Assembly (NCBI GenBank): GCA_017652105.1
Contig: JAGCBP010000016.1
Span: 1-64,000, forward strand
Reading direction: 5' to 3'
From: Candidatus Saccharimonadota bacterium
GTDB taxonomy: Bacteria > Patescibacteriota > Saccharimonadia > Saccharimonadales > Saccharimonadaceae
DNA: 64,000 bases
A model generated the notes under the pieces. The model did not search any database, was not told the origin of the DNA, and saw nothing but the letters and a program-made list of their open reading frames with translations. Of this stretch, positions 1 to 64,000 are shown one piece after another (positions within the stretch are counted from its first letter, which is position 1; each line of letters starts with the position of its first letter). Made by a program: the position numbers and the translations under genes.

Positions 1-28
1 GCATGTCCTGACTTTTTTCCATTTTATG

Positions 29-58
29 ACAACCCCAGCTTTGCTGGGGTTGTTTTTT
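29..58 (+). terminator. Intrinsic terminator
   Basis: An 11-bp perfect stem (ACAACCCCAGC, TTT loop, and its complement) is followed by six T on the plus strand. The T tract serves plus-strand transcription, so it probably ends a gene lying left of the window. The same hairpin lies just past the nusA stop on the minus strand, but there it lacks a U tract. Confidence 0.8.
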
Positions 59-59
59 A

Positions 60-1163
60 TTATTCTTCGGTTTCTTCAAGAGCGGAGAGGAGGGAGTCTT
101 CGACGTTTTTCTTCTTTTTCTTAGCAGTGGCTTTGACTAGCTCGATATCAATGTCGTAGCCAGTGAGTTTACTTGCCAAGCGGACATTTTGGCCTTGTTT
201 GCCGATAGCGATGGATTGCATCTCCTCTGATACTAGAACTTTGGCTTTTTTGCCATCGATTTCTACTTTGTTGATTTCGGCTGGACTCAAAGCTTCTCTG
301 ATATACTCAGATGCGTTGTCACTCCAGGTGATAACATCGATTTTTTCCTTATCGCCAATTTCGTTCATGACAGCGCCCACGCGAACTCCGCGACCCCCGA
401 CAAAAGTACCGACAGGATCTACGCCTGGAACGGTGCTAGTGACAGCAATCTTGGTGCGGCGGCCGGCTTCTCTAGCGATGCCTTTGATTTCTACAGTACC
501 GTTTTCTATCTCTGGGACTTCCTGGCGGAAGAGGCATTCGATGAACTCGGCAGAACCTCTAGACAAGATTAGTTGGGCACCTTTGTCGTTTTTCTCAATG
601 TTTTTGATATAAACTTTGATACGAGAACCAACACTGTAATATTCGCCATCGATTTGCTCGGAGCGTGGCATGATGCCATTGGCGCGACCAAGGTCGATAC
701 GAACGATTTTTGGCTCGACACGAGTGATTACACCGGTGACAATAGTGCCGATTTTGTCTTCAAATTCGGCAAGTACGGCATCATTTTCGGCTTCACGGAG
801 TCTCTGGATAACAACTTGTTTGGCGGTTTGGGCAGCTACGCGGCCAAAGGTAGTAACAGTTTGTTTTTCTTCGACAATATCGCCGATTTTAGCACCTTTT
901 CCGGCCTCTTTTAGAGGAATTTCGGTAGATGGGTTGTAAGCTACATCGTTTTCGATAACTTCTCTTGCAATATAGACATCGGCTTCACCGGTACGGGTAT
1001 TCAAAATAGCGCGGACATTCATATCTTTATCGCCGTTATCTTTGCGCCAAGCGGCGGCGATGGCTTGCTCAATGACACTTAAAACAGTTTCTTTTGGTAA
1101 ACCTTTTTCTTCGGCAATGATATCTACCATTGCGGACATTTGTTTGAGGTCTAATCCTTCCAT
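60..1163 (-). CDS. nusA: Transcription termination/antitermination factor NusA
   Basis: NusA binds RNA polymerase and nascent RNA and modulates pausing, termination and antitermination. The 367-residue product has the NusA N-terminal domain (about 1-125), an S1 domain (about 135-205, with the segment GTIVTGVITRVEPKIVRIDLG) and two KH domains; the second carries IGKQGQNVRLASKLTGYDIDI. It stops after KH2, so there are none of the C-terminal acidic repeats found in proteobacterial NusA. The start is supported by a ribosome binding site (AAAGGAA) 7 nt upstream. A leader of about 50 nt with a GC hairpin (1189-1206) precedes it. rimP and infB, the usual neighbours, are not in view; any minus-strand partner would lie left of the window. 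Confidence 0.95.
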   Translation of the reverse strand: MEGLDLKQMSAMVDIIAEEKGLPKETVLSVIEQAIAAAWRKDNGDKDMNVRAILNTRTGEADVYIAREVIENDVAYNPSTEIPLKEAGKGAKIGDIVEEKQTVTTFGRVAAQTAKQVVIQRLREAENDAVLAEFEDKIGTIVTGVITRVEPKIVRIDLGRANGIMPRSEQIDGEYYSVGSRIKVYIKNIEKNDKGAQLILSRGSAEFIECLFRQEVPEIENGTVEIKGIAREAGRRTKIAVTSTVPGVDPVGTFVGGRGVRVGAVMNEIGDKEKIDVITWSDNASEYIREALSPAEINKVEIDGKKAKVLVSEEMQSIAIGKQGQNVRLASKLTGYDIDIELVKATAKKKKKNVEDSLLSALEETEE

Positions 1164-1222
1164 AGTTTCCTTTCTTATTAAAACAACCGGCCCTGGTGGG
1201 TCGGCTAATTCTGTATATATTT

Positions 1223-1230
1223 ATTATAGC
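1223..1230 (-). promoter_or_regulatory. nusA promoter, -10 element
   Basis: Minus-strand reading gives GCTATAAT, part of the TGCTATAAT form that recurs across this window. Transcription would begin near 1216 and give a leader of about 53 nt before nusA. The divergent rnj gene has its own TATAAT at 1261-1266. Confidence 0.6.
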
Positions 1231-1302
1231 AAAGGGCTTGAAAAATTGCAAGCGGTTTGCTATAATAGAATTAGCGAATTTACTTGTAATAAAAAGGAAC
1301 TT

Positions 1303-3423
1303 ATGAATATAAATGAGGAAAAACGCCGTGCTCGGCTTTTACAATCTAGAGCGGAACGCATTGGCGATATTAAAAAACAATTTGAAGAGGCACAAAAAAG
1401 GAATTTTAATTCGAATTTTGCGCCTGGTGGCAAAGATGAAAAATTAGTTAAAAAACCGGCCAAATCGGCCAAAAAAGCGGCTAAACCAGCTAAGCCGGCC
1501 ACTGCGGCTAGCAAAAAACAAGCCGAAGCAGAAGCTAGAAAGGTGAAACTTTCGGTTTCGGCGAAAAAAGGTGATATGGTACATCATCAGAGGATGCTTT
1601 CTCAAGATGTAAATATGCAGGCTACGCAACATATCATTGGGGTGCCGGTAGATAAATCGCGCTACAATGGCTACGGTGGCGAGCAAATGACCAATGCTAA
1701 ACTTAAACAGATGCGTCCAGATCCAGAGGCGGTAAAGATTATTCCGATTGGTGGTGTGGGCGAATTTGGTATTGGTAAAAATATGACCATTATTGAGTAT
1801 AAATCTGAGATGGTAATTATAGATATGGGGGTGCTATTTGCAGGTGATGATTATCCAGGGGTGAATTATCTGATTCCAGATATTAAATATCTCGAGGATA
1901 ATATCAACAAGGTAAAGGCGATTTGCTTTACTCATGCGCACCTTGACCATATTGGAGCGTGTAAGCATCTTTTGCCGCATTTTTCGACTAATACGCCGAT
2001 TTACGGGACAGATTTTACGATTGGGATGATTAAAAAACAGATGTCGGAGCTGGATGAAGCGCCGGATATGAATTATATTTCGGTGGACCCGTTTAAACAT
2101 GAAAAAATCCAAGTTAGCGAGAATTTTTCGGTGGAGTTTATCCATACTTTGCACTCAATTCCAGGAAATACGGCAATTGTAATGAGGACGCCGAACGGAT
2201 TGATTTATTTCTCAGGCGACTGGCGTTATGAGGCTAATCCAATGGGCGTTCAGACTGATTATGAGAGAATTGATGAAATTGTGGCAAAAGAAGGGGTAGA
2301 TTTGATGGTAAATGAATCTACTAATATCGATTCTCCGGGGCGACATCCGCATTCGGAATACGATGTGGGGGAAAATCTCGGTAAAGTGATGGATCATTAT
2401 GCTGGGGGAAGAGTGATTATTTCCTGTTTTTCATCGCAAATTTCAAGAATTGAGTTAATCCTTACCGAGGCGGCAAAACGTGGTAGAAAAGTGGCATTTT
2501 CGGGTTTTTCGATGATTAATAACGTAGAAGTGGCTCTTAGATCTAAGTCGATCAAAGTGCCAAAAGATACGATTATTAAGATGGAAGATACTTTGAAACT
2601 GCCGGATGAGAAAGTGTGTATTGTTTGTACAGGTTCTCAGGGCGAGCTAAACGCGGTGTTGAACCGAATGGTGACCGGTGCACATAAATTTATCAAAATT
2701 AAGCCGACAGATACGGTAGTATTTTCGTCTAATCCGATTCCGGGTAATGAGCCGCATGTGGTGTCGACGGTGGATGGACTTTTGAGAGAGGGTGCGCAGG
2801 TGATTCAGAATGGCAAAACACATCTGAATAATATTGGGCCGTTGCACCTTTCTGGGCACGCTTATTATGAGGATCATGTGGAATTTGTAACTAGGCTCAA
2901 TCCAAAAAATTATGTGCCATACCACGGGGAATTTTATATGTTGCAACATAACGCTGAGATGGCAGAAAATGTGGTGGGGATTGCTCACGAGAGAATTATT
3001 TTGCCTGATGATGGGGATATTATTGAGCTGCTTCCGGACAAAACCATCAAAAAATGCGGGAGAATCCCGGTGGGGAACAAACTTTACGATGATGCGGATA
3101 AACCGGTGCACGAGGCGGTGGTGAAGGACCGGATTCATATTTCTCGGGAAGGGATTTTTGTGATAATTTTGACACTAAACAAAAAGACCGGGCATCTAAT
3201 GAAGACACCAGATATCGTGTCGAGAGCGTTTATTTATCTCGATAATTCGGAAGAGTTGATTGGAAAAATTCGGCATTATTTGAGGCAAAAAACTGATAAG
3301 TCGATTTCCTCAGATCCGGAAATGAAAGTGCTAAAAGAAGAAATTAAGACCGATATTACCCATATTCTGTTTGATGCGACTGGGCATACGCCGATTGTGA
3401 TACCAGTGATCAATAAGGTTTAA
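1303..3423 (+). CDS. rnj: Ribonuclease J (metallo-beta-lactamase fold)
   Basis: RNase J has endo- and 5'-3' exonuclease activity in mRNA decay and rRNA maturation. This 706-residue protein has the metallo-beta-lactamase signature HAHLDHIG at residues 211-218, the beta-CASP segment (CIVCTGSQGE), the SNPIPGNE motif and the late LHLSGHA motif. About 130 residues precede the catalytic core (which opens VKIIPIGGVGEFG); they are basic and Lys/Ala-rich, longer than in Firmicute RNase J. The start is the Met preceded by AAAAAGGAAC; frames further upstream run into the divergent nusA. It converges on rarA with a 4-nt overlap of 3' ends. Confidence 0.93.
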   Translation: MNINEEKRRARLLQSRAERIGDIKKQFEEAQKRNFNSNFAPGGKDEKLVKKPAKSAKKAAKPAKPATAASKKQAEAEARKVKLSVSAKKGDMVHHQRMLSQDVNMQATQHIIGVPVDKSRYNGYGGEQMTNAKLKQMRPDPEAVKIIPIGGVGEFGIGKNMTIIEYKSEMVIIDMGVLFAGDDYPGVNYLIPDIKYLEDNINKVKAICFTHAHLDHIGACKHLLPHFSTNTPIYGTDFTIGMIKKQMSELDEAPDMNYISVDPFKHEKIQVSENFSVEFIHTLHSIPGNTAIVMRTPNGLIYFSGDWRYEANPMGVQTDYERIDEIVAKEGVDLMVNESTNIDSPGRHPHSEYDVGENLGKVMDHYAGGRVIISCFSSQISRIELILTEAAKRGRKVAFSGFSMINNVEVALRSKSIKVPKDTIIKMEDTLKLPDEKVCIVCTGSQGELNAVLNRMVTGAHKFIKIKPTDTVVFSSNPIPGNEPHVVSTVDGLLREGAQVIQNGKTHLNNIGPLHLSGHAYYEDHVEFVTRLNPKNYVPYHGEFYMLQHNAEMAENVVGIAHERIILPDDGDIIELLPDKTIKKCGRIPVGNKLYDDADKPVHEAVVKDRIHISREGIFVIILTLNKKTGHLMKTPDIVSRAFIYLDNSEELIGKIRHYLRQKTDKSISSDPEMKVLKEEIKTDITHILFDATGHTPIVIPVINKV

Positions 3424-4628
3424 TTTCTCGGAAAGATTTTTTCGTTTTTGATGCTATCTGGGAGGTAATTCTTGTCGAGATGGAAGCCGGCTTCCCATTT
3501 TTGGCCTTCGCCAAAGCCTAAATCTTTCATGAGCTTGGTAGGAGCATTTCTGAGCCAAGTAGGTACGGGCTCGTTCATGGTTTTTTGGGCTAGGTCTAGA
3601 GCTTTGTACCAGGCATCGGTGGTGGCTCGAGATTTTTTGGAAAGGCTTAAGGCCACAGTGGCATGGGCGAGAATGAGGCCGGATTCGGGCATACCAACTC
3701 TCTCTACAGCTTGAAAACAGGCGGTCGCAAGGGAAAGGGCGCCGTTTCCGGCAAGACCAATGTCTTCGGAGGCGAATATTACCATGCGCCTGGCAATGAA
3801 TTTGGGATCTTCGCCGGATTTGACCATGCGGGCTAAATAATAGAGGGCAGCATCCACATCAGAGCCACGCATAGATTTGATAAAGGCAGAAATTGTATCA
3901 TAATGGTGGTCGCCTTTTTTGTCGTAGCCGGGAAGTTTGCGGCCGGCGGCTTCTTCGACGACACTTTTTGTAATTTCTTTGCTCAAAGACATGGCGAGCT
4001 CTAAATCTCCTAGTGCGGAGCGAGCGTCGCCGCCAGATAATTCGGCCAAATAGTCTAGAGCTTCTTCGGTGATATAGGGGGTGGTTTTGGATGATTTCTT
4101 GACAATTTTGATATTTTGTGCTATAATGGTGTTATGGAGCACTTCTTTTAGTGCTTTTTTTGATAATGGTGATAGCGTGACTACACGAGAGCGGGAGAGC
4201 AGTGGGGAAATGACTTCAAAAGAAGGATTTTCGGTGGTGGCGCCGATTAGAGTGATGAGGCCGGATTCGACATGTGGCAAAAACGCGTCTTGTTGGGCTT
4301 TGTTGAAACGGTGGATTTCGTCAACAAAAAGTACGGTGCGAATTCCTAAGTTCCAATTGGTCTTGGCGCGCTCAATGACGTTTTCGATGTCTTTTTTGCC
4401 GGAAGTAACGGCGGAAATTTCGACAAAATCGGCCTTGAATTCATGCGCGAGAATTCTAGCTAGGGTAGTTTTGCCGGTACCGGGAGGTCCCCAAAAAATA
4501 AGGTTGACCGGCTCTCTTTTTTTGACGATTTCGGTCAAAATTTTGCCCTCGCCGATGATTTGGTCTTGGCCGATGACCTCTTGTAAGGTTTTTGGGCGCA
4601 TTCGCTCCGCTAGAGGCACTCTATTCAT
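3420..4628 (-). CDS. rarA: Replication-associated recombination protein A (AAA+ ATPase)
   Basis: RarA/MgsA is a clamp-loader-like AAA+ ATPase acting at stalled replication forks. The 402-residue protein has Walker A GPPGTGKTT (residues 47-55), Walker B LFVDEIHRF, sensor motif GATTENPSFEV, and the C-terminal helical region with AHATVALSLSKKS and the PTWLRNAPTK motif typical of RarA. A TATAAT on the minus strand (4636-4641) ends 7 nt before the start codon, which predicts a leaderless mRNA. The gene contains a consensus promoter and a small terminator on the opposite strand (see 4099-4161). Confidence 0.95.
   Translation of the reverse strand: MNRVPLAERMRPKTLQEVIGQDQIIGEGKILTEIVKKREPVNLIFWGPPGTGKTTLARILAHEFKADFVEISAVTSGKKDIENVIERAKTNWNLGIRTVLFVDEIHRFNKAQQDAFLPHVESGLITLIGATTENPSFEVISPLLSRSRVVTLSPLSKKALKEVLHNTIIAQNIKIVKKSSKTTPYITEEALDYLAELSGGDARSALGDLELAMSLSKEITKSVVEEAAGRKLPGYDKKGDHHYDTISAFIKSMRGSDVDAALYYLARMVKSGEDPKFIARRMVIFASEDIGLAGNGALSLATACFQAVERVGMPESGLILAHATVALSLSKKSRATTDAWYKALDLAQKTMNEPVPTWLRNAPTKLMKDLGFGEGQKWEAGFHLDKNYLPDSIKNEKIFPRN
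4099..4161 (+). promoter_or_regulatory. Consensus promoter and immediate terminator antisense to rarA
   Basis: On the plus strand inside rarA there is TTGACA (4099-4104), a 17-bp spacer ending in TGC, then TATAAT (4122-4127). Six nt later comes ATG at 4134, opening a 5-codon frame (MEHFF) that ends at TAG. The hairpin AGCACT/AGTGCT (4138-4143 with 4150-4155) is followed by a 7-T tract. Together these predict a transcript of about 28 nt from 4134. The elements are read directly; transcription and any function are inference, and chance under protein-coding constraint is possible. Confidence 0.45.
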
Positions 4629-4741
4629 AAAAAGAATTATAACATAGAATATCTAATCTGTTAAATTCCAAAAAGGTTATCTTTGTAAAAAATAAAATTT
4701 TATGCTATTATGTAGGTAATAAATAATTAAAAGGAGTTATA

Positions 4742-5224
4742 ATGGATTTATCAACTTTGTCTGGCCTCGTTAGCGGCTATTCAAGCGCTATTAACGGTGT
4801 TCAAGTTTGGACTATTATTGCAGTAATTCTTTCGATTGTTGCTGCAGTTTTGGTTTATGCGCTATATATTAATTCTAAAACTGAGTTTAAAGGTTTTGCA
4901 AAATTATTCCGTGATTTTCTTTCCTTTAAAACTATGTATATCGAAGCATTGGCAAAAATGTTTTATATTGGGATGACCGCATACTTTATTTTGACGTCAA
5001 TTAACTATTTAATTTTGCTTGGTGGTGACGGGGTACTATCCTTCCTTACTCAACTAGTTCTCTATCCATTAGCAATTCGTTTTGCCTACGAATTTATTAT
5101 GGTAATTGTCAAAATTTGGCACAATACTAGTGCTATTGCGGAAAATATTGGCGGTAAAGCTGCCGTAAAAACAGTAGCAAAGTCAGCTACAAAACCAGCT
5201 ACCAAAACTGCAAAGAAAAAATAA
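4742..5224 (+). CDS. DUF4282-like small membrane protein with Lys-rich tail
   Basis: 160 residues. A hydrophobic segment at about 22-45 is followed by the motif FLSFKTMYIEALAKMFYIG and two more hydrophobic stretches, ending in RFAYEFIMVIVKIWHNT. This arrangement, including the arginine/tyrosine helix before the tail, resembles DUF4282 membrane proteins, whose function is unknown. The last 25 residues are Lys/Ala/Thr-rich and probably cytoplasmic. The start is supported by AAAAGGAG 6 nt upstream; a TATTAT -10 with TATGC before it lies near 4703. The family call rests on recalled pattern similarity only. Confidence 0.65.
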   Translation: MDLSTLSGLVSGYSSAINGVQVWTIIAVILSIVAAVLVYALYINSKTEFKGFAKLFRDFLSFKTMYIEALAKMFYIGMTAYFILTSINYLILLGGDGVLSFLTQLVLYPLAIRFAYEFIMVIVKIWHNTSAIAENIGGKAAVKTVAKSATKPATKTAKKK

Positions 5225-5225
5225 T

Positions 5226-5921
5226 TTAGCTTAGCTGATTTGTGATAGCGGCGGTGCGACGAGCAACGCCGCTATTTCCGTCTATGATTTGGCTGGTTTT
5301 GAAAAAACTTTGGATTTCAGGTTTGATGAGGGAATAATGAGTACAACCTAGTACGATGATGTCAGGTGTGGTCTCAACGTCTTGAAAGAGGGTACGGAGT
5401 TTATTATTTATAACATCTTTTGCTGCTTTTGTCAATGGAAGCGGCTGATGATCTGGTGCGAGCTGGATGTTATTTTCGATGGTGTCAGCAAGGCCAGGGC
5501 AGGGGAGTAGAGTGATGTTTTGGTCTTTTTTCTGGTTTTCAGTCAGGAGTTGATGGGTGCGTTCAGATTTGACGGTGCCTGGTGTAGCGAGGACTAAGAT
5601 ATTTTTAGCTTTAGTCTCTGTAGCTAGTTTGATAGCCGGTTCGGTGCCGACAAACTCTATTTCGGGATAATTTTGGCGAAGGGTGCTAATGCATTTAACC
5701 GTGGCGGTATTGCAAGCGATAACGATAATTTTGGCACCCCAATTTTTGAGGGTTTCGACGTTTTTTCTGACGATTTTGTATAATTCCTCGTTAGTTTTTT
5801 CACCATAAGGACAGTTTTTGGAATCGGCAAGATAAAAATACTCAGCTTCTTTTAGAAGTGTTTTGATAGTATTCATGATGGTGGTGCCACCCATACCAGA
5901 ATCAAAGATTCCAATTTTCAT
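5226..5921 (-). CDS. murI: Glutamate racemase
   Basis: Interconverts L- and D-glutamate to supply D-Glu for peptidoglycan. The catalytic cysteines lie in ACNTAT and GCTHYSL, and the protein opens with IGIFDSGMGG, the standard MurI N terminus. It is 231 residues, slightly shorter than the usual 260-270. Two adjacent Met codons are possible (ends at 5924 and 5921). The second is chosen because TATAAT (minus strand, 5928-5933) ends exactly 6 nt before it, matching the leaderless spacing seen elsewhere in the window. The 3' end abuts the DUF4282-like gene with a 1-nt gap. Confidence 0.93.
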   Translation of the reverse strand: MKIGIFDSGMGGTTIMNTIKTLLKEAEYFYLADSKNCPYGEKTNEELYKIVRKNVETLKNWGAKIIVIACNTATVKCISTLRQNYPEIEFVGTEPAIKLATETKAKNILVLATPGTVKSERTHQLLTENQKKDQNITLLPCPGLADTIENNIQLAPDHQPLPLTKAAKDVINNKLRTLFQDVETTPDIIVLGCTHYSLIKPEIQSFFKTSQIIDGNSGVARRTAAITNQLS

Positions 5922-5927
5922 CATTTT

Positions 5928-5937
5928 ATTATATAAT
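5928..5937. promoter_or_regulatory. Overlapping divergent -10 elements (murI / YggU family)
   Basis: The 10-bp palindrome ATTATATAAT gives TATAAT on the plus strand (5932-5937, 7 nt before the gene at 5945) and TATAAT on the minus strand (5928-5933, 6 nt before murI). The two boxes share two bases, so two polymerases could not occupy them together. Both predicted mRNAs would be leaderless. Confidence 0.55.
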
Positions 5938-5944
5938 ATTTAAT

Positions 5945-6163
5945 ATGAAAGTGCAAGTAACGGTGAAACCGGGGGCAAAAGTACAGAAAATTGTTGAAAA
6001 TGGTGATGGGCTGATTGTCTATCTACACGCGAGAGCACACGATGGAGAGGCAAATGTAGCGCTCACTCGGGCTTTGGCGGATTATTATGGGGTTTCGAAA
6101 TCTTGCGTTGAAATCGTGAAGGGCACAAAAAATCACCACAAAGTGGTGGAAATCATTAAATAA
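5945..6163 (+). CDS. DUF167 / YggU-family protein
   Basis: 72 residues, a full-length small DUF167 domain. Recognised features are the opening VTVKPGAKV, the HARAHDGEANVALTRALADYY segment and the closing SCVEIVKGTKNHHKVVEI. The fold is known structurally but the cellular role is not established. The start codon is 7 nt after a TATAAT, predicting a leaderless transcript. The gene ends 2 nt before the 3' end of the convergent tRNA-Val. Confidence 0.88.
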   Translation: MKVQVTVKPGAKVQKIVENGDGLIVYLHARAHDGEANVALTRALADYYGVSKSCVEIVKGTKNHHKVVEIIK

Positions 6164-6165
6164 TC

Positions 6166-6242
6166 TGGTGGGCGATAGAGGAGTTGAACCTCTGACCTCG
6201 TCTACGTCAAAGACGCGCTCTAGCCAGCTGAGCTAACCGCCC
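6166..6242 (-). tRNA. tRNA-Val (GAC)
   Basis: Minus-strand cloverleaf with a 7-bp acceptor stem (GGGCGGT with ATCGCCC), D arm TAGCTCAGCTGG, anticodon stem CGTCT/AGACG with loop TTGACGT (anticodon GAC), T loop TTCAACT, discriminator A and encoded CCA. Last of three tRNA genes on this strand. Confidence 0.93.
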
Positions 6243-6253
6243 AGAAATCATAG

Positions 6254-6328
6254 TTTTTTGGTGAGCCGGGAGGGGCTCGAACCCTCGATTCGAAGAACGA
6301 GGGTGAGAGCGCCTTTGGGCATCTCACG
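6254..6328 (-). pseudogene. Duplicated 3' end of tRNA-Lys (partial tRNA)
   Basis: A 35-bp stretch (6254-6288) is identical to the 3' part of the neighbouring tRNA-Lys gene (6330-6364): T arm, 3' acceptor strand, discriminator, CCA and the following T run. The two copies are offset by 76 bp, close to one tRNA length. The part where the 5' half should be has no matching acceptor strand; it holds another hairpin (GTGAGA/TCTCAC, 6303-6327). It cannot fold as a normal tRNA. It may be a decayed tandem duplicate or an attachment-site remnant. Confidence 0.7.
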
Positions 6329-6334
6329 TTTTTT

Positions 6335-6411
6335 TGGTGAGCCGGGAGGGGCTCGAACCCTCGACACCGGGCTTAAAAGGCCCGTGCTCTAACCAGCTGA
6401 GCTACCGGCCC
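6335..6411 (-). tRNA. tRNA-Lys (TTT)
   Basis: Acceptor stem GGGCCGG with CCGGCTC (one G-T pair), D arm TAGCTCAGCTGG, anticodon loop CTTTTAA with anticodon TTT, T arm GAGGG/CCCTC with loop TTCGAGC, encoded CCA. A partial second copy of its 3' end lies just downstream. Confidence 0.93.
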
Positions 6412-6431
6412 AAAAGACTACGATTTTTTAA

Positions 6432-6507
6432 TGGTGGCTCCGACTGGACTTGAACCAGTGACACAAGGCTCTTCAGGCCTCTGCTCTACCAGCTGAGCTA
6501 CAGAGCC
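6432..6507 (-). tRNA. tRNA-Phe (GAA)
   Basis: Acceptor GGCTCTG with CGGAGCC, D arm TAGCTCAGCTGG, anticodon loop CTGAAGA (GAA), T loop TTCAAGT, encoded CCA. The predicted +1 from the minus-strand TATAAT at 6516-6521 falls near 6509, only 2 nt upstream of the mature 5' end. First gene of the Phe-Lys-Val cluster. Confidence 0.93.
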
Positions 6508-6515
6508 ATGTGTAT

Positions 6516-6539
6516 ATTATATCACATTTGTGATATAAT
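6516..6539. promoter_or_regulatory. Palindromic divergent promoter, tRNA cluster / hisS
   Basis: A perfect 24-bp palindrome: each 11-bp arm, read outward, is TGTGATATAAT, with a TT/AA centre. It places TATAAT for hisS at 6534-6539 (6 nt before its ATG) and TATAAT for the tRNA cluster at 6516-6521. Neither has a convincing -35 element. The boxes are too close for simultaneous occupation by two polymerases, so hisS and the tRNA cluster should compete. Confidence 0.65.
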
Positions 6540-6545
6540 GGGAAT

Positions 6546-7817
6546 ATGAAAAACGTAAATACCAAACCAGTCTCGGGAACTCAAGAACTGTTGCCGGAGC
6601 AACAGATGATTTTTGATAATTTTAAGCAGATAATAACGAATAGATACGCGATAAATGGATATTTGAATGTAGAAACTCCGATTTTGGAGAGAACTGATAT
6701 ACTTTTGGCAAAAGCTGGTGGTGAGACAGAAAAGCAGATTTATAAAGTGGTAAAGACTTTTGAGGCGGACGCTGATGCTTCGGAGGCTTTGAGATTTGAT
6801 CATACGGTGCCACTAGCTCGGTATGTAGTGGAAAACGAAAGTAATTTGGTATTTCCGTTTAAAGTAGCGCAAGTAGGAGAGAACTTTAGAGGGGAAAGAG
6901 CGCAAAAAGGTAGATTTAGGGAATTTTATCAGTGTGATATTGATGTAATTGGTAGAGAAACTTTGCCACTGGAATATGATGCGGATGTGATTTCTACGCT
7001 GCTGGATGCATTTTCTAGCTTTGGCTTGAGAGAGCAAGTGGTGGCGAGAATATCTAACCGGAAAATCCTGGAAGGGCTGCTTGAAGTTTTGGATTTGCAA
7101 GGAAAAGCGGCGGATATTTACAGTATCATCGATCATTCAGAAAAAGTGCCAGCCGAAAAAACCGAGGCGGCGCTGTCTGAAATTGGCTTGTCTGATGATG
7201 AGAAAGCGAAAATTTTGACCTTTATGGGGATAAGTGGTCGGGCGGATGAGGTAGAGAATAGTTTGAGGAAGCTGGGGATAGAGAATAATTCGACTTTTTG
7301 TGAGGGGGTTTTTGAACTTACTAAGGTGATGAATCTGCTTTCTCAGATTGATATGAAAATCGTAGCGGATATGAGAATTGTGAGAGGGCTAGACTATTAT
7401 ACCGGTACGGTGTTTGAATTTTGCCTGAGCGACTTTAAAGAGGTGGGTTCAGTCTGCGGTGGTGGCCGATACGAGAATTTGGCGGGGAATTTTGCTGGAA
7501 CTCGAAAATTCCCAGGGGTAGGCGGTTCGATTGGGCTGAACCGACTATTTTATATTTTGCGAGAGAAAAATTTGTTGAATTTGGAACTAGGCAAGCCAAT
7601 AGATATTGCAGTTTTGCCGGTAACAGAGGCGGAAGTGAAAAAAGCGCTAGAGGTGGCGGCCGAATTTCGGGCTGAAGGCAGCAAGGTGAGCGTGGTCTAT
7701 GGTGATAAAAAATTGGGTGACAAGATGAAATATGCTGCTAAAATCGCTAAATGTTCTATCGTAGTTGGTGAAAAAGAAGCGGCTAGCGGAAAGTTTGAAG
7801 TCAAAGAATTTAAATAA
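6546..7817 (+). CDS. hisS: Histidyl-tRNA synthetase
   Basis: Class II synthetase charging tRNA-His. 423 residues, normal length. Motif 1 region YGYL-like (INGYLNVETPILERTDI), motif 2 RFDHTVPLARYV and VGENFRGERAQKGRFREFYQCDID, histidine-specific segment VRGLDYYTGTVFEF, motif 3 GGSIGLNRLFYIL, and a C-terminal anticodon-binding domain from about 335. The start codon lies 6 nt after TATAAT, so the mRNA should be leaderless; there is no Shine-Dalgarno sequence. It converges on the DsbA-like gene, with an 8-nt gap. Confidence 0.96.
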   Translation: MKNVNTKPVSGTQELLPEQQMIFDNFKQIITNRYAINGYLNVETPILERTDILLAKAGGETEKQIYKVVKTFEADADASEALRFDHTVPLARYVVENESNLVFPFKVAQVGENFRGERAQKGRFREFYQCDIDVIGRETLPLEYDADVISTLLDAFSSFGLREQVVARISNRKILEGLLEVLDLQGKAADIYSIIDHSEKVPAEKTEAALSEIGLSDDEKAKILTFMGISGRADEVENSLRKLGIENNSTFCEGVFELTKVMNLLSQIDMKIVADMRIVRGLDYYTGTVFEFCLSDFKEVGSVCGGGRYENLAGNFAGTRKFPGVGGSIGLNRLFYILREKNLLNLELGKPIDIAVLPVTEAEVKKALEVAAEFRAEGSKVSVVYGDKKLGDKMKYAAKIAKCSIVVGEKEAASGKFEVKEFK

Positions 7818-7825
7818 TTTATGGG

Positions 7826-8566
7826 CTATTTGGATTTGAGGCCGGATTCGAAGTACATTTTGACGTAATCCCAACCCCAAGACATGTCGAAACCGGAGGC
7901 GACGTAGCTATTGAATTTAAAATACGGCATACCATCGATGTTGTTGGCGGTTTTCAGAGCGATTTTTTCGATTTCCTCGAGGGTTTCGTCGTTTCTGACG
8001 CATTTTTCGAAACTCTCACCAAGGCCTACATCTTTGCCAAGTTTGATCCAGTAATCTTTGCCTTGGGAGTTTAGCTCAGCGAAGGCGTTTTTGCCGGAGT
8101 TTTTGAAGTAATCGTTCCAGACCCGAGTGATAATATGATCATAATAGTCCCAGAATTTACCTTCTTTTTTGGCGCAGTAGACGCCTTCGGCGCTATGCCT
8201 GGAGGCGATAGGGTTGGATTGGCCGTATTCGTAAAGGAAATCTGAGAGGCGAATTTCTACTAAAATATCGTTTTCTTTGATGTATTTTTCGAAATCTTGT
8301 TGGTGCTCGATGATGGCGTTTTCGAAGGCGACGCAATATGGGCAAACGATGTCGGAGTAAATAATAAAGTAATTTTTGGCGTCAATATTGCCAACGACGG
8401 TGTCTTTGTCCCAGATTTTTTCGGAATTAGGGGTTTTGTGATTGAAGCTTACCACCATAATAGCGGCGATAATAACTCCGATGATGGCAATAATACCGAC
8501 GATTCTAGCAATAGCTCCACTATCTTTTGCGGGTTTTTTTGCGGTTGGTTCTGACTTTTCCTCCAT
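7826..8566 (-). CDS. DsbA-like thioredoxin-fold protein, membrane-anchored
   Basis: 246 residues with an N-terminal transmembrane anchor (about 20-41) and an extracytoplasmic thioredoxin fold. The active site CPYC is at residues 75-78 (IVCPYC), and the cis-Pro segment is GMPYFKF. Further cysteines occur at VYCAKK and KCVRND. The family (DsbA/BdbD, COG1651) introduces disulfides into exported proteins. It starts inside the upstream membrane-protein gene (47-nt overlap) behind AAGGAG, so the two genes are co-transcribed and probably work together. A disulfide-forming rather than isomerase role is inferred. Confidence 0.85.
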   Translation of the reverse strand: MEEKSEPTAKKPAKDSGAIARIVGIIAIIGVIIAAIMVVSFNHKTPNSEKIWDKDTVVGNIDAKNYFIIYSDIVCPYCVAFENAIIEHQQDFEKYIKENDILVEIRLSDFLYEYGQSNPIASRHSAEGVYCAKKEGKFWDYYDHIITRVWNDYFKNSGKNAFAELNSQGKDYWIKLGKDVGLGESFEKCVRNDETLEEIEKIALKTANNIDGMPYFKFNSYVASGFDMSWGWDYVKMYFESGLKSK

Positions 8567-9185
8567 CTTGCTCCTTTTCTACTTTTTTGGCTTGCTTTTG
8601 CAAATATCTTTCATTAGCTATTATAACATAGGCTTCGACGCCGAGGCGTTTTAGCGACAAAATTGCGATAACAACGGCGAGGATAGTGACGATGGCGGAA
8701 ATGGCGCCGGCGATGGCAAGGGAGCCGGTGGAGAAAATTGCGCCAAGTAGTGGAGTTAAGAGTGTGGTGCCGCAAGTAGGGCAGCCGGCGCCGAGAGCGA
8801 TGAGGCCGGTGATAAGGCCGGCTTTTTCGACGTTGGCGGAATTATTATTAGAAACGGATTCCTTCTTTTTTTGCCAGAGAAAAACGATGAGGCCGACTAA
8901 GATGCCTTGAAGCAAGGCTAGGAGAAAAGTGGGAAGCCACTCGGTGAAAATCTGGTTGATGCCGAAAATACTCAGAAAAGAATCGGTCAATATGGTGATA
9001 GTGCCGGAAAAGCCGGTGGCAGCCATGAGCTCGAATTTGGAAAAACCGCCGGCTAGCAGATTGATCAACATAGCAAAAAAGATAAAAGCGGGGACAAAGC
9101 CGTACCAAAAACGCTTTTCTTTGGTGGCCATCAAGATGCCTTTTCCAGCCAAAACAAAATCGTCTAACCATTTCCTCCAGTTCAT
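8520..9185 (-). CDS. Polytopic membrane protein with CPTCG motif, DsbA partner candidate
   Basis: 221 residues, about four to five hydrophobic segments (roughly 28-46, 57-77, 85-104, 121-150, 153-176) and a basic C-terminal tail. The motif GAGCPTCGTTLLTPLLG (Cys135 and Cys138) sits in a hydrophobic segment. I do not recognise the family with certainty; it lacks the typical CVWCLY-type site of VKOR and the DsbB cysteine pattern. Co-transcription with a DsbA-like gene suggests it could reoxidise DsbA or pass electrons, which is inference. The start codon is 6 nt after a minus-strand TATAAT (9192-9197), consistent with a leaderless mRNA. Confidence 0.75.
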   Translation of the reverse strand: MNWRKWLDDFVLAGKGILMATKEKRFWYGFVPAFIFFAMLINLLAGGFSKFELMAATGFSGTITILTDSFLSIFGINQIFTEWLPTFLLALLQGILVGLIVFLWQKKKESVSNNNSANVEKAGLITGLIALGAGCPTCGTTLLTPLLGAIFSTGSLAIAGAISAIVTILAVVIAILSLKRLGVEAYVIIANERYLQKQAKKVEKEQDGGKVRTNRKKTRKR

Positions 9186-9201
9186 ATAACCATTATAACA
9201 T

Positions 9202-9359
9202 AAATATTTTAGTTTATTTTTCGAAGTTAAAATTTCACCTAGTTAAAATATCAATATCTAGGCGGCTCTGCGCCGGTATTTCAGTACCGTACTCGAGCCG
9301 TAGATATTAATATTTTAACAGGGAAATTTTAAAATATCTCAAAATAAACTAAAATATTT
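9202..9359. repeat. 158-bp intergenic palindrome with GC-rich core
   Basis: Two 59-nt AT-rich arms (9202-9260 and 9301-9359) are inverted repeats. The outer 19 nt match perfectly and the inner part closely with small shifts. Between them is a 40-nt GC-rich core that is itself a hairpin: CGGCTC/GAGCCG outside, symmetric 5-nt internal loops, CGGTA/TACCG inside and a 6-nt loop. It lies between a leaderless minus-strand promoter (9192-9197) and a plus-strand small-RNA promoter. It contains no T tract typical of a terminator. It could be a MITE-like element or a regulatory cruciform. Confidence 0.8.
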
Positions 9360-9400
9360 GTCAACAACAGCTACAACATAAAATTCATAAAAAATCAATA

Positions 9401-9428
9401 TTGACAATGATTTTGGCTATGCTAAAAT
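9401..9428 (+). promoter_or_regulatory. Promoter of candidate small RNA
   Basis: TTGACA (9401-9406), a 16-bp spacer, then TAAAAT (9423-9428), giving a predicted +1 at 9435. No start codon with a ribosome binding site follows before the terminator. Confidence 0.6.
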
Positions 9429-9434
9429 AGAATT

Positions 9435-9570
9435 AAGTTCAGATCAATCAATTCGTTGAGAGAGACCTGAGCCGATTGGGAGAGATTAGTTGAGAGTGTT
9501 GAGTTACTTTGGCTATATTTCACCTAGGAATTAAATTTAATAAACCTACCTCTTGGTGGGTTTATTTTTA
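9435..9570 (+). ncRNA. Candidate 136-nt small RNA
   Basis: A near-consensus promoter precedes it, and a strong intrinsic terminator ends it (12-bp stem 9539-9550 with 9555-9566, TCTT loop, T-rich end). The interval has no supported ORF. It contains three GTTGAG hexamers (9455, 9489, 9498) and possible long-range pairing between CCTGAGCC near 9466 and GGCT/AGG near 9511-9527. It resembles no RNA I can name; I saw neither the SRP RNA core nor tmRNA features. The downstream gene has its own promoter, so this is unlikely to be just its leader. Confidence 0.45.
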
Positions 9571-9649
9571 TGCTTAACAGGGGTGTAACAGGGGTGAAAA
9601 ATAGGCATAAGGGTTTACTTTTTGGCCAATCTGTGCTATAATTGAGGGT

Positions 9650-10738
9650 ATGAAGCTTGATCGAAAATTCGATAAAATAATGCTTCTTGCCACGGTGTTA
9701 TTGCTGTCGGCGGTTCTTGGTGCTACACTGGCTAAGAATGCGATGGTAAACACTTACGCAGAAAACGAATCTGGCATTTATGAGGAACAGGATGAATATT
9801 TTGTGACCTTTTATGATGATGGGCAGAAATTGACCATAAAAACTAATGCTAGAACCGTAAGAGAAGCACTCGAGAAAGCTAATTATAAGATAAACATCTC
9901 TGATCGGGTAGAGCCAGCGCTTGATACCAAGATTGATAGTAATAACTTCTTTATCAATATTTATCGGTCGCGGCCGGTGCTGGTGAAGGTGGGGATGTTT
10001 GAAAAATATCTGATGACGGCTAGCCATGATGCTCGGACTATTGCTGAGGAAGCCGGGTTGACCGTTTATGATGGGGATGAGATTAAAGTGGTAGAAAATG
10101 GCGACTTTCTAGAATCCGGCGTGCAATTTGCGTATGAAATTAAGCGTAACGGGGGTAGAACGGTGACTGTGGATACAGAAATTCCGTTTAATGAGCAAAC
10201 TGTAAAGGATTATAATTTGGCGCCGGGCCAGAGAGAAGTAAGACAACTGGGTGAAGTAGGTCTGAAAACTTCTAATTATGAGGTGCTTTATGTGGATGGG
10301 GTGGAAGTTTCGAGAAACTTGATTTCTGAGGCGGTGATTAGAGAGCCGGTAGATAGAATTGTGGCGGTGGGGGCAAGTTTGATTGAGAGAAGGCCTTTGA
10401 CTGCCGGTATGGGGGTAAATATTTATACTGTAAACAAGGGCAGTGGGGTGGTAGTAGAGAGGAGAGAGACTTATTACGACCTGGATATGGGTATTGTAAT
10501 GAACGCAGCTGCAAGAACATGTGGGGTGGCTCCTACTTATACCGTGCGTAAAGATGGTGCCAAGGTAGATGCCGACGGATATGTGCTGGTAGCGGCGAAT
10601 TTGTCGAGATACCCGAGATGTTCGATGGTGGAGACTTCGCTAGGGCCGGGCAAAGTGTACGATACTGGTGGGTTTGCTTCCGCCAATCCAGAACAATTTG
10701 ACCTCGCGACAGACTGGACTAACCACAATGGCCGATAA
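9650..10738 (+). CDS. YabE-like cell-wall protein (DUF348, G5 and 3D-type domains)
   Basis: 362 residues. Residues about 12-30 form a signal or anchor segment. Two DUF348-like repeats follow (about 48-110, containing NARTVREALEKANY, and 110-165, containing DARTIAEEAGL), then a G5-like domain (about 168-245). The C-terminal part ends GPGKVYDTGGF and DLATDW, resembling the 3D/double-psi barrel end of YabE-Rpf-type proteins, which act on or bind peptidoglycan. It overlaps rsmA by 11 nt; in Bacillus subtilis yabE also sits near ksgA. TATAAT (9637-9642) ends 7 nt before the start, predicting a leaderless mRNA. Confidence 0.82.
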   Translation: MKLDRKFDKIMLLATVLLLSAVLGATLAKNAMVNTYAENESGIYEEQDEYFVTFYDDGQKLTIKTNARTVREALEKANYKINISDRVEPALDTKIDSNNFFINIYRSRPVLVKVGMFEKYLMTASHDARTIAEEAGLTVYDGDEIKVVENGDFLESGVQFAYEIKRNGGRTVTVDTEIPFNEQTVKDYNLAPGQREVRQLGEVGLKTSNYEVLYVDGVEVSRNLISEAVIREPVDRIVAVGASLIERRPLTAGMGVNIYTVNKGSGVVVERRETYYDLDMGIVMNAAARTCGVAPTYTVRKDGAKVDADGYVLVAANLSRYPRCSMVETSLGPGKVYDTGGFASANPEQFDLATDWTNHNGR

Positions 10739-11444
10739 ATCTCTAGGCCAGCATTGGCTGAAAAATCGGGAAATTCTTGATAAAATTGCCGATTTGGCCG
10801 TTTCTTTGGGCGCTGAGGGCCTTTGTGTGGAAATAGGGCCTGGACTAGGCACTCTGACTTCGTCGCTGCTTAAACGCTTTGACAAGGTGCTTTCCGTGGA
10901 ATTTGATCCAAAACTGGCGGCAAATTTGCCAAAAAGCTTCCCTGGAACTAATCTGGAAGTAATAAATGAGGACATTTTGAAATTTGATTTTTCTACTATC
11001 TCTGATAATTATGTGGTGGTGGGAAATATTCCGTACTATATTACGAGCCCAATTATAGAGAAGGTTTTGACGGTTTCTAATTTGCCTGAGAAGGTGGTGC
11101 TTTTGATGCAAAAAGAGGTGGCGGAGAGGGTTTGTTCGGATAAAGAGTCGGTGCTTTCTCTGTTTGTGAAAAATCGGGCTAGGGTGAAGCTTGGGCCAGT
11201 GGTGAAAAAAGAGGAATTTGAGCCGGCACCGAAGGTGGATTCGCAGGTGTTGATTTTGGAACCATTCAAAGATGGGCCCAAATATCCAGATGAAAAGTTG
11301 TTTAAATTAATTAAAACGGCTTTTTCTAACCCTAGAAAAAAACTTAAACATAATATTCCGAAAGTTCCAGAGGAATACGCCGATCTGAGGCCAGAGAATT
11401 TGCATTTAGATGATTATTATAGACTTTTTTGTGCTATAATATAA
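10728..11444 (+). CDS. rsmA: 16S rRNA (A1518/A1519-N6) dimethyltransferase
   Basis: KsgA/RsmA dimethylates two adenines in the 3' hairpin of 16S rRNA late in 30S assembly. The start Met gives MADKSLGQHWL, the family's LGQxFL-like opening, and lies inside the end of the yabE-like gene. SAM-binding motif VEIGPGLGTLT (about 42-52), catalytic NIPYYIT, and the C-terminal RKKLKHNI segment are present. 238 residues, slightly short. serS follows 2 nt after the stop but has its own -10 box. Confidence 0.95.
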   Translation: MADKSLGQHWLKNREILDKIADLAVSLGAEGLCVEIGPGLGTLTSSLLKRFDKVLSVEFDPKLAANLPKSFPGTNLEVINEDILKFDFSTISDNYVVVGNIPYYITSPIIEKVLTVSNLPEKVVLLMQKEVAERVCSDKESVLSLFVKNRARVKLGPVVKKEEFEPAPKVDSQVLILEPFKDGPKYPDEKLFKLIKTAFSNPRKKLKHNIPKVPEEYADLRPENLHLDDYYRLFCAII

Positions 11445-11446
11445 CC

Positions 11447-12691
11447 ATGTTAGATGTGAAGTTTATCCGAGAGAATCTGGAACTCGTAGAAAAATCAACC
11501 AAAGAAAAAGGCTATAAAATTGATGTGACAGAGGTGCTGTCGCTTGATGACAAGAGAAAGGCGATTTTGTCAGAGGTGGAAGCTCTGAGGGCTAAGAGAA
11601 ATGAAATTGCCGGTAAAATGAAAGGCGGCAAGCCAGCACCAGAATTGATTGAAGAAGGCAAAAAAATCAAAACAGAGGTGGCGGAAAAAGAAAAGGCGCT
11701 CTCTTTAGTAGAGGCTGAGATGAATACGCTGCTCAAGCAGATTCCAAATGTGATTTTTGAGGATGTGCCGCTAGGGGGTGAGGAATGCTCGGTAGAGGTA
11801 AAAAAGTGGGGTAAAAATCATGAAACAGGGGTGGACCACTTGGATTATGCGACTAGCCGGGATTGGTTGGATTTTGAAAGAGGGGCAAAAGTAGCTGGAG
11901 CGAAATTTTACTATCTGAAGGGTGATTTGGCGCTACTTGAGAACGCGCTTTTGCAATATGGGCTTTCCAAAGTCCTAGAACATGGTTTTACCTATATGAC
12001 TGTGCCAGATATGGTGTCGTCAAGAGTGCTAGAGGGGTGCGGATTTAATCCGCGGACTTCTGAGCAGTCGGATGAGTATTTTATCGAGGGAGAGGATCTC
12101 GCGATGATTGCCACGGCGGAAATGCCACTGACTGGTTATCATATGGATGAAATTTTGGATGAGTCTAAGCTCCCGTTACTTTATGCTGGGTATTCCCCGT
12201 GTTTTAGAAAAGAGGCAGGAGCGTATGGTAAATATACGCGTGGTTTATTCCGGGTGCATCAATTTAATAAGTTAGAGATGTATGTATTTTCTTTGCCGGA
12301 ACAGTCTAAAGAGATGCATGAAAAGATTTTGGCAATTGAGGAAGACATTTGGCAGGGGCTAGAGATTCCTTATCATGTAATTAATATTGCGGCGGGAGAT
12401 CTTGGTGCGCCAGCAGCCAAAAAATACGATATGGAGTATTGGTCGCCAGTAAATCAGAAATATCAAGAGATTACATCGTGTTCGAACTGCACAGATTTTC
12501 AGGCGAGAGCTTGTAATGTGAGAGTGCGGCGAAAGGATGGCTCGGTGGAATTTGTACATACTTTGAACGGAACAGCGATACCACTAGCGAGGGCTCTGGT
12601 GGTGATTTTGGAAAATTATGCCAAAGAGGGCGGTAAATTAGAGGTGCCAAAGGTGTTACAACCGTATATGGGTGGCCGGAAAGAGATATAA
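11447..12691 (+). CDS. serS: Seryl-tRNA synthetase
   Basis: Class II synthetase for tRNA-Ser. 414 residues. It has an N-terminal long antiparallel coiled coil (about 25-100), then the catalytic domain with motif 2 PCFRKEAGAYGKYTRGLFRVHQFNK and motif 3 NGTAIPLARALVVILE. The start MLDVKFIRENLE is typical. TATAAT (11435-11440) lies inside the 3' end of rsmA and ends 6 nt before the ATG, so serS can be transcribed independently as a leaderless mRNA. Confidence 0.96.
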   Translation: MLDVKFIRENLELVEKSTKEKGYKIDVTEVLSLDDKRKAILSEVEALRAKRNEIAGKMKGGKPAPELIEEGKKIKTEVAEKEKALSLVEAEMNTLLKQIPNVIFEDVPLGGEECSVEVKKWGKNHETGVDHLDYATSRDWLDFERGAKVAGAKFYYLKGDLALLENALLQYGLSKVLEHGFTYMTVPDMVSSRVLEGCGFNPRTSEQSDEYFIEGEDLAMIATAEMPLTGYHMDEILDESKLPLLYAGYSPCFRKEAGAYGKYTRGLFRVHQFNKLEMYVFSLPEQSKEMHEKILAIEEDIWQGLEIPYHVINIAAGDLGAPAAKKYDMEYWSPVNQKYQEITSCSNCTDFQARACNVRVRRKDGSVEFVHTLNGTAIPLARALVVILENYAKEGGKLEVPKVLQPYMGGRKEI

Positions 12692-12705
12692 AATAAAGGA
12701 GGAAT

Positions 12706-13068
12706 ATGATAGAAAAAATTGAAATTACCGGAAATGATTATAAGGTAGAAGAGGGGCTGAAGCGGTACGTAGAAAAAAGAATTGGTAAGCTAGACAAGTA
12801 TTTGCCAAGAGGATACAAGAAAGATATCGTAGCGAAGGTGATTGTGACCGAAATCGGCAAAGGCAAGGGCGATAAATATGAGATTTCGGTGGCGATGGAG
12901 ATTCCGGGTGGCAAGGTGATTGCCGCTAAAGATGAGTGCACGAACATTTTTGCAGGGGTGGATTTGGTTGAGGCTAAGGTGACCGGGCAGATTCGGCGCT
13001 ACAAACTCGAGATGCAACCGCATCGCCAAAAAAGAAGTCTGAAAAACCTCTTTATTAAGAGGGGTTAG
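12706..13068 (+). CDS. hpf: Short ribosome hibernation promoting factor
   Basis: HPF/YfiA-type protein, 120 residues, consisting of the beta-alpha-beta-beta-beta-alpha core (IEITGNDYKVEEGLKRYVEKRIGKLDKYLP and the acidic segment AAKDECTNIFAGVDLVEAKV) plus a short basic tail. It lacks the dimerisation domain of long HPF, so it should act as the short form, inactivating or stabilising 70S/100S ribosomes when growth stops. AAAGGAGG is well placed upstream. It sits between serS and secA; secA has a separate promoter, TATAAT at about 13074. Confidence 0.88.
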   Translation: MIEKIEITGNDYKVEEGLKRYVEKRIGKLDKYLPRGYKKDIVAKVIVTEIGKGKGDKYEISVAMEIPGGKVIAAKDECTNIFAGVDLVEAKVTGQIRRYKLEMQPHRQKRSLKNLFIKRG

Positions 13069-13102
13069 TGTGTTATAATGGGGGGTAAATAGGAGTGTAT
13101 TA

Positions 13103-15835
13103 ATGGCAAAAGAAAAAAAGCCTAGTGATAAATTGGCAGACAAAACCGCATTGACTAAATTTTTGCAGGGAGTATTTGGTGATGCTCAAAAGAGAGTTTT
13201 GAAGCGCCTTTGGAAAAGAGCTCGGGGTATTGGCGAATTAGAGCCAAAATATGAGGCGATGAGCGATAAAGAGCTAAAAGCTCAGACTGATGAATTTAAA
13301 AAACGAATTGATGCGGCATTAGGGCAAGAGCGAGATGAAAATGGTCGGTTGATCAAGTCGAAAAAGACTTTGGATGATACGAAGATTTTGGATGAGATTT
13401 TGCCAGAAGCTTTTGCGGTAGCAAGAGAAGCCTCCAAGAGAATTTTGAAAATGCGCCCATATGATGTGCAGCTGATTGGCGGTATGGTGCTAAATGAAGG
13501 TGCCGTAGCCGAGATGAAAACCGGTGAAGGTAAGACTCTCGTGGCAATGCTTCCGGCTTATCTTAATGCCTTGACTGGGCGGGGTGTGCACGTGGTGACC
13601 GTAAACGATTATCTTGCGCAGCGTGATGCGGGTTGGAATGGTCCGGTGTATGACTTTTTAGGGGTATCAGTAGGTGTAATTATTAACAACGCCTCATTTA
13701 TTTATGATCGTAATTTTGAGAACGATCAGCACGACGATGAAAGATTTTTACATCTCAAGCCGTGTACAAGAAAAGAGGCCTACAATGCCGATATTACTTA
13801 CGGTACCAATAACGAGTTTGGTTTTGATTATTTGCGTGATAATATGACCTCTGAAGTTCAAAATTTGCGCCAGAGAGAGCTGAATTTTGCAATCGTGGAT
13901 GAGGTAGATTCGATTTTGATTGATGAGGCGAGGACACCGCTGATCATTAGTGCACCGGCGGGCGATAATCCGGAATCTTATTATCAGTTTGCTAAGATTT
14001 GCGCAAGATTGGTGCCAGAGGACTATATTTTGGACGAAAAGCGGCGCTCGGTAACTCTCACCGATGAAGGAATTGAAAAAATTCAAAAAATGTTAGGGGT
14101 AGATAACCTCTATTCTACCAAAAATACACCGCTGGTCTATCATTTGGAGCAGGCTCTGAGGGCGGAAGTGCTGTTTAAGAGAGATAAAGATTATGTGGTG
14201 ACTAATTCTGGTGAGGTGATTATTGTGGATGAGCATACTGGGCGGTTGATGCAAGGGCGCCGGTATAATGAGGGGCTTCACCAAGCGATTGAGGCTAAAG
14301 AGGGTGTAGTAGTAAAACAGGAATCGATGACTCTTGCGACTATTTCGTTTCAGAACTTTTTCCGTTTGTATAAGAAACTATCTGGTATGACTGGTACGGC
14401 ATTTACCGAGGCAGAGGAATTCCAACAGATTTATGCGCTAGATGTAATTCAAATTCCACCAAACAAGCCGATTATTCGGGTGGATAAAGACGATTTGATT
14501 TATAAGACTAAAGCTGGCAAATTGAAGGCAATTGCTGAGGCAATTTCTGAATACCACAAGAAGGGGCAGCCAGTACTGGTTGGTTCGGACTCGATTGCCA
14601 ACAACGAGGAAATTGCGCGTTATTTGGAGCAATTTGGGTTGCCATATGAGATTTTGAACGCAAAAAACAATGAGCGAGAGGCGGCGATTATTGCTAAAGC
14701 CGGTGAAAAAGGCGCAATTACCTTGGCTACTAATATGGCAGGGCGGGGTACTGATATTAAACTTGGGCCGGGCGTAAAGGAACTAGGTGGCTTAGTGGTG
14801 ATCGGTTCGGCACGGCACGATTCTAGGCGGGTGGATAATCAGCTGAGAGGCCGTGGTGGTCGGCAAGGTGATCCGGGCACTACTCAATTCTTTGTATCCT
14901 GCGAAGATGATTTGATGCGGATTTTCCAAGGTGATCGGGTGAAAGTACTGATGAACAGATTGGGCGTGCCAGATGATACACCGATTCAGACCCGGGCGAT
15001 TTCTAAGACTTTGGAATCGGCGCAGAAGCGGATTGAAGGATTTAACTTTGATTCACGAAAGAATGTGGTGCAGTACGATAACGTGATTAACCGGCATCGC
15101 CGAGTGGTTTACATGATGCGCCGGAAGATTCTGGAGGGTGATGATATTTATTCAGAGATTAAGAGGTTGATGCGAGAGGAAGCAAAGACTTTGACCGAGT
15201 TTTCCTCTAGGGTAAATAAGAATTTTGATGCGGAGTTTAAGGCGGTATTTGATTTTGATGATAATCTGATTCATGAAATTGGGTTGAAGCGCAAAGAAAA
15301 AGAGCGCGAGAAACTAGCCTACGAGGCGATTGAGGAAGCCTACAAGAAACAAGAGGAAATCTTTGGGTCTGAAACTATGCGGAAGGTAGAGCGGGAAGTT
15401 TATCTCAAGGTACTAGATATGCTTTGGATGCAGCATCTCGAGAATATGCAACACCTTCGAGAAGGAATTCATTGGCGTTCGGTAGGGCAAAGAGATCCTT
15501 TGGTAGAATACCGTTCGGAATCTCAGAAACTGTTTGATGGGCTTCAGAGGAATTTGCGTGAGGAAGTTTTGAAGATTCTCCTCACTATTACACCGACTGA
15601 GGCGGTTGAGGATAATGTAACTGATGGTGAGGAATACGAATCTGAGCTCACCAAGATGGCTTCGGGCAACGACAAAGGGGTAAACGAGATTTCAGCGGGT
15701 GAGAAAAATCTTGACGATGAGTTTAAGAAAACTACGCCGGGAGCTGGTGCAAAGAAAGCGGCTAAAGCCACAAGTAAACACGCCGGTTCCAAAAAGAAAA
15801 AATCCGCTAAGAAAAAGAAGTCAAAAAGAAAGTGA
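13103..15835 (+). CDS. secA: Preprotein translocase ATPase SecA
   Basis: Motor of the Sec pathway. 910 residues. Seen: the region around KMRPYDVQLIGGMVLNEG, Walker A MKTGEGKTLVA, DEVDSILIDEARTPLIISAP (DEAD motif region), preprotein crosslinking domain, and the second NBD with TNMAGRGTDI and QLRGRGGRQGDPG. The last 50 residues are Lys/Ala/Ser-rich, and the usual C-terminal zinc-binding CxC...CH motif is absent. A leader of about 25 nt with AGGAG precedes the start. The stop overlaps the GTG start of the M16 peptidase gene. Confidence 0.97.
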   Translation: MAKEKKPSDKLADKTALTKFLQGVFGDAQKRVLKRLWKRARGIGELEPKYEAMSDKELKAQTDEFKKRIDAALGQERDENGRLIKSKKTLDDTKILDEILPEAFAVAREASKRILKMRPYDVQLIGGMVLNEGAVAEMKTGEGKTLVAMLPAYLNALTGRGVHVVTVNDYLAQRDAGWNGPVYDFLGVSVGVIINNASFIYDRNFENDQHDDERFLHLKPCTRKEAYNADITYGTNNEFGFDYLRDNMTSEVQNLRQRELNFAIVDEVDSILIDEARTPLIISAPAGDNPESYYQFAKICARLVPEDYILDEKRRSVTLTDEGIEKIQKMLGVDNLYSTKNTPLVYHLEQALRAEVLFKRDKDYVVTNSGEVIIVDEHTGRLMQGRRYNEGLHQAIEAKEGVVVKQESMTLATISFQNFFRLYKKLSGMTGTAFTEAEEFQQIYALDVIQIPPNKPIIRVDKDDLIYKTKAGKLKAIAEAISEYHKKGQPVLVGSDSIANNEEIARYLEQFGLPYEILNAKNNEREAAIIAKAGEKGAITLATNMAGRGTDIKLGPGVKELGGLVVIGSARHDSRRVDNQLRGRGGRQGDPGTTQFFVSCEDDLMRIFQGDRVKVLMNRLGVPDDTPIQTRAISKTLESAQKRIEGFNFDSRKNVVQYDNVINRHRRVVYMMRRKILEGDDIYSEIKRLMREEAKTLTEFSSRVNKNFDAEFKAVFDFDDNLIHEIGLKRKEKEREKLAYEAIEEAYKKQEEIFGSETMRKVEREVYLKVLDMLWMQHLENMQHLREGIHWRSVGQRDPLVEYRSESQKLFDGLQRNLREEVLKILLTITPTEAVEDNVTDGEEYESELTKMASGNDKGVNEISAGEKNLDDEFKKTTPGAGAKKAAKATSKHAGSKKKKSAKKKKSKRK

Positions 15836-17103
15836 AACATTCAGTAGAGGAAATCCAGCTAAAAAACGGTGCGAGGGGACTTTTAATTGATGTCCCTGGC
15901 GCTTCGGTGATGGCTACGAAAATACAATTTCGGGCGGGGATGATGTATGCCAAAAACCACGATATTTATGAGCTTCCGCATGTGGTGGAGCATTTGGCTT
16001 TTGGAGCGAATGCGAAATACAAAGATGAGCAGGAATTTGAAGCGGAATTTACTAAAAATGGGGCGTATCACAATGCTTGGACTTCGGATGTGTCGGTTTG
16101 CTATGAGACAGAATGTGCGGATTTTGAGTGGGATAGAATCATGGAGCTTCAGAGAGTATCAATTGCGGAGCCGAGATTTAATGAGGAGGAATTAAAGTCC
16201 GAAAAAGCCAACGTGCGCTCGGAACTGACTGGGTATATGAATGATTACTATCGGCTTTTGTGGCCGCGAGTGCAACAAGCGGTGGGCGAGGATGTACTAG
16301 ACCTTGCGGCTCGGCGTGACACGATTTCTAATATTGAACTGAAGGATATTCGCGAGCACCACCGGAGGACTCATACTACTCGGAACATGATGTTTATTAT
16401 TGCGGGGAAAATTCATGGGCGGAAACATAAGATCATTCACGAGCTGGAATCTTGGCCTTTAAAAGAAGGTGAAAAATTTGAAATTCCTTTGGCGGATTTG
16501 CACTCCTCTGAGGCGGTTTCGATAAGGCGGAAGGATGCTTCTAATATTACTTTTGGCTTTTCTTTGGTAACGCCAAGACATCTTAACGCCAAAGAGGTGT
16601 TTGCGATGAACTGTCTAAATCATATTTTGAATGGAACAATGAATTCACGGATTTTTGGGGCGGCTCGGAAAAGAGGTTTGGTATATGGCATGGGGAGCGC
16701 GATTGCTTCGAATGCGCATAGCACTTATTGGGATTTTGATGGCGAGGTGAACGAGGAAAATGCCGAAGCTCTGTTCTCTTTGATTCAAACAGAGATGATG
16801 AAGGCTTTGAATGGTGAAATTTCGGATAAAGATTTTGAGTCGGCTAAGCAATATGCGCTAGGTCGGTTTCAGATGGGAGCGCAGACGGTCGGGCAGATTG
16901 CCGATTATTACGCTGAAAATTATTTTGCCAATGAGGAAGTGGATAAATATGATAATATGCCAAATATCATCAAGAGTATAGACAAAGATAAAATGATTGA
17001 GTTGTCGCGTGAGTTTGCAGGCTCGGGAATTAAAGGGTTTGCCACAGTGTCATCGGTAGAAAAAGCGGTGATTTCGGACTTAGAAGCGCATCTAAACTTC
17101 TAG
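15832..17103 (+). CDS. M16-family zinc metallopeptidase
   Basis: 423 residues. The inverted zinc motif HVVEH is at residues 50-54, with the downstream glutamate region in EELKSEKANVRSELTGYM. The second half is the usual non-catalytic M16 repeat (RKRGLVYGMGSAI). Members cleave peptides or act as processing peptidases; no signal peptide is seen, so it is probably cytosolic. The start is GTG in a GTGA overlap with the secA stop, indicating translational coupling. There is no clear Shine-Dalgarno sequence; an internal ATG at 15910 would cut into the fold. Confidence 0.87.
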   Translation: MKHSVEEIQLKNGARGLLIDVPGASVMATKIQFRAGMMYAKNHDIYELPHVVEHLAFGANAKYKDEQEFEAEFTKNGAYHNAWTSDVSVCYETECADFEWDRIMELQRVSIAEPRFNEEELKSEKANVRSELTGYMNDYYRLLWPRVQQAVGEDVLDLAARRDTISNIELKDIREHHRRTHTTRNMMFIIAGKIHGRKHKIIHELESWPLKEGEKFEIPLADLHSSEAVSIRRKDASNITFGFSLVTPRHLNAKEVFAMNCLNHILNGTMNSRIFGAARKRGLVYGMGSAIASNAHSTYWDFDGEVNEENAEALFSLIQTEMMKALNGEISDKDFESAKQYALGRFQMGAQTVGQIADYYAENYFANEEVDKYDNMPNIIKSIDKDKMIELSREFAGSGIKGFATVSSVEKAVISDLEAHLNF

Positions 17104-17108
17104 ATAAT

Positions 17109-17191
17109 GGGGCTTTCTTTCGGAAAAGAAAGCCCCAACGAAAGAAACCAGCAAGAAAAATGAATCGAAAGTGAATTCCGATTCATTTTTT
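17109..17191. terminator. Double hairpin between M16 gene and murD
   Basis: First hairpin: a 12-bp perfect stem GGGGCTTTCTTT (17109-17120) with its complement (17125-17136), without a T tract. Second hairpin: AATGAATCG (17159-17167) with its complement (17179-17187), flanked by A and T runs so it can terminate both converging transcripts. It closes the secA-M16 unit and murD. Confidence 0.75.
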
Positions 17192-17193
17192 GA

Positions 17194-18429
17194 TTATAAT
17201 AAATCAACTATTCCTTTATATCTTTCTCCTCTATCGTAGACATTTTTGAACATGTCGAAGGAAGCAGCGGATGGAGACATCAAAACAACGGAATTTTCGT
17301 GTTTTTTGGCCGCTTCGTAGGCTGTTTTGACCGCTTCCTCAAGAGACTCAGCGAGAATAAAGCGCTCATCTTGGTATCTTTTGGCTAGTTCATGGCCGGA
17401 GTCGCCCATCAAAACGATGGTGGGGATGTTGATATTTTGGCTACTTAAGATTTTGTAGATTTCCCCGAGGTCTTGATAATCGGTCTTGTCGAGACCGCCG
17501 ATGATTGGGATGACGGGGTTATGAGGAAATGCCTCGATGGCTACTCTGGTGGAAGCAGGGTTGGTAGAGAAATTGTCATCATAAAAGCTGATGTCATCAA
17601 TTTTTCTGACAAATTCAAGGCGATGCGGGAGACCTCTGAAACTGCCTAAACCGGCGATAATTTCAGTTTTGTATTCTCTTAAATATTCATCTGGTGATAT
17701 ATTTAAGTGGCAAGACATAGCGGCGATAGCGGCGATAGCATTGTTTATATTGTGTTGGCCAGGAATTTTGATGGCTTTTTTAATGTCATCTGGAATCTCG
17801 AATGGATAGGGGATTTTTTGAGCTTTTTTGGCATTTTCGGCAATTTGAACTGATTCGGGATTGTCTCTGTAATAAACACAATAATCATCTGCAGTTTGGT
17901 AGCGGCAGATGTTGGCTTTGGCGTTTTTGTAATCATTGTAATCTTTGTGGACATTGAGGTGATCTGGTTCGATGGTGCCAATTACAGAGATATGAGGGGA
18001 TTTTTCGAGGTCCCAAAGCTGAAAACTGGACATTTCGTAGACTACGACCGAGCTAGGCTTTAGCTGATCTAAGGCATTGATAGCGGGCTCACCAATGTTA
18101 CCAACAAGATAGGCGTCTTCTTTGTGGGCGTCGAGGAGGGATTTGATAAAGGAGCAAGTGGTACCTTTGCCCTTGGTAGCAGTAACGCCGATAATCGGGC
18201 AAGGACAATGGTCAAAGAAGTATTTGGTGATGCTGGATTCATTTTTTAGGTTTTGCGGTGGTACGGAGGGGCTGCGGAAAATTATATCATAAGATGAATA
18301 ATCTCTCTCTTGCAATTCTGATGGTGTAAAATCTTGCCAGATTTCAATTTCGGCAGTTTTGTCGTGCTTTTTGAAATAGTTTTCGAGAGCCTGGCCCTCT
18401 TTGCCGTAGCCTAAAAGTAGAATTTTCAT
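17194..18429 (-). CDS. murD: UDP-N-acetylmuramoylalanine--D-glutamate ligase
   Basis: Adds D-Glu to UDP-MurNAc-L-Ala. 411 residues. It has an N-terminal nucleotide fold (KILLLGYGKEGQAL), ATP-binding ATKGKGTTCSFI, the Mur ligase segment EMSSFQL, the loop EPDHLNVH, and the C-terminal domain (IGGLDKTDYQDL, LMSPSAASFDMF). It uses the D-Glu made by MurI, also in this window. TAAAAT on the minus strand (18436-18441), inside the 3' end of dus, ends 6 nt before the start, so it may be transcribed separately as a leaderless mRNA. Confidence 0.93.
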   Translation of the reverse strand: MKILLLGYGKEGQALENYFKKHDKTAEIEIWQDFTPSELQERDYSSYDIIFRSPSVPPQNLKNESSITKYFFDHCPCPIIGVTATKGKGTTCSFIKSLLDAHKEDAYLVGNIGEPAINALDQLKPSSVVVYEMSSFQLWDLEKSPHISVIGTIEPDHLNVHKDYNDYKNAKANICRYQTADDYCVYYRDNPESVQIAENAKKAQKIPYPFEIPDDIKKAIKIPGQHNINNAIAAIAAMSCHLNISPDEYLREYKTEIIAGLGSFRGLPHRLEFVRKIDDISFYDDNFSTNPASTRVAIEAFPHNPVIPIIGGLDKTDYQDLGEIYKILSSQNINIPTIVLMGDSGHELAKRYQDERFILAESLEEAVKTAYEAAKKHENSVVLMSPSAASFDMFKNVYDRGERYKGIVDLL

Positions 18430-18433
18430 AGTA

Positions 18434-19372
18434 TTATTTTAGCACATCTCTGGCTTCTTTGACAGAGTGAGTGTCCATGAGTTTGGCGCGAAGATCTGAG
18501 GCGCCAGGAAAATTATTGATATATATTTTATAAAAATGTTTTAATGGTTCATACGATATTTTATGATTTTTATTATAGTTTTCATATAAATTTAAATGTA
18601 AATACAATAAATCCATTAGCTTGTTTCTGGTGGGGGTGTGGTCGGTGAAGCAGTAGGGGTTCCCAAAAACGCCGCGGCCGATCATGAAACCATCCACTTC
18701 TGGGTATTTTTGGTGGAGTTCTAGGGCATGCTGTTTATCTTTGATATCGCCGTTAATAATGAGTTTGGTCTCTGGGCTAATCTGACTGCGTAACTTGACA
18801 ATTTCTGGAATTAGTTCATAGTGAGCGGGGACTTTGCTCATTTCTTTTTTGGTGCGTAAGTGCACGGTGAGGGCGGCCGGGTGCTCGTTCAAGAGGGTGG
18901 TGAGCCATTCTCGGTATTCCTCGGGGGCTTTCCAACCGAGGCGAGTTTTGATAGAAACGGGAAGGTCGGTGTTTTTCTTAGCGTTTCTAAAACATTCCAC
19001 GGCGAGATCGGGGGTTTTGATCATAGCGGCGCCGCCGCCGGTTTTGTTGACATTTTTGTCTGGGCAACCAAAATTGAGGTCTACACCCTGGAAACCAAGC
19101 TTTTCGAGCGCCCTGGCGATTTCCGCAAAATGCTCGGGATTTTTGCCCCAAACTTGAGCAATGATGGGTTGGTCGGTTTTGCTAATTTCCAGTCTTTCGA
19201 GAGCATTAGCGCGACCTTTTTCGGAAGCGTAGGAGGAGACATTAGTGAATTCCGTAAAAAAGAGATCGGGCCGGCCGGCTTTTGCGATGACTTGCCGGAA
19301 AATAATATCCGTGACACCTTCCATGGGAGCCAGAATTAAGAATGGGTGGGGTAAATTTTCCCAAATATTCAT
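18434..19372 (-). CDS. dus: tRNA-dihydrouridine synthase (Dus family)
   Basis: FMN enzyme reducing uridines in the tRNA D arm. The sequence LILAPMEGVTDIIFRQV, FFTEFTNVSS, VDLNFGCPDKNVNKTGGGAAM (catalytic Cys in NFGCP), and VDGFMIGRGVFGNPYCF match the DusB-like TIM-barrel family. 312 residues. Two in-frame Met codons exist. The inner one (19370-19372, MNIWENLPHP) is preferred because the TATAAT at 19379-19384 ends 6 nt before it, the usual leaderless distance here; the outer Met directly abuts the -10 box and could not be on the transcript. Confidence 0.9.
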   Translation of the reverse strand: MNIWENLPHPFLILAPMEGVTDIIFRQVIAKAGRPDLFFTEFTNVSSYASEKGRANALERLEISKTDQPIIAQVWGKNPEHFAEIARALEKLGFQGVDLNFGCPDKNVNKTGGGAAMIKTPDLAVECFRNAKKNTDLPVSIKTRLGWKAPEEYREWLTTLLNEHPAALTVHLRTKKEMSKVPAHYELIPEIVKLRSQISPETKLIINGDIKDKQHALELHQKYPEVDGFMIGRGVFGNPYCFTDHTPTRNKLMDLLYLHLNLYENYNKNHKISYEPLKHFYKIYINNFPGASDLRAKLMDTHSVKEARDVLK

Positions 19373-19390
19373 GCGCATATTATAACATTT

Positions 19391-19543
19391 TTATGGTAAA
19401 ATAGAAATAGCTCATGCTATACTTCGGTCACTGGCGTTGAGAAAAGTTTAAAGCTGCCGGTTTTGTCATTTAAGCTGGTAGCCAGGAGCCAATAAATCGG
19501 GCTCGCATAAATGACTCTTTATCATTTAAACAAGGAGTCTTTT
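19391..19543 (+). promoter_or_regulatory. Promoter and long leader of the small gene at 19544
   Basis: A TAAAAT box near 19395 would start a leader of about 140 nt. It contains short complementary stretches (AGCTGCC/GGTAGC-like near 19452 and 19480; AGCC/GGCT near 19488 and 19501) and ends with AAGGAG 7 nt before the ATG. The leader is far longer than those of neighbouring genes. The exact +1 is uncertain. Confidence 0.4.
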
Positions 19544-19795
19544 ATGAAAAACTTTAACAAAAATAAAACAGAGAAGGTCGAGGTGATGGCGCTGTTTGGC
19601 TATCAAATGACGCCGTGCCAACCGCTGACATTCCGGAAACGGGGTGGGGCAGAAGTGGAAGTCACCGAACTGCTACGAACGCAAATTCGGTTTGCGGGGC
19701 AGGCGACGATCCATATTTTCGATGTTCTCGTGGGCCAAGAGAAAGTCCGATTGGAGTTCAACTCCGTGGATCTCTCTTGGGTATTGCTAGCCTAG
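19544..19795 (+). CDS. Small protein of unknown function (83 residues)
   Basis: A soluble, probably all-beta small protein with no signal or membrane segment. The pattern LTFRKRGGAEVEVTELL...IHIFDVLVGQEKVRLEF...LSWVLL vaguely recalls DUF6504-type beta domains, but this is weak. It stands alone with its own promoter, a long leader, a strong Shine-Dalgarno sequence (AAGGAG) and its own terminator. Its codon choice (CCG, CGG, GTC-rich) differs by eye from neighbouring genes, so recent acquisition or high expression is possible. Confidence 0.65.
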   Translation: MKNFNKNKTEKVEVMALFGYQMTPCQPLTFRKRGGAEVEVTELLRTQIRFAGQATIHIFDVLVGQEKVRLEFNSVDLSWVLLA

Positions 19796-19810
19796 ATCTT
19801 AGCGCTAGCG

Positions 19811-19844
19811 AAACTGGGTAAGGCTTAGCCCGCCCAGTTTTTTT
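19811..19844 (+). terminator. Intrinsic terminator
   Basis: Stem AAACTGGG (19811-19818) with CCCAGTTT (19833-19840), an inner AGGCTTAGCC loop region, then a T run. It ends the small gene at 19544. The prfB -10 box begins 7 nt later. Confidence 0.85.
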
Positions 19845-19863
19845 GTGTGGTATAATGTATTTT

Positions 19864-20940
19864 ATGGAAGAGCTAAAAAAACGGCTTTTAAATCTTGAGG
19901 GGGAATTTTTGCAGGCGTATGAGAAACTGGAGATTGATAGAAAACTGGAATATCTAGAGGAGCTTGAAAAAGAGGTGGCGGAGCCGGAGATTTGGCGAGA
20001 TGTGAAGCTCGCGACCGAGAAAAATCAAGAGGTAGCGAGATTATCCTCTGAGGTGGAACCGTGGGTGCTTCTAAAAACCCAGATTAATGATTTAAAAGAG
20101 CTGATTAATATTTCTGATAATGAGCTTTTGCCGGAAATTGAAGGGCAAATTGCGGCAATGGAACAGAATCTAGCGGAAAATAAAAAGGCACTTAGATTTA
20201 CTGGTCCATACGACACTAAAAATGCAATAATCAGGATTACCTCTGGTGCGGGCGGCACGGAGGCGATGGATTGGGCGGGAATGCTCGAGAGGATGTATTT
20301 AAGATTTCTCGAGAGGCGCGGGTTTAAAGCGACTTTACTGGAAAAAACTGAGGGTGAGGAAGCGGGAATCAAAACTGCGGTCTATGAGGTAACTGGACCG
20401 AATGCTTATGGGACTTTGAAATCTGAGCATGGGGTGCATCGGTTGGTGAGACTTTCGCCGTTTAACGCGAATAATCTGAGGCAGACTTCATTTTCTCTCA
20501 TCGAGATTTTGCCGGTGATTGATACGGATACGGATGTGGTGATCGATGATAAGGATCTGCGTATAGATACATATCACTCTGGTGGCCATGGTGGCCAAGG
20601 GGTAAATACTACTAATTCGGCGGTAAGAATTACGCACCTGCCGACTGGTATTGCGGTGGCGATTCAAAATGAGCGAAATTTCCATCAAAACAAAGAAAAA
20701 GCGATGGAAATTCTCCGGGGTAAATTGGCACAGATGCAGATCGAACAGAATGCCGCTACGATTGGAGAACTGAGGGCTGGCGAATCTGCGGGTTGGGGCC
20801 AACAGATTAGAAATTATGTTTTGCAGCCATATAGACTAGTGAAGGATACTCGGACCGGGTTTGAGACTACCGATACCGATGCGGTTCTTGATGGTAAAAT
20901 TGATGAATTCATTGATGCGTATCTGGAAAATATGATTTAA
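19864..20940 (+). CDS. prfB: Peptide chain release factor 2
   Basis: RF2 terminates translation at UGA and UAA. 358 residues. GGQ motif in HSGGHGGQGVNTT; the codon-recognition tripeptide is SPF (VRLSPFNANN), which identifies RF2 rather than RF1 (PxT). The N terminus is a coiled coil (about 1-100). The reading frame is continuous; the autoregulatory +1 frameshift site found in many prfB genes is absent. TATAAT (19851-19856) ends 7 nt before the ATG, so it is predicted leaderless. Its presence fits TGA being used as a stop in this genome. Confidence 0.95.
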   Translation: MEELKKRLLNLEGEFLQAYEKLEIDRKLEYLEELEKEVAEPEIWRDVKLATEKNQEVARLSSEVEPWVLLKTQINDLKELINISDNELLPEIEGQIAAMEQNLAENKKALRFTGPYDTKNAIIRITSGAGGTEAMDWAGMLERMYLRFLERRGFKATLLEKTEGEEAGIKTAVYEVTGPNAYGTLKSEHGVHRLVRLSPFNANNLRQTSFSLIEILPVIDTDTDVVIDDKDLRIDTYHSGGHGGQGVNTTNSAVRITHLPTGIAVAIQNERNFHQNKEKAMEILRGKLAQMQIEQNAATIGELRAGESAGWGQQIRNYVLQPYRLVKDTRTGFETTDTDAVLDGKIDEFIDAYLENMI

Positions 20941-20943
20941 GCA

Positions 20944-20972
20944 TTGACTTTTTATTACGTTTATGCTATAAT
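20944..20972 (+). promoter_or_regulatory. Near-consensus promoter
   Basis: TTGACT (20944-20949), 17-bp spacer ending ATGC, TATAAT (20967-20972). Predicted +1 near 20979, giving a leader of about 70 nt that ends in AAGGAGG before the gene at 21048. Confidence 0.75.
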
Positions 20973-21047
20973 ATAAGGTATATAGTGATTACATCAAGTG
21001 ATTGCTGGTAATTTAATTTGTTGGTGGTGTTTTTAAGGAGGAACGAA

Positions 21048-21713
21048 ATGAGGATAAAGACATTTTGTAGAAGAATAAGTGAACTGAAGGTAGAGGAGTT
21101 AGGTCTCCCTGATGAACTGCTGGAAAGAATCAAAAAGAATTATGGAAGCGTTGCTGAATGCTTGACAGAAGTGCGCGGTCACAAAATGGATTTTTACTCC
21201 GACCGTTGGGTCGGGTATTTATTTCCCGAAGAAATTGACCTCATAGACCGAGTAGAAAGCGATAACTGTTCTGAGGAGGAAATATTGCGTTACGATGAGC
21301 TTGATAGCAATATAACCATATGGGAAAGAGCTGTTGATGATGCCTTCAGCTCTACTAGGTTTTTAAGAAGTAAACAATCTGAGATTTGGTATGATAAAAC
21401 ATACCAAATCGTGAATTGCCTAGTGACACGATTTTTCCATAAGGATCGTGTTGAGGAGGGGGTGGCCGAGATATGGTACAATTACGGATGTCTTGATCAG
21501 AAGTATGAAGAGTTCAACGGCTTTGATATCGAAAGGCTCTTTAGTATTTTCTCAGAAGGGCTTCCTCCTATGCAGTGCGATATGACCAAGTACTATATTA
21601 CTAATCAGGCAGACATAGAATACACAGGGCTAGAAGAAGAACTCTTAAGAGCTGCAAGACATAATATTGCCAATAATTTGAAGCACAAAATAATTGATGA
21701 AATAATTTTGTGA
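21048..21713 (+). CDS. Unknown soluble protein with possible alpha-CTD-like N-terminal segment
   Basis: 221 residues, acidic, with no signal or membrane segment. Residues 10-35 (ISELKVEELGLPDELLERIKK, then NYGSVAECL) resemble the helix-hairpin-helix of the RNA polymerase alpha C-terminal domain. The rest is helical and contains many Tyr/Trp/Asp/Glu residues; I do not recognise it. The start is chosen at the Met preceded by AAGGAGG with ideal spacing. It is a monocistronic cassette: consensus promoter, 70-nt leader, own terminator. It lies between prfB and the ribosomal operon. Confidence 0.7.
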   Translation: MRIKTFCRRISELKVEELGLPDELLERIKKNYGSVAECLTEVRGHKMDFYSDRWVGYLFPEEIDLIDRVESDNCSEEEILRYDELDSNITIWERAVDDAFSSTRFLRSKQSEIWYDKTYQIVNCLVTRFFHKDRVEEGVAEIWYNYGCLDQKYEEFNGFDIERLFSIFSEGLPPMQCDMTKYYITNQADIEYTGLEEELLRAARHNIANNLKHKIIDEIIL

Positions 21714-21719
21714 CTTAAG

Positions 21720-21747
21720 ATCCCCTGGTTGGCTCCAGGGGATTTTT
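21720..21747 (+). terminator. Intrinsic terminator
   Basis: Stem ATCCCCTGG (21720-21728) with CCAGGGGAT (21735-21743), 6-nt loop, then T5. It ends the gene at 21048. Confidence 0.88.
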
Positions 21748-21768
21748 AAACTTATTTTTTAAAACCTC

Positions 21769-21908
21769 TAGACAAACTAAAAAATCTGTGCTATAATGGC
21801 AGTAATAACTAGATATGGGGACAGGTCCTAGTTGCTAAACACTCTACTAGGAAACCGGCTCGTAAATCTAGTTTTAAGAGTGTTATAAAATTAAAGGAAA
21901 GGTAAAAG
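21769..21908 (+). promoter_or_regulatory. Promoter and structured leader of the ribosomal protein operon
   Basis: TAGACA (21769-21774), 17-bp spacer, TATAAT (21792-21797) with TGC before it; predicted +1 near 21804. The leader of about 105 nt can form AACACTCT (21838-21845) with AGAGTGTT (21877-21884), extended inside by ACTAG/CTAGT. A second CTAGT/ACTAG pair upstream around GGACAGGTCC could compete. AAAGGAAAGG lies just after the long stem. This looks like an autoregulatory leader; which protein would bind it is unknown. Confidence 0.6.
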
Positions 21909-22520
21909 ATGCAAGTCATTCTCGGCACCAAAATTGGTATGACTCAGATCATCGGCGATGATGGTATGGTTACTCAGGTAACTATTCTGCAAGCCGGCCC
22001 GTGCACAGTGACTCAGATAAAAACTGTCGAAACCGCTGGTTATAATGCTGTGCACGTGGGCTACGGTCAGGGTAAGAATCTGAGCAAGACGGTTGCTGTC
22101 CACGTGAAAAAGGCCGGTGAAAAAATCAGCCCAATAATCCTGAAGGAGTTTAGAGTGGAAGAAATTCCTGAAGGCTTGAAACTTGGTGACACTATCACCG
22201 TAGATAGTTTCAAAATTGGAGATAAAGTTGCCGCTACTGGCACTTCCAAAGGTAAGGGCTATGCAGGTACAGTGAAGCGTTGGAACTTCAACGAATCCAG
22301 AAATACCCACGGTTTTAAGGGTAATATCAGGAGAGTTGGTTCAATCGGTTCAATGTATCCACAAAAAGTTTTTAAAGGCAAAAAGATGCCAGGCCGAATG
22401 GGACATGACACTGTGACCGTCAAAAATCTCGTTGTATCCTATATTGATACAGAGAATAATTTGATTGGTCTAAAAGGTGCAGTTCCTGGTCCAAAGAAAG
22501 GAGTAGTATGGCTACACTAG
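21909..22520 (+). CDS. rplC: 50S ribosomal protein L3
   Basis: 203 residues. It opens ILGTKIGMTQI and has the conserved GTSKGKGYAGTVKRW and VFKGKKMPGRMG segments. It binds 23S rRNA near the peptidyl transferase centre and starts 50S assembly. It is the first gene of the operon here; rpsJ (S10), which normally precedes rplC, is not upstream. Its end overlaps rplD by 13 nt. Confidence 0.96.
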   Translation: MQVILGTKIGMTQIIGDDGMVTQVTILQAGPCTVTQIKTVETAGYNAVHVGYGQGKNLSKTVAVHVKKAGEKISPIILKEFRVEEIPEGLKLGDTITVDSFKIGDKVAATGTSKGKGYAGTVKRWNFNESRNTHGFKGNIRRVGSIGSMYPQKVFKGKKMPGRMGHDTVTVKNLVVSYIDTENNLIGLKGAVPGPKKGVVWLH

Positions 22521-23104
22521 ATAAAGACATCTTTGGTCTAAAAGTAGAAAATCACGAGCTAGTTAAACTGGCTTATGATGCATATCTGGCTAACTCTCGA
22601 AGCTCTCACGCTAAAACTTTGAAGCGTGGCGAAGTAAGAGGTGGTGGCAAGAAGCCATGGAAGCAAAAAGGTACTGGTAGAGCACGGTTTGGTTCTACGC
22701 GTAACCCAATTTGGCGCCATGGTGGCGTGGCCTTTGGTCGCACCGGTGAGGAAAACTTCACCAAGAAAATTAGCAAACAAGCTAAACATCAAGCTATTGC
22801 TCAGGCTCTTTCTATCAAGAACGCAGACAAAGCTGTAGTCGTGATGGAAAAAGATTTGAAGCTTGACGGTAAGACTAAATCAGCTGCAAAAGTTTTGAAA
22901 GATTTGAAGGTAGCTGACAAAAATGTCCTTTTGGTAGTTTCCGAAAAGACTCCAGAAGTTTTGCGGTCTACTAATAATATTGCTAATTTGAAGTTGACAC
23001 GCGCTACTTATCTCAATGTATTTGATATTATGAATGCAGATGCGATTGTATTTGATCCAGCTGGACTCGAAGCTACCACTAAGTGGTTGAAAGGAGATAA
23101 GTAA
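22508..23104 (+). CDS. rplD: 50S ribosomal protein L4
   Basis: 198 residues. Signature RGEVRGGGKKPWKQKGTGRAR with RHGGVAFGRT in the exit-tunnel loop. In other bacteria L4 can regulate the S10 operon through its leader. The start lies behind AAAGGAG inside the end of rplC, implying translational coupling. It overlaps rplW by one base at the stop. Confidence 0.96.
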   Translation: MATLDKDIFGLKVENHELVKLAYDAYLANSRSSHAKTLKRGEVRGGGKKPWKQKGTGRARFGSTRNPIWRHGGVAFGRTGEENFTKKISKQAKHQAIAQALSIKNADKAVVVMEKDLKLDGKTKSAAKVLKDLKVADKNVLLVVSEKTPEVLRSTNNIANLKLTRATYLNVFDIMNADAIVFDPAGLEATTKWLKGDK

Positions 23105-23493
23105 TGGCGGACATTAAATTAAATCTCTTGGAGCCACGCGCTACCGAGAAAACCTACGCAGAGTCGTTTAAGAGAACTTACGTTTTTCCAATTAAGAAAA
23201 ATGTGACAAAGCAAGAAATTGCCAAGCAAGTTGAGAAAGAATTCAATGTAACTGTAATTTCTGTGCGGACTTTGATTCGAAACGGTAAAGCCACTAAATA
23301 TTCCAAAGGTAAGCACGCTTATCCAGGAATTACTCATCGTCAGGATAAAAAGTTTGCTTATGTAACTTTGAAAGAAGGCGACTCGATTAAGGTATTTGAA
23401 GAACAAAACGATAACACCAGCGCAAAGGATGCCAAAAAAGCCGAGAAAAAGGAAAAGAAGGCAGACAAGAATGCAGGTAAGGAGAAGAAGTAA
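23104..23493 (+). CDS. rplW: 50S ribosomal protein L23
   Basis: 129 residues: the usual L23 fold (about 1-95; PRATEKTYAESFKRTYVFPI, VISVRTLIRNGK) at the tunnel exit, where SRP and trigger factor dock, plus a 30-residue Lys/Asp/Glu-rich tail (KAEKKEKKADKNAGKEKK) that is not part of the standard protein. Overlaps rplD and rplB by one base each. Confidence 0.95.
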   Translation: MADIKLNLLEPRATEKTYAESFKRTYVFPIKKNVTKQEIAKQVEKEFNVTVISVRTLIRNGKATKYSKGKHAYPGITHRQDKKFAYVTLKEGDSIKVFEEQNDNTSAKDAKKAEKKEKKADKNAGKEKK

Positions 23494-24329
23494 TGAGTAT
23501 TAAAGCATATCGCCCAATGACTCCGGCGCAACGCCAAAAGACTACTGAGGACTACGATCAAATTACGACTCGTAAGCCTCTCAAGTCTTTGACTCGCGCC
23601 AAAAAGCAACAGGCGGGCAAAAATAATCAAGGTCGGATTACCGTACGCCATCGTGGTGGCGGGGTAAAAAGACACTACAGAATTTTGACTTACATTTTAC
23701 CAGAAAACACAACTTTTACCGTTGAGGAAATCGAATACGATCCTAACCGTTCGGCACGGATCGCTCGGGTGAAGGATACAAACGGTGCATATTACTATGT
23801 ACTTGCTGATACCCACATGGAAAAGGGTAGCACTTTTAAGACTGGTACAGAGGTAGAGATTGAAGAATCCAACCGGATGCCACTTGAAAATATTCCAGTA
23901 GGTACATTTGTTTACGCTATCGAGTTGACACCAGGTAGAGGCGCACAAATGGTGCGCGCAGCTGGTGCAGCGGCTCAGCTAATGGCAAAAGAAGATGGCT
24001 ATGCCACTCTTAAAATGCCATCTGGCGAAGTTCGCAAAGTATTGGTAACTTGCATGGCATCGATTGGTACAGTTTCGAATTTGCAACATCAGAATGTAAA
24101 AATTGGTGCTGCAGGTCGTAAACGTCGCAAGGGGATTCGCCCGACAGTAAGAGGTGTAGTGATGAATGCTACCGACCACCCACACGGTGGTGGTGACGGT
24201 GGTCGTCACGGTACAGGTAAAGCGCCACGAACTCCATGGGGTCAGTTGACGCTAGGTTACCGTACTCGTCACAATAAGAAAACTAATAAAATGATCGTGC
24301 GCAGTCGCCACGAAGGAAAGAGGAAATAA
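23493..24329 (+). CDS. rplB: 50S ribosomal protein L2
   Basis: 278 residues, normal length. Conserved features: [17 protein letters not shown], the central SH3-like domain, and the C-terminal [19 protein letters not shown] loop containing the histidine near the peptidyl transferase centre. Ends in [13 protein letters not shown]. Overlaps rpsS by one base. Confidence 0.97.
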
Positions 24330-24622
24330 TGTCTAGGAGTATGAAGAAGGGTCCATTTGTGGACTACAAACTCGCTAAGAAAATCGCCGCACTTTCCAGC
24401 GAAGACCGCACTGTAATAAAGACTTGGGCTAGACAATCTACGATTTCTCCAGAAATGGTAGGTCGGACCATCGCTGTACATAACGGCAAGGTTCATGTAC
24501 CAGTATTTATTTCGGAAAATATGGTTGGTCATAAGCTAGGTGAGTTTGCGCCGACACGTAAATTTAAACGCCATGGTGGTAAGAAAGCTGCTGAAGCTGC
24601 AGCGGCAAAGGGGGGTAACTAA
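24329..24622 (+). CDS. rpsS: 30S ribosomal protein S19
   Basis: 97 residues. [14 protein letters not shown] at the start; [29 protein letters not shown] and [18 protein letters not shown] are family hallmarks. It forms a heterodimer with S13 in the 30S head. A short Ala-rich tail follows. Confidence 0.96.
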
Positions 24623-24624
24623 TT

Positions 24625-25020
24625 ATGGCTAAGACAATTTTTGCACATGCATATGAGAAGGGGATTGACATCCAACCTAGAAAAACTAGCATCGTAGCAT
24701 CGCTAGTCAGAGATCGCTATGTGTCAGATGCGATTGTAATTTTGGAAAATACCCCTCGGAAAGCGGCTACGGCTGTGAAAAAGGCTATTGAATCGGCTAA
24801 TGCAAATCTTTTGAACAATTCGAAGGTTTCCATCGATCCAAAAACTATCAGAATCGCCAGAATTTTTGTAACTTCTGGTTCGAGAATGCGTAGATACAAG
24901 CCGGCTTCTCGTGGTCGAGCACTTCCGTTTGAGAAGATTTCGAGTAATATATTCGTCGAGGTCGCCGGCGAAGAAAAAGTAAAGAAGGCTGAAAAGAAGC
25001 CAGAGAAGGAGGAGAAGTAA
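24625..25020 (+). CDS. rplV: 50S ribosomal protein L22
   Basis: 131 residues. VASLVRDRYVSDAIVILENTPRKAA and the C-terminal beta-hairpin region (GSRMRRYKPASRGRA) that lines the exit tunnel are present. A charged tail (VKKAEKKPEKEEK) extends beyond the normal end. Confidence 0.95.
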   Translation: MAKTIFAHAYEKGIDIQPRKTSIVASLVRDRYVSDAIVILENTPRKAATAVKKAIESANANLLNNSKVSIDPKTIRIARIFVTSGSRMRRYKPASRGRALPFEKISSNIFVEVAGEEKVKKAEKKPEKEEK

Positions 25021-25021
25021 T

Positions 25022-25648
25022 ATGGGTCAGAAAGTTAATCCCATCTCTTACCGCCTTCAGGTGAGCCGCGATTGGTCTTCCAAATGGTTTACTAGAAAAG
25101 CCGATTTTAGACGCTGGCTAGTAGAGGATGACAAAATTCGCAAAACTATTGAAGAACGGTTTAAGAGTCGCCCGACTATCGCGCGGGTGAATATTGAGCG
25201 CTCTGCTAACCTTACTACGATCACGATTTTGACTGCTAAAGCAGGTGCAGTGATTGGTAAACAAGGTGCAGGCATCAACGAACTCAAAAAAGAACTAGAA
25301 AAAATCGTAGAAGGTCCAATCAGGATCAATGTAGAAGAAGTGAAAAAGCCAGAACTCAATGCTAAACTCGTGGCAGAGAACATTGGTTTCCAACTTGGCA
25401 AACGGATGAATTTTCGCCGGGCTGTCAAGATGGCACTAGCTTCTACTATGAATGCCGGTGCTAAAGGTGTTCGGATTGAGGTGGCAGGGCGCCTTAACGG
25501 TGCTGAAATGAGCCGCCGCGAGAAATTTATTGAAGGCTCGGTGCCTCTACACACTTTGAGAGCCGATATTGATTTCTATTGTCACCATGCACCAACTATT
25601 GCGGGTATTGTAGGGGTAAAGGTCTGGATTTATAAGGGGGAGAAATAA
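25022..25648 (+). CDS. rpsC: 30S ribosomal protein S3
   Basis: 208 residues. MGQKVNPISYRLQVSRDW opening, KH domain with GAVIGKQGAGINELKKELEK, and the C-terminal domain with GVRIEVAGRLNGAEMSRRE. It lacks the long C-terminal extension of some species. Part of the mRNA entry channel. Confidence 0.97.
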   Translation: MGQKVNPISYRLQVSRDWSSKWFTRKADFRRWLVEDDKIRKTIEERFKSRPTIARVNIERSANLTTITILTAKAGAVIGKQGAGINELKKELEKIVEGPIRINVEEVKKPELNAKLVAENIGFQLGKRMNFRRAVKMALASTMNAGAKGVRIEVAGRLNGAEMSRREKFIEGSVPLHTLRADIDFYCHHAPTIAGIVGVKVWIYKGEK

Positions 25649-25650
25649 TC

Positions 25651-26070
25651 ATGGCTATTCTATTACCTAGAAAAACTGCACATCGTAAAGTCCGCAAGGG
25701 CAAAAACGAGGGTATTGCAACCCGTTGCAATACTGTGGCGTTTGGCGATTTTGGCTTAATGTCGCTAGATAACGAACGGGTGACTTCCAAGCAAATTGAG
25801 GCAGCTCGTCAGGCAATTACGCGTTATATCAAGCGTGGTGGTAAGATTTGGATTCGAATTTTCCCACACACTCCAGTTACCAAGAAACCTCTTGATGTAA
25901 AAATGGGTTCAGGTAAAGGTGAACCACAATTCTTTGTGGCTAAAGTAAAAGCTGGTACCGTGATGTTTGAAATTGCCGATGTGACCGAGGAACAGGCAAG
26001 AGAGGCGCTGAGATTGGCTTCTCATAAATTGCCGGTAAGATGTAAAATAATAAGAAAGGAGGAGTTCTAA
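25651..26070 (+). CDS. rplP: 50S ribosomal protein L16
   Basis: 139 residues. LLPRKTAHRKVRKGKNEG, FGDFGLMSLDNERVTSKQIEAARQAITRY, and GKGEPQFFVAKVKAGTVMFEI match L16. It is followed after one base by rpsQ; the gene normally between them, rpmC (L29), is missing. Confidence 0.96.
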   Translation: MAILLPRKTAHRKVRKGKNEGIATRCNTVAFGDFGLMSLDNERVTSKQIEAARQAITRYIKRGGKIWIRIFPHTPVTKKPLDVKMGSGKGEPQFFVAKVKAGTVMFEIADVTEEQAREALRLASHKLPVRCKIIRKEEF

Positions 26071-26071
26071 A

Positions 26072-26443
26072 ATGGCACATACCTTAATTGGAACCGTAAC
26101 CTCTGATAAGCGCGATAAAACTATTACTGTTTCGATCGTAAGTCGGGAAACTCACCCGCTTTATCGTAAGCAATATACGAAAACTCGTAAATATACCGCT
26201 CACGATGAAAAGAATGAGGCTCATAAGGGTGATCGGGTAGAGATTGCCTCTTGTCGCCCACTCTCCAAGACCAAGGCTTATACTTTGGTAAAGGTAATTG
26301 AGAAGGCACGCGGTGTAGTAGAACTGAAGGAAGATGTGAATACTGTAGTAGAGGAAAAGAAAGTTGGCGCAGATGAGATAGCAAAGGCAAAAGCAGCTGA
26401 GGAAGCCGCTAAAGCTGAAGCTAAAGAAGGGGAGGAAAAATAA
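26072..26443 (+). CDS. rpsQ: 30S ribosomal protein S17 with acidic/Ala-rich tail
   Basis: 123 residues. The core (about 1-85) has [42 protein letters not shown] and [21 protein letters not shown], as in S17. The remaining 38 residues are Lys/Glu/Ala-rich and not part of the usual 80-90-residue protein. Overlaps rplN by one base. Confidence 0.94.
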
Positions 26444-26811
26444 TGATACAACAAGAAACTAGATTAAAAGTAGCCGACAACAGTGGCGCTAAAGAGCTCG
26501 GGGTAATCCGGGTGCTTGGCGGCACTCGCGCTCGCTATGCTCATGTAGGTGATATTGTGACTTGCTCGGTCAAGGAAGCCTCTCCTACTGGTGGCGTAAA
26601 GAAAAAGGCCGTGGTCAAAGCGGTAATTGTGAGAACTGTAGCACCAATTCGTAGGCCAGATGGTTCAACTATTCGGTTTGACGAAAACGCAGCTGTACTA
26701 GTAAACGAGGATAAAACTCCGCGTGGTACACGTGTCTTTGGGCCGATTCCTAGGGAACTACGCGACCTCGGATTTAACAAGATTATTAGCCTTGCGCCGG
26801 AGGTACTATAA
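26443..26811 (+). CDS. rplN: 50S ribosomal protein L14
   Basis: 122 residues, full length with no extension. [27 protein letters not shown] and [35 protein letters not shown] are diagnostic. It forms intersubunit bridges and is the docking site for RsfS. Confidence 0.97.
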
Positions 26812-27107
26812 TGAAAAGTTTGAAGATAAACGATGAAGTTATGGTGATTTCGGGCGCTCTTAAAGGCACAAAGGCTAAAATCGTTAAGATTGATCGTACT
26901 CGTGGCACAGCTTGCCTTGAGGGTGTAAAAACTGTAGAAAAGCATTTGAAGCGCACTCAGTTTAACCCTAAAGGTGGCAAGAAAACGATTCAGCTAGGCA
27001 TTGATCTATCTAATCTAAAGTTGGTTAAAGCAGCAGAGTACGTGAAGTCGGCTGTGAAAAAAGTTGACAAGAAAGAAGCTAAAAAAGCAAAGAAAGGAGC
27101 TAAGTAA
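26811..27107 (+). CDS. rplX: 50S ribosomal protein L24
   Basis: 98 residues. KOW motif (NDEVMVISGALKGTKAKIVKIDR), then KHLKRTQFNPKGGKKTIQ. The C terminus is a Lys-rich tail (VDKKEAKKAKKGAK). Early 50S assembly initiator. Confidence 0.94.
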   Translation: MKSLKINDEVMVISGALKGTKAKIVKIDRTRGTACLEGVKTVEKHLKRTQFNPKGGKKTIQLGIDLSNLKLVKAAEYVKSAVKKVDKKEAKKAKKGAK

Positions 27108-27715
27108 TGGCGGAAAAGAAAACGGCTGCTACTAAGACCGATAAGTCGGTAGCACAACCACGCCTCAAAGAGCTCTATAATAAAGAACTCAAGGCGAAAC
27201 TACAAAAGGAGCTAGGACTTGAAAATATCAATCAAGTGCCGGAGCTTAAAAAGGTCGTAGTGTCCTGTGGTGTTGGTAAAAAGCGCGAGGATAAGAAGTT
27301 TACTGAGACAGTAGCACTTACTATCGCTAAAATTACCGGTCAGGCTGCTACTTCGAGACTTGCTAAGAAGTCAATTGCTACCTTCAAAATTAGGAAGGGC
27401 ATGGGGGCACCAGTAGGTTATTTGACTACTCTTAGAAACGACAAAATGTACGAATTTGTGGACAGATTGATTAATATCGCACTTCCACACGTAAGGGATT
27501 TTCATGGTGTTTCTAGAAATGCTTTTGATAAGCAAGGTAATTATAATTTGGGGCTCAAAGAGCAGACTGTATTCCCGGAAATTACTTTTGAGGATGCGGC
27601 AGCGCTCCACGGTCTTGAGATAACATTTATTATTAAAAATGGTTCAAAGGAAGGAAGTTATAAATTGCTAGAATCTTTCGGAATGCCGTTTGAAAAGGAG
27701 GCGAACAATGGCTAA
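27107..27715 (+). CDS. rplE: 50S ribosomal protein L5
   Basis: 202 residues. The L5 core begins at about [51 protein letters not shown] and the [27 protein letters not shown] region are conserved. A 17-residue Lys/Thr/Ala N-terminal extension precedes it. It binds 5S rRNA. Its 3' end overlaps rpsN by 8 nt. Confidence 0.96.
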
Positions 27716-27977
27716 GAAATCTGCAGTACTTCGCGATGAAAAACGGCGCAAAATGTATGAGAAATATAAAGCTAAGCGCGCAGAACTTAAAGCTGCTGGT
27801 GATCTAGAAGGTCTCCAGAAGTTACCAAGGAACGCATCGCCTACCCGGCTGAAAAACCGAGATATGCTAGATGGGCGTCCGAGAGGTTATATGCGCAGAT
27901 TTGGCTTATCTAGAATTAACTTCCGGGAAAAAGCTTCTAAGGGCGAAATCCCAGGTGTAACAAAGAGTAGTTGGTAA
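27708..27977 (+). CDS. rpsN: 30S ribosomal protein S14, zinc-free type
   Basis: 89 residues. The start is [15 protein letters not shown] behind GGAGG; a longer frame upstream lies inside rplE. It is the longer C-minus S14 type without CxxC pairs: [36 protein letters not shown]. Many small-genome bacteria instead use the 61-residue zinc form. Confidence 0.94.
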
Positions 27978-27993
27978 GGAGAAAGGAGAAAAT

Positions 27994-28395
27994 ATGTCAT
28001 TACAATCAACAGATCAAATTGCAGACCTTATTACACGTATTCGTAATGCGGTGATGGTAGGGAAGACTGAAGTTCTCGTTCCTACTTCCAAACTAAAAGA
28101 AGCTGTAATCAAACTTTTGGTTAAGAATGGTTACCTTGCTTCCTTTGATATTGTCAAAGCGGAGCCTCGCTCGATGCTTCACATTGTGATTAATGAGCCA
28201 GGTACCGTAGCTAAGGTAAGTGAGATTACGAAGATTTCTAAGCCGGGTCGCCGAGTTTACTCTGCGGCAGCCGAACTTCCAACGGTGAAGTCTGGCCGGG
28301 GGATGATTATCGTTTCTACTTCTAAAGGTTTGATGACCGGAAAAGATGCTAAGAAAAATCATCTTGGTGGTGAAATCCTGATCAAAGTCTGGTAA
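27994..28395 (+). CDS. rpsH: 30S ribosomal protein S8
   Basis: 133 residues. DQIADLITRIRNAVMVGKTEVLVPTSKLKEAVIKLLVKNGY and the C-terminal GRGMIIVSTSKGLMTGKDAKKNHLGGEILIKVW match S8. It is the last gene of this operon; rplF, which usually follows, is found at 43071 after rpoC. A strong terminator follows. Confidence 0.96.
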   Translation: MSLQSTDQIADLITRIRNAVMVGKTEVLVPTSKLKEAVIKLLVKNGYLASFDIVKAEPRSMLHIVINEPGTVAKVSEITKISKPGRRVYSAAAELPTVKSGRGMIIVSTSKGLMTGKDAKKNHLGGEILIKVW

Positions 28396-28423
28396 AAAAA
28401 TAGCCCTTAGGGGCTATTTTTTT
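28394..28423 (+). terminator. Terminator of the ribosomal operon
   Basis: TAGCCC (28401-28406), TTAG loop, GGGCTA (28411-28416), flanked by A7 and T7. It cuts the ancestral S10-spc array after rpsH. Confidence 0.9.
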
Positions 28424-28452
28424 ATGGGGAAAAATGTGTTATAATATATTTT

Positions 28453-30792
28453 ATGGATAGATACGAACCGCTAAAAATTGAAGAAAAATGGCAAAAGATT
28501 TGGGAAGAAACAGAGGCTTTTAAAGTTTCTGAGATTAAAGATAAGCCAAAAATGATGCTAGCCGAGATGTTTCCGTATCCATCGGGGGCGGGGCTACATG
28601 TGGGCCATGTGAGAAATTTCACAATAGTAGATGTCTTAACGCGGTTTTATATGCAACAAGGGTTAAATGTTTTACGACCTTTTGGCTATGATACTTTCGG
28701 ATTGCCTGCAGAAAATTATGCTATCAAAACCGGTACAGCACCGCAAAAAGTAACTCTAGAAAATATTGAGAACTTTCGGAAGCAGGCTAAGAGGCTAGGC
28801 TATGCGATTGATTGGTCGCGCGAGATTAATACTTCCTCGCCGGAGTATTACAAGTGGACCCAGTGGTGCTTTTTGCAGCTTTATAAGAAGGGGTTAGCCT
28901 ATCAAAAAGAGTCTTATCAATGGTGGTGTCCAGAGGACAAAACTGTACTGGCGAATGAGCAGGTAGAAAACGGTAAATGCTGGCGCTGTGGGCACGAAGT
29001 AGAAAAGAAAAAAATGAAGCAGTGGTTCTTTAAGATCACTGAGTATGCGGATGAATTATTAGACGAGATTGATTCGTTGGAGTGGCCAGAGAAAATTAAA
29101 ACCATGCAGAAAAATTGGATTGGGCGATCAGCAGGCGCTTTAATAGAATTTCCAGTAAATTCTCGGGCCGCGTCCGGCCGGCCCGTCGCCACGGGCGGCC
29201 GGCGCTTGTCCTCGTGCTGCCGCACTCCGGATTCCCTCGAATTCACTGGGAATTCTATCACAGTGTTTACTACGCGGCCGGATACAATTAAGGGGGCAAC
29301 GTTTATTGTGCTGGCGCCGGAGTATCAAGGACTTGATTTTATTGTAACAGATGATTGTAAGGACGCGGTAGCTAAATATAAAGCCGATGCCCTTAAAAAA
29401 TCTGAAGTAGAAAGACAAGAGAATAAAGAAAAAACAGGGGTTTTTACGGGCAGTTATGCGATTAATCCGGCCACCAAGGAAAAAATTCCAATCTGGGTGG
29501 CAGATTATGTGTTGGCTGGCTATGGTACAGGTGCGATCATGGCAGTGCCGGCGATGGACGAAAGAGACCGGGAATTTGCAGAAAAGTTTGATTTGCCGAT
29601 AGTTGAAACTGAGCTCGTGGATAGAGACCTTTATGGTACACCTAAAGTGACTTACAAAATGCGCGATTGGTTGATTTCACGGCAGCGGTATTGGGGTTGT
29701 CCAATCCCTATTGCTTATGACAAAGAGGGTAATCCACACCCAATCCCAGAGGACCAATTGCCGGTAATGATTCCAGAGGTAAAAGATTATCAACCAGATG
29801 ATTCTGGACGTTCGGCTTTGGCTAAGGCTAAAGATTGGCTCAAAGTGACAATTGACGGTGAAGAAATGACTAGAGAGACGGATACCTTGGATGGCTACGC
29901 TTGCTCTTCTTGGTATCTTTGGCGATATGCTTCTCCGCATGACAAAGAGCACGCGTGGAACGAAGCAGCGATTAAATACTGGGAGCCGGTAGATTATTAT
30001 GTAGGTGGAGATCATGCTGTAGCACATCTTTTATATGTTCGGTTTTGGTGTAAATTCTTTGCGGACCAAGGGTACTTACCTTTCCGCGAGCCAATTAAGA
30101 GGCTACTTTATAATGGCTACATCAATGCACCGGATGGTAAGAAAATGAGTAAGTCTAAAGGCAATGTAATCGATCCTTTGGATGTAATTAATGATGGGTA
30201 TGGGGCGGATACGCTGAGAACTTACGAGATGTTTATCGGGCCGTATGATATGGATGCGGCGTGGGATCCAAGGAGTGTTGGCGGTGTTTATCGCTTTCTT
30301 AATAGGTGCTATAACTTATTGGCGATGCAAAACCCTGATAAAGTAGACAATTCTATCATCAGAAATAAGACTATCAAGAAAGTAACCGAAGACATCCACA
30401 AATACAACTTCAATACGGCGGTGGCGGCGTTGATGGAGTATGTAAATGAGCTGTATAAAGTAGGGGCGAGCGAGGAAGATTTGGTAGTGCTCGCTAAACT
30501 ATTAAAGCCGTTTGCGCCACATCTTGCATCAGAGATGCTAGAGAGGCTGGGGGCGGATGATGAATGGCCAAAGTGGGACGAAAAATATTTGGTATCAGAC
30601 ATAGTGACAGTGGTGGTACAGATTAATGGTAAATTGAGAGCAAAACTCGAGATGAGTGCGGATGATCTCGAGGATGAAAAGAAAGTAATGGAGGCAGTGC
30701 TTTCTGACAAAAAAGTGCAAAAATATGTTGAAAACGGCATCAAGAAGCAGATTTTTGTCAAAAAAGCTAAACTAGTAAATCTGGTGGTGTAA
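28453..30792 (+). CDS. leuS: Leucyl-tRNA synthetase with in-frame palindromic insertion
   Basis: Class Ia synthetase for tRNA-Leu, 779 residues. HIGH-like HVGH (FPYPSGAGLHVGHVRNF), zinc-knuckle region (WWCPEDKTVLANEQ, CWRCG, with one cysteine of the first pair missing), editing-domain TTRPDT, KMSKS in GKKMSKSKGNVIDP, and a C-terminal anticodon domain. Between FPV and ITVFTTRPDT, where E. coli LeuRS has about 6 residues, there are 33, encoded by a GC-rich palindrome (29144-29257) at the edge of the editing domain. TATAAT ends 7 nt before the start: leaderless. Followed by a methyltransferase gene after 1 nt. Confidence 0.95.
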   Translation: MDRYEPLKIEEKWQKIWEETEAFKVSEIKDKPKMMLAEMFPYPSGAGLHVGHVRNFTIVDVLTRFYMQQGLNVLRPFGYDTFGLPAENYAIKTGTAPQKVTLENIENFRKQAKRLGYAIDWSREINTSSPEYYKWTQWCFLQLYKKGLAYQKESYQWWCPEDKTVLANEQVENGKCWRCGHEVEKKKMKQWFFKITEYADELLDEIDSLEWPEKIKTMQKNWIGRSAGALIEFPVNSRAASGRPVATGGRRLSSCCRTPDSLEFTGNSITVFTTRPDTIKGATFIVLAPEYQGLDFIVTDDCKDAVAKYKADALKKSEVERQENKEKTGVFTGSYAINPATKEKIPIWVADYVLAGYGTGAIMAVPAMDERDREFAEKFDLPIVETELVDRDLYGTPKVTYKMRDWLISRQRYWGCPIPIAYDKEGNPHPIPEDQLPVMIPEVKDYQPDDSGRSALAKAKDWLKVTIDGEEMTRETDTLDGYACSSWYLWRYASPHDKEHAWNEAAIKYWEPVDYYVGGDHAVAHLLYVRFWCKFFADQGYLPFREPIKRLLYNGYINAPDGKKMSKSKGNVIDPLDVINDGYGADTLRTYEMFIGPYDMDAAWDPRSVGGVYRFLNRCYNLLAMQNPDKVDNSIIRNKTIKKVTEDIHKYNFNTAVAALMEYVNELYKVGASEEDLVVLAKLLKPFAPHLASEMLERLGADDEWPKWDEKYLVSDIVTVVVQINGKLRAKLEMSADDLEDEKKVMEAVLSDKKVQKYVENGIKKQIFVKKAKLVNLVV
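29144..29257. repeat. GC-rich palindromic element inserted in leuS
   Basis: 19-bp terminal inverted repeats (29144-29162 and 29239-29257, two mismatches) enclose a GC-rich stretch, visibly richer than leuS on either side. Inside is a hairpin: CCGGCCGGCCCGT (29174-29186), loop CGCC, and its complement with one bulged base (29191-29202), plus a smaller GTGC/GCAC hairpin (29214-29225). Read in frame it gives EFPVNSR...SLEFTGNS. The complementary strand is also open and gives EFPVNSR...REFTGNS. The sequence keeps the leuS frame intact. Confidence 0.8.
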
Positions 30793-30793
30793 A

Positions 30794-31354
30794 ATGCGTA
30801 ACCACCTTTTGTCGCAACATTTTTTGAGAAGCCCGAGGCTAGCTTTGATGTTGATTGGCCATTCTAATATTAAAAAACGAGACCAAGTGGTAGAAATTGG
30901 AGCTGGCTCAGGAGTGATTACAACAGCGCTTGCTAAAAAAGCGGCCAAGGTAATTGCGGTAGAATCGGATGCAAAAACTGCTGAAAAATTGAGAAAAAAT
31001 TTAAAAAAAGCTGGAATTTCTAATGTAGAAGTGGTGGAACAAGATTTTTTGGATTACAATTTGCCGAGTGAAAATTATAAAGTGTTTGCCAATCCGCCGT
31101 TTCATCTAAGTTCAAAGATTGTGCATAAACTGATTGAGGCGAAAAATCCACCAGAGGCTTTTTATTTGATTTTGCAAAAGCAGTTTGCTTTGAAACTTTT
31201 AAATACAGATAGGCATTACACTTCTCAGCTTGGACTGCAACTGATCCAGAGTTATCGGACTAAAATTCGGTATCCGATGAAACCGACAGATTTTACACCA
31301 CCGCCAGCGGTACCAACGGTTTTGTTTGAGGCGGTAAAGATAGGAGACGAGTAA
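30794..31354 (+). CDS. Erm/RsmA-family rRNA adenine N6-methyltransferase paralogue
   Basis: 186 residues, shorter than RsmA. SQHFLRSPRLA at the start, SAM motif VVEIGAGSGVITTAL, acidic VIAVESD, and the catalytic motif NPPFHLSS (NPPF, closer to the NIPF of Erm than the NIPY of RsmA), followed by PTDFTPPPAVPTVLF. The genuine RsmA is at 10728, so this second copy probably modifies a different adenine, possibly in 23S rRNA. Macrolide tolerance would be speculation. It lies between leuS and a SpoU methyltransferase, overlapping the latter by one base. Confidence 0.75.
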   Translation: MRNHLLSQHFLRSPRLALMLIGHSNIKKRDQVVEIGAGSGVITTALAKKAAKVIAVESDAKTAEKLRKNLKKAGISNVEVVEQDFLDYNLPSENYKVFANPPFHLSSKIVHKLIEAKNPPEAFYLILQKQFALKLLNTDRHYTSQLGLQLIQSYRTKIRYPMKPTDFTPPPAVPTVLFEAVKIGDE

Positions 31355-31854
31355 TGGAAGTGGTTTTGGTTTTGCATAATATTAGATCTTGCTACAATGT
31401 GGGAGCGATTCTTAGAACCGCCGAGGGCTTAGGGGTGAAACGAGTTTATCTGTCTGGTTATACACCGAGAGTACACGATGAAAATTTAGTGCCGCATTTA
31501 AGAGAAAAAATTGACCACGAAATTCACAAAACTGCACTGGGAGCGGAGGATTTGGTGAAGGTGATATCAGAGGATGATATCAAGACTATGATTGTGAAAT
31601 GCCGGACTGATGGTTGGCAAATCGTGGGTTTAGAGAATAACATAAAAGGTAATATTTGTCAACTAGATGATCCAAATTTGAAGGAAAAATTGGGCGACAG
31701 AGTTATTTTGATATTAGGTGAAGAGGTTGGCGGAATTGATCCAGAGCTGCATAATCTAATTAATGAGTTTTTGGAAATTCCGATGCGAGGTAAGAAGGAA
31801 TCTTTCAATGTGTCGGTGGCGACTGGGATTGCCTTGTTTGGGCTTTTATATTAA
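31354..31854 (+). CDS. SpoU/TrmH-family RNA 2'-O-methyltransferase
   Basis: 166 residues. It is a SPOUT fold with NIRSCYNVGAILRTAEGLGVKRVYLSGYTP, VILILGEEVGGIDPEL and IPMRGKKESFNVSVATGIALFGLLY, corresponding to SpoU motifs 1-3. It methylates a ribose in tRNA or rRNA; the target cannot be told from sequence. It lacks an N-terminal RNA-binding extension. Co-transcribed with the adenine methyltransferase upstream. Confidence 0.88.
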   Translation: MEVVLVLHNIRSCYNVGAILRTAEGLGVKRVYLSGYTPRVHDENLVPHLREKIDHEIHKTALGAEDLVKVISEDDIKTMIVKCRTDGWQIVGLENNIKGNICQLDDPNLKEKLGDRVILILGEEVGGIDPELHNLINEFLEIPMRGKKESFNVSVATGIALFGLLY

Positions 31855-31872
31855 TTTTGTTATAATAAAAAC

Positions 31873-32088
31873 ATGATAAAAGTATATACAACTCCGACTT
31901 GTGTGTATTGCCATGCGCTGATGGATTGGCTAGATGGTATGGGGGTGGAATATAAAGAAATGGATGCTACCAAAGAATCAGATATTGCGACAGTGCCGGT
32001 AACCGAAATTAACGGAGAACGGATTGTGGGGTTTGACCGCCCGGCGATTAAGCGTGCTCTGAAAAACCTTGCAGAAAAGCAAAAATAG
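31873..32088 (+). CDS. Glutaredoxin/NrdH-like redoxin
   Basis: 71 residues, a minimal thioredoxin fold with active site CVYC (residues 10-13) and the cis-Pro segment ATVPVTEING, then GFDRPAIKRAL. It is probably a dithiol electron carrier for cytosolic reductases. TATAAT (31861-31866) ends 6 nt before the start codon: leaderless, with no Shine-Dalgarno sequence. Confidence 0.85.
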   Translation: MIKVYTTPTCVYCHALMDWLDGMGVEYKEMDATKESDIATVPVTEINGERIVGFDRPAIKRALKNLAEKQK

Positions 32089-32128
32089 TGGTAAAATGGT
32101 CTAAATTATATATCAATAAAGGAGCAAA

Positions 32129-32299
32129 ATGCCTGAACCTAAAAAACAGAGTAGCCCGCGGAAGACTGGACTTCGAAGAAGTCACCTTCGCCTCAAGCTG
32201 GCTCGTAAAGTTAACAAAACATCTCCGGTGAAGGTCTTTGAAACCAAGAAAAAGACCCCAAATTTGAAGGTGAAAACCGTAAAGGAGAAAAAGAAATAG
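32129..32299 (+). CDS. rpmF: 50S ribosomal protein L32, cysteine-free
   Basis: 56 residues, beginning MPEPKKQSSPRKTGLRRSHL, which aligns with the L32 start (PKKxTSxxRRDMRRAHLKL). The C-terminal zinc knuckle of typical L32 is missing; there is no cysteine, and the tail is Lys-rich. AAAGGAG is well placed before the start, and TAAAAT at 32092-32097 is the likely -10. It lies 3 nt before nusB, probably in one operon with nusB, the Nudix gene and rnc. Confidence 0.8.
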   Translation: MPEPKKQSSPRKTGLRRSHLRLKLARKVNKTSPVKVFETKKKTPNLKVKTVKEKKK

Positions 32300-32302
32300 C
32301 AT

Positions 32303-32884
32303 ATGGCAAGTAATCGACATTTAGGTAGAGTTATTGTTCTGCAGAGTTTGTATGAATATGAATGCAGAACCCTCGCAAAAGACCCAGAAGTCGAACTTGA
32401 TGCGATCATTGCGAAGAACATTGAACCGTACGAAGGAACTTTGGGTGATACAGAGTTTGTCTATGATCTTACACATAAAGTAGTAGATAATTTTGAAACT
32501 CTAGATGCTACCCTCGCTCCAATGGCGCCAGAATGGCCAATTTCGGCAATTTCGGCGATAGACAGAAATGTACTTCGGATGGGGTTATACGAACTTTCGG
32601 AATGTCAAGATACGGTACCACCGAAAGTGGCAATTAATGAAGCAGTAGAGCTAGCTAAAGCATTTGGCTCGGACTCATCATCTCGTTTTGTGAACGGGGT
32701 GCTCGGGACAGCCTTTAAAAAGCTCGGAATCGTGGTAGAAGAAAACGATGAATCAAAACGAACCAATAAGAAGAACACCGAAGGCACCAACACCGGCAAG
32801 TCCGGCAAGAAGGATGGTGCGGACGCAGTCCGTGATGCTAAAGCCTCAGACAGCGAGGCCACAGCGGACGGTGCAAAGGCCTAA
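32303..32884 (+). CDS. nusB: Transcription antitermination factor NusB with disordered tail
   Basis: 193 residues. The NusB helical core (about 1-143) is recognisable from SNRHLGRVIVLQSLYEYE, SAIDRNVLRMGLYEL, and PPKVAINEAVELAKAFGSDSSSRFVNGVLG. It acts with S10 in rRNA antitermination. The last 50 residues are polar and low-complexity (Lys/Gly/Ala/Asp). That tail is encoded in a region also read in another frame as the N terminus of the Nudix gene. Confidence 0.92.
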   Translation: MASNRHLGRVIVLQSLYEYECRTLAKDPEVELDAIIAKNIEPYEGTLGDTEFVYDLTHKVVDNFETLDATLAPMAPEWPISAISAIDRNVLRMGLYELSECQDTVPPKVAINEAVELAKAFGSDSSSRFVNGVLGTAFKKLGIVVEENDESKRTNKKNTEGTNTGKSGKKDGADAVRDAKASDSEATADGAKA

Positions 32885-33437
32885 CGGCGAGCCAACAGGG
32901 CACCGAGCTTTGAAGGTGCCAGAAGCTTTGCCGGATGAGCAGGTCAAAGATTCGCCGCTCAAAAAAATAGCCTCGGTATTTAGGAAAAAAACCGCAATCC
33001 AAGAGATTGTGAGAGAGCCGACTTCCGGTGGGATTGTTTTTCGCTTAACTTCGGATAAAAAAGATGTCGAGATTTTGCTAATTCAAGATTCTAAAGGTAG
33101 ATGGACAATTCCAAAGGGACATATTGAGCCGGGTGAAACTGCAAAAATGACCGCGAGGCGGGAAATTGAGGAAGAAACGGGACTAAGAAATTTTGATGTT
33201 TTGACATGGCTTGGTAAGATTCATTTCAAGTATCGCCGGGCGGATAAATTAGTATTGATGACTACGCAGATTTATTTGGTGCAGGCATTAGATGCTAGAG
33301 AGACTCCAACGGCTGAAAAGTGGATGAAGGGTATCAGATGGTTTACTTTTACAGATGCTTTGGATGTGATAGAATATGATGATATAGAAAAATTAATGTT
33401 AATAGCAAAAAGAAAAATACGAGCAGGAGATTTTTAA
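32748..33437 (+). CDS. Nudix hydrolase with basic N-terminal extension
   Basis: 229 residues. Residues about 85-229 are a Nudix fold with a complete Nudix box GHIEPGETAKMTARREIEEETGL. The first 80 residues are basic, Pro/Arg-rich and probably disordered. Substrate unknown (nucleotide sugars, diadenosine polyphosphates or oxidised nucleotides are options). The ATG start overlaps nusB by 137 nt in a different frame; no good start codon with a ribosome binding site occurs downstream of the nusB stop, although TTG and GTG codons exist near 32910. Followed by rnc after 3 nt. Confidence 0.85.
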   Translation: MNQNEPIRRTPKAPTPASPARRMVRTQSVMLKPQTARPQRTVQRPNGEPTGHRALKVPEALPDEQVKDSPLKKIASVFRKKTAIQEIVREPTSGGIVFRLTSDKKDVEILLIQDSKGRWTIPKGHIEPGETAKMTARREIEEETGLRNFDVLTWLGKIHFKYRRADKLVLMTTQIYLVQALDARETPTAEKWMKGIRWFTFTDALDVIEYDDIEKLMLIAKRKIRAGDF

Positions 33438-33440
33438 AAA

Positions 33441-34199
33441 ATGAAAAATTCAGTTGACGTGGCTCCGTATGAGGAGTTTGCTAAAGAAAAATTAGGCCTC
33501 AAATTTAAAGATATTAATCTGCTGGTGACGGCGCTCACACACAGGAGTTATGTAAATGAGCATAAAGCGGCTAATATTACACATAATGAACGATTAGAAT
33601 ATTTAGGAGATGCAGTTCTAGAATTAGTTTCTTCGGATTTTTTATATCGAAGATATAATGAATCTGAGGGAATTATGACGGCTCTTCGATCGGCTTTGGT
33701 CAGAACCGAATCTATTGGTGCCGCAGGTTATGAACTTGGCTATGAGCCGTTGGTGCGGCTTTCTAAGGGTGAAAAAATGGGTTCTGAGCGGGCTCATGAA
33801 GTGATTATGGCGGATTGTTTTGAGGCGGTAATTGGGGCGATCTATCTTGATCAGGGCTATGATAAAGCCAAAGATTTTATTGATAAACATATTTTGTCAA
33901 AAATTGATGATGTAATAAAGGAAGGTACTTGGCGAGACCCGAAGTCTTACGTGCAAGAGCTTTCGCAGAAAATGAACGGTGTGACGCCGACCTATCGAAC
34001 CCTCAGAGAGGATGGGCCGGATCATGACAAACATTTTGTGGTGGGAATGTATATCGATGGGGATTTGTTTGCATCCGGTGAAGGACATTCCAAGCAAGAG
34101 GCACAAACTATGGCGGCAAAAACTGCAGTGAAAAAGTTTCGCAAGATGTTAGGGCCGGAGATTGACCAGTTTAAGAAAAATATCGAGATGGAAGAGTAA
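33441..34199 (+). CDS. rnc: Ribonuclease III
   Basis: Double-strand-specific RNase for rRNA and mRNA processing. 252 residues: the signature NERLEYLGDAVLELVSSDFLY, the second catalytic region ADCFEAVIGAIYLDQGYDKA, and a C-terminal dsRNA-binding domain (PKSYVQELSQKMNGVTPTYR... GEGHSKQEAQTMAAKTA). Its last codons lie inside the arm of a large inverted repeat shared with the convergent rpsP 3' end. Confidence 0.96.
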   Translation: MKNSVDVAPYEEFAKEKLGLKFKDINLLVTALTHRSYVNEHKAANITHNERLEYLGDAVLELVSSDFLYRRYNESEGIMTALRSALVRTESIGAAGYELGYEPLVRLSKGEKMGSERAHEVIMADCFEAVIGAIYLDQGYDKAKDFIDKHILSKIDDVIKEGTWRDPKSYVQELSQKMNGVTPTYRTLREDGPDHDKHFVVGMYIDGDLFASGEGHSKQEAQTMAAKTAVKKFRKMLGPEIDQFKKNIEMEE

Positions 34200-34368
34200 A
34201 AGGAGCGATTTGTTCGCTGGGACTTGTTCACTTATAAAATTTACAACATGAAGTCAAGAAAAAATGTCCTTAAGACTGGGACATTTTTTCATTGTTAGGT
34301 TGTAAATTTTATGTGAACAAATCTGGTCTAAATCTCATTATGCTCACAAATCACTCCTTTTACTCTTC
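34191..34368. repeat. Nested inverted repeat and bidirectional terminator between rnc and rpsP
   Basis: Three nested dyads. Outer: 23-bp arms with one mismatch (34191-34213 and 34346-34368), each covering the last codons and stop of one of the convergent genes. Middle: 22-bp arms (34224-34247 and 34299-34320) with a 2-nt bulge. Inner: a perfect 11-bp hairpin AAAAAATGTCC (34259-34269) with its complement (34279-34289), acting as a terminator in both directions. As a consequence both mRNAs carry nearly the same 3' end. Confidence 0.8.
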
Positions 34369-34773
34369 GGCTGGAGCTTCGGCTTCTGCTGGAGCTTCGG
34401 CTTCGACTGGCGCCTCGGTTTCGGCTGGAGCAGTTTCTTCAGCGGCTGGAGCCTCTTCTTTTGGCTGGTTTTTGCGCAGCTTATCAGCGTGCTTAGCCTT
34501 GGCAGATTTCTTTGGCTCTTCTTTGTACCATTTCGGTAGTTTAACGCCGTTTTTCTTTAAAATGAAGGCCACGCGAGAGCTAGGCTTGGCGCCATTTTTT
34601 AGATATTTTTCTACCAATTCCTTATTTAGGACAAGGGCCTTGGTGGTTGGGTTGTAGTTGCCGACCTCAGCCACAACGCGCCCAGAAAGAGGGTGACGCT
34701 GGGATTCTTGGACGACTATCCGGTACACAGGGAGGTGTGTCCGGCCATTACGCTGCATACGAATCGCTAGCAT
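34360..34773 (-). CDS. rpsP: 30S ribosomal protein S16 with repetitive acidic tail
   Basis: 137 residues. The core MLAIRMQRNGRTHLPVYRIVVQES...GRVVAEVGNYNPTTKALVLNKELVEKYLKNGAKPS is S16. From about residue 85 it continues with a basic then Glu/Ala/Pro-rich repetitive tail (EAPAE units), unusual for this protein. A GGAG-type ribosome binding site precedes the start. It is transcribed away from the KH-protein gene; in Firmicutes the two are neighbours in the same direction. Confidence 0.94.
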   Translation of the reverse strand: MLAIRMQRNGRTHLPVYRIVVQESQRHPLSGRVVAEVGNYNPTTKALVLNKELVEKYLKNGAKPSSRVAFILKKNGVKLPKWYKEEPKKSAKAKHADKLRKNQPKEEAPAAEETAPAETEAPVEAEAPAEAEAPAEE

Positions 34774-34896
34774 ATTTTCTCCTTAATTTACTATTCTTTT
34801 TTATTTTAGCATAAAATGTCCAAAAATACAAGATACAAATTGCAAGGCTTGTGCTATAATGAATTTATATACTAATTTAATAATTTGGAGATAAAA

Positions 34897-35346
34897 ATGG
34901 CTACTATTGACCAGCAATTTGTAGAATATATCGTAAAAACCTTAGTCAACAATCCCGACAAAGTATCAGTAGAGCGCAAAATCGATGAAAAGGGTGTGCT
35001 TCTATCTCTTACCGTAGATCCAGAGGATGTGGGCAGAGTGATTGGTAAACGCGGCGCGACTGCACAGTCTCTTAGAGTGTTGCTCCGGGCGCTTGGCACC
35101 AAACAGGATGCTAGATACAACCTTAAGATTATTAATACTGATGAAGAGGGTGGCGAACCAAAAGAACACGCTAAGAAAGAAGAACCAGTAGTAACCCATG
35201 ATAATGCAGAAGACGCTAAAGAAGTGGTAGCTGAAGATGTGGAAGATGTAGAAAAGGAACCAGAGGAAGAGGCAGAGGATAGTTCTTCAGAATTAGCTGA
35301 AAAAACACGAGCTGAGCTAGCCGATCTAGATGATCTAGACATCTAG
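34897..35346 (+). CDS. KH-domain RNA-binding protein (KhpA/YlqC-like) with acidic tail
   Basis: 149 residues. Residues 1-78 form a KH domain: QQFVEYIVKTLVNNPDKVSVERKID, then VDPEDVGRVIGKRGATAQSLRVLLRAL, the GxxG loop being GKRG. KhpA binds RNA broadly and affects cell division in Gram-positive bacteria. The remaining 70 residues are Glu/Asp-rich and not part of the standard protein. The start is chosen at MATID, with TTGGAG 9 nt upstream and TATAAT at 34855-34860. Confidence 0.87.
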   Translation: MATIDQQFVEYIVKTLVNNPDKVSVERKIDEKGVLLSLTVDPEDVGRVIGKRGATAQSLRVLLRALGTKQDARYNLKIINTDEEGGEPKEHAKKEEPVVTHDNAEDAKEVVAEDVEDVEKEPEEEAEDSSSELAEKTRAELADLDDLDI

Positions 35347-35398
35347 TTTTTTGGACTTCTTTTTTGAATAAAGAAGCTCCAGCGAAGAAAATTATCAT

Positions 35399-35435
35399 AA
35401 AAACAGAGTCAGGCACACGTCCTGACTTTGTTTTT
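35399..35435. terminator. Bidirectional terminator
   Basis: Stem CAGAGTCAGG (35404-35413) with CCTGACTTTG (35421-35430), a 7-nt loop, T5 on the plus side and an A run on the left. It ends khpA and may back up termination of the minus-strand transcript from 35528. Confidence 0.8.
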
Positions 35436-35441
35436 AGAACC

Positions 35442-35528
35442 AAAAAACACCCTCAACGGTGGGCGCTTTTTAGACATATATAAGCTCTCAACTGTTCCAT
35501 TAAAGCCGACTCGCAGTTAGTTAGCTTA
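35442..35528 (-). ncRNA. Candidate small RNA divergent from rpoB
   Basis: The minus strand has TTGATT (35557-35562), a 16-bp spacer and TATAAT (35535-35540), predicting +1 near 35528. The transcript can pair AAGCT/AGCTT and AACTG/CAGTT (between about 35523 and 35472) into a long imperfect stem. It could end at a short CACC/GGTG hairpin (35461-35448) followed by six U. No ORF is visible. It is not recognised; the terminator is weak. Confidence 0.35.
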
Positions 35529-35581
35529 AGCTTAATTATACACGGGTTTTTAGTGGAATCAAGAGTTTTCTTAGTAAAAAG

Positions 35582-35600
35582 TTTTCCACATGGTGGAAAA
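35582..35600. promoter_or_regulatory. 19-bp dyad upstream of rpoB promoter
   Basis: TTTTCCAC, ATG centre, GTGGAAAA: a perfect operator-like dyad. It sits between the divergent minus-strand promoter (35535-35562) and the rpoB -35 box (35615), a good position for a dimeric regulator of both. Confidence 0.5.
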
Positions 35601-35614
35601 AGTGGATTTTAGTC

Positions 35615-35800
35615 TTGAATTTTTGAGAAAAATGTAATAAAATAATATCAAGAAGTAGTGTGCTTTGCCCAAAAATCTTTAAGAGAAGTGGCGATTCTCG
35701 AGGGGGAGGCAGGGCAGTAATCTTCGGCGCTGAGACAGTCCGACTATGGAGGGTTGTGCTGTCAAAAAAGATACTAATAACACTAATTAAAAGAGGTAAA
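35615..35800 (+). promoter_or_regulatory. rpoBC promoter and structured leader
   Basis: TTGAAT (35615-35620), 17-bp spacer, TAAAAT (35638-35643), predicted +1 near 35650. The roughly 150-nt leader contains GAGAA/TTCTC (about 35684-35700) nested in TTGCCC/GGGCAG, and GACAG/CTGTC pairing across about 35733-35764. It ends with AAGAGGTAAA before the ATG. rplJ-rplL, which usually precede rpoB, are absent here, so the leader may hold the local control. Confidence 0.55.
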
Positions 35801-38800
35801 ATGGCGACAAAACCAAATCAGAACCGTGTCTTCTTTACGGAGGAGGACAAAGCGGTAGAAGTCCCAGATATGGCTATTCACCAGAAAAAGTCATGGGAGG
35901 ATTTTATCGAAAACGGTTTGCAAGAGGTTTTTGACGAGCTTAATCCGATCGATGATTATACTGGCCAAAAATTTTCTCTCCGTTTTAAAGAATATCATTT
36001 TAAAGAGTCACAGGAGTCGGAAAAAGACGCAAAATACAATCTGGCTACCTTTGAAAAGCCGCTTTATGTGGTAGTAGAGCTCGAAAACAAGAAAACCAAA
36101 ACTAAAAAGAAGCAAGAGATTTACTTTGGTAACTATCCTTGTATGACTGATCGGGCAACCTTTGTGATCAATGGTACCGAGCGGGTGATTGTTTCGCAAT
36201 TGATTCGCTCCGCAGGGGTGTTCTTTACTGCTGAAAATATCGGAGTAAAGAATCTCTATGGGGCTAAGGTAATTCCTGGCCGTGGAGCATGGCTTGAATT
36301 CGAAACCACAGCCAATGGTATGATCAGTGTAAAAATTGATCGTCGGCGCAAGATTCCGGTAACTACTTTCCTTAGAGCTCTCGGTATGAAGGAAAGCGAA
36401 ATCAAAAAAGCCTTCGCTAAGGTCGATACCGGAGAAAAGAAATTCATTGAAGCTACTCTTGAGAAAGATCCAAGTTCTACTCAAGGTGAGGCGCTTCTCG
36501 AAGTTTATAGAAGAATTCGCCCAGGTGACCTAGCCACAGTAGAAAATGCAAAATCGATGATTGATCGGATGTTCTTTGATCCGAAGCGTTACGATTATTC
36601 TAAAGTTGGTCGGTTTAAGATGAACCGGAGATTAGGTTTTGACACGCCGAATGAGCCAGAATATCGTACACTACAAATGAAAGATGTGGTAGCGATTATC
36701 ACCGAGATTATTCGTCTCAACAATACGCAAGAGCCAGCCGATGATATCGACTCTCTATCTAACCGTAGAGTAAAATTGGTTGGCGAATTGGTGCAAAGGC
36801 AATTCCGGTTAGGTATGCTCAGATTGCAACGCAATATTCTTGATAGAATGTCAATGGCAAATCCAGATGACGCAGTGCCTTTGCAGTTGATTAATCCTCG
36901 CCCAGTGGTGGCGGCCGTGAAGGAATTTTTCTCAACTTCACAACTTTCCCAGCTGATGGATGAGGTAAACCCATTTTCAGAGCTTGCACATAAGCGGCGT
37001 CTTTCCTCGATGGGTCCTGGTGGTCTCACCCGGGAACGTGCTGGCTTTGATGTTCGCGATGCTCACCCAACTCATTACGGTAGAATTTGTACCGTAGAGA
37101 CTCCAGAAGGTGGCAACGTGGGTCTTGTGCTAAACCTTGCAACTTACGCTCGGATTAATGAATATGGCTTTATCGAAGCACCATATCGGGTAGTAAAAAA
37201 TGGTAAAATTACCGATGAAGTCGTTTATATGGATGCAGCGACAGAGGATGACAAAATTATTGCTGATGCATCTGTCAAAATCGACAAAAATGGCAAATTC
37301 ACTGAAGATTGGGTATCTGCACGGGTACATGGTAAACCAGCTCAGGTAGAAGCCAAAAAAGTTACCCATGTAGATGCGGCCCACAAGGAAATTCTGGGTG
37401 TTTCGGCTTCTCTAATTCCGTTTGTCGAGAAGAACCGGGTCGACCGTTCATTGATGGCTTGCGCCATGCAGAAACAAGCTGTACCGCTACTTAGAACTGA
37501 TAATCCAATCGTTGGTACTGGTATCGAGGCGGAAGTCGCCAAAAACACCTCGCAACTAGTTACCGCCGAAGGTACTGGTGTAGTTGAAAAAGCCGATGGT
37601 GAATCGGTAGTCGTAAAATACGATAAGGGTGGTAAGCACGAATACAAATTGCAACATTTCGAAAAGACTAATGATGACCGTTGTTACAACCAGCGCACAG
37701 TGGTAGCACGAGGTCAAAAAGTCAAAAAAGGTGATGCTTTGATTGAAGGTGCATCTATTCATAACAAAGAGTTAGCACTTGGTCGCGACCTCTTGGTAGC
37801 CTTTATGCCATGGCGTGGTTACAATATGGATGACGCCATCGTGATTTCTAATCGTTTGGTAGAAGACGATACGCTTACTTCTATCAATATCAAAGATTTT
37901 GATGTAGAAGTTCGTGAAACTAAACTTGGCCCAGAGCAAGTTACTCGGGATATTCCAAACGTTTCTGAACATTCTTTGAGGCATCTTGGTGAGGACGGTA
38001 TCGTAACCATCGGTTCGGAAGTAAAAAATGGCGACATCTTGGTAGGTAAAATCACACCAAAAGGTGAAAGAGAGTTGTCCTCTGAGGAGAGACTGCTTCG
38101 CGCTATCTTTGGTGAAAAAGCCAATGACGTGCGTGATACTTCTGTAAGAATGAATGGCTCCTCAGTGGGTAAGGTTGTGGATGTTCGAGTATATGAAGCA
38201 GATAAATGCCGTGAACAAGGCCATGAGCTTAAAGCCGGCGTGATTAAACAGATTAAGATTTACGTAGCAGAAATGCGTAAGATTGGTGTAGGTGATAAGT
38301 TGGCTGGTCGCCATGGTAACAAAGGTGTGGTATCTAGAGTACTTCCGGTAGAAGATATGCCATTCATGGAAGATGGTACACCGATTGATATCATTCTTTC
38401 GCCAATGGGCGTGCCTTCACGTATGAATCTAGGTCAGCTCTTTGAGATTCACTTAGGTATGGCGGCAAAAGCATTAGGCTACAAGGTAGCTACTCCACCA
38501 TTTAATGGGGTGCCAGATGAAGTAATTTCAGATGAGCTAGAAAAAGCTGGATTCTCTCGTGACGGTAAGGTACAACTTTATGATGGCCTAACTGGTGAGC
38601 CGTTTGATGAAAGGACTTCAGTTGGTGTAATGCACATGCTCAAACTTCACCACATGGTGGAAGATAAGATTCACGCTCGGTCTACCGGTCCGTACACGAT
38701 GGTGACTCAGCAGCCACTCGGTGGTAAGGCTCAGAATGGTGGTCAGAGATTCGGGGAAATGGAGGTATGGGCACTCGAAGCTTATGGTGCTGCCACCACT

Positions 38801-39193
38801 CTCCAAGAAATGCTTACCATCAAATCTGATGATGTATACGGTCGGGCTAAGGCGTACGAAGCAATCATCAAGCATGAACCAATTGAGGGTCCGAAACTTC
38901 CAGAAGGCTTTAACGTGCTAGTAAAAGAGCTCCAAGGTTTAGGACTTAAGGTGGATCTTTTGGATCACGGTGAATCAGCGGATGCTGGCGACGTGATTGA
39001 AAAGACTTCGCGCGAGATTGAAAAATCAAAAGACGACCAATCAATTTATGATCAACATAAGAAAGATACCGAGCCGGCATCGATTGACCTCGATGAGAAT
39101 GAGGCGGCAGCGATGATGGCAGAGGAGGGTATCGAAATAATAGAGGGCGATGAGCTAGAAGATGGCACTGTTGACCTCGGAGAGGAGTTGTAA
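35801..39193 (+). CDS. rpoB: RNA polymerase subunit beta
   Basis: 1130 residues, starting at MATKPNQNRVFF behind AGAGG. The rifampicin region reads SQLSQLMDEVNPFSELAHKRRLSSMGPGGLTRERAG; the main rifampicin-contacting residues (Gln, Asp, His, Arg, Ser at E. coli 513, 516, 526, 529, 531) are kept. ETPEGGNVGLV, GYNMDDAIVIS, GDKLAGRHGNKGVVSRVLP and the C-terminal GGKAQNGGQRFGEMEVWALEAYGA are conserved. The protein ends with an acidic extension of about 60 residues. rpoC starts 1 nt after the stop. Confidence 0.97.
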   Translation: MATKPNQNRVFFTEEDKAVEVPDMAIHQKKSWEDFIENGLQEVFDELNPIDDYTGQKFSLRFKEYHFKESQESEKDAKYNLATFEKPLYVVVELENKKTKTKKKQEIYFGNYPCMTDRATFVINGTERVIVSQLIRSAGVFFTAENIGVKNLYGAKVIPGRGAWLEFETTANGMISVKIDRRRKIPVTTFLRALGMKESEIKKAFAKVDTGEKKFIEATLEKDPSSTQGEALLEVYRRIRPGDLATVENAKSMIDRMFFDPKRYDYSKVGRFKMNRRLGFDTPNEPEYRTLQMKDVVAIITEIIRLNNTQEPADDIDSLSNRRVKLVGELVQRQFRLGMLRLQRNILDRMSMANPDDAVPLQLINPRPVVAAVKEFFSTSQLSQLMDEVNPFSELAHKRRLSSMGPGGLTRERAGFDVRDAHPTHYGRICTVETPEGGNVGLVLNLATYARINEYGFIEAPYRVVKNGKITDEVVYMDAATEDDKIIADASVKIDKNGKFTEDWVSARVHGKPAQVEAKKVTHVDAAHKEILGVSASLIPFVEKNRVDRSLMACAMQKQAVPLLRTDNPIVGTGIEAEVAKNTSQLVTAEGTGVVEKADGESVVVKYDKGGKHEYKLQHFEKTNDDRCYNQRTVVARGQKVKKGDALIEGASIHNKELALGRDLLVAFMPWRGYNMDDAIVISNRLVEDDTLTSINIKDFDVEVRETKLGPEQVTRDIPNVSEHSLRHLGEDGIVTIGSEVKNGDILVGKITPKGERELSSEERLLRAIFGEKANDVRDTSVRMNGSSVGKVVDVRVYEADKCREQGHELKAGVIKQIKIYVAEMRKIGVGDKLAGRHGNKGVVSRVLPVEDMPFMEDGTPIDIILSPMGVPSRMNLGQLFEIHLGMAAKALGYKVATPPFNGVPDEVISDELEKAGFSRDGKVQLYDGLTGEPFDERTSVGVMHMLKLHHMVEDKIHARSTGPYTMVTQQPLGGKAQNGGQRFGEMEVWALEAYGAATTLQEMLTIKSDDVYGRAKAYEAIIKHEPIEGPKLPEGFNVLVKELQGLGLKVDLLDHGESADAGDVIEKTSREIEKSKDDQSIYDQHKKDTEPASIDLDENEAAAMMAEEGIEIIEGDELEDGTVDLGEEL

Positions 39194-39194
39194 T

Positions 39195-42100
39195 ATGGCG
39201 TGGATGGACAATTACATTAGCGCATCTGACTTTGACTCGATCAGACTTAGCGTAGCCAGTAGAGATGATATCTTGAACTGGAGTTACGGTGAAGTGACTA
39301 AGCCAGAGACAATTAATTATCGCACCCAAAAACCAGAAAGAGACGGTCTTTTCTGTGAAAGGATTTTTGGGCCAACCAAAGATATTAATCCGCATGATTC
39401 TAAGCTTAAAGGTGTAAGAAGTCGTGAAGCAGCGGTAGATAAAGAAGGAAATCTCGTAACCAAGTCGATCACCCGTCGCGAACGGATGGGGCATATTGCA
39501 CTTGCTGCACCGGTTGCGCATATTTGGTTTATGAGAGGCGTGCCTTCTGCTTTGTCGCTTCTACTTGATATTACCGTAAAAAATATTGAGAAAGTAGTAT
39601 ACTTTGCAACTTATTTGATTATAGATGCAAAAGATGAAGCAGTTCAAGCTACTCTGGAGCAATTGGAGCAGCAAACTATTGCGGCAAGAGAAGCTATTAA
39701 AATTCGCTATACCGAGGCTGCTAAAGCTAAAGATGCCGATGTAAAAGCTTTGGCTGAGCAACAGGATGGTGAGCTCGAAGCTCTAGAGAGCGATTATACT
39801 GCGAGAAAAACTTTGCTCGAATCCTTTAAAAAGGGCGGTGTAATTACAGAAGTTGATTACCGTAATCTTCCAGAAGAATACGAAGAATTGATTACGGTGG
39901 AAATGGGTGCAACCGCCATCAAAAAGCTTCTAGACGAGATTGATCTCGATAAATTGATTGAGGATTTGCAAAAGCAAGCCGAAGAAGCTAAAGGTCAAAA
40001 AGAGAAGAAAATTCAAAAGCGTTTGAAAACTCTTGAGGGTATGCAAGCGGCTGGCATCAAACCGGAAGATTTGGTGCTTACTGTGGTGCCGGTGATTCCT
40101 CCGGATCTTCGGCCAATGATTGCGCTTCCGGGCGGTCGATTTGCGACTTCCGATCTCAACGATTTGTATCGCCGGGTAATTAACCGTAACAATCGTTTGA
40201 AAAAATTGATGGACTTAAATGCTCCAGAAGTGATTTGTAGAAACGAGATGCGGATGCTCCAAGAGGCGGTAGATTCTTTGATTGATAACTCTGCAGCTCA
40301 TGGTTCTAGAGGTGCAAGTTCTACAAATGGTCGACGTAAACTTAAATCTTTGTCTGATCTTCTCAAAGGTAAGCAAGGTCGTTTCCGTCAGAACCTTCTT
40401 GGTAAGCGTGTAGATTATTCTGGTCGTTCAGTAATTGTGGTAGGTCCAGAACTTAAACTTAATGAGTGTGGTCTTCCTAAGCAAATGGCACTTGAACTCT
40501 TTAAGCCGTTCGTAATTTCATGGTTAATTGGTCATGAACATGCTAATAATATCCGGGCAGCTTCGAGACTCATAGAAGCAAAAGAAACGGTAGTTTGGGA
40601 TGCACTTGATGAGGTAATCGAGGGTAAATATGTGCTACTTAACCGGGCTCCGTCGCTTCACCGTTTGAGTGTACAAGCTTTCCAGCCGCGCCTCATTGAT
40701 GGCAAAGCGATTAAACTTCATCCTTTGGTAGCATCGGGCTTTAATGCTGACTACGATGGTGACCAGATGGCGGTACATCTACCACTTTCTGAGGAAGCTC
40801 AAAAAGAAGCTAAAGAGCTCATGACGGCAGAGAAAAACCTGTTGAAGCCAGCAGACGGTTCTCCAGTACTCGCGATTTATCAGGATGTGGTACTTGGCGC
40901 TTACTATCTTACTTATGATAAGCCTGGTACGGATACAGATAAGCCAAAAGCTTTCTCGTCCGTGTACGAAGCAGAGATGGCCTATGAGCAAGGTGTGATT
41001 GCGCTTCAAACTCCGATTCGGGTGTTTACCAAGAAAGAGGTTCGCAACACTACTCTTGGCCGGGTAATCTTTAATGAGATTTTGCCAAAAGAGTATCCAT
41101 ATGATAATTCAGTGCAAACTAAGAAACATCTTTCTAAAGTAATGGCAGACATATTTGATCTTTACGGTCCCGAAGCGACTGTCAAGACCGCGGATGCGCT
41201 TAAAGATTTGGCCTTCGAATATGAAACAATTGCTTCTATCTCTACGGCTAAAGATGACTATCCGACCTACGATGAAATTGATGACTTTATTGCTGAGGGT
41301 GACGCGAAAACCGCAATGATTCAGCAGGATTTCAACGATGGTCTTACCACTGAGGATGAGCGTTATCGCCTTACCATTGCGAACTGGCGCGATATTGATG
41401 CTAAAATTTCCGATTTCTTGTCTTCGAAATTAGCGGAGATGGATACTGACATCGCGGTGATGGTGAACTCGGGTGCTCGTGGTAATATTTCCAATATCAA
41501 GTTGGCTTCGGCAGAGATTGGTATCATGGTGGATATTAACAACAACGAGATTGAGCTTCCGGTGAAGTCATCCTACAAGAAAGGTCTCAACACTTTGGAG
41601 TCATTCATCGCAACACGGGGTGCACGTCAGGGCCAGGTGTCTACGGCGCTTCGTACGGCGGACTCCGGGTATCTTACTCGTCGTCTCGTAGATGTGTCTC
41701 AGGACGTGTTTACGACTGATGAGGAGGCGGAAGATCCAGGCTTTGCAGTCTACAAGAGCGAAACCGAGATTTCTGGTATTGAATTTACCGCAAGAATTGC
41801 TGGGCGCTATACAGCAGAACCAGTGCCAGGCTATTTGGAGGCAGATGAACTTATCACTAAAGAAATTGCCGAGCAGATTGAGGCAGATGACAAGGTAGAA
41901 TTCGTAAAAATTCAATCAATACTTTCGACTACTGCAGTCGAAGGTGTGCCAAGGAAAGCTTACGGTGTAGATATGTCTACCCGTGAACTCGTAGCGGCTA
42001 ACGAACCAGTAGGGGTGATTGCTGCACAATCACTGGGTGAGCCAGGTACGCAGCTAACACTTGATACTAAACACGGTTCTGGTGTGGCGGGTTCTGGTGC

Positions 42101-43028
42101 AATCGCTAGAGGTCTTCCTCGTGTAGAGGAGCTTCTCGAGGCGAGGACACCAAAAGGTCAAGCCTATGTTTCGCCAATCAATGGTGTAGTAACGGTAAAT
42201 GATGAAGGTAATCATTATATCGTTCGGGTAGATGCTCAATCCGGTCCAACTGAAAAGATAGAACTTGGTGGTAGAAAACCAGCTGTAAAAGATGGCGAAT
42301 CGGTAAAAGCTGGTGCTACACTTGTTAAAAAGAGCGGTGATAAGCCTGCAATTAAGGCTTCTACTGCCGGAATTGTAGAACTTGTTAAAGATGCAATTTT
42401 GCTGGTATCCGAGGGTTCTGATAGCGTAGAAATCAGGATTCCTGGTGACGCTGAAATCATCGTAAAAACTGGTGATACAGTAGTAGCTGGCGATAGACTC
42501 ACCACTGGTTCTTTGAATCTCCAAGATTTGATGAATTACAAGGGTATTGAAGAAACTGAACGCTATATCATGAATGACGTTTTGTCGGTCTATTCGGCAC
42601 AAGGCCATGAGATTTCGCCAAAGCACCTTGAGATTTTGGTCCGCCAGATGTTCTCTAAGGTAGAAATCAAGGATCCAGGTGATTCTAAGTTTGTATCTGG
42701 TGAAATTGTTTCAAAGGCTGATGCTATAGCGGAAAATGAATCTCTAGAAGCGGAAGGTAAAAACCCAGCTACTTATACAAATAAGCTTCTCGGTATTACC
42801 AAAGTTTCAATTTACTCAGATTCGTTCCTCTCGGCAGCTTCCTTCCAGGATACTACTAGAGTGTTGATCAGTGCAGCTATCAGAGGCTCGGTTGATCATC
42901 TCCGTGGTCTTAAAGAGAACGTGATTATCGGTCGCAAGATCCCAGTAGGTACAGGGGTGGCGCCAATTGAGGATTTTGAGACACCAGATTCTAAGGTTCC
43001 GACAGAGGAAGACCTTGAAAATCTTTAA
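39195..43028 (+). CDS. rpoC: RNA polymerase subunit beta-prime lacking zinc-site cysteines
   Basis: 1277 residues. The catalytic loop is NADYDGDQM (Tyr for the usual Phe), with [40 protein letters not shown], and the trigger-loop region [27 protein letters not shown]-like. The N-terminal zinc ribbon is replaced: after GPTKD comes [21 protein letters not shown], with no cysteine. The second site (normally GVCxxCYG) reads GVPRKAYG. An Ala/Glu-rich coiled-coil stretch (about 150-215) is longer than in E. coli. Start MAWMDN, within the rpoB end region behind GGAG. Confidence 0.97.
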   Translation: [1277 protein letters not shown]

Positions 43029-43070
43029 AAAGTGTGATATAATTAAATTAATATTAATGTAAAGGAAAAT

Positions 43071-43607
43071 ATGAGTCGTATCGGAAAACAACCCATCGAA
43101 ATTCCGGCGGGAGTGACAATCACGGTCGGCGACAAAGAGATTACTGTCGCAGGCCCGAAGGGTCAACTCATCGTTCCGGTTCAGCCGAATACCACGACAA
43201 AGGTAGAAGGTACTCAGGCTATCGTCACAAGAGTTGATGATGAGCCAAAATCTCGAGCTTGGCACGGTTTGCAGCGAGCACTGCTTAACAACGCTGTAAT
43301 CGGTGTGACCAAAGGTTACGAGAAAAAATTAGAAGTTAATGGTGTTGGTTTTCGCCTTTCAGGCGGAGGCCAAGAAATTGAAATGGCGCTAGGTTTTTCA
43401 CACCCTGTGAAATACCATGCTCCAGAGGGCGTGCAACTTGCTACCAACAAAATGGAAATCACAGTTTCTGGGATTGACAAGCAAAAAGTTGGTCAGGTAG
43501 CCGCCGAAATTCGGGCACTAAAGAAACCAGAGCCATATAAGGGCAAAGGCATAAAGTATGTGGATGAGGTAATCATTCGCAAGGCTGGAAAGGCAGGTAA
43601 GAAATAA
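43071..43607 (+). CDS. rplF: 50S ribosomal protein L6
   Basis: 178 residues. SRIGKQPIEIPAGVTITVGDKEITVAGPKGQL, then VGVTKGYEKKLEVNGVGFRL and KKPEPYKGKGIKYVDEVIIRKAGK, all typical L6. Its own TATAAT lies near 43035, with a 30-nt leader and AAAGGAAAA. It starts the second half of the split spc cluster, directly after rpoC. Confidence 0.96.
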   Translation: MSRIGKQPIEIPAGVTITVGDKEITVAGPKGQLIVPVQPNTTTKVEGTQAIVTRVDDEPKSRAWHGLQRALLNNAVIGVTKGYEKKLEVNGVGFRLSGGGQEIEMALGFSHPVKYHAPEGVQLATNKMEITVSGIDKQKVGQVAAEIRALKKPEPYKGKGIKYVDEVIIRKAGKAGKK

Positions 43608-43936
43608 TGGACAAAGCATTTAGAGCTAAGCGCACTCGCGCAAAAATTCATGGTACTAGCGATAGGCCAAGACTTACTGTGCATTTTTCGAATTTGCATG
43701 TTACAGCTCAGATAATCGATGATGACAAAAAAGCTACTTTGGCTTATGCTACTACAGTAGGCACCAAAATAACTGGTAACAAGACCGAAAAGGCTGCTCA
43801 AATCGGGGCGGAGATTGCTAAAAAAGCAAAAACTGCAAAGATTTCTAAAGTAGTATTTGACAGAGGATCAAAATTATATGCTGGCCGGATGAATGCTTTG
43901 GCTGAAGCCGCCCGCAAGGAAGGATTGGAGTTTTAA
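43607..43936 (+). CDS. rplR: 50S ribosomal protein L18
   Basis: 109 residues: FRAKRTRAKIHGTSDRPRLTVHFSNLHVTAQIIDD, then KAAQIGAEIAKKAKTAKISKVVFDRGSKLYAGRMNALAEAARKEGLEF. It binds 5S rRNA with L5. Overlaps rplF by one base. Confidence 0.96.
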   Translation: MDKAFRAKRTRAKIHGTSDRPRLTVHFSNLHVTAQIIDDDKKATLAYATTVGTKITGNKTEKAAQIGAEIAKKAKTAKISKVVFDRGSKLYAGRMNALAEAARKEGLEF

Positions 43937-43937
43937 T

Positions 43938-44708
43938 ATGGCTGAAGAACAAAAGAACGCTCCAAGAGTAATCAATAAATCTGGTACTCTTAAGATGGAC
44001 GACAAGGTGGCTGCCACCAAGCAAACTCGCGATATTTCTGGTAAGAAAATGGATCGCAGAAATCGCCGCGATAGAGTAAAAGCAGAGACTGGTCCAAAAG
44101 AGTTTGATGAAATCACTATCGCAATCGATCGGGTTTCTAGAACTGTGGCTGGTGGACGTAGAATGAGATTTAAAGCTCTTGTTGCTATCGGAAACCGCAA
44201 GAATAAGGTGGGTATTGGTGTAGCCAAAGGCAACGATGTGACTACCGCTGTAAACAAAGCTACAGCCAAGGCTAAAAAATCGATGATTACCTTCAATATG
44301 GACGGTGAGACAATTTGTCACGAGACTCGTACTAAGGTGACCGGTGCTGATGTCTTGATGAAACCGGCAGCACCTGGTACTGGTATTATCGCTGGCGGTA
44401 CTGTACGTTCGATTATGGGCCTAACTGGGGTAAAGAACTTAATTTCTAAGTCTCTAGGCTCTACCAATAAGGTAAACATCGCTTATGCCGTAATGGAAGG
44501 CTTGAAAGCTCAGGTACCACGGGGTAAATGGGTTGGTTACGAAGGCAAGCCAGAGCCAAAGAAGACTGAGGCTAAAAAAGCTGAGCCAAAGAAGACTGAG
44601 GCTAAAAAAGCTGAGGTTAAGGCTCCAGCTAAGAAAGCTCCAGCCGCCAAAAAGGCTCCAGCTAAGAAAGCTCCAGCTAAGAAGGCTGCCAAAAAGGAGG
44701 ATAAGTAA
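43938..44708 (+). CDS. rpsE: 30S ribosomal protein S5 with long Lys/Ala/Pro tail
   Basis: 256 residues. The N-terminal 50 residues are a basic extension. The S5 core includes FDEITIAIDRVSRTVAGGRRMRFKALVAIGN, VGIGVAKGNDVTTAVNKA, and AAPGTGIIAGGTVRSIMGLTGVKNL. The last 60 residues are repeats of KKTEAKKAEP and APAKKAP type, encoded by tandem DNA repeats. The start is MAEEQKN. Overlaps rplO by one base; rpmD (L30) is absent between them. Confidence 0.95.
   Translation: MAEEQKNAPRVINKSGTLKMDDKVAATKQTRDISGKKMDRRNRRDRVKAETGPKEFDEITIAIDRVSRTVAGGRRMRFKALVAIGNRKNKVGIGVAKGNDVTTAVNKATAKAKKSMITFNMDGETICHETRTKVTGADVLMKPAAPGTGIIAGGTVRSIMGLTGVKNLISKSLGSTNKVNIAYAVMEGLKAQVPRGKWVGYEGKPEPKKTEAKKAEPKKTEAKKAEVKAPAKKAPAAKKAPAKKAPAKKAAKKEDK
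44553..44614 (+). repeat. 30-bp tandem repeat in rpsE tail
   Basis: Two near-identical 30-bp units (from 44553 and 44583) encode the repeated EPKKTEAKKA peptide of S5. They are followed by shorter CCAGCTAAGAAAGCT-type repeats to about 44690. Such repeats can change copy number by slippage. Confidence 0.8.
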
Positions 44709-45172
44709 TGAAATACAATGATCTTAAAGTAGAGAAGAATACTAGACCAAGCCGCAAAGGCCGTGGAATCTCGGCTGGACAGGGTAAAACCGCCGGTCGT
44801 GGCACCAAAGGTCAAAAGGCTCGTACTGGTCACGCTAAGATGCCGGCAGGCTTCATGGGTGGTCAACGTGCAATTATGCAGGCTGTGCCAAAGCTCAAAG
44901 GTTTTAAATCTTTTCATACTAAGGCTGAGGTGGTCTATACTGACAGGCTAAACGATCTCAAGGGTAAGGTAGATAACTTGGTTTTAGCAGAGAAAAGTTT
45001 GATTTCTTCTCCTTATGTAAAAGTGAAGGTAATCACTAGAGGCGAGCTTACCGCTAAGATTGATCTAGAAACTCAATTCGCTTCTAAGACTGCTATTGAG
45101 GCGATCAAGAAAGCCGGTGGTTCTTTCAAGAAGGTGGCTATTTTGAAAAAACCAGCCAAAAAAGCTGAGTAA
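44708..45172 (+). CDS. rplO: 50S ribosomal protein L15
   Basis: 154 residues. RGISAGQGKTAGRGTKGQKARTG near the start and LKGFKSFHTKAEVVYTDRLNDL are the family hallmarks; the C terminus ends GGSFKKVAILKKPAKKAE. secY usually follows rplO but does not here; a terminator closes the operon. Confidence 0.95.
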   Translation: MKYNDLKVEKNTRPSRKGRGISAGQGKTAGRGTKGQKARTGHAKMPAGFMGGQRAIMQAVPKLKGFKSFHTKAEVVYTDRLNDLKGKVDNLVLAEKSLISSPYVKVKVITRGELTAKIDLETQFASKTAIEAIKKAGGSFKKVAILKKPAKKAE

Positions 45173-45174
45173 AT

Positions 45175-45203
45175 AAAAAAGACCTCCATTGGGGGTCTTT
45201 TTT
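45175..45203 (+). terminator. Terminator after rplO
   Basis: A7, GACCTCC (45181-45187), ATT loop, GGGGGTC (45191-45197, one T-G pair), T6. Confidence 0.88.
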
Positions 45204-45236
45204 GTGGTATAATTAAAAGATAAAAGTGGAGTTTTT

Positions 45237-45965
45237 ATGCAAGAAAAAGAGATAAAGACCAGTACAGGTCAGAGGGTGGCGATTGCAATCATTGCGTTTT
45301 TTATGTTGGGTTCGATAATTGCATCTTATGCGGCGATTATTGTAGGTAATAGTACTTCCAATTCATCAGATATGCAGAAATTGAGCGACGAGAGGATGGC
45401 GTATTACCAAGACAATTATAGTGAAAAATTAGCCAAGTTCAAAGAGACAACTAAGGGTGATTTCGCTAAGTTTTCACCATATTTGCCAGAGGTAAAAGCC
45501 TACAATGAGACAGCTGCCAATGGTGACGCGGTGGCAATTCGTGACCTCTTGAGCGGTACCGGGCGGGCTTTAGGGGAAAAAGACGGGGATTATTTGGCCT
45601 ATTATGTGGGGTGGTGTGCAGATGAGACTATCTTTGATTCATCTCTAGATAATAAGACAAATCCCACTTCTTTCTCGAAAGCATTAGATGTATCGGTAGG
45701 GATGATTGAGGGGTGGTATCAGGGAACCCAAGGGATGAAGCTCGGTGGTATCAGAGAGATAACTATCCCGGGAAAGTTAGCTTATGGGGATCAATCGGAA
45801 ATTTGTGGTGGATATAACAAACCTTTGAGGTTCCTCGTGATGGCAGTAGCAGCGGAAGAACCTCTAAAAACTATCTCGAAAGAGTTAGATACGGCCTATA
45901 TGGCACTGCAGTACGCTAATTATGGTATAGATTACGAGAAAGAAGTGGGCGTTACAGGGGAATAA
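45237..45965 (+). CDS. Membrane-anchored FKBP-type peptidyl-prolyl isomerase
   Basis: 242 residues. Residues about 12-36 form a transmembrane anchor; a helical linker follows, then an FKBP domain (about 95-215) with YYVGWCADETIFDSS, MIEGWYQGTQGMKLGGIREITIPGKLAYG and RFLVMAVA. It probably folds exported proteins outside the membrane, alongside the DsbA-like protein. A leader of about 25 nt with GGAG precedes the start. Confidence 0.87.
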   Translation: MQEKEIKTSTGQRVAIAIIAFFMLGSIIASYAAIIVGNSTSNSSDMQKLSDERMAYYQDNYSEKLAKFKETTKGDFAKFSPYLPEVKAYNETAANGDAVAIRDLLSGTGRALGEKDGDYLAYYVGWCADETIFDSSLDNKTNPTSFSKALDVSVGMIEGWYQGTQGMKLGGIREITIPGKLAYGDQSEICGGYNKPLRFLVMAVAAEEPLKTISKELDTAYMALQYANYGIDYEKEVGVTGE

Positions 45966-46012
45966 TCTGACAAGCCTATGCTTGCATATAGATAGAGAGT
46001 ATTTTAGCTCTA

Positions 46013-46119
46013 TTGACTTTTTAACATAAGTGTGATATAATTAGGGTATAGGTAGTTAACTGGGGTGGGCAGTAACCGCCTCGTAGTTCATATCATTTCT
46101 GAAGAAGGGGGTACAATAA
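46013..46119 (+). promoter_or_regulatory. Promoter and leader of the membrane gene at 46120
   Basis: TTGACT (46013-46018), 17-bp spacer, TATAAT (46036-46041), predicted +1 near 46048. The leader of about 72 nt is G-rich in part (CTGGGGTGGGC) and has a strong AAGGGGG ribosome binding site. Confidence 0.65.
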
Positions 46120-46632
46120 ATGAATGAATTTTATCATGATGTTACTTTTGCGACGTTCAACTGCTGGTATTTAGTTGGTCCTGCGATGATGATCGCGATT
46201 TGGCTTGTCGGAGTTATGTCAAATAAAATCGATATGGTCGATCTCGAAATCATCGAGAAAAACAACTACAGATCATTGAAAATTTTGTCTGGTTTTTTGG
46301 ATCTTCTGTTCCACGTTTTGGTGGTAATAGAGAGCGGAAGAGGTATCTTCCAAGTTCTCTTGAACCATACGGATAATCCGGTTTATCTGACATTTGTAAT
46401 TCCGTTTCTTTCTCTGATGTCTCTAAGTCTAGGCTGGTATGTGTTATATATATCTGCCTTATTTGGAAAATGGGTGAGTTTAGGATATCTCGTCTATGCT
46501 AGAGGAATAATTCTAGATGAAATGGAGGAGCGAGAGCAGGAGAATAAAAAACAGCCGGTATTGATTGATCTTGAAAAAAAGTCAAACATAGTCGATTTCT
46601 GCGAATTAAAAGAAATTGAGCTAATTAAGTAA
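46120..46632 (+). CDS. Unknown four-segment membrane protein
   Basis: 170 residues. Hydrophobic segments at about 14-32, 50-68, 84-104 and 105-125; a charged C-terminal cytoplasmic tail follows (EMEEREQENKKQ). I do not recognise it. Like the genes at 19544 and 21048 it is a solitary cassette with a TTGACT-TATAAT promoter, a leader, a strong Shine-Dalgarno sequence and its own terminator, unlike the leaderless genes around it. Confidence 0.65.
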   Translation: MNEFYHDVTFATFNCWYLVGPAMMIAIWLVGVMSNKIDMVDLEIIEKNNYRSLKILSGFLDLLFHVLVVIESGRGIFQVLLNHTDNPVYLTFVIPFLSLMSLSLGWYVLYISALFGKWVSLGYLVYARGIILDEMEEREQENKKQPVLIDLEKKSNIVDFCELKEIELIK

Positions 46633-46649
46633 AAAAAGTAACACGCAAA

Positions 46650-46686
46650 ATCCCCCCCGAGTAAAAACTCGGGGGATTTTTTTGAA
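46650..46686 (+). terminator. Intrinsic terminator
   Basis: C-run and GAG paired with CTCGGGGGAT (46668-46677), AAAAA-containing loop, T7. Confidence 0.88.
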
Positions 46687-46728
46687 AAAACATTTGCATT
46701 TTTATTTTGCTTGTGCTATTATAGGGGT

Positions 46729-47526
46729 ATGAAAGCTAAACATATCATTACAACATGTGGAGTTATATTGGGTGGTTTGGCAGTGGCTGGCAATGCGAGT
46801 GCCATCGTCACTTATAGAGGTAGTTCAGATGTGCAATTTACCTTCAATCCGGTATTATCGTTGACTTTATCGGGTGACGGTTTTGTGATTTCTGATTTGA
46901 CTCCGGGAACGTCGGGGCTTAGCAATGCAGTAGTTGCTTCTGTGACCTCAAATAGTTCCGCCGGATATATATTGAAAGCCAGCGTAGGCAATAGTACTTA
47001 TGCTAATACCGATTTGTCTTTGGCATCTTCAACTAGTCGCTTTGCGATGATGAGTTCTACCGCATCGGCACTTCCTCAGGGTACTTGGGGATATACCATT
47101 GACAATGGGGCTACCTACAGTCCGTTAGCGCTCTATACTGCTACGGATATTACTACGATCGAATCTTCCGCTGCTGATAGTGGGTCGGTTTCAATGAAAA
47201 TTGGTGCTTATGCAAACAATGATCAAGCGCCGGGTACTTACAATAATGTGGTGAATTTCTCGGTAGTGTCTGGTATGGCTGCACATACTATAGGAGTGGC
47301 GGCTGGCACAAATGTGAGTGCTGTCTCTATAGGCGCTAGTGCTACGCAAGGTTCTTATAATGAGGGCGACGAAGTGCCGGTTACGGCAACTTGTGTATCT
47401 GGAAAGACTTTTGTCAACTGGGCGAAGTCAGCTGATTTCGGTGCATTTGGTGATGCTTCATCGGCTTCAACTACCTATACAGTAGGAAATGGCGACGTTA
47501 CTTTGACTGCGTATTGCTCAGAGTAG
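46729..47526 (+). CDS. Secreted surface protein with InlB-type repeat
   Basis: 265 residues. Signal peptide (about 1-26, KHIITTCGVILGGLAVAGNASA). A Ser/Thr-rich beta domain (about 28-185) contains TSNSSAGYILKASVGNS and NNDQAPGTYNNVVNFSV, resembling WxL or pilin-like surface domains. The C-terminal 70 residues match the divergent InlB B-repeat pattern (EGDEVPVTATCVSGKTFVNWAKS ... VTLTAYC). No sortase motif or membrane anchor follows. TATTAT (46717-46722) ends 6 nt before the start: leaderless. It is probably exposed and may meet the host cell. Confidence 0.75.
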   Translation: MKAKHIITTCGVILGGLAVAGNASAIVTYRGSSDVQFTFNPVLSLTLSGDGFVISDLTPGTSGLSNAVVASVTSNSSAGYILKASVGNSTYANTDLSLASSTSRFAMMSSTASALPQGTWGYTIDNGATYSPLALYTATDITTIESSAADSGSVSMKIGAYANNDQAPGTYNNVVNFSVVSGMAAHTIGVAAGTNVSAVSIGASATQGSYNEGDEVPVTATCVSGKTFVNWAKSADFGAFGDASSASTTYTVGNGDVTLTAYCSE

Positions 47527-47541
47527 AGATTGTTTAGCTAG

Positions 47542-47570
47542 AACACCACTTCCCCCGAAGTGGTGTTTTT
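47542..47570 (+). terminator. Intrinsic terminator
   Basis: AACACCACTT (47542-47551) with AAGTGGTGTT (47558-47567), CCCCCG loop, T5. Confidence 0.9.
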
Positions 47571-47588
47571 CTATGATATAATAAAAGC

Positions 47589-48923
47589 ATGAATCAGAGC
47601 TTTTTCTTTTATGATCTCGAGACCTCGGGTTTGAAACCTCGGGAAGATCGGATTATGCAGTTTGCGGGGCAGAGGACCACATTAGACTTAGAGCCTGTAG
47701 GTGAGCCGGTAAATATTCTGGTAAAAATGACTGATGATGCTTTGCCGAGTCCGGGCGCTATCAATGTAACTAAAATTACCCCTCAGCAAACACTTCTAGA
47801 TGGAATTTCTGAGGTGGATTTTTGTAAATATGTGACCGAAACGGTGTTTACGCCCGATACTTGTGCGCTTGGGTATAATACCGTGCGGTTTGATGATGAA
47901 TTCATGCGGGCGATTTTGTGGCGGAATTTTTACGATCCCTATGAATGGGAATGGAAAGATGGCAGGTCTAGATGGGATATGCTAGATGTAGTAAGAATGA
48001 CACGAGCCTTGCGGCCAGAAGGGATTAATTGGCCGATAACTTCCGATGGCAAACCGACTAATAGTTTGGAGTATTTAACTTCTGCTAACGGGCTTTCTCA
48101 TGAGCATGCGCATGATGCGTTGTCGGACGTATATGCTACAATTGCGGTGGCAAAAATGATAAAAGAAAACCAACCAAGTTTATTTAAATTTTTGATGGAA
48201 AATCGAGGTAAAAAGCAGATTCAGCGATATGTGGACCTTCTCAGCCCTCATCCGGTAGTTCATACTTCGGGCAAATATGCAAATGAATTTAACAAAACTA
48301 CAGTAGTAGTGCCGATTGCGCCTTCTAGGAATGGTAATGTACTAGTGTATGATTTGAGATACAATTTGGAGGAAATTTTGGCAGAGGATGAACCAAGTTT
48401 TTATCCCGTAGTCAAAGAGCTTTGCTATAATAAATGTCCAGTGGTGGCGCCGCTTTCGGTGCTAGACAAAGCCGATGGTTGGGAAAAATTAGGTTTGACC
48501 TTGGAAACAATTACTAAAAATTGGGAGATTTTGAGGAAACATCCGGAATTCGCAGAACAGATGAGAATGGAAAACGAAAATCGCCCGGAATTTCCGGAGG
48601 CGGTGGAGCCAGAGCAGGCAATCTATGATGGCTTTTTGAACGACCAAGACAAAATAAAAGTTGAAGCCGTGAGAAATGCGGATGCGAGGAAATTGTCAGA
48701 TTTTCATCCAGATTTTGATGATGAAAGATTGCCAGAATTGTTGCTACATTATAAAGGACGGAATTTTCCAGAAACTTTGTCTGAATTTGAGATGGAAAAA
48801 TGGGAACAATATCGGAGGGCTCGGCTAGAGAGACAGCTGCCGAAATTCTTGGAGGAATTAGAAATGGTAAAAGATGATTTTATCCAAGAAGAGCTAAAAT
48901 TATATCTAGAATCTTTAGCTTAA
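47589..48923 (+). CDS. sbcB: Exodeoxyribonuclease I (SbcB-like)
   Basis: 444 residues. DEDD 3'-5' exonuclease active on single-stranded DNA in recombination and mismatch repair. The N-terminal exonuclease domain is strikingly like E. coli ExoI: FFYDLETSGLKPREDRIMQFAGQRT, then LGYNTVRFDDEFMR, WRNFYDPYEWEWKDGRSRWDMLDVVR, ALRPEGINWP, and HAHDALSDVYATIAVAKMI. The C-terminal half is shorter than in E. coli (475 residues in total). The start is 6 nt after TATAAT: leaderless. Confidence 0.9.
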   Translation: MNQSFFFYDLETSGLKPREDRIMQFAGQRTTLDLEPVGEPVNILVKMTDDALPSPGAINVTKITPQQTLLDGISEVDFCKYVTETVFTPDTCALGYNTVRFDDEFMRAILWRNFYDPYEWEWKDGRSRWDMLDVVRMTRALRPEGINWPITSDGKPTNSLEYLTSANGLSHEHAHDALSDVYATIAVAKMIKENQPSLFKFLMENRGKKQIQRYVDLLSPHPVVHTSGKYANEFNKTTVVVPIAPSRNGNVLVYDLRYNLEEILAEDEPSFYPVVKELCYNKCPVVAPLSVLDKADGWEKLGLTLETITKNWEILRKHPEFAEQMRMENENRPEFPEAVEPEQAIYDGFLNDQDKIKVEAVRNADARKLSDFHPDFDDERLPELLLHYKGRNFPETLSEFEMEKWEQYRRARLERQLPKFLEELEMVKDDFIQEELKLYLESLA

Positions 48924-48954
48924 AAATTATCTTGCTTATGCTATAATATATAGT

Positions 48955-49875
48955 ATGGATAATAATAAAGTGATGATTGTGGGGACTGGCAATGTGGGAG
49001 CTAGTATTGCTTTTGCGGCGCTCAACCAGAGGACGGCTATTAATGAAATTGTCCTGACAGATATAGTAGCTGAGGATGCAGAAGGTGAAGCGATGGACCT
49101 TCGGGACGCTTTAGCAGTAGCGCCAAGCTACCTAAAAATCAGTAACGGTACCTATCAAGATGCGAGAGATTGCGATATTGTAGTGATTACGGCCGGTGCA
49201 GCGCAAAAACCAGGCGAGAGTAGAATGGAGCTTTTGAATAAAAATGTCCAAATTTTGCAAAATATGGTAGGTCAGATTATGAATAGCGGATTCAATGGAA
49301 TTTTTCTGGTGGTCTCTAATCCGATGGATGTTTTGACTTATTATACTTTGAAATTTTCGGGTTTTCCGACTGAGAAAGTGATAGGTTCTGGTACGGTGCT
49401 GGATTCGGCGAGATTAAAAGAGAGAATAGCGAGTTATCTAAATATTAATCCAAAATCGGTGAATGCTTATCAAGTTGGCGAGCATGGTGACACGGAATTA
49501 ACGCTTTGGACGCTTGCCGATGTGGGTGGCCAACGAGTAAGTGAAATATTGTCAGAGGAAATCAGGACCGGGATATCGGATTTTGTTAAAAACGAAGCTT
49601 ATGCAATTATCGATAAGAAAAAGGCTACTTATTACGGAATCGCTACTTGTGTATTACAGATTATTAACTCAATTTTGAATGACGAAATGAGAATTTTGCC
49701 AGTGTCATCTTTTGACGAATTCTCGGGTGTTTGTTTTGGTTGGCCAACTGTGGTCGGGCGAAAAGGGATAATTAGAAGATTGGATCTCAAAATTTCTGAA
49801 AGAGAAGGAATCGAATTACAAAAATCCATCAATACTCTAACTACGGCTATAAAATCTGTACAAATGGATAATTAA
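48955..49875 (+). CDS. ldh: L-lactate dehydrogenase
   Basis: 306 residues. NAD-binding GTGNVGAS (about 10-17), substrate-loop sequence AQKPGESRMELL (Gln favours pyruvate over oxaloacetate), VVSNPMDVLTYYT, GSGTVLDSARLKERIA, and catalytic GEHGDTE. It regenerates NAD+ from NADH in fermentation. A malate dehydrogenase identity is less likely because Arg is absent at the specificity position. TATAAT ends 7 nt before the start: leaderless. Confidence 0.9.
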   Translation: MDNNKVMIVGTGNVGASIAFAALNQRTAINEIVLTDIVAEDAEGEAMDLRDALAVAPSYLKISNGTYQDARDCDIVVITAGAAQKPGESRMELLNKNVQILQNMVGQIMNSGFNGIFLVVSNPMDVLTYYTLKFSGFPTEKVIGSGTVLDSARLKERIASYLNINPKSVNAYQVGEHGDTELTLWTLADVGGQRVSEILSEEIRTGISDFVKNEAYAIIDKKKATYYGIATCVLQIINSILNDEMRILPVSSFDEFSGVCFGWPTVVGRKGIIRRLDLKISEREGIELQKSINTLTTAIKSVQMDN

Positions 49876-49950
49876 AATTTGCAAAAAAATCCAAAAAAGC
49901 TTATAATAAGCATAAGTATTATAATAAACGTTTAATTTTAAAGGAAAAAA

Positions 49951-50649
49951 ATGGATCCAGCAAACAATACTATACCAACAGCAACGCCACAACCGACACC
50001 GGCTGAGGCTCCAGCGCCACAGCCTGCAATGCAGCCTACAGCACAGCCTGCGGGGACACCGGATCAAAGCCCGGCTCCTTCGGTAAATGCTGATGTGGCA
50101 AACGCGGCACTTAACCCGCCGGTAAATCCAGTAGTAACTCCAACAGCTCCAGAGACACCGCCGGCAGCTATTCCAGAAACACCGGTAATGCCAGTTGAGC
50201 CAGTAGCGCCAGTAACTCCGGCTATACCGGAAGCTCCAGGCTCAATGTCGATGAACCAAATGTTTCAAACTCAGCCTGCAGCTCAGCCAGGTGTAATTGA
50301 CGAGACTACGGCTATTTCGGTACCGGAAGGTCCGAAAGCTCCGGATCCAGTAGAAGAGGAGCTCAAAGCTCCACTCAAAGCGGCGGAGCCAGTGCCAGGT
50401 TCGATTGGTAGTGCGGTTTCGATGCCACCAGCTGAGGGCGCTCAACCACAAAATGTTCCAGTTGATCCAGCAAATAATCCAATGACCGCAAACACTGCTC
50501 CAGTAGCAAAAAAGAATTCAATTTTTGATAAACTAACTGCTAAGACTAAGATGAACAAGAATACTTTGATTCTCTTGTGTGTGGTAGCAGGGTTGATCGT
50601 AGTGCTTTTGGTGGCTGTACTCATCATGGTCATGAACGGCATGCTCTAG
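49951..50649 (+). CDS. Pro/Ala-rich tail-anchored protein of unknown function
   Basis: 232 residues. Residues 1-180 are Pro/Ala/Thr-rich and low in aromatics, with repeating PxxP-type spacing (PAEAPAPQPAMQPTAQPAG), so probably disordered. A basic stretch precedes one C-terminal transmembrane segment (about 206-229, TLILLCVVAGLIVVLLVAVLIMV). The bulk is likely cytoplasmic. AAAGGAAA precedes the start. Not recognised. Confidence 0.7.
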   Translation: MDPANNTIPTATPQPTPAEAPAPQPAMQPTAQPAGTPDQSPAPSVNADVANAALNPPVNPVVTPTAPETPPAAIPETPVMPVEPVAPVTPAIPEAPGSMSMNQMFQTQPAAQPGVIDETTAISVPEGPKAPDPVEEELKAPLKAAEPVPGSIGSAVSMPPAEGAQPQNVPVDPANNPMTANTAPVAKKNSIFDKLTAKTKMNKNTLILLCVVAGLIVVLLVAVLIMVMNGML

Positions 50650-50688
50650 AATATTGAAAAACTCTCAAAAATATTGTAGAATATAAAT

Positions 50689-52098
50689 ATGGCTGAAAAA
50701 ATCTATATTACGACTGCAATTCCGTATGTGAATGGAGTCCCGCATGTGGGGCATGCGATGGATTATCTTCTTGCTGATGTTTGCGCGAGATATTTTGATA
50801 ATTCACGCTTCCAAGCCGGTACAGATGAACATGGTAATAAGATTTTTCAAAAAGCAAAAGAATTAAATATTCCAGTTCAGGAATATGTGGATAATAATTC
50901 TAAAAAGTTTCAAGATTTTATCCAGCGATTGGGTGTAGAATATACTGATTTTGTGAGGACAACGGATCAAGATCACGAAAAACGAGTGCAGGAAATCTGG
51001 GAAAAAGTAAAGGACCGTATTTATTTAGCAAAATACGAAGGTTGGTATTGCACGGGTTGCGAAAGATATGTGACAGAGAAGGAATACGAGGAAAACCACG
51101 GAATTTGTCCAGATCACCAAAAATCTTACGAAAGATTGGCGGAGGAAAACTATTATTTTAGACTGGCGGATTTTAAAGATCAGATTAGAGAAGCGATAGA
51201 ATCGCATAGAATGAGAGTTTTGCCGGAGTTTAGAGAAAAAGAGATTTTGAAGCTGATCGAAGATTCGCCGGATGTGTCGATTTCTCGGCCAAAGTCGCAG
51301 CTAACTTGGGGCGTGCCAGTGCCAGGCGACGAAAATCAAGTGATGTACGTATGGATGGATGCACTTTGTAATTATATTACGGTGCTAGGCTATCCAGACA
51401 AAGACATTTCTGATTCTTGGCCAGCTTATGCCCAATTTGTCGGTAAGGACATTTTGAGATTTCACGCAATTTTGTGGCCAGCAATTCTGCTAGCTTTAGG
51501 ATTGGAGCTGCCAAAAAATATCGTTTCTCACGGAATGATATTGGCTAATGGCCAAAAAATGTCAAAATCGATTGGCAATGTAATTGATCCGATCGAAGTG
51601 CTAGACAAACACGGCACAGAGGCCTTTAGATACTTCTTCCTCCGGCATATTGATACTTTCGATGACTCAGATTTCACTTGGGAAAAGTTTGAAGATGCGT
51701 ATAACAACGAACTAGCTAATGATTTGGGCAATTTAGTGCAAAGATTAGCAACTCTGTGTAAGAAAAATAATTTTGTTCTCGAAAACGATGATACACCGAC
51801 TGAGGTGGAATCGCAATACGATAATTTGATGCGAGAGTTTAGATTTAAAGAAGCCTTTGATGAGGTTTGGGAAAAAGTTCAGGCTATTAATCGGCAGATT
51901 GATGAGGATAAGCCATGGAGTTTGGCCAAAAATAATGAAACGGAAAAATTAAAACAAGTGCTGTCTAGCGAGGTGACCAATCTTTTGGAAGCAACAAACC
52001 AGCTAAAACCATTTTTGCCGGAGACTGCCAAAAGAATTGAAGAGATTTTTTCGGGGACGATTGAACCACCAAAAGAGCCATTATTTCCAAAGAATTAA
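50689..52098 (+). CDS. metG: Methionyl-tRNA synthetase
   Basis: 469 residues. YITTAIPYVNGVPHVGHAMDYL (HIGH-like HVGH), zinc-knuckle region CTGCERYVTEKEYEENHGICPDH, and KMSKS in NGQKMSKSIGNVIDP. It ends after the anticodon-binding helical domain and lacks the C-terminal tRNA-binding domain of longer MetRS. The -10 is TAGAAT (50677-50682), ending 6 nt before the start: leaderless. Confidence 0.95.
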   Translation: MAEKIYITTAIPYVNGVPHVGHAMDYLLADVCARYFDNSRFQAGTDEHGNKIFQKAKELNIPVQEYVDNNSKKFQDFIQRLGVEYTDFVRTTDQDHEKRVQEIWEKVKDRIYLAKYEGWYCTGCERYVTEKEYEENHGICPDHQKSYERLAEENYYFRLADFKDQIREAIESHRMRVLPEFREKEILKLIEDSPDVSISRPKSQLTWGVPVPGDENQVMYVWMDALCNYITVLGYPDKDISDSWPAYAQFVGKDILRFHAILWPAILLALGLELPKNIVSHGMILANGQKMSKSIGNVIDPIEVLDKHGTEAFRYFFLRHIDTFDDSDFTWEKFEDAYNNELANDLGNLVQRLATLCKKNNFVLENDDTPTEVESQYDNLMREFRFKEAFDEVWEKVQAINRQIDEDKPWSLAKNNETEKLKQVLSSEVTNLLEATNQLKPFLPETAKRIEEIFSGTIEPPKEPLFPKN

Positions 52099-52128
52099 AA
52101 AATAGGCATCGATTGATGCCTATTTTTT
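52097..52128. terminator. Bidirectional terminator
   Basis: A6-TAGGCATC (52103-52110), GATT loop, GATGCCTA (52115-52122), T6. It serves metG and the convergent aquaporin-like gene. Confidence 0.9.
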
Positions 52129-52136
52129 GTGCTGAA

Positions 52137-53054
52137 CTATTCGTTCTCGCCAGAGAGTCTAGCGGTGAACTCGGAGATGTAGAATCCGATTACACCACCG
52201 ATCATTGGGAGAAGTACATAGACGGAAAGAGCTTGGCAAACACCGCCGAAGATTTCACCGAAATTCTCACCTGATGATGGGAAAATTTGATACCACAAAG
52301 CTGTAGCTGGGTTGAACAAGAAATTGTTGTTTAGACCCAAGAAAGCAGCCGAGATAACATAGGATACTACCATAACAAAAGCAAAACCGCCAGCTACAAC
52401 AGCAGCAAAAGTAAAGGCACTGCGTTTGTATTTGATAGCACGAGCATAGAAGAATGCTACGATAATAGCGCCGATCATTTCGATCATTGCTACGACAAAG
52501 AATTTACCTTCGGCAATTTCTGTCATTGTAGGAACAGCATAAGCTGAATCGCCACCAGCGAGTTGGAATGAGTTGAAGATCACCCAACCGAGCCACGCAC
52601 CAATGATTTCAGCGACAATGTACATCACCCCACGAATAACGGAAATACGGCGAGTAGCCATCATACCGATAGTAATAATAGGGTTGATGCAAGCACCAGA
52701 AAATGCATAAATGCCAACAAAGATAGCAATTACTGCAAATGAATAAGTGGCGATGCTAGACAGACCCATTAGAGACAATGAAAATAGAAGCAAGGTGATA
52801 AGGAAGCTTCCGATAAGCTCTCCAATAAGAGCACCATAGAATTTTGGTTTTTTGAAGATAGTGAGAATGCTCTCATTTTCTTCGTATTTTTTGGCGAAGA
52901 AACCGGCAAAACAGGACTTTTTTGCTTCTGTCTTACTGGAAATAACTTCGGCCTTTTCTACAGGAGCTGTTTTTGCGACAGACTCAGTAGCAGTTTTTTT
53001 AACCGTCTTAGTAGTCTTAGACTTAGTAGACGACTTTGGCTTTTTTGTTGCCAT
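52137..53054 (-). CDS. Aquaporin-like (MIP family) channel
   Basis: 305 residues. The first 60 residues are Lys/Thr/Ser-rich and cytoplasmic. Six hydrophobic segments follow. The first pore motif is altered (SGACINPIITIG: NPI instead of NPA); the second is kept (FLFNPATALWYQ), but the usual NPAR/NPAT-D filter arginine is missing. It may carry water, glycerol or another small solute. RBS AAAGGAGG; TATAAT about 40 nt upstream on the minus strand. Confidence 0.82.
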   Translation of the reverse strand: MATKKPKSSTKSKTTKTVKKTATESVAKTAPVEKAEVISSKTEAKKSCFAGFFAKKYEENESILTIFKKPKFYGALIGELIGSFLITLLLFSLSLMGLSSIATYSFAVIAIFVGIYAFSGACINPIITIGMMATRRISVIRGVMYIVAEIIGAWLGWVIFNSFQLAGGDSAYAVPTMTEIAEGKFFVVAMIEMIGAIIVAFFYARAIKYKRSAFTFAAVVAGGFAFVMVVSYVISAAFLGLNNNFLFNPATALWYQIFPSSGENFGEIFGGVCQALSVYVLLPMIGGVIGFYISEFTARLSGENE

Positions 53055-53137
53055 ATTCCTCCTTTAGTTGATATTTACTTTATTATATCACAAAAATGTA
53101 TGCTATAATAAAAAAATAACTTATTTAGGAAAAATTT

Positions 53138-53380
53138 ATGGGAATAATTGTAAACAAAGAAAATAATAAAAATGATAATTTGGAGCGGAGGATTTCGGCT
53201 GACCTTCGGGCGAGAGCGGTAAAAGAAGCTCCGGATGGCGAAGTGACAGATTTTGCGAGCGATTCCGAATATACGAAAGATACTAAAAAAACTGGTCGCT
53301 TCGCTTGGGTTTGGATTGTTTTGATTGTACTGGCGATAATTTCTTTAGTGATTATATTTATGCCAGCTTCTAGAAATTAA
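53138..53380 (+). CDS. Small single-pass membrane protein
   Basis: 80 residues: a polar, charged N-terminal half and one C-terminal transmembrane segment (about 53-75, FAWVWIVLIVLAIISLVIIFM). Unknown function. TATGCTATAAT near 53100 and an AGGA ribosome binding site support expression. It ends 28 nt before the large gene at 53408, with which it might be functionally linked. Confidence 0.6.
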   Translation: MGIIVNKENNKNDNLERRISADLRARAVKEAPDGEVTDFASDSEYTKDTKKTGRFAWVWIVLIVLAIISLVIIFMPASRN

Positions 53381-53407
53381 GCACAAGTGATATAATATAT
53401 ATTATAT

Positions 53408-56338
53408 ATGGACGAAAATTTAGGCTCTAATGATCCGTATCGTGGAATGGATTCTGGAGAAGAAGGAATTCGGCCGGATTTTTTGAGGAATAAAGGCGAG
53501 GCCGGTAAAGGAGCGTTGGCTGCGGCAGAAAATATAGCCAGTATGGCAATTGCCGCAAAAACTGGTAAAGCACCAAGTGGGGCGGCCGGTGGGGTGGCCG
53601 GTGAATCTGCGGGTGGTATAAAATCCGCTAAAAATGGAGTTAAAGAGGGCTTTAAATCTAGTGTAGGAAAAACCTCTGAAGGAGAAGAAAAATCCGGAAG
53701 TTTATATAAAGGTAACCGCTCAGAAAAAACAAAAGAAGATGGTGAGGCCAAACTCGATGTGCCAAAAGGTCTAAAGGCTGCTGCACCATTTTTGATTTTG
53801 TTTATTGCGCTTGGTGGGATTTTGTTTTTACTAATTGGTTTGCCGGTTTTGATGATTGGTGCGATAGATTATAATTTACAAAAAGTGTTAGGGTTTACGG
53901 AAACTGTAGGTATTTTGGAAAAACAGGGCGAGCATGTGACTGCAGAAATGATGGCGAGCGGCAAGATGCCAACTAAATATTCATCGGATTTAGCGGCGAA
54001 TGGGATGGAAATAGGACAGGTTCTGGCTAATGGGGATTTTGTGAGGACAGACGTTTACATTGCCGATATCGAAAACCGCAATGATTTGGTGGCTTCGGCG
54101 AGTGGGTTTAATTACATCAGCGATGATGAAGGGCAGTTAGCGATGCTTTATAATGGTAAGATTATAGCGGCAGACGATTTTGTAGCGGCGGTTGAATCGG
54201 ATCCCAAATTATATGCAGCCTATGCGAACGCAGCAAATATTTCTACTAAATATTATTATGGTGATGATGTAGAAAAAGTTTATCAAGATATGGGAATTTC
54301 GCGGGGGAACTTTAATGATTGGGAAACTACAGGCGACTACGAGGAAGATGAAAAAAATTATCGTGAAATTCTAACCAGAGTGTTGGACAAAAAAGCTTCA
54401 CTTGTAGTAGGTGGCAAAAATCATGATACGATAGCTCCTCAGGCGACTGCTGACGTAGAGCCATCAACTATCGTATTAGATAATTCTGGTACTTGGCAAG
54501 AGCCGATGACTGATGGTGATGCTGCTGAAAAAGATAAAATAGCCGCAAATAAAACCAAAGAATACATTACCGGATGGCATATTGAGGAGTACAATCCTAC
54601 AGATACTAGTGGTAACCCTATGAAAAATCCAGACGGAAGTTTAGTTATAAAAAAGCGATGGGCTCCAGATTACAGTACAAATGCTACAGCTAGAGCATCA
54701 GAACTTTTGAACACTGCGGTTTCTTCGGGTGAGCCGTATTTAGCATCGAGCGCTTTTGTTGCAGTAGAGGAATCGATTCAACGAGCAAGAGTGGATGGCG
54801 ATGGTCCAGTTAATCATGTTATGAATAGTTTAACCGAGAGTACAGAAGTTGAATATCAAGATGTAGCGACTGCCGAGATGAAAAAAAGCACGCTTTCAAT
54901 ACTAGAAACAGATAATTTTCGAGCGGTGGTATCAGATGCGCCATACTCTCTCGATGAAGCGGAAAATTTTGGTAGGGACAGGGTTCTGAAAACTACTGGG
55001 CAAGGGGGAAACCCCGATGTTATAAAAATGACTACAGTAGGAGTTGGAGATAATAAGAGCGCAAGTTCGGTATCTAGAAATGGTTTGCTTGGTCCGGCTG
55101 CTGATGAAGCGACTGTTGCAAAAGCCAACGAAAATGTAGCTATGATGATGTCTAAATCTAATTCTGAGATGTTTCAGAGTGTTGTAGGCGGTAACAGGAT
55201 CATTGAGGGTGGCTCGTTCCTTTCTAATACGATTAACTCAAAAGTAATCGGTGCAGTACCATCGAACGAAGAAGCAGTAGCCAAGTATTACCGAACTGTT
55301 AAAGAAACTCTGGATAGAAAAGACGAAGCTGAAAGAGCTACGCTGAGCCCATTTGATATCTCTTCTCCAAATACGTTCCTCGGAAGTATTGTGCATAATT
55401 TTGCTAAGGCTACAATCAGAAATTATAATAGTGGTGGATTGAATTCGCTGGCGGCAGCAATTGATACTACGGGTACGGCGGTAGCATCGCTTACCGGTTC
55501 AGCTTCGGCGGAGGGGATTGGCCAGACTTATACAACTCTTTCGGGCAATGGTTGCGAAACGGTGGGAGCGGTAGGTGTTACAGGGGATATTTATTGCACC
55601 TCCCATAACACTGTGGAGGCAGATTATACGCATCTAACGCGTGACGAATGGAAAGGGGTAGTTTTATATACAAAAGATGATGGTACAGTGGTGACATTAG
55701 GAGATTCTTTGGATGAGGAAAACAAAATTAAAGACAAGAGTGAGTTGGCGGATTTTGTAGCGGTGGGAATGGATAGGTATGCAACTGTGGGAGTGAGGAG
55801 TGCAAATGCTTGCGAGGCTTATCGCAACTCGCACGATAATTTTTGGGAACAATTAAAAGGTAAGTTGCTAGATATGGCGGGACTTTATGATAGTTGCGAA
55901 GGTGTAGAGGAAAAATATTCTACTGGTGCATACTATACTTTTGGTGGTACAGGCGCAGCGGAATACACGAAGTATCTGTCTGGATACATGCTCTACGACG
56001 AAGTCTATTCTTTGCTTTCTGACCAAGAAAGCACTGTGGCGGAATATCGAGATAGATATTATACGGCGCATCCACAAAATCGTTCCGAGGCCGGCATAAT
56101 TGCTATGAGGTCTGGTATGAGCGTAGATGAAGCGGAAATGGCCTTGGCCTACGCAGATTATCTAAACATGATTGCAAATTATGATGCATCTGATCGCTTT
56201 GCCTTCGGGAGACCACTCTTTGAATTTGACACACCAATGTTAATTGATTATAGTGATACTTTGGCTTTGAATCTTTATGCTTGGCATCTGAAAGAAACTG
56301 AATACGATGACCTTCGAACCCGCAATTTTGTGGTATAA
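53408..56338 (+). CDS. Large membrane-anchored extracytoplasmic protein, unknown
   Basis: 976 residues. Residues 1-120 are Gly/Ala/Lys-rich and cytoplasmic. One long hydrophobic segment (about 122-155, APFLILFIALGGILFLLIGL) follows, then over 800 residues probably outside the cell, with few repeats and four to five cysteines in the region 715-840 (GNGCETVG, GDIYC, ANACEAY, YDSCEG). I do not recognise a domain. The topology could fit a surface or secretion-apparatus component. TATAAT (53391-53396) lies 11 nt before the ATG, a very short leader with no Shine-Dalgarno sequence. Confidence 0.75.
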   Translation: MDENLGSNDPYRGMDSGEEGIRPDFLRNKGEAGKGALAAAENIASMAIAAKTGKAPSGAAGGVAGESAGGIKSAKNGVKEGFKSSVGKTSEGEEKSGSLYKGNRSEKTKEDGEAKLDVPKGLKAAAPFLILFIALGGILFLLIGLPVLMIGAIDYNLQKVLGFTETVGILEKQGEHVTAEMMASGKMPTKYSSDLAANGMEIGQVLANGDFVRTDVYIADIENRNDLVASASGFNYISDDEGQLAMLYNGKIIAADDFVAAVESDPKLYAAYANAANISTKYYYGDDVEKVYQDMGISRGNFNDWETTGDYEEDEKNYREILTRVLDKKASLVVGGKNHDTIAPQATADVEPSTIVLDNSGTWQEPMTDGDAAEKDKIAANKTKEYITGWHIEEYNPTDTSGNPMKNPDGSLVIKKRWAPDYSTNATARASELLNTAVSSGEPYLASSAFVAVEESIQRARVDGDGPVNHVMNSLTESTEVEYQDVATAEMKKSTLSILETDNFRAVVSDAPYSLDEAENFGRDRVLKTTGQGGNPDVIKMTTVGVGDNKSASSVSRNGLLGPAADEATVAKANENVAMMMSKSNSEMFQSVVGGNRIIEGGSFLSNTINSKVIGAVPSNEEAVAKYYRTVKETLDRKDEAERATLSPFDISSPNTFLGSIVHNFAKATIRNYNSGGLNSLAAAIDTTGTAVASLTGSASAEGIGQTYTTLSGNGCETVGAVGVTGDIYCTSHNTVEADYTHLTRDEWKGVVLYTKDDGTVVTLGDSLDEENKIKDKSELADFVAVGMDRYATVGVRSANACEAYRNSHDNFWEQLKGKLLDMAGLYDSCEGVEEKYSTGAYYTFGGTGAAEYTKYLSGYMLYDEVYSLLSDQESTVAEYRDRYYTAHPQNRSEAGIIAMRSGMSVDEAEMALAYADYLNMIANYDASDRFAFGRPLFEFDTPMLIDYSDTLALNLYAWHLKETEYDDLRTRNFVV

Positions 56339-56349
56339 TAATATATAGT

Positions 56350-57309
56350 ATGGATGAACTAGAGAGACTCAAAAAAGAGTTAAAAGATTTGAATGCGGAG
56401 TACGCAAAGATAAAAGATGTACCAAAAGAAAAACGCAGCCAGTTTGGCAAAGAATTAAATGCCAAAAAAATGGCTTTGCTTGACAAGATTATGAAGGCTG
56501 AAGAATCTCAGTACGATGCAAAAGTGGAAGCGTTAGACATCAGTGCGCCGTGTGCACCGAATGAGAATTTGCCAGAATTATATCCAGTAGAGCAAGGTTC
56601 GAGGCATCCTTTGATGGTAGAGCTAGACCGAGTGATTTCGATTTATCAAATGATGGGCTTTGATGTGATGGAAAGCCGTCAGCTTGATGATGAATACCAT
56701 ATGTTTGACTCTTTGAATTTTCCAAAAGAACATCCGGCTAGAGATGGCTACGATACTTTTAGGACGGAGGAAGGTTTGATTCCGCCGGCTCATACTTCTA
56801 CGATGCAAAATCGAGCGCTGAAACGTTATAAGCATAAACTAGACGAAGGGCAAAACATTGCCGTAGTGATACCAGGCAGAGTTTATCGTAACGAGGATGT
56901 GGACGCTACGCACGAGCACACTTTTTATCAATGTGAAGGCGTGTATGTATCGCGCGATTGTACAATGGGGCAAATGTTAGGAATTTTACGCGAATTTTTC
57001 GAAAAATATTATGAGCAAAAATTAAACATTCGGACTCAGCCGGGATATTTTCCGTTTACAGAGCCAAGCCTTGAGTTTATGATCGAAAAGCCAAAAACTC
57101 TAGGTGGCAAAAAGGGTGATTTTCTAGAAATGCTAGGATGTGGGATGATTCATCCAAATGTACTCAAGATGGCCGGAATTGATCCAACCGAGTATCACGG
57201 TTTTGCATGGGGCGGTGGAATCGACAGGCTAGTGATGCTCAGATATGGCCTCAAAGATGTGCGGCATTTTGAAAGCGGAAATCTAAACTTTTTAAGGAAT
57301 TTTAAATAG
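56350..57309 (+). CDS. pheS: Phenylalanyl-tRNA synthetase alpha subunit
   Basis: 319 residues. An N-terminal coiled coil (about 1-75) binds tRNA. The class II core contains HPLMVELDRVISIYQMMGF, TSTMQNRAL, GRVYRNEDVDATHEHTFYQCEGV, FTEPSLEF and AWGGGIDRLVMLRYG. It forms an alpha2-beta2 enzyme with PheT. TATAAT ends 10 nt before the start. pheT follows after 8 nt. Confidence 0.96.
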   Translation: MDELERLKKELKDLNAEYAKIKDVPKEKRSQFGKELNAKKMALLDKIMKAEESQYDAKVEALDISAPCAPNENLPELYPVEQGSRHPLMVELDRVISIYQMMGFDVMESRQLDDEYHMFDSLNFPKEHPARDGYDTFRTEEGLIPPAHTSTMQNRALKRYKHKLDEGQNIAVVIPGRVYRNEDVDATHEHTFYQCEGVYVSRDCTMGQMLGILREFFEKYYEQKLNIRTQPGYFPFTEPSLEFMIEKPKTLGGKKGDFLEMLGCGMIHPNVLKMAGIDPTEYHGFAWGGGIDRLVMLRYGLKDVRHFESGNLNFLRNFK

Positions 57310-57317
57310 GAGGCCTG

Positions 57318-59666
57318 ATGTTAATTTCACTGAATTGGATTAAAAAATATGTAGATGTAGAAATTCCGGACGAGGAATTGGTTCGTTTGATTGGCGCGAG
57401 ATTAGTGGAAGTAGAAGGGGTGATTGATGAAAGCCATAAATACGATAATATATATGTTGTGCAAGTAGCTGCGGCCGAAAAGATACCCGACACACATTTG
57501 ACACTTTGTCAAATAGATGTTGGTAAAAAAGATTTAGTGCAGGTGGTCTGTGGTGCGCCAAATGTGCGAGAGGGGATGTTGGCGGCTTGGATAGCGCCGG
57601 GTGCCGTGGTGCCAGCTTCGGTGCACGAGGACACGCCGTTTGTAATCGGTAAGCGCAAAATGCTAAACAAATACGATTCCAATGGGATGCTAGCCGGAGC
57701 GGATGAACTAGATTTTGGCGATGACCATTCTGGAATTGTAGAAATTGATCCAGAAATGGCACGCCCGGGCGAGCTGCTCAAAGATGTCTTTGAACTAGAC
57801 GATAAAATTCTGGAAATTGAGAATAAGTCTTTAACGCATCGGCCAGACACTTTTGGGATTATTGGTTTTGCGCGGGAAGTGGCGGGGATTCTAGGCAAGA
57901 GTTTTGATTTTGAATATCAAGACACTAATCTCAAAGTGACAGGAGATATCAGTGTTAAAATTTTGGATAAAGGTATTTGTGAGCGTTACAGCGCGGTAGT
58001 ATTAGAAAAACACGGAGAAATCAAAAACAAATATCTCTCGTGGATGGACACAATTTTATCTAAATCCGGCATGAAGCCAATTGGTCCAATTGTAGATGTC
58101 ACAAATTATTTAATGCTTCTAACTGGCCAGCCACTCCACGCGTTTGATTTTGACAAATTTATCAAAGTTGGCAAGAGTTTTAAGCCAGAAATTAATGTAC
58201 GATTAGCTAAAAAAGGTGAGAAATTGGTGCTCCTAGATGATACAGAAGCGGTATTAAACGAAAATGATATCGTGATTTGCAGCGGCGAGACACCGGTGGC
58301 TCTGGCTGGTGCGATGGGTGGTAAGAATACTATGATTGATGAAACCACCAGAAATGTGATTATCGAGTCAGCGACTTTTTCTCTATACAATTTGCGCAAA
58401 ACGCAAATGGCGCACGGGATTTTTTCGGAAGCAATTACGAGATTTACTAAGGGGCAGCCGCCATATCAATGTCTCAAGGTGGCGGATGCAGCAGCGGAAA
58501 TGCTCTCGGCCGGTTTTAAAGTTACGAGCGTAGCAGATACCCAGAAAAAACCGGAGGAGTCGGTAGTAATTGACATAAACATTAATGAAATTAATGATTT
58601 GCTGGGTACTGAGTATGATAAAAAGACAATCGTAAATACGCTTTCTAACGTAGGTTTTAAATTGAGTGCAAAGAGCGACAATCTGAGAATTGTGGTGCCG
58701 CTTTGGCGAACTGATATCCGTATTAAAGAGGATATTATCGAGGAAGTGGGGAGGCTTTTGGGATATGATAATATTAGACCGGTTTTGCCATTGCATGGTA
58801 CGGCGGACAAAAATGAAATTTTGAGTCTCAAAACAAAAGTGCGAGACATGATGAGTTCATTTGGAGCGAACGAAGTTTTAACTTATAGTTTTGTAAGTGA
58901 AAAATTATTAGAAAAAGTCGGGCAAGATCTAAATAAATCTTACAAAATAGTCAATTCGATTTCGCCGGAGCTGCAATTGATTCGCCAATCGATTGTGCCG
59001 AGTTTGCTTGACAAGGCATATGTCAATCAAAAATTGCCGGTAGATAAATTTGCAATTTTTGAAATAAACCAAGTATATACGAAAACGCGGCAGGTTGACA
59101 GCGAAAATGTCCCAGTATCGCAAATGAATTTGGGTTTTGTTTTGGCGGAAAGAAAAACTAAAGGCGCGGCATACTATAAAGCTAAATTATATGTTGAAAA
59201 ATTACTTGAGGCTCTAAATATCAAGGCAGATTTTTTGCCAAAAAAGCACGACAGCGAGGATAGCAAGCCATTCGAGGATAAGCGCTTGGCAGAGATTTGG
59301 GTGGATGGTGAATATATTGGTGTGGTAGGCGAGTTCAAAAACTCAGTGCGGCGGAACTTTAAGCTCGAGGATTTCTTAGCTGGTTTTGAATTGAATTTCG
59401 AAAAATTACAGGAACATTTTACGCCGACTAGAGAGATTGATGTCCGGCCGGTAGTAGACAAGCGAGATTTAACGATAGAAACGAACGAAACCTACGGTGA
59501 AATTATCGAAAAAATTCAAAAAGTTTTGGAGAAAAATCAACTAGACGCGGAGATTTCGCCGCTGGCAATTTATCAACCAGAAACAATTAAACATATCTCG
59601 GTGCATCTTGAATTCAAACAAAAGATAGATGACAAAGTGATGCATGAGCTCGAAGCACTTAAATAA
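57318..59666 (+). CDS. pheT: Phenylalanyl-tRNA synthetase beta subunit
   Basis: 782 residues, normal length. Opens MLISLNWIKKYVDVEIPDEEL; tRNA-binding EMAP-like domain (about 40-150), B3/B4 editing domain, B5 domain (VDININEINDLLGTEYD), catalytic-like domain and C-terminal ferredoxin-fold anticodon-binding domain (VVDKRDLTIETNETYGEIIEKI). RBS AGGAGG directly behind pheS. Confidence 0.96.
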   Translation: MLISLNWIKKYVDVEIPDEELVRLIGARLVEVEGVIDESHKYDNIYVVQVAAAEKIPDTHLTLCQIDVGKKDLVQVVCGAPNVREGMLAAWIAPGAVVPASVHEDTPFVIGKRKMLNKYDSNGMLAGADELDFGDDHSGIVEIDPEMARPGELLKDVFELDDKILEIENKSLTHRPDTFGIIGFAREVAGILGKSFDFEYQDTNLKVTGDISVKILDKGICERYSAVVLEKHGEIKNKYLSWMDTILSKSGMKPIGPIVDVTNYLMLLTGQPLHAFDFDKFIKVGKSFKPEINVRLAKKGEKLVLLDDTEAVLNENDIVICSGETPVALAGAMGGKNTMIDETTRNVIIESATFSLYNLRKTQMAHGIFSEAITRFTKGQPPYQCLKVADAAAEMLSAGFKVTSVADTQKKPEESVVIDININEINDLLGTEYDKKTIVNTLSNVGFKLSAKSDNLRIVVPLWRTDIRIKEDIIEEVGRLLGYDNIRPVLPLHGTADKNEILSLKTKVRDMMSSFGANEVLTYSFVSEKLLEKVGQDLNKSYKIVNSISPELQLIRQSIVPSLLDKAYVNQKLPVDKFAIFEINQVYTKTRQVDSENVPVSQMNLGFVLAERKTKGAAYYKAKLYVEKLLEALNIKADFLPKKHDSEDSKPFEDKRLAEIWVDGEYIGVVGEFKNSVRRNFKLEDFLAGFELNFEKLQEHFTPTREIDVRPVVDKRDLTIETNETYGEIIEKIQKVLEKNQLDAEISPLAIYQPETIKHISVHLEFKQKIDDKVMHELEALK

Positions 59667-59701
59667 TTTGCATTCTATTTTGTTTATGGTAAAATAGAAA
59701 T

Positions 59702-60601
59702 ATGATTTTACTCGATTCGGTTACGAAACGATACCTCGGTGATGCAAAGCCGGCGCTTGACAATGTGTCACTTCACGTTGAGCCAAACGAGTTTGTCTTT
59801 TTGGTAGGTAAATCTGGTGCAGGTAAATCCACTTTGATTAAAATGCTAACAAAGGAGGAAACTCCGGATTCTGGCAAGATTGTGGTTGGTGGAATTGACC
59901 TTGATTATGTCAAAAAGCGTCATATCCCGGGTTACAGGAGAAGGCTCGGTGTAGTATTTCAGGATTTTAAACTTTTGCCAAGAAGGACAGTTTATGAGAA
60001 TGTGGCATTTGCACTAGAAATTATTGGTATGAGCGGTAAAGATATTAGAAAAACTGTGCCAAAAGTTTTGGAACTAGTGGATTTACTTCCTCAAGCTAAG
60101 AAATTCCCAGGTCAACTATCTGGTGGTCAGCAACAGAGAGTATCAATCGCAAGAAGCGTAGCCAGGCAGCCAAAAATTTTGATTGCAGACGAGCCGACGG
60201 CCAATCTTGATAAACTAACCACCGAGGAAATTATTGATTTGTTACAAAAAATTAATGATTTTGGCACCACAATATTGGTGACTACCCATAATGAAAGTAT
60301 CGTGAACAACTTGCAAAAACGAGTAGTAACATTGAAAGATGGTAGAATTGTAGATGATCAAAAGAATCACGGCGTATACAAACTAGATGAAGCGCCATTA
60401 GATAAGGCTGCAAGCGGTAGAGTGATTCAGGCTCCGGGGCATGCACTTAAAGTTCCGGCCAAAAAGACGGAGGCGCCAAAAGTGATAAAAACCACTGCTC
60501 CTAAATCTCCGGTTCAGAGAACTAAGTCAAAAACAATGCCAAATATGATTGTAAAACCGGCCCCTGCCAAAAGGAAAATTGCTAAAAGTAATGTAATATA
60601 A
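59702..60601 (+). CDS. ftsE: Cell division ATP-binding protein FtsE with basic tail
   Basis: 299 residues. ABC ATPase with Walker A GKSGAGKSTL (about 38-47), Q-loop VFQDFKLLP, signature LSGGQQQRVSIARS, Walker B ILIADEPTANLD and the H-loop TTHN. The last 75 residues are Lys/Pro/Ala-rich and beyond the usual FtsE end (about 225). With FtsX it forms a mechanosensitive-like complex that activates peptidoglycan hydrolases during division. TAAAAT ends 6 nt before the start: leaderless. ftsX follows 11 nt later. Confidence 0.93.
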   Translation: MILLDSVTKRYLGDAKPALDNVSLHVEPNEFVFLVGKSGAGKSTLIKMLTKEETPDSGKIVVGGIDLDYVKKRHIPGYRRRLGVVFQDFKLLPRRTVYENVAFALEIIGMSGKDIRKTVPKVLELVDLLPQAKKFPGQLSGGQQQRVSIARSVARQPKILIADEPTANLDKLTTEEIIDLLQKINDFGTTILVTTHNESIVNNLQKRVVTLKDGRIVDDQKNHGVYKLDEAPLDKAASGRVIQAPGHALKVPAKKTEAPKVIKTTAPKSPVQRTKSKTMPNMIVKPAPAKRKIAKSNVI

Positions 60602-60612
60602 AAAGGTAAACA

Positions 60613-61638
60613 ATGAGCAAAGACGAAAAAGAAAAAGATTTAAAACAAGCAACTAGACGCGGTCTGAAAGTGATGCGCAAAACTAAGCAGTATCATCCGA
60701 TGCGCAAAGAAAGTCGGATAGTTAAATACGGCGCTAAAGGTTTTTTTAGAAATATTTGGTTGTCTAGTGCGGCGACTATCGTGATGTCTATTACCATGAT
60801 TATTCTGTTTATCACAATTGTGGCAAGCATAATTTTGACTAGTACCGCCGAAATGATGAAGGACAAAATTGATATTACAATTTATTTTAAACCAAACACT
60901 TCGGACGAAACATTGAATGAGATGAGTGCGATCATGTCTGAGGATAAAAACATCAAGAGTGTAGTGATTTCAAATTCAGAGCAAGAATACAACAAATTCT
61001 TAGAGGAAAATGCTGATAGCGAGGAAATTATTAATGTGCTTGATGAAGAAATGAAAAAAATAATGATTTCAAACATGCAAGCAACTATGCGGATAAAAGT
61101 TTATAACATTGAAAATATCGATAGTATTAAAGAAATTGTAGAACAAAACCCGGTCTTTGTAGAGAATTTGGATGTTGATCTGGAGCCAACTTACGATGTA
61201 AATCAAAAAGAAATTTCTACCATTACTTCTTGGGCGCAAATTGCGAGAACCGGTGGAATCGTACTTGCGGTAGTATTTCTGGTAATTTCGATTTTGATTA
61301 TTTTCTCAACAATTAGAATGGCGATTTTCTCGCGTAGGGAGGAGATTTACATGATGAAATTGGTGGGTGCAGACAAGAGATTTATTCGTGGGCCATTCCT
61401 GATAGAGGCAGAGATTTGCGGGGTGATTGCCGGGCTCATCGCGGCTACTACGAGCTATTTTGGTTTTACTTTTTTGGCACCAAAGTTGGCATCTTATGGA
61501 ATTGACGTGACCTCTATTACCAAGATCTTGGAGTCCAATCAATTGATATTAGTATTTTTGGTCTTTGTGGCTTCAGGCGTGATCATCGGTAGAATTTCAG
61601 CGATGCTAGCGGTATCGAAATATTTGCACAAAGCATAA
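60613..61638 (+). CDS. ftsX: Cell division protein FtsX
   Basis: 341 residues. A basic cytoplasmic N terminus, TM1 (about 57-81), a large extracytoplasmic loop (about 85-215) that should contact the hydrolase, then three TM segments (about 218-240, 268-292, 305-330). The motif RREEIYMMKLVGADKRFIRGPFLIEAEICGVIAG is characteristic of FtsX. RBS AAAGGTAAA. Operon partner of ftsE. Confidence 0.93.
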   Translation: MSKDEKEKDLKQATRRGLKVMRKTKQYHPMRKESRIVKYGAKGFFRNIWLSSAATIVMSITMIILFITIVASIILTSTAEMMKDKIDITIYFKPNTSDETLNEMSAIMSEDKNIKSVVISNSEQEYNKFLEENADSEEIINVLDEEMKKIMISNMQATMRIKVYNIENIDSIKEIVEQNPVFVENLDVDLEPTYDVNQKEISTITSWAQIARTGGIVLAVVFLVISILIIFSTIRMAIFSRREEIYMMKLVGADKRFIRGPFLIEAEICGVIAGLIAATTSYFGFTFLAPKLASYGIDVTSITKILESNQLILVFLVFVASGVIIGRISAMLAVSKYLHKA

Positions 61639-61657
61639 GCTGTGTTATAATTAGATT

Positions 61658-62806
61658 ATGGTAATGCTTAAAACAAATAAGCTATTAAAACAAGTTTTTG
61701 GGTATACTTTTATATTTACTTTTGTGATTCTTTTTATAGCTTCGGTAGCTTCTACGAGCGCGTACAATTGTAAACCGGGTGACACCAAGTGCGAGGAAGC
61801 TAGAAGCAACATGAAGCAAAACCAAGCCGAGGCTTATGAGTACACCAAAAAGGCTGATTCGGTGGCAGCTCAGATTAGTCAGCTAAACGCAGAGATAAGT
61901 GCTTTGAATAAAGAAATCGCCGATTCTGAGGCGAAGCTGGCACAACTAGAGGTTGACATCAAAAATACTGAGAAAAAGTTATCTGAACAGCAACGGGCTT
62001 TAGCGACGATGCTGATAGATATGCACTTTAGTGGCGATGCTGAGCCAATTACGATTCTCGCTGGTAGCACGACGATTTCGGATTATGCGGAAAAACAAGC
62101 TAGAGAGGATGTGGCAAAGCAAGAAGTTGCGGCTGCTTCGGAGAGAGTGAAGCAAATAAGAGCAGATTTAGACAAGCAAAAAACCGAAGCGGAGATTGCG
62201 CTTCAATCTAGCCAAGATAAGAGGAATTTAGTAGCGGTCAAAAAATCCGATCAACAAATTTTGAAAGCACAATATGATAAGAGTGCGGATGATGCGTCGG
62301 CGTTGGCTAGTTATTGGGAGGAGCAATTAAAAGCTTTGGCTTGGACTCCGCCATCTAATACGGTGGGTAGCGGTAGTAGAATGTGGGGCGCTAATAATAC
62401 CTATCCGTATCGATATAATTGTCCAGCGGACAATGTCAGATATTCGGCTTATGGTGGGGCGGTTTGCCAATGTACTAGCTACGCTAGCTATAAAGCGCTT
62501 GAGAAATGGGGTATTTCTAATACTTGGGGTGGTCATGCCTATAATTACGTGAATGCCGTGGGATATACTGTACCTTCTACTGGTGTTAAGACCTATGTAG
62601 ACAAAAATCCGGCTGCCAACACAATTGCGATTCAGCTAGGCGGAAGCTACGGGCATGTAATGTGGGTAGAAAGTGTAAATGCCAACGGTTCGATTAATGT
62701 GACAGAATATAACGTAAACTGGTCATCGATTGGTTGCCATATTGGTGACTTCTGTTCGAGAAACAATGTTGGCTCGGCGGGCACCTATTTCTTGCACTTC
62801 GACTAA
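61658..62806 (+). CDS. Coiled-coil CHAP-domain peptidoglycan hydrolase (PcsB-like)
   Basis: 382 residues. Signal peptide (about 1-36), a long coiled coil (about 48-225), then a CHAP domain with CQCTSYASYKALEKWG (catalytic Cys at about 272) and GSYGHVMWV (His at about 333). This is the domain order of pneumococcal PcsB, the hydrolase controlled by FtsEX, and the gene lies directly behind ftsEX, so the same relationship is inferred. TATAAT (61646-61651) ends 6 nt before the start: leaderless and separately transcribed. Confidence 0.9.
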   Translation: MVMLKTNKLLKQVFGYTFIFTFVILFIASVASTSAYNCKPGDTKCEEARSNMKQNQAEAYEYTKKADSVAAQISQLNAEISALNKEIADSEAKLAQLEVDIKNTEKKLSEQQRALATMLIDMHFSGDAEPITILAGSTTISDYAEKQAREDVAKQEVAAASERVKQIRADLDKQKTEAEIALQSSQDKRNLVAVKKSDQQILKAQYDKSADDASALASYWEEQLKALAWTPPSNTVGSGSRMWGANNTYPYRYNCPADNVRYSAYGGAVCQCTSYASYKALEKWGISNTWGGHAYNYVNAVGYTVPSTGVKTYVDKNPAANTIAIQLGGSYGHVMWVESVNANGSINVTEYNVNWSSIGCHIGDFCSRNNVGSAGTYFLHFD

Positions 62807-62834
62807 TCTTAGTTAATATGGTAATATAGTAGAT

Positions 62835-64000
62835 ATGAAAGACAAAAAAGATAAAATGGAATGGAAAGAAAAACGCGTATCACTTGGTAATGCGATTATT
62901 ATCGGTGCGGTGATTTCGGCGGTTGGTTTTGTCTTGGGACTAAACTGGAATAACTGGTTTGGCGGTTTTTCAACCTATCTTGGTGGTGAAAAGAATTTGT
63001 CTTTAGATCAGTCTGAGCTGGATGAAGTTTATAATAAACTAGCCGAAACTTACAACGGTGAGATTAATAATGAAGTTTTGACCGAGGGGGCTAAGAAGGG
63101 TATGGTAGAAGCGGTCGGAGATGTTTATACCGTATATATGGACGCAAAAGAAAGCGCAGACTATACGGATGCTTTGCATGGTAATGTGGGGGCGGGTATC
63201 GGTGTAGAAATGGGTCTGAGGGACGGCTATGTGAGGGTGCTAAGAGTTTTGCCGGACAACCCGGCGCTCAAAGCTGGAATCATGATCGGCGACATTTTTT
63301 ATAAAATTGATGGCGAGGAAGTTTACACCTGGTCGTCCTCGGATATCGCAAAAAAACTAAAAGGTGAGCCGGGTACAGAAGTAGTCGTAACGATGGCGCG
63401 GAATGGTAAAGAAGTCGAATTTAAGATGCAGCGCGAGGAAATTAATAATGTTTCTTTCTATACTAAATACGACGGAAAAACAGCCATCATTACGGTACTT
63501 AGATTTGATAATAATACCGGTACAGGGATTCAAAAAGAAGTAGAAGGATTCAAAGACAAAGGTATCGAAAAAGTGATTTTGGACCTGAGGGGTAACGGTG
63601 GTGGGTACGTGTCGGCGGCGCAAGATTTACTTTCTCTATGGTTGGACGGAGAAGTGATGTTGATCCAAAAATCAGCACATTTTGGCGAGGAAAAGATGTC
63701 GACCGCTTCGGGTAAGGCCAGTCTCAAAGATATGAAAACAATAGTTCTAGTAAATGGCTCGACTGCTTCGGCTTCGGAAATTACTGCGGCGGCACTCAAA
63801 GAATATGGCAAAGCTAAAATTGTCGGCACCAAAACTTACGGTAAAGGTGTAGTGCAAAAAATGTATAATTTATCGGGCGGGGGGATGCTCAAAGTGACTA
63901 CGGCAGAATGGCTGACACCAAGGAGCAATTCAATTAATGGCGAAGGGGTAACCCCGGATGTAGAGATAGAAAATACTTCTGAGGATATTAATAAAATGCG
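62835..64000 (+). CDS. ctpA: Carboxy-terminal processing protease CtpA (S41), partial
   Basis: The first 388 codons are in the window; the 3' end is cut off. An N-terminal membrane anchor (about 17-38), a PDZ domain (about 115-190, GAGIGVEMGLRDGYVRVLRVL, LKAGIMIGD), then the S41 core: ILDLRGNGGGYVSAAQ, and the Ser/Lys dyad in NGSTASASE (Ser312) and TYGKG (Lys337), spaced 25 residues as in the family. It cleaves exported proteins, in other bacteria including peptidoglycan hydrolases. TAATAT (62822-62827) ends 7 nt before the start: leaderless. Confidence 0.92.
   Translation, partial: MKDKKDKMEWKEKRVSLGNAIIIGAVISAVGFVLGLNWNNWFGGFSTYLGGEKNLSLDQSELDEVYNKLAETYNGEINNEVLTEGAKKGMVEAVGDVYTVYMDAKESADYTDALHGNVGAGIGVEMGLRDGYVRVLRVLPDNPALKAGIMIGDIFYKIDGEEVYTWSSSDIAKKLKGEPGTEVVVTMARNGKEVEFKMQREEINNVSFYTKYDGKTAIITVLRFDNNTGTGIQKEVEGFKDKGIEKVILDLRGNGGGYVSAAQDLLSLWLDGEVMLIQKSAHFGEEKMSTASGKASLKDMKTIVLVNGSTASASEITAAALKEYGKAKIVGTKTYGKGVVQKMYNLSGGGMLKVTTAEWLTPRSNSINGEGVTPDVEIENTSEDINKM

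Follow-up and report, generated by a model that had tools for sequence, protein, structure and literature searches.

A 158-bp palindrome in a Saccharibacteria genome is probably one copy of a small mobile hairpin element

Why does a 158-bp palindrome occupy the gap between two divergent genes of a Saccharibacteria genome, and what keeps its arms complementary? The window analysed here, the whole stretch of 64,000 nucleotides from contig JAGCBP010000016.1, carries this structure at positions 9202-9359 (Table 1). An earlier note had described two 59-nt arms, AT-rich and enclosing a GC-rich core, with no terminator T tract, and this two-layer description is borne out. The near-symmetric arms are 59 nt each, 78% complementary, and flank a 40-nt spacer. 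Folded as single-stranded DNA, the 158 nt reach -41.3 kcal/mol, compared with -10.95 ± 2.69 for shuffled sequences (z -11.3; 0 of 200 shuffles). The palindrome supplies two of the 11 segments with z ≤ -5.7 in a folding scan of 11,077 segments of 240 nt, which covered nearly the whole genome. A terminator scan found no terminator-like site within it, that is, no GC-rich stem followed by a T tract. Rfam searches at the gathering threshold returned three tRNAs only for the whole window; at E ≤ 5, seven matches across 9100-9700 lay far under their gathering scores and were rejected as generic hairpin matches.

Table 1. Features of the palindrome and its neighbourhood, in window coordinates
Feature	Position	Strand	Basis or remark
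Neighbouring gene, 221 aa	8520..9185	-	no Pfam match at E ≤ 0.001; ATG at 9185
Putative extended -10, TGTTATAAT	9192..9200	-	sequence; over-represented 9-mer class; would serve the gene starting at 9185
Left arm	9202..9260	.	arm pairing and folding; outer part ~9202-9231
10-bp direct repeat TTAAAATATC, copy 1	9243..9252	+	comparison with relative G155 (locus L027)
Centre matching covariance model R1	9245..9316	+	89.3 bits, E 6e-20; one of four genome copies
GG bulge, 2 nt	9261..9262	+	alignment; GT in 2 of 15 other aligned copies
GC-rich tip	9263..9300	+	sequence, alignment, pairing
Inner stem CGGCTC/GAGCCG	9263-9268 with 9295-9300	+	within the GC-rich tip
Unpaired TGCGC and TACTC sides	inside 9263..9300	+	sequence, alignment
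Tip hairpin CGGTA-TTTCAG-TACCG	9274-9289	+	sequence, pairing
Right arm	9301..9359	.	arm pairing, folding, family outer-arm comparison; outer part ~9330-9359
10-bp direct repeat TTAAAATATC, copy 2	9329..9338	+	comparison with G155
Promoter-like site and candidate small RNA or leader	9401..9573	+	terminator-like site 9539-9566; outside the element
Neighbouring gene, DUF348 and G5 domains	9650..10738	+	Pfam

The palindrome had also been placed between two promoters. On the plus strand this is supported by a predicted sigma-70-like promoter (TTGACA-16-TAAAAT, 11/12 match) at 9401-9428, 41 bases from the palindrome. On the minus strand, a single base separates the extended -10 element from the palindrome edge. 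The location of this element just before the ATG and the TGNTATAAT words, which belong to the genome's most over-represented 9-mers, fit a putative leaderless promoter, although a promoter scan requiring a -35 box listed zero minus-strand sites. The abutment of the palindrome on this promoter is taken as tolerated; a regulatory role is not needed.

Sequence and structure searches identify the palindrome as one copy of a dispersed, multi-copy family. Its GC core recurs at many unrelated loci of the genus, and the copies that were folded lie mostly within long hairpins. A covariance model, R1, was built from 16 A1 copies of equal length, after exclusion of L290, with its core shorter by one base, and of copies above 92% likeness. 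In the own genome, the model matches four copies: the window copy (9245-9316) and C16:2469-2540, both of which are in the model and match by construction, and the independent C15:17943-18049 and C15:107802-107872. BLAST found the window copy alone, and the three others surfaced with the covariance model. Across the genus, R1 matches 81 of 170 genomes at E ≤ 0.01, with a maximum of 16 matches per genome. Matches in a sample of the order (40 of 392 genomes) and in one of the phylum (2 of 379) all fall in the own genus, one of 156 and one of 313 genera, respectively; the E-values are approximate, and weak matches may have been lost to the more stringent filters applied to large samples. On these matches, the family is confined to a single Saccharibacteria genus in the samples searched. 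A 17-base core search of named genomes returned 96 stretches (80 named among the matches listed), unrelated bacteria included. In a test of 116 core sites, 68 were kept, and those named among the matches listed are all Saccharibacteria, mostly ruminant-gut; every named site outside Saccharibacteria had a hairpin score of at most 18.5 and was dropped as chance. Viral contigs contained zero exact matches to two core patterns. Near-identical centres occur at differing loci within one genome (G099, G113, G069, G131, G073), and the family is apparently mobile. Instead of a single conserved copy at one locus, which the earlier note had held against mobility, the genus harbors a family at many loci.

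The centre of the element is conserved as a structure. In 16 distinct copies, 95.1% of 432 cells are paired, a value that none of 500 shuffles reaches, and slid-partner controls pair at 38-43% (41% for a one-base slide). The compensatory changes between arms that the earlier note had proposed to look for are present: 22 of 27 pairs have changed on both sides, the stems varying in sequence and staying complementary. The GG or GT bulge is kept in 16 of 16 copies, and the unpaired TGCG and TRCTC sides in most. RNAalifold, applied to a mixed 53-sequence alignment, recovered a 5-bp tip alone, the subtypes differing in length. Over 100 copies, mismatches comprise 193 G.T, 168 A.C and 572 others, many of the latter probably contributed by the conserved loops. 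Each G.T reads as an A.C on the opposite strand; the two counts do not differ (p 0.21) and therefore give no sign of selection on a one-strand RNA.

In most pairs of copies compared, the outermost stem belongs to the locus, not to the family. Compared between copies, left arms at a distance of 60-90 nt from the centre have a mean likeness of 6.0, against a background of 5.9 (100 copies). Pairing of a copy's own arms averages 15.9, and in 95% of the 100 copies it exceeds the 95th percentile of mismatched pairs; copies were admitted only with an arm score of at least 21 over 10-100 nt, so that own-arm pairing is partly by construction. The unlikeness of outer arms between copies is unaffected by this rule. 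Among 122 pairs with centres at least 90% alike, which are not mutually independent, 106 have dissimilar outer arms, and average likeness is near background (8.4 and 8.0 vs 7.9 and 7.7 across arms). For example, two copies of G131 have centres 99% alike and unlike outer arms. Gradual divergence does not account for those pairs whose outer arms are unlike and whose centres are at least 96% alike. The other 16 pairs (among them copies within G113 and G069 and some orthologues) have a common outer arm on at least one side, which suggests that a longer unit moved there. From this family behavior, the outer part of the left arm of the window copy would likewise be locus-specific.

Two sources of the outer stem, a pre-existing host hairpin and inverted copying of the flank, are each supported at a few loci, whose gene names (parA, rplU, nusG, rplK, rpmG, nusA) were assigned by eye. 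Between parA and rplU, G003 has a plain terminator, AAATAAACCC-TTGC-GGGTTTATTT, and the long palindromic inserts of G114 and G137 are enclosed by a stem that shares its 8-9 bp base. This shared base is short and AT-rich; in G028 the site lacks a hairpin, and that of G124 resembles the remnant of a deletion rather than an empty site. At nusG/rplK, plain terminators in G152, G140 and G109 correspond to the element in G099; gene order differs in G020 and G004, and G004 has a terminator-like stem with a different palindromic tip. At rpmG, plain terminators in G019 and G144 take the place of the element seen in G069. The 5S/nusA locus has one plain terminator in G109 and G004 and several hairpins in G138 and G152. 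The 5S terminator of G099 is preserved next to the element, and this locus therefore speaks against tip insertion. In Obg, the left arm spans the conserved ELLRE codons, which the right arm repeats in inverted orientation, with the junction GGAACTT/AAGTTCC.

The window site itself was compared across relatives at 18 loci taken around the small-RNA locus, of which 10 could be read on the proper side; the eight minus-strand loci say nothing. The closest relative by TlyA, G155 (76%), retains the outer stem at the orthologous site, and the core is gone. A slippage deletion in G155 is suggested because the missing segment is bounded by the 10-bp repeats starting at 9243 and 9329. Over the outer 22 positions, the own genome and G155 differ at four left-arm positions, three of which are mirrored in the right arm, and no right-arm difference lacks a mirror in the left; one more left-arm difference lies farther inside, beyond the compared stretch. 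The arm mismatches had been attributed to decay or selected pairing. Simple decay does not account for mirrored differences, and conservation of pairing, with its many compensatory changes, stands. Elsewhere, G007 has a palindrome with another core at the window-copy site, G003 has one upstream of the same candidate RNA, and in G001, G010 and G016 a comparable hairpin was not found at this locus.

Copies also reside inside genes. Of 100 copies read, 74 are intergenic, 20 lie in an open frame, two are unclassed and four have too little flank. Thirteen of the 20 frames exceed 1 kb, and the other seven are short and maybe spurious. All nine of the long frames searched against Pfam belong to known families: class I tRNA synthetases (by our reading of the domains, two IleRS-type and one ValRS-type), P-type ATPase (the ATPase domain in two cases and the HAD domain alone in one fragment), FemAB and Obg. 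The inserts are stop-free and, in alignments, lengthen tRNA synthetases and other conserved proteins by ~45-55 residues. All seven subtype-A2 copies in long genes have a common strand, frame and recognisable peptide (SAGASSHFDNGHGRVAGTEIPGRDRLTRCKNDDCAPRTLRN in L047), and the six A1 copies in long genes occupy both strands. The own-genome homologues of IleRS, ValRS and P-type ATPase are uninterrupted, and its FemAB has a different insert at that place. In the own genome and in G007, G077, G166 and G009, the element lies within Obg, and the G155 gene is uninterrupted; the pattern used in the Obg survey resolved 12 of 30 loci and missed 18, among them G077 and G166, which were caught in the classing of the 100 copies. 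In G029, a window-type core is in frame in LepA. Two IleRS inserts have distinct positions. The three P-type ATPase copies look to be at one site, as do the two ValRS copies, so that independent gene insertions would be fewer than copies. In these comparisons, conserved genes contain some copies as in-frame, stop-free inserts that are missing from the homologues.

The window palindrome is thus very probably a copy of a small, non-autonomous mobile hairpin DNA element that works like the Rickettsia palindromic elements (RPE). Such a selfish repeat would land between genes, or in frame within genes that tolerate an extra loop. Its centre may have entered the tip of a pre-existing local hairpin, which at some loci would be an intrinsic terminator; alternatively, flanking DNA may be copied into an inverted second arm. 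The arms would be kept complementary by template switching during replication, at the DNA level and not through selection of an RNA stem, because G.T and A.C are even, whereas a one-strand RNA stem should favour G.U, and because three of the four outer-arm differences from G155 are mirrored. The window copy is probably a selfish palindromic element lodged in a host hairpin, with the counterpoint that it occupies a divergent gap, an unexpected place for a terminator. A more specific mechanism can be put forward only tentatively, and we lean somewhat against it: a DNA module would enter, as a mobile tip, hairpin loops that already exist in terminators or in short inverted repeats within genes, the outer stem being the host's and the inner stems re-matched by template switching, possibly without a dedicated transposase. 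If this were true, the unrelated tip families of the genus (cores in tlyA, lepA, der and terminators) would be products of one process.

Several known systems resemble this family in part. In passages of two papers, RPE are 105-146 bp, form hairpins and lie in frame in conserved genes (PMC10969869, PMC2229807); titles of cited works name protein-coding palindromes of Wolbachia and palindromes with coding potential in Methanocaldococcus. The likeness to RPE extends to palindromic hairpins of similar size, many copies, intergenic and in-frame locations and a conserved peptide. The present element differs in its phylum, in its greater length (~150-220 bp vs 105-146 bp), in the presence of subtype A1 in obg on both strands and in the locus-specific outer stems of most copies, which those passages (PMC10969869, PMC2229807) do not mention for RPE. 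It is likened to RPE by description and is not filed as a member of that family. MITEs such as Correia/NEMIS, ERIC and RUP are also small, dispersed, hairpin-forming and without their own transposase; here, however, conserved terminal inverted repeats were not encountered, given the 106 of 122 alike-centre pairs with dissimilar outer arms, and no target-site duplication was noticed by eye. REP sequences, which are linked to Y1 (RAYT) transposases, share the location of hairpins near gene ends. They measure 20-40 bp (PMC3733652), and the Y1 transposase (PF01797) is absent from 22 of 22 genomes here, 12 with copies and 10 without, the control having given a match in 5 of 14. Template-switch hairpins, as PMC8794818 presents them, have arms matched by inverted copying, whereas the present family has a conserved mobile centre in addition. 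Among the matches listed in open-licence PMC, palindromic, repetitive or inverted-repeat elements of this kind are unreported for Saccharibacteria, CPR and Patescibacteria.

Strong covariation, and the plain terminators that occupy some element sites in relatives, would also be expected of a structured RNA or a giant bidirectional terminator, whose hairpin is kept since the transcript must fold. The intergenic distribution points the same way: copies lie in 32 convergent, 26 tandem and 16 divergent gene pairs, and adjacent ORF pairs of the own genome (n = 509; simple ORF calls) comprise 74 convergent, 362 tandem and 73 divergent ones, so that convergent gaps are enriched (32/74 vs 74/509; chi-square p 3e-10). 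This explanation nevertheless seems quite improbable. Copies are found in frame within coding genes, where a terminator would be expected to be harmful; no preference for G.T over A.C is apparent; and in the 16-copy set, only four of 411 paired cells are G.U, fewer than the 21 unpaired cells. The window copy, in its divergent gap, has neither a terminator-like site nor an Rfam match above the gathering score. A regulatory cruciform peculiar to this locus, acting between the two promoters and suggested earlier, draws on their proximity to the palindrome, and we consider it scarcely credible: evidence for such a role was not found, the element also lies at many unrelated loci and inside genes, the orthologous site of G155 lacks the core, and G001, G010 and G016 lack a comparable hairpin.

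The earlier likening to MITEs anticipated the dispersal of the family over many unrelated loci, and size, palindromic form, multi-copy spread and near-identical copies in one genome agree with it, as do the G069 and G113 copies, which have most of their arms in common. It is nonetheless unlikely that the element is a classical MITE, with conserved terminal inverted repeats bound by an unrecognised transposase acting in trans, as the outer ends are unlike in most pairs compared, by-eye inspection noticed no target-site duplication, and the Y1 transposase is absent from all 22 genomes (PF01797 alone was searched). Locus-specific arms could instead mean that each palindrome was made on the spot by template switching, without any mobile element, and template switching is reported to create and mend hairpins (PMC8794818). 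Yet a centre of 70-90 nt that is conserved, with asymmetric bulges, and near-identical at unrelated loci is not expected from repeated chance origin. On-the-spot origin, which may still hold for the outer arms, is contradicted for the centre and, as a full account, is very improbable. A mobile palindromic element is the reading we retain.

In-frame entry of selfish palindromes into conserved genes is already known from Rickettsia and Wolbachia. A family in Saccharibacteria, another small-genome group, would demonstrate recurrence of the phenomenon, which would then be no mere oddity of Rickettsia. In addition, the locus-specific outer stems and the even G.T and A.C counts make both the spread of the element and the upkeep of its symmetry directly testable.

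Other repeats were observed alongside the family. A second long palindrome, of another core family, lies in the window at ~34200-34370 (TTCACTTATAAAATTTACAAC ... GTTGTAAATTTTATGTGAA), and part of it (GGTCTAAATCTCATTATGC) recurs in the parA/rplU palindrome of G150 (L419). In the own genome, further palindromic core families occupy in-frame positions within tlyA, lepA and der (names by eye; L166 ~9140-9260, L192 ~770-900, L196 ~13780-13950), and the peptide of the tlyA insert has matches to other frames in relatives. At L188, ~14370-14650, there are tandem copies of a unit that, by eye, resembles the 3' end of a tRNA with a terminator-like hairpin after it. A large lepA insert of relatives, considered as an autonomous element, was rejected, as 12 loci show a split gene with ordinary genes between. 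In these 12 relatives (L266-L277), LepA is encoded by two separate genes, split at the same linker (~aa 175/211), and unrelated gene(s), phosphoglycerate mutase-like and aquaporin-like by eye, stand between the halves; the pair in G030 face each other. A larger transposon around the G069 copies proved to be the palindrome plus repeated coding fragments. Several near-identical palindromes of this genome (L302-L305, L352, L353) adjoin such fragments, one of which, RRYPLSYV, is present in L303 and L304, and contigs often end there.

At the window locus, 28 of 60 genomes have a match somewhere within 9186-9649, and 22 genus relatives match 9401-9573 (our own count among the matches listed). This candidate RNA sits upstream of the G5/DUF348 gene and has no Rfam match above threshold. 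The word AACAGGGGTG occurs 11 times in the own genome, where 0.8 occurrences are expected; in the window it is found at 9576, 9587 and 11824, the first two forming a close pair before the G5 gene.
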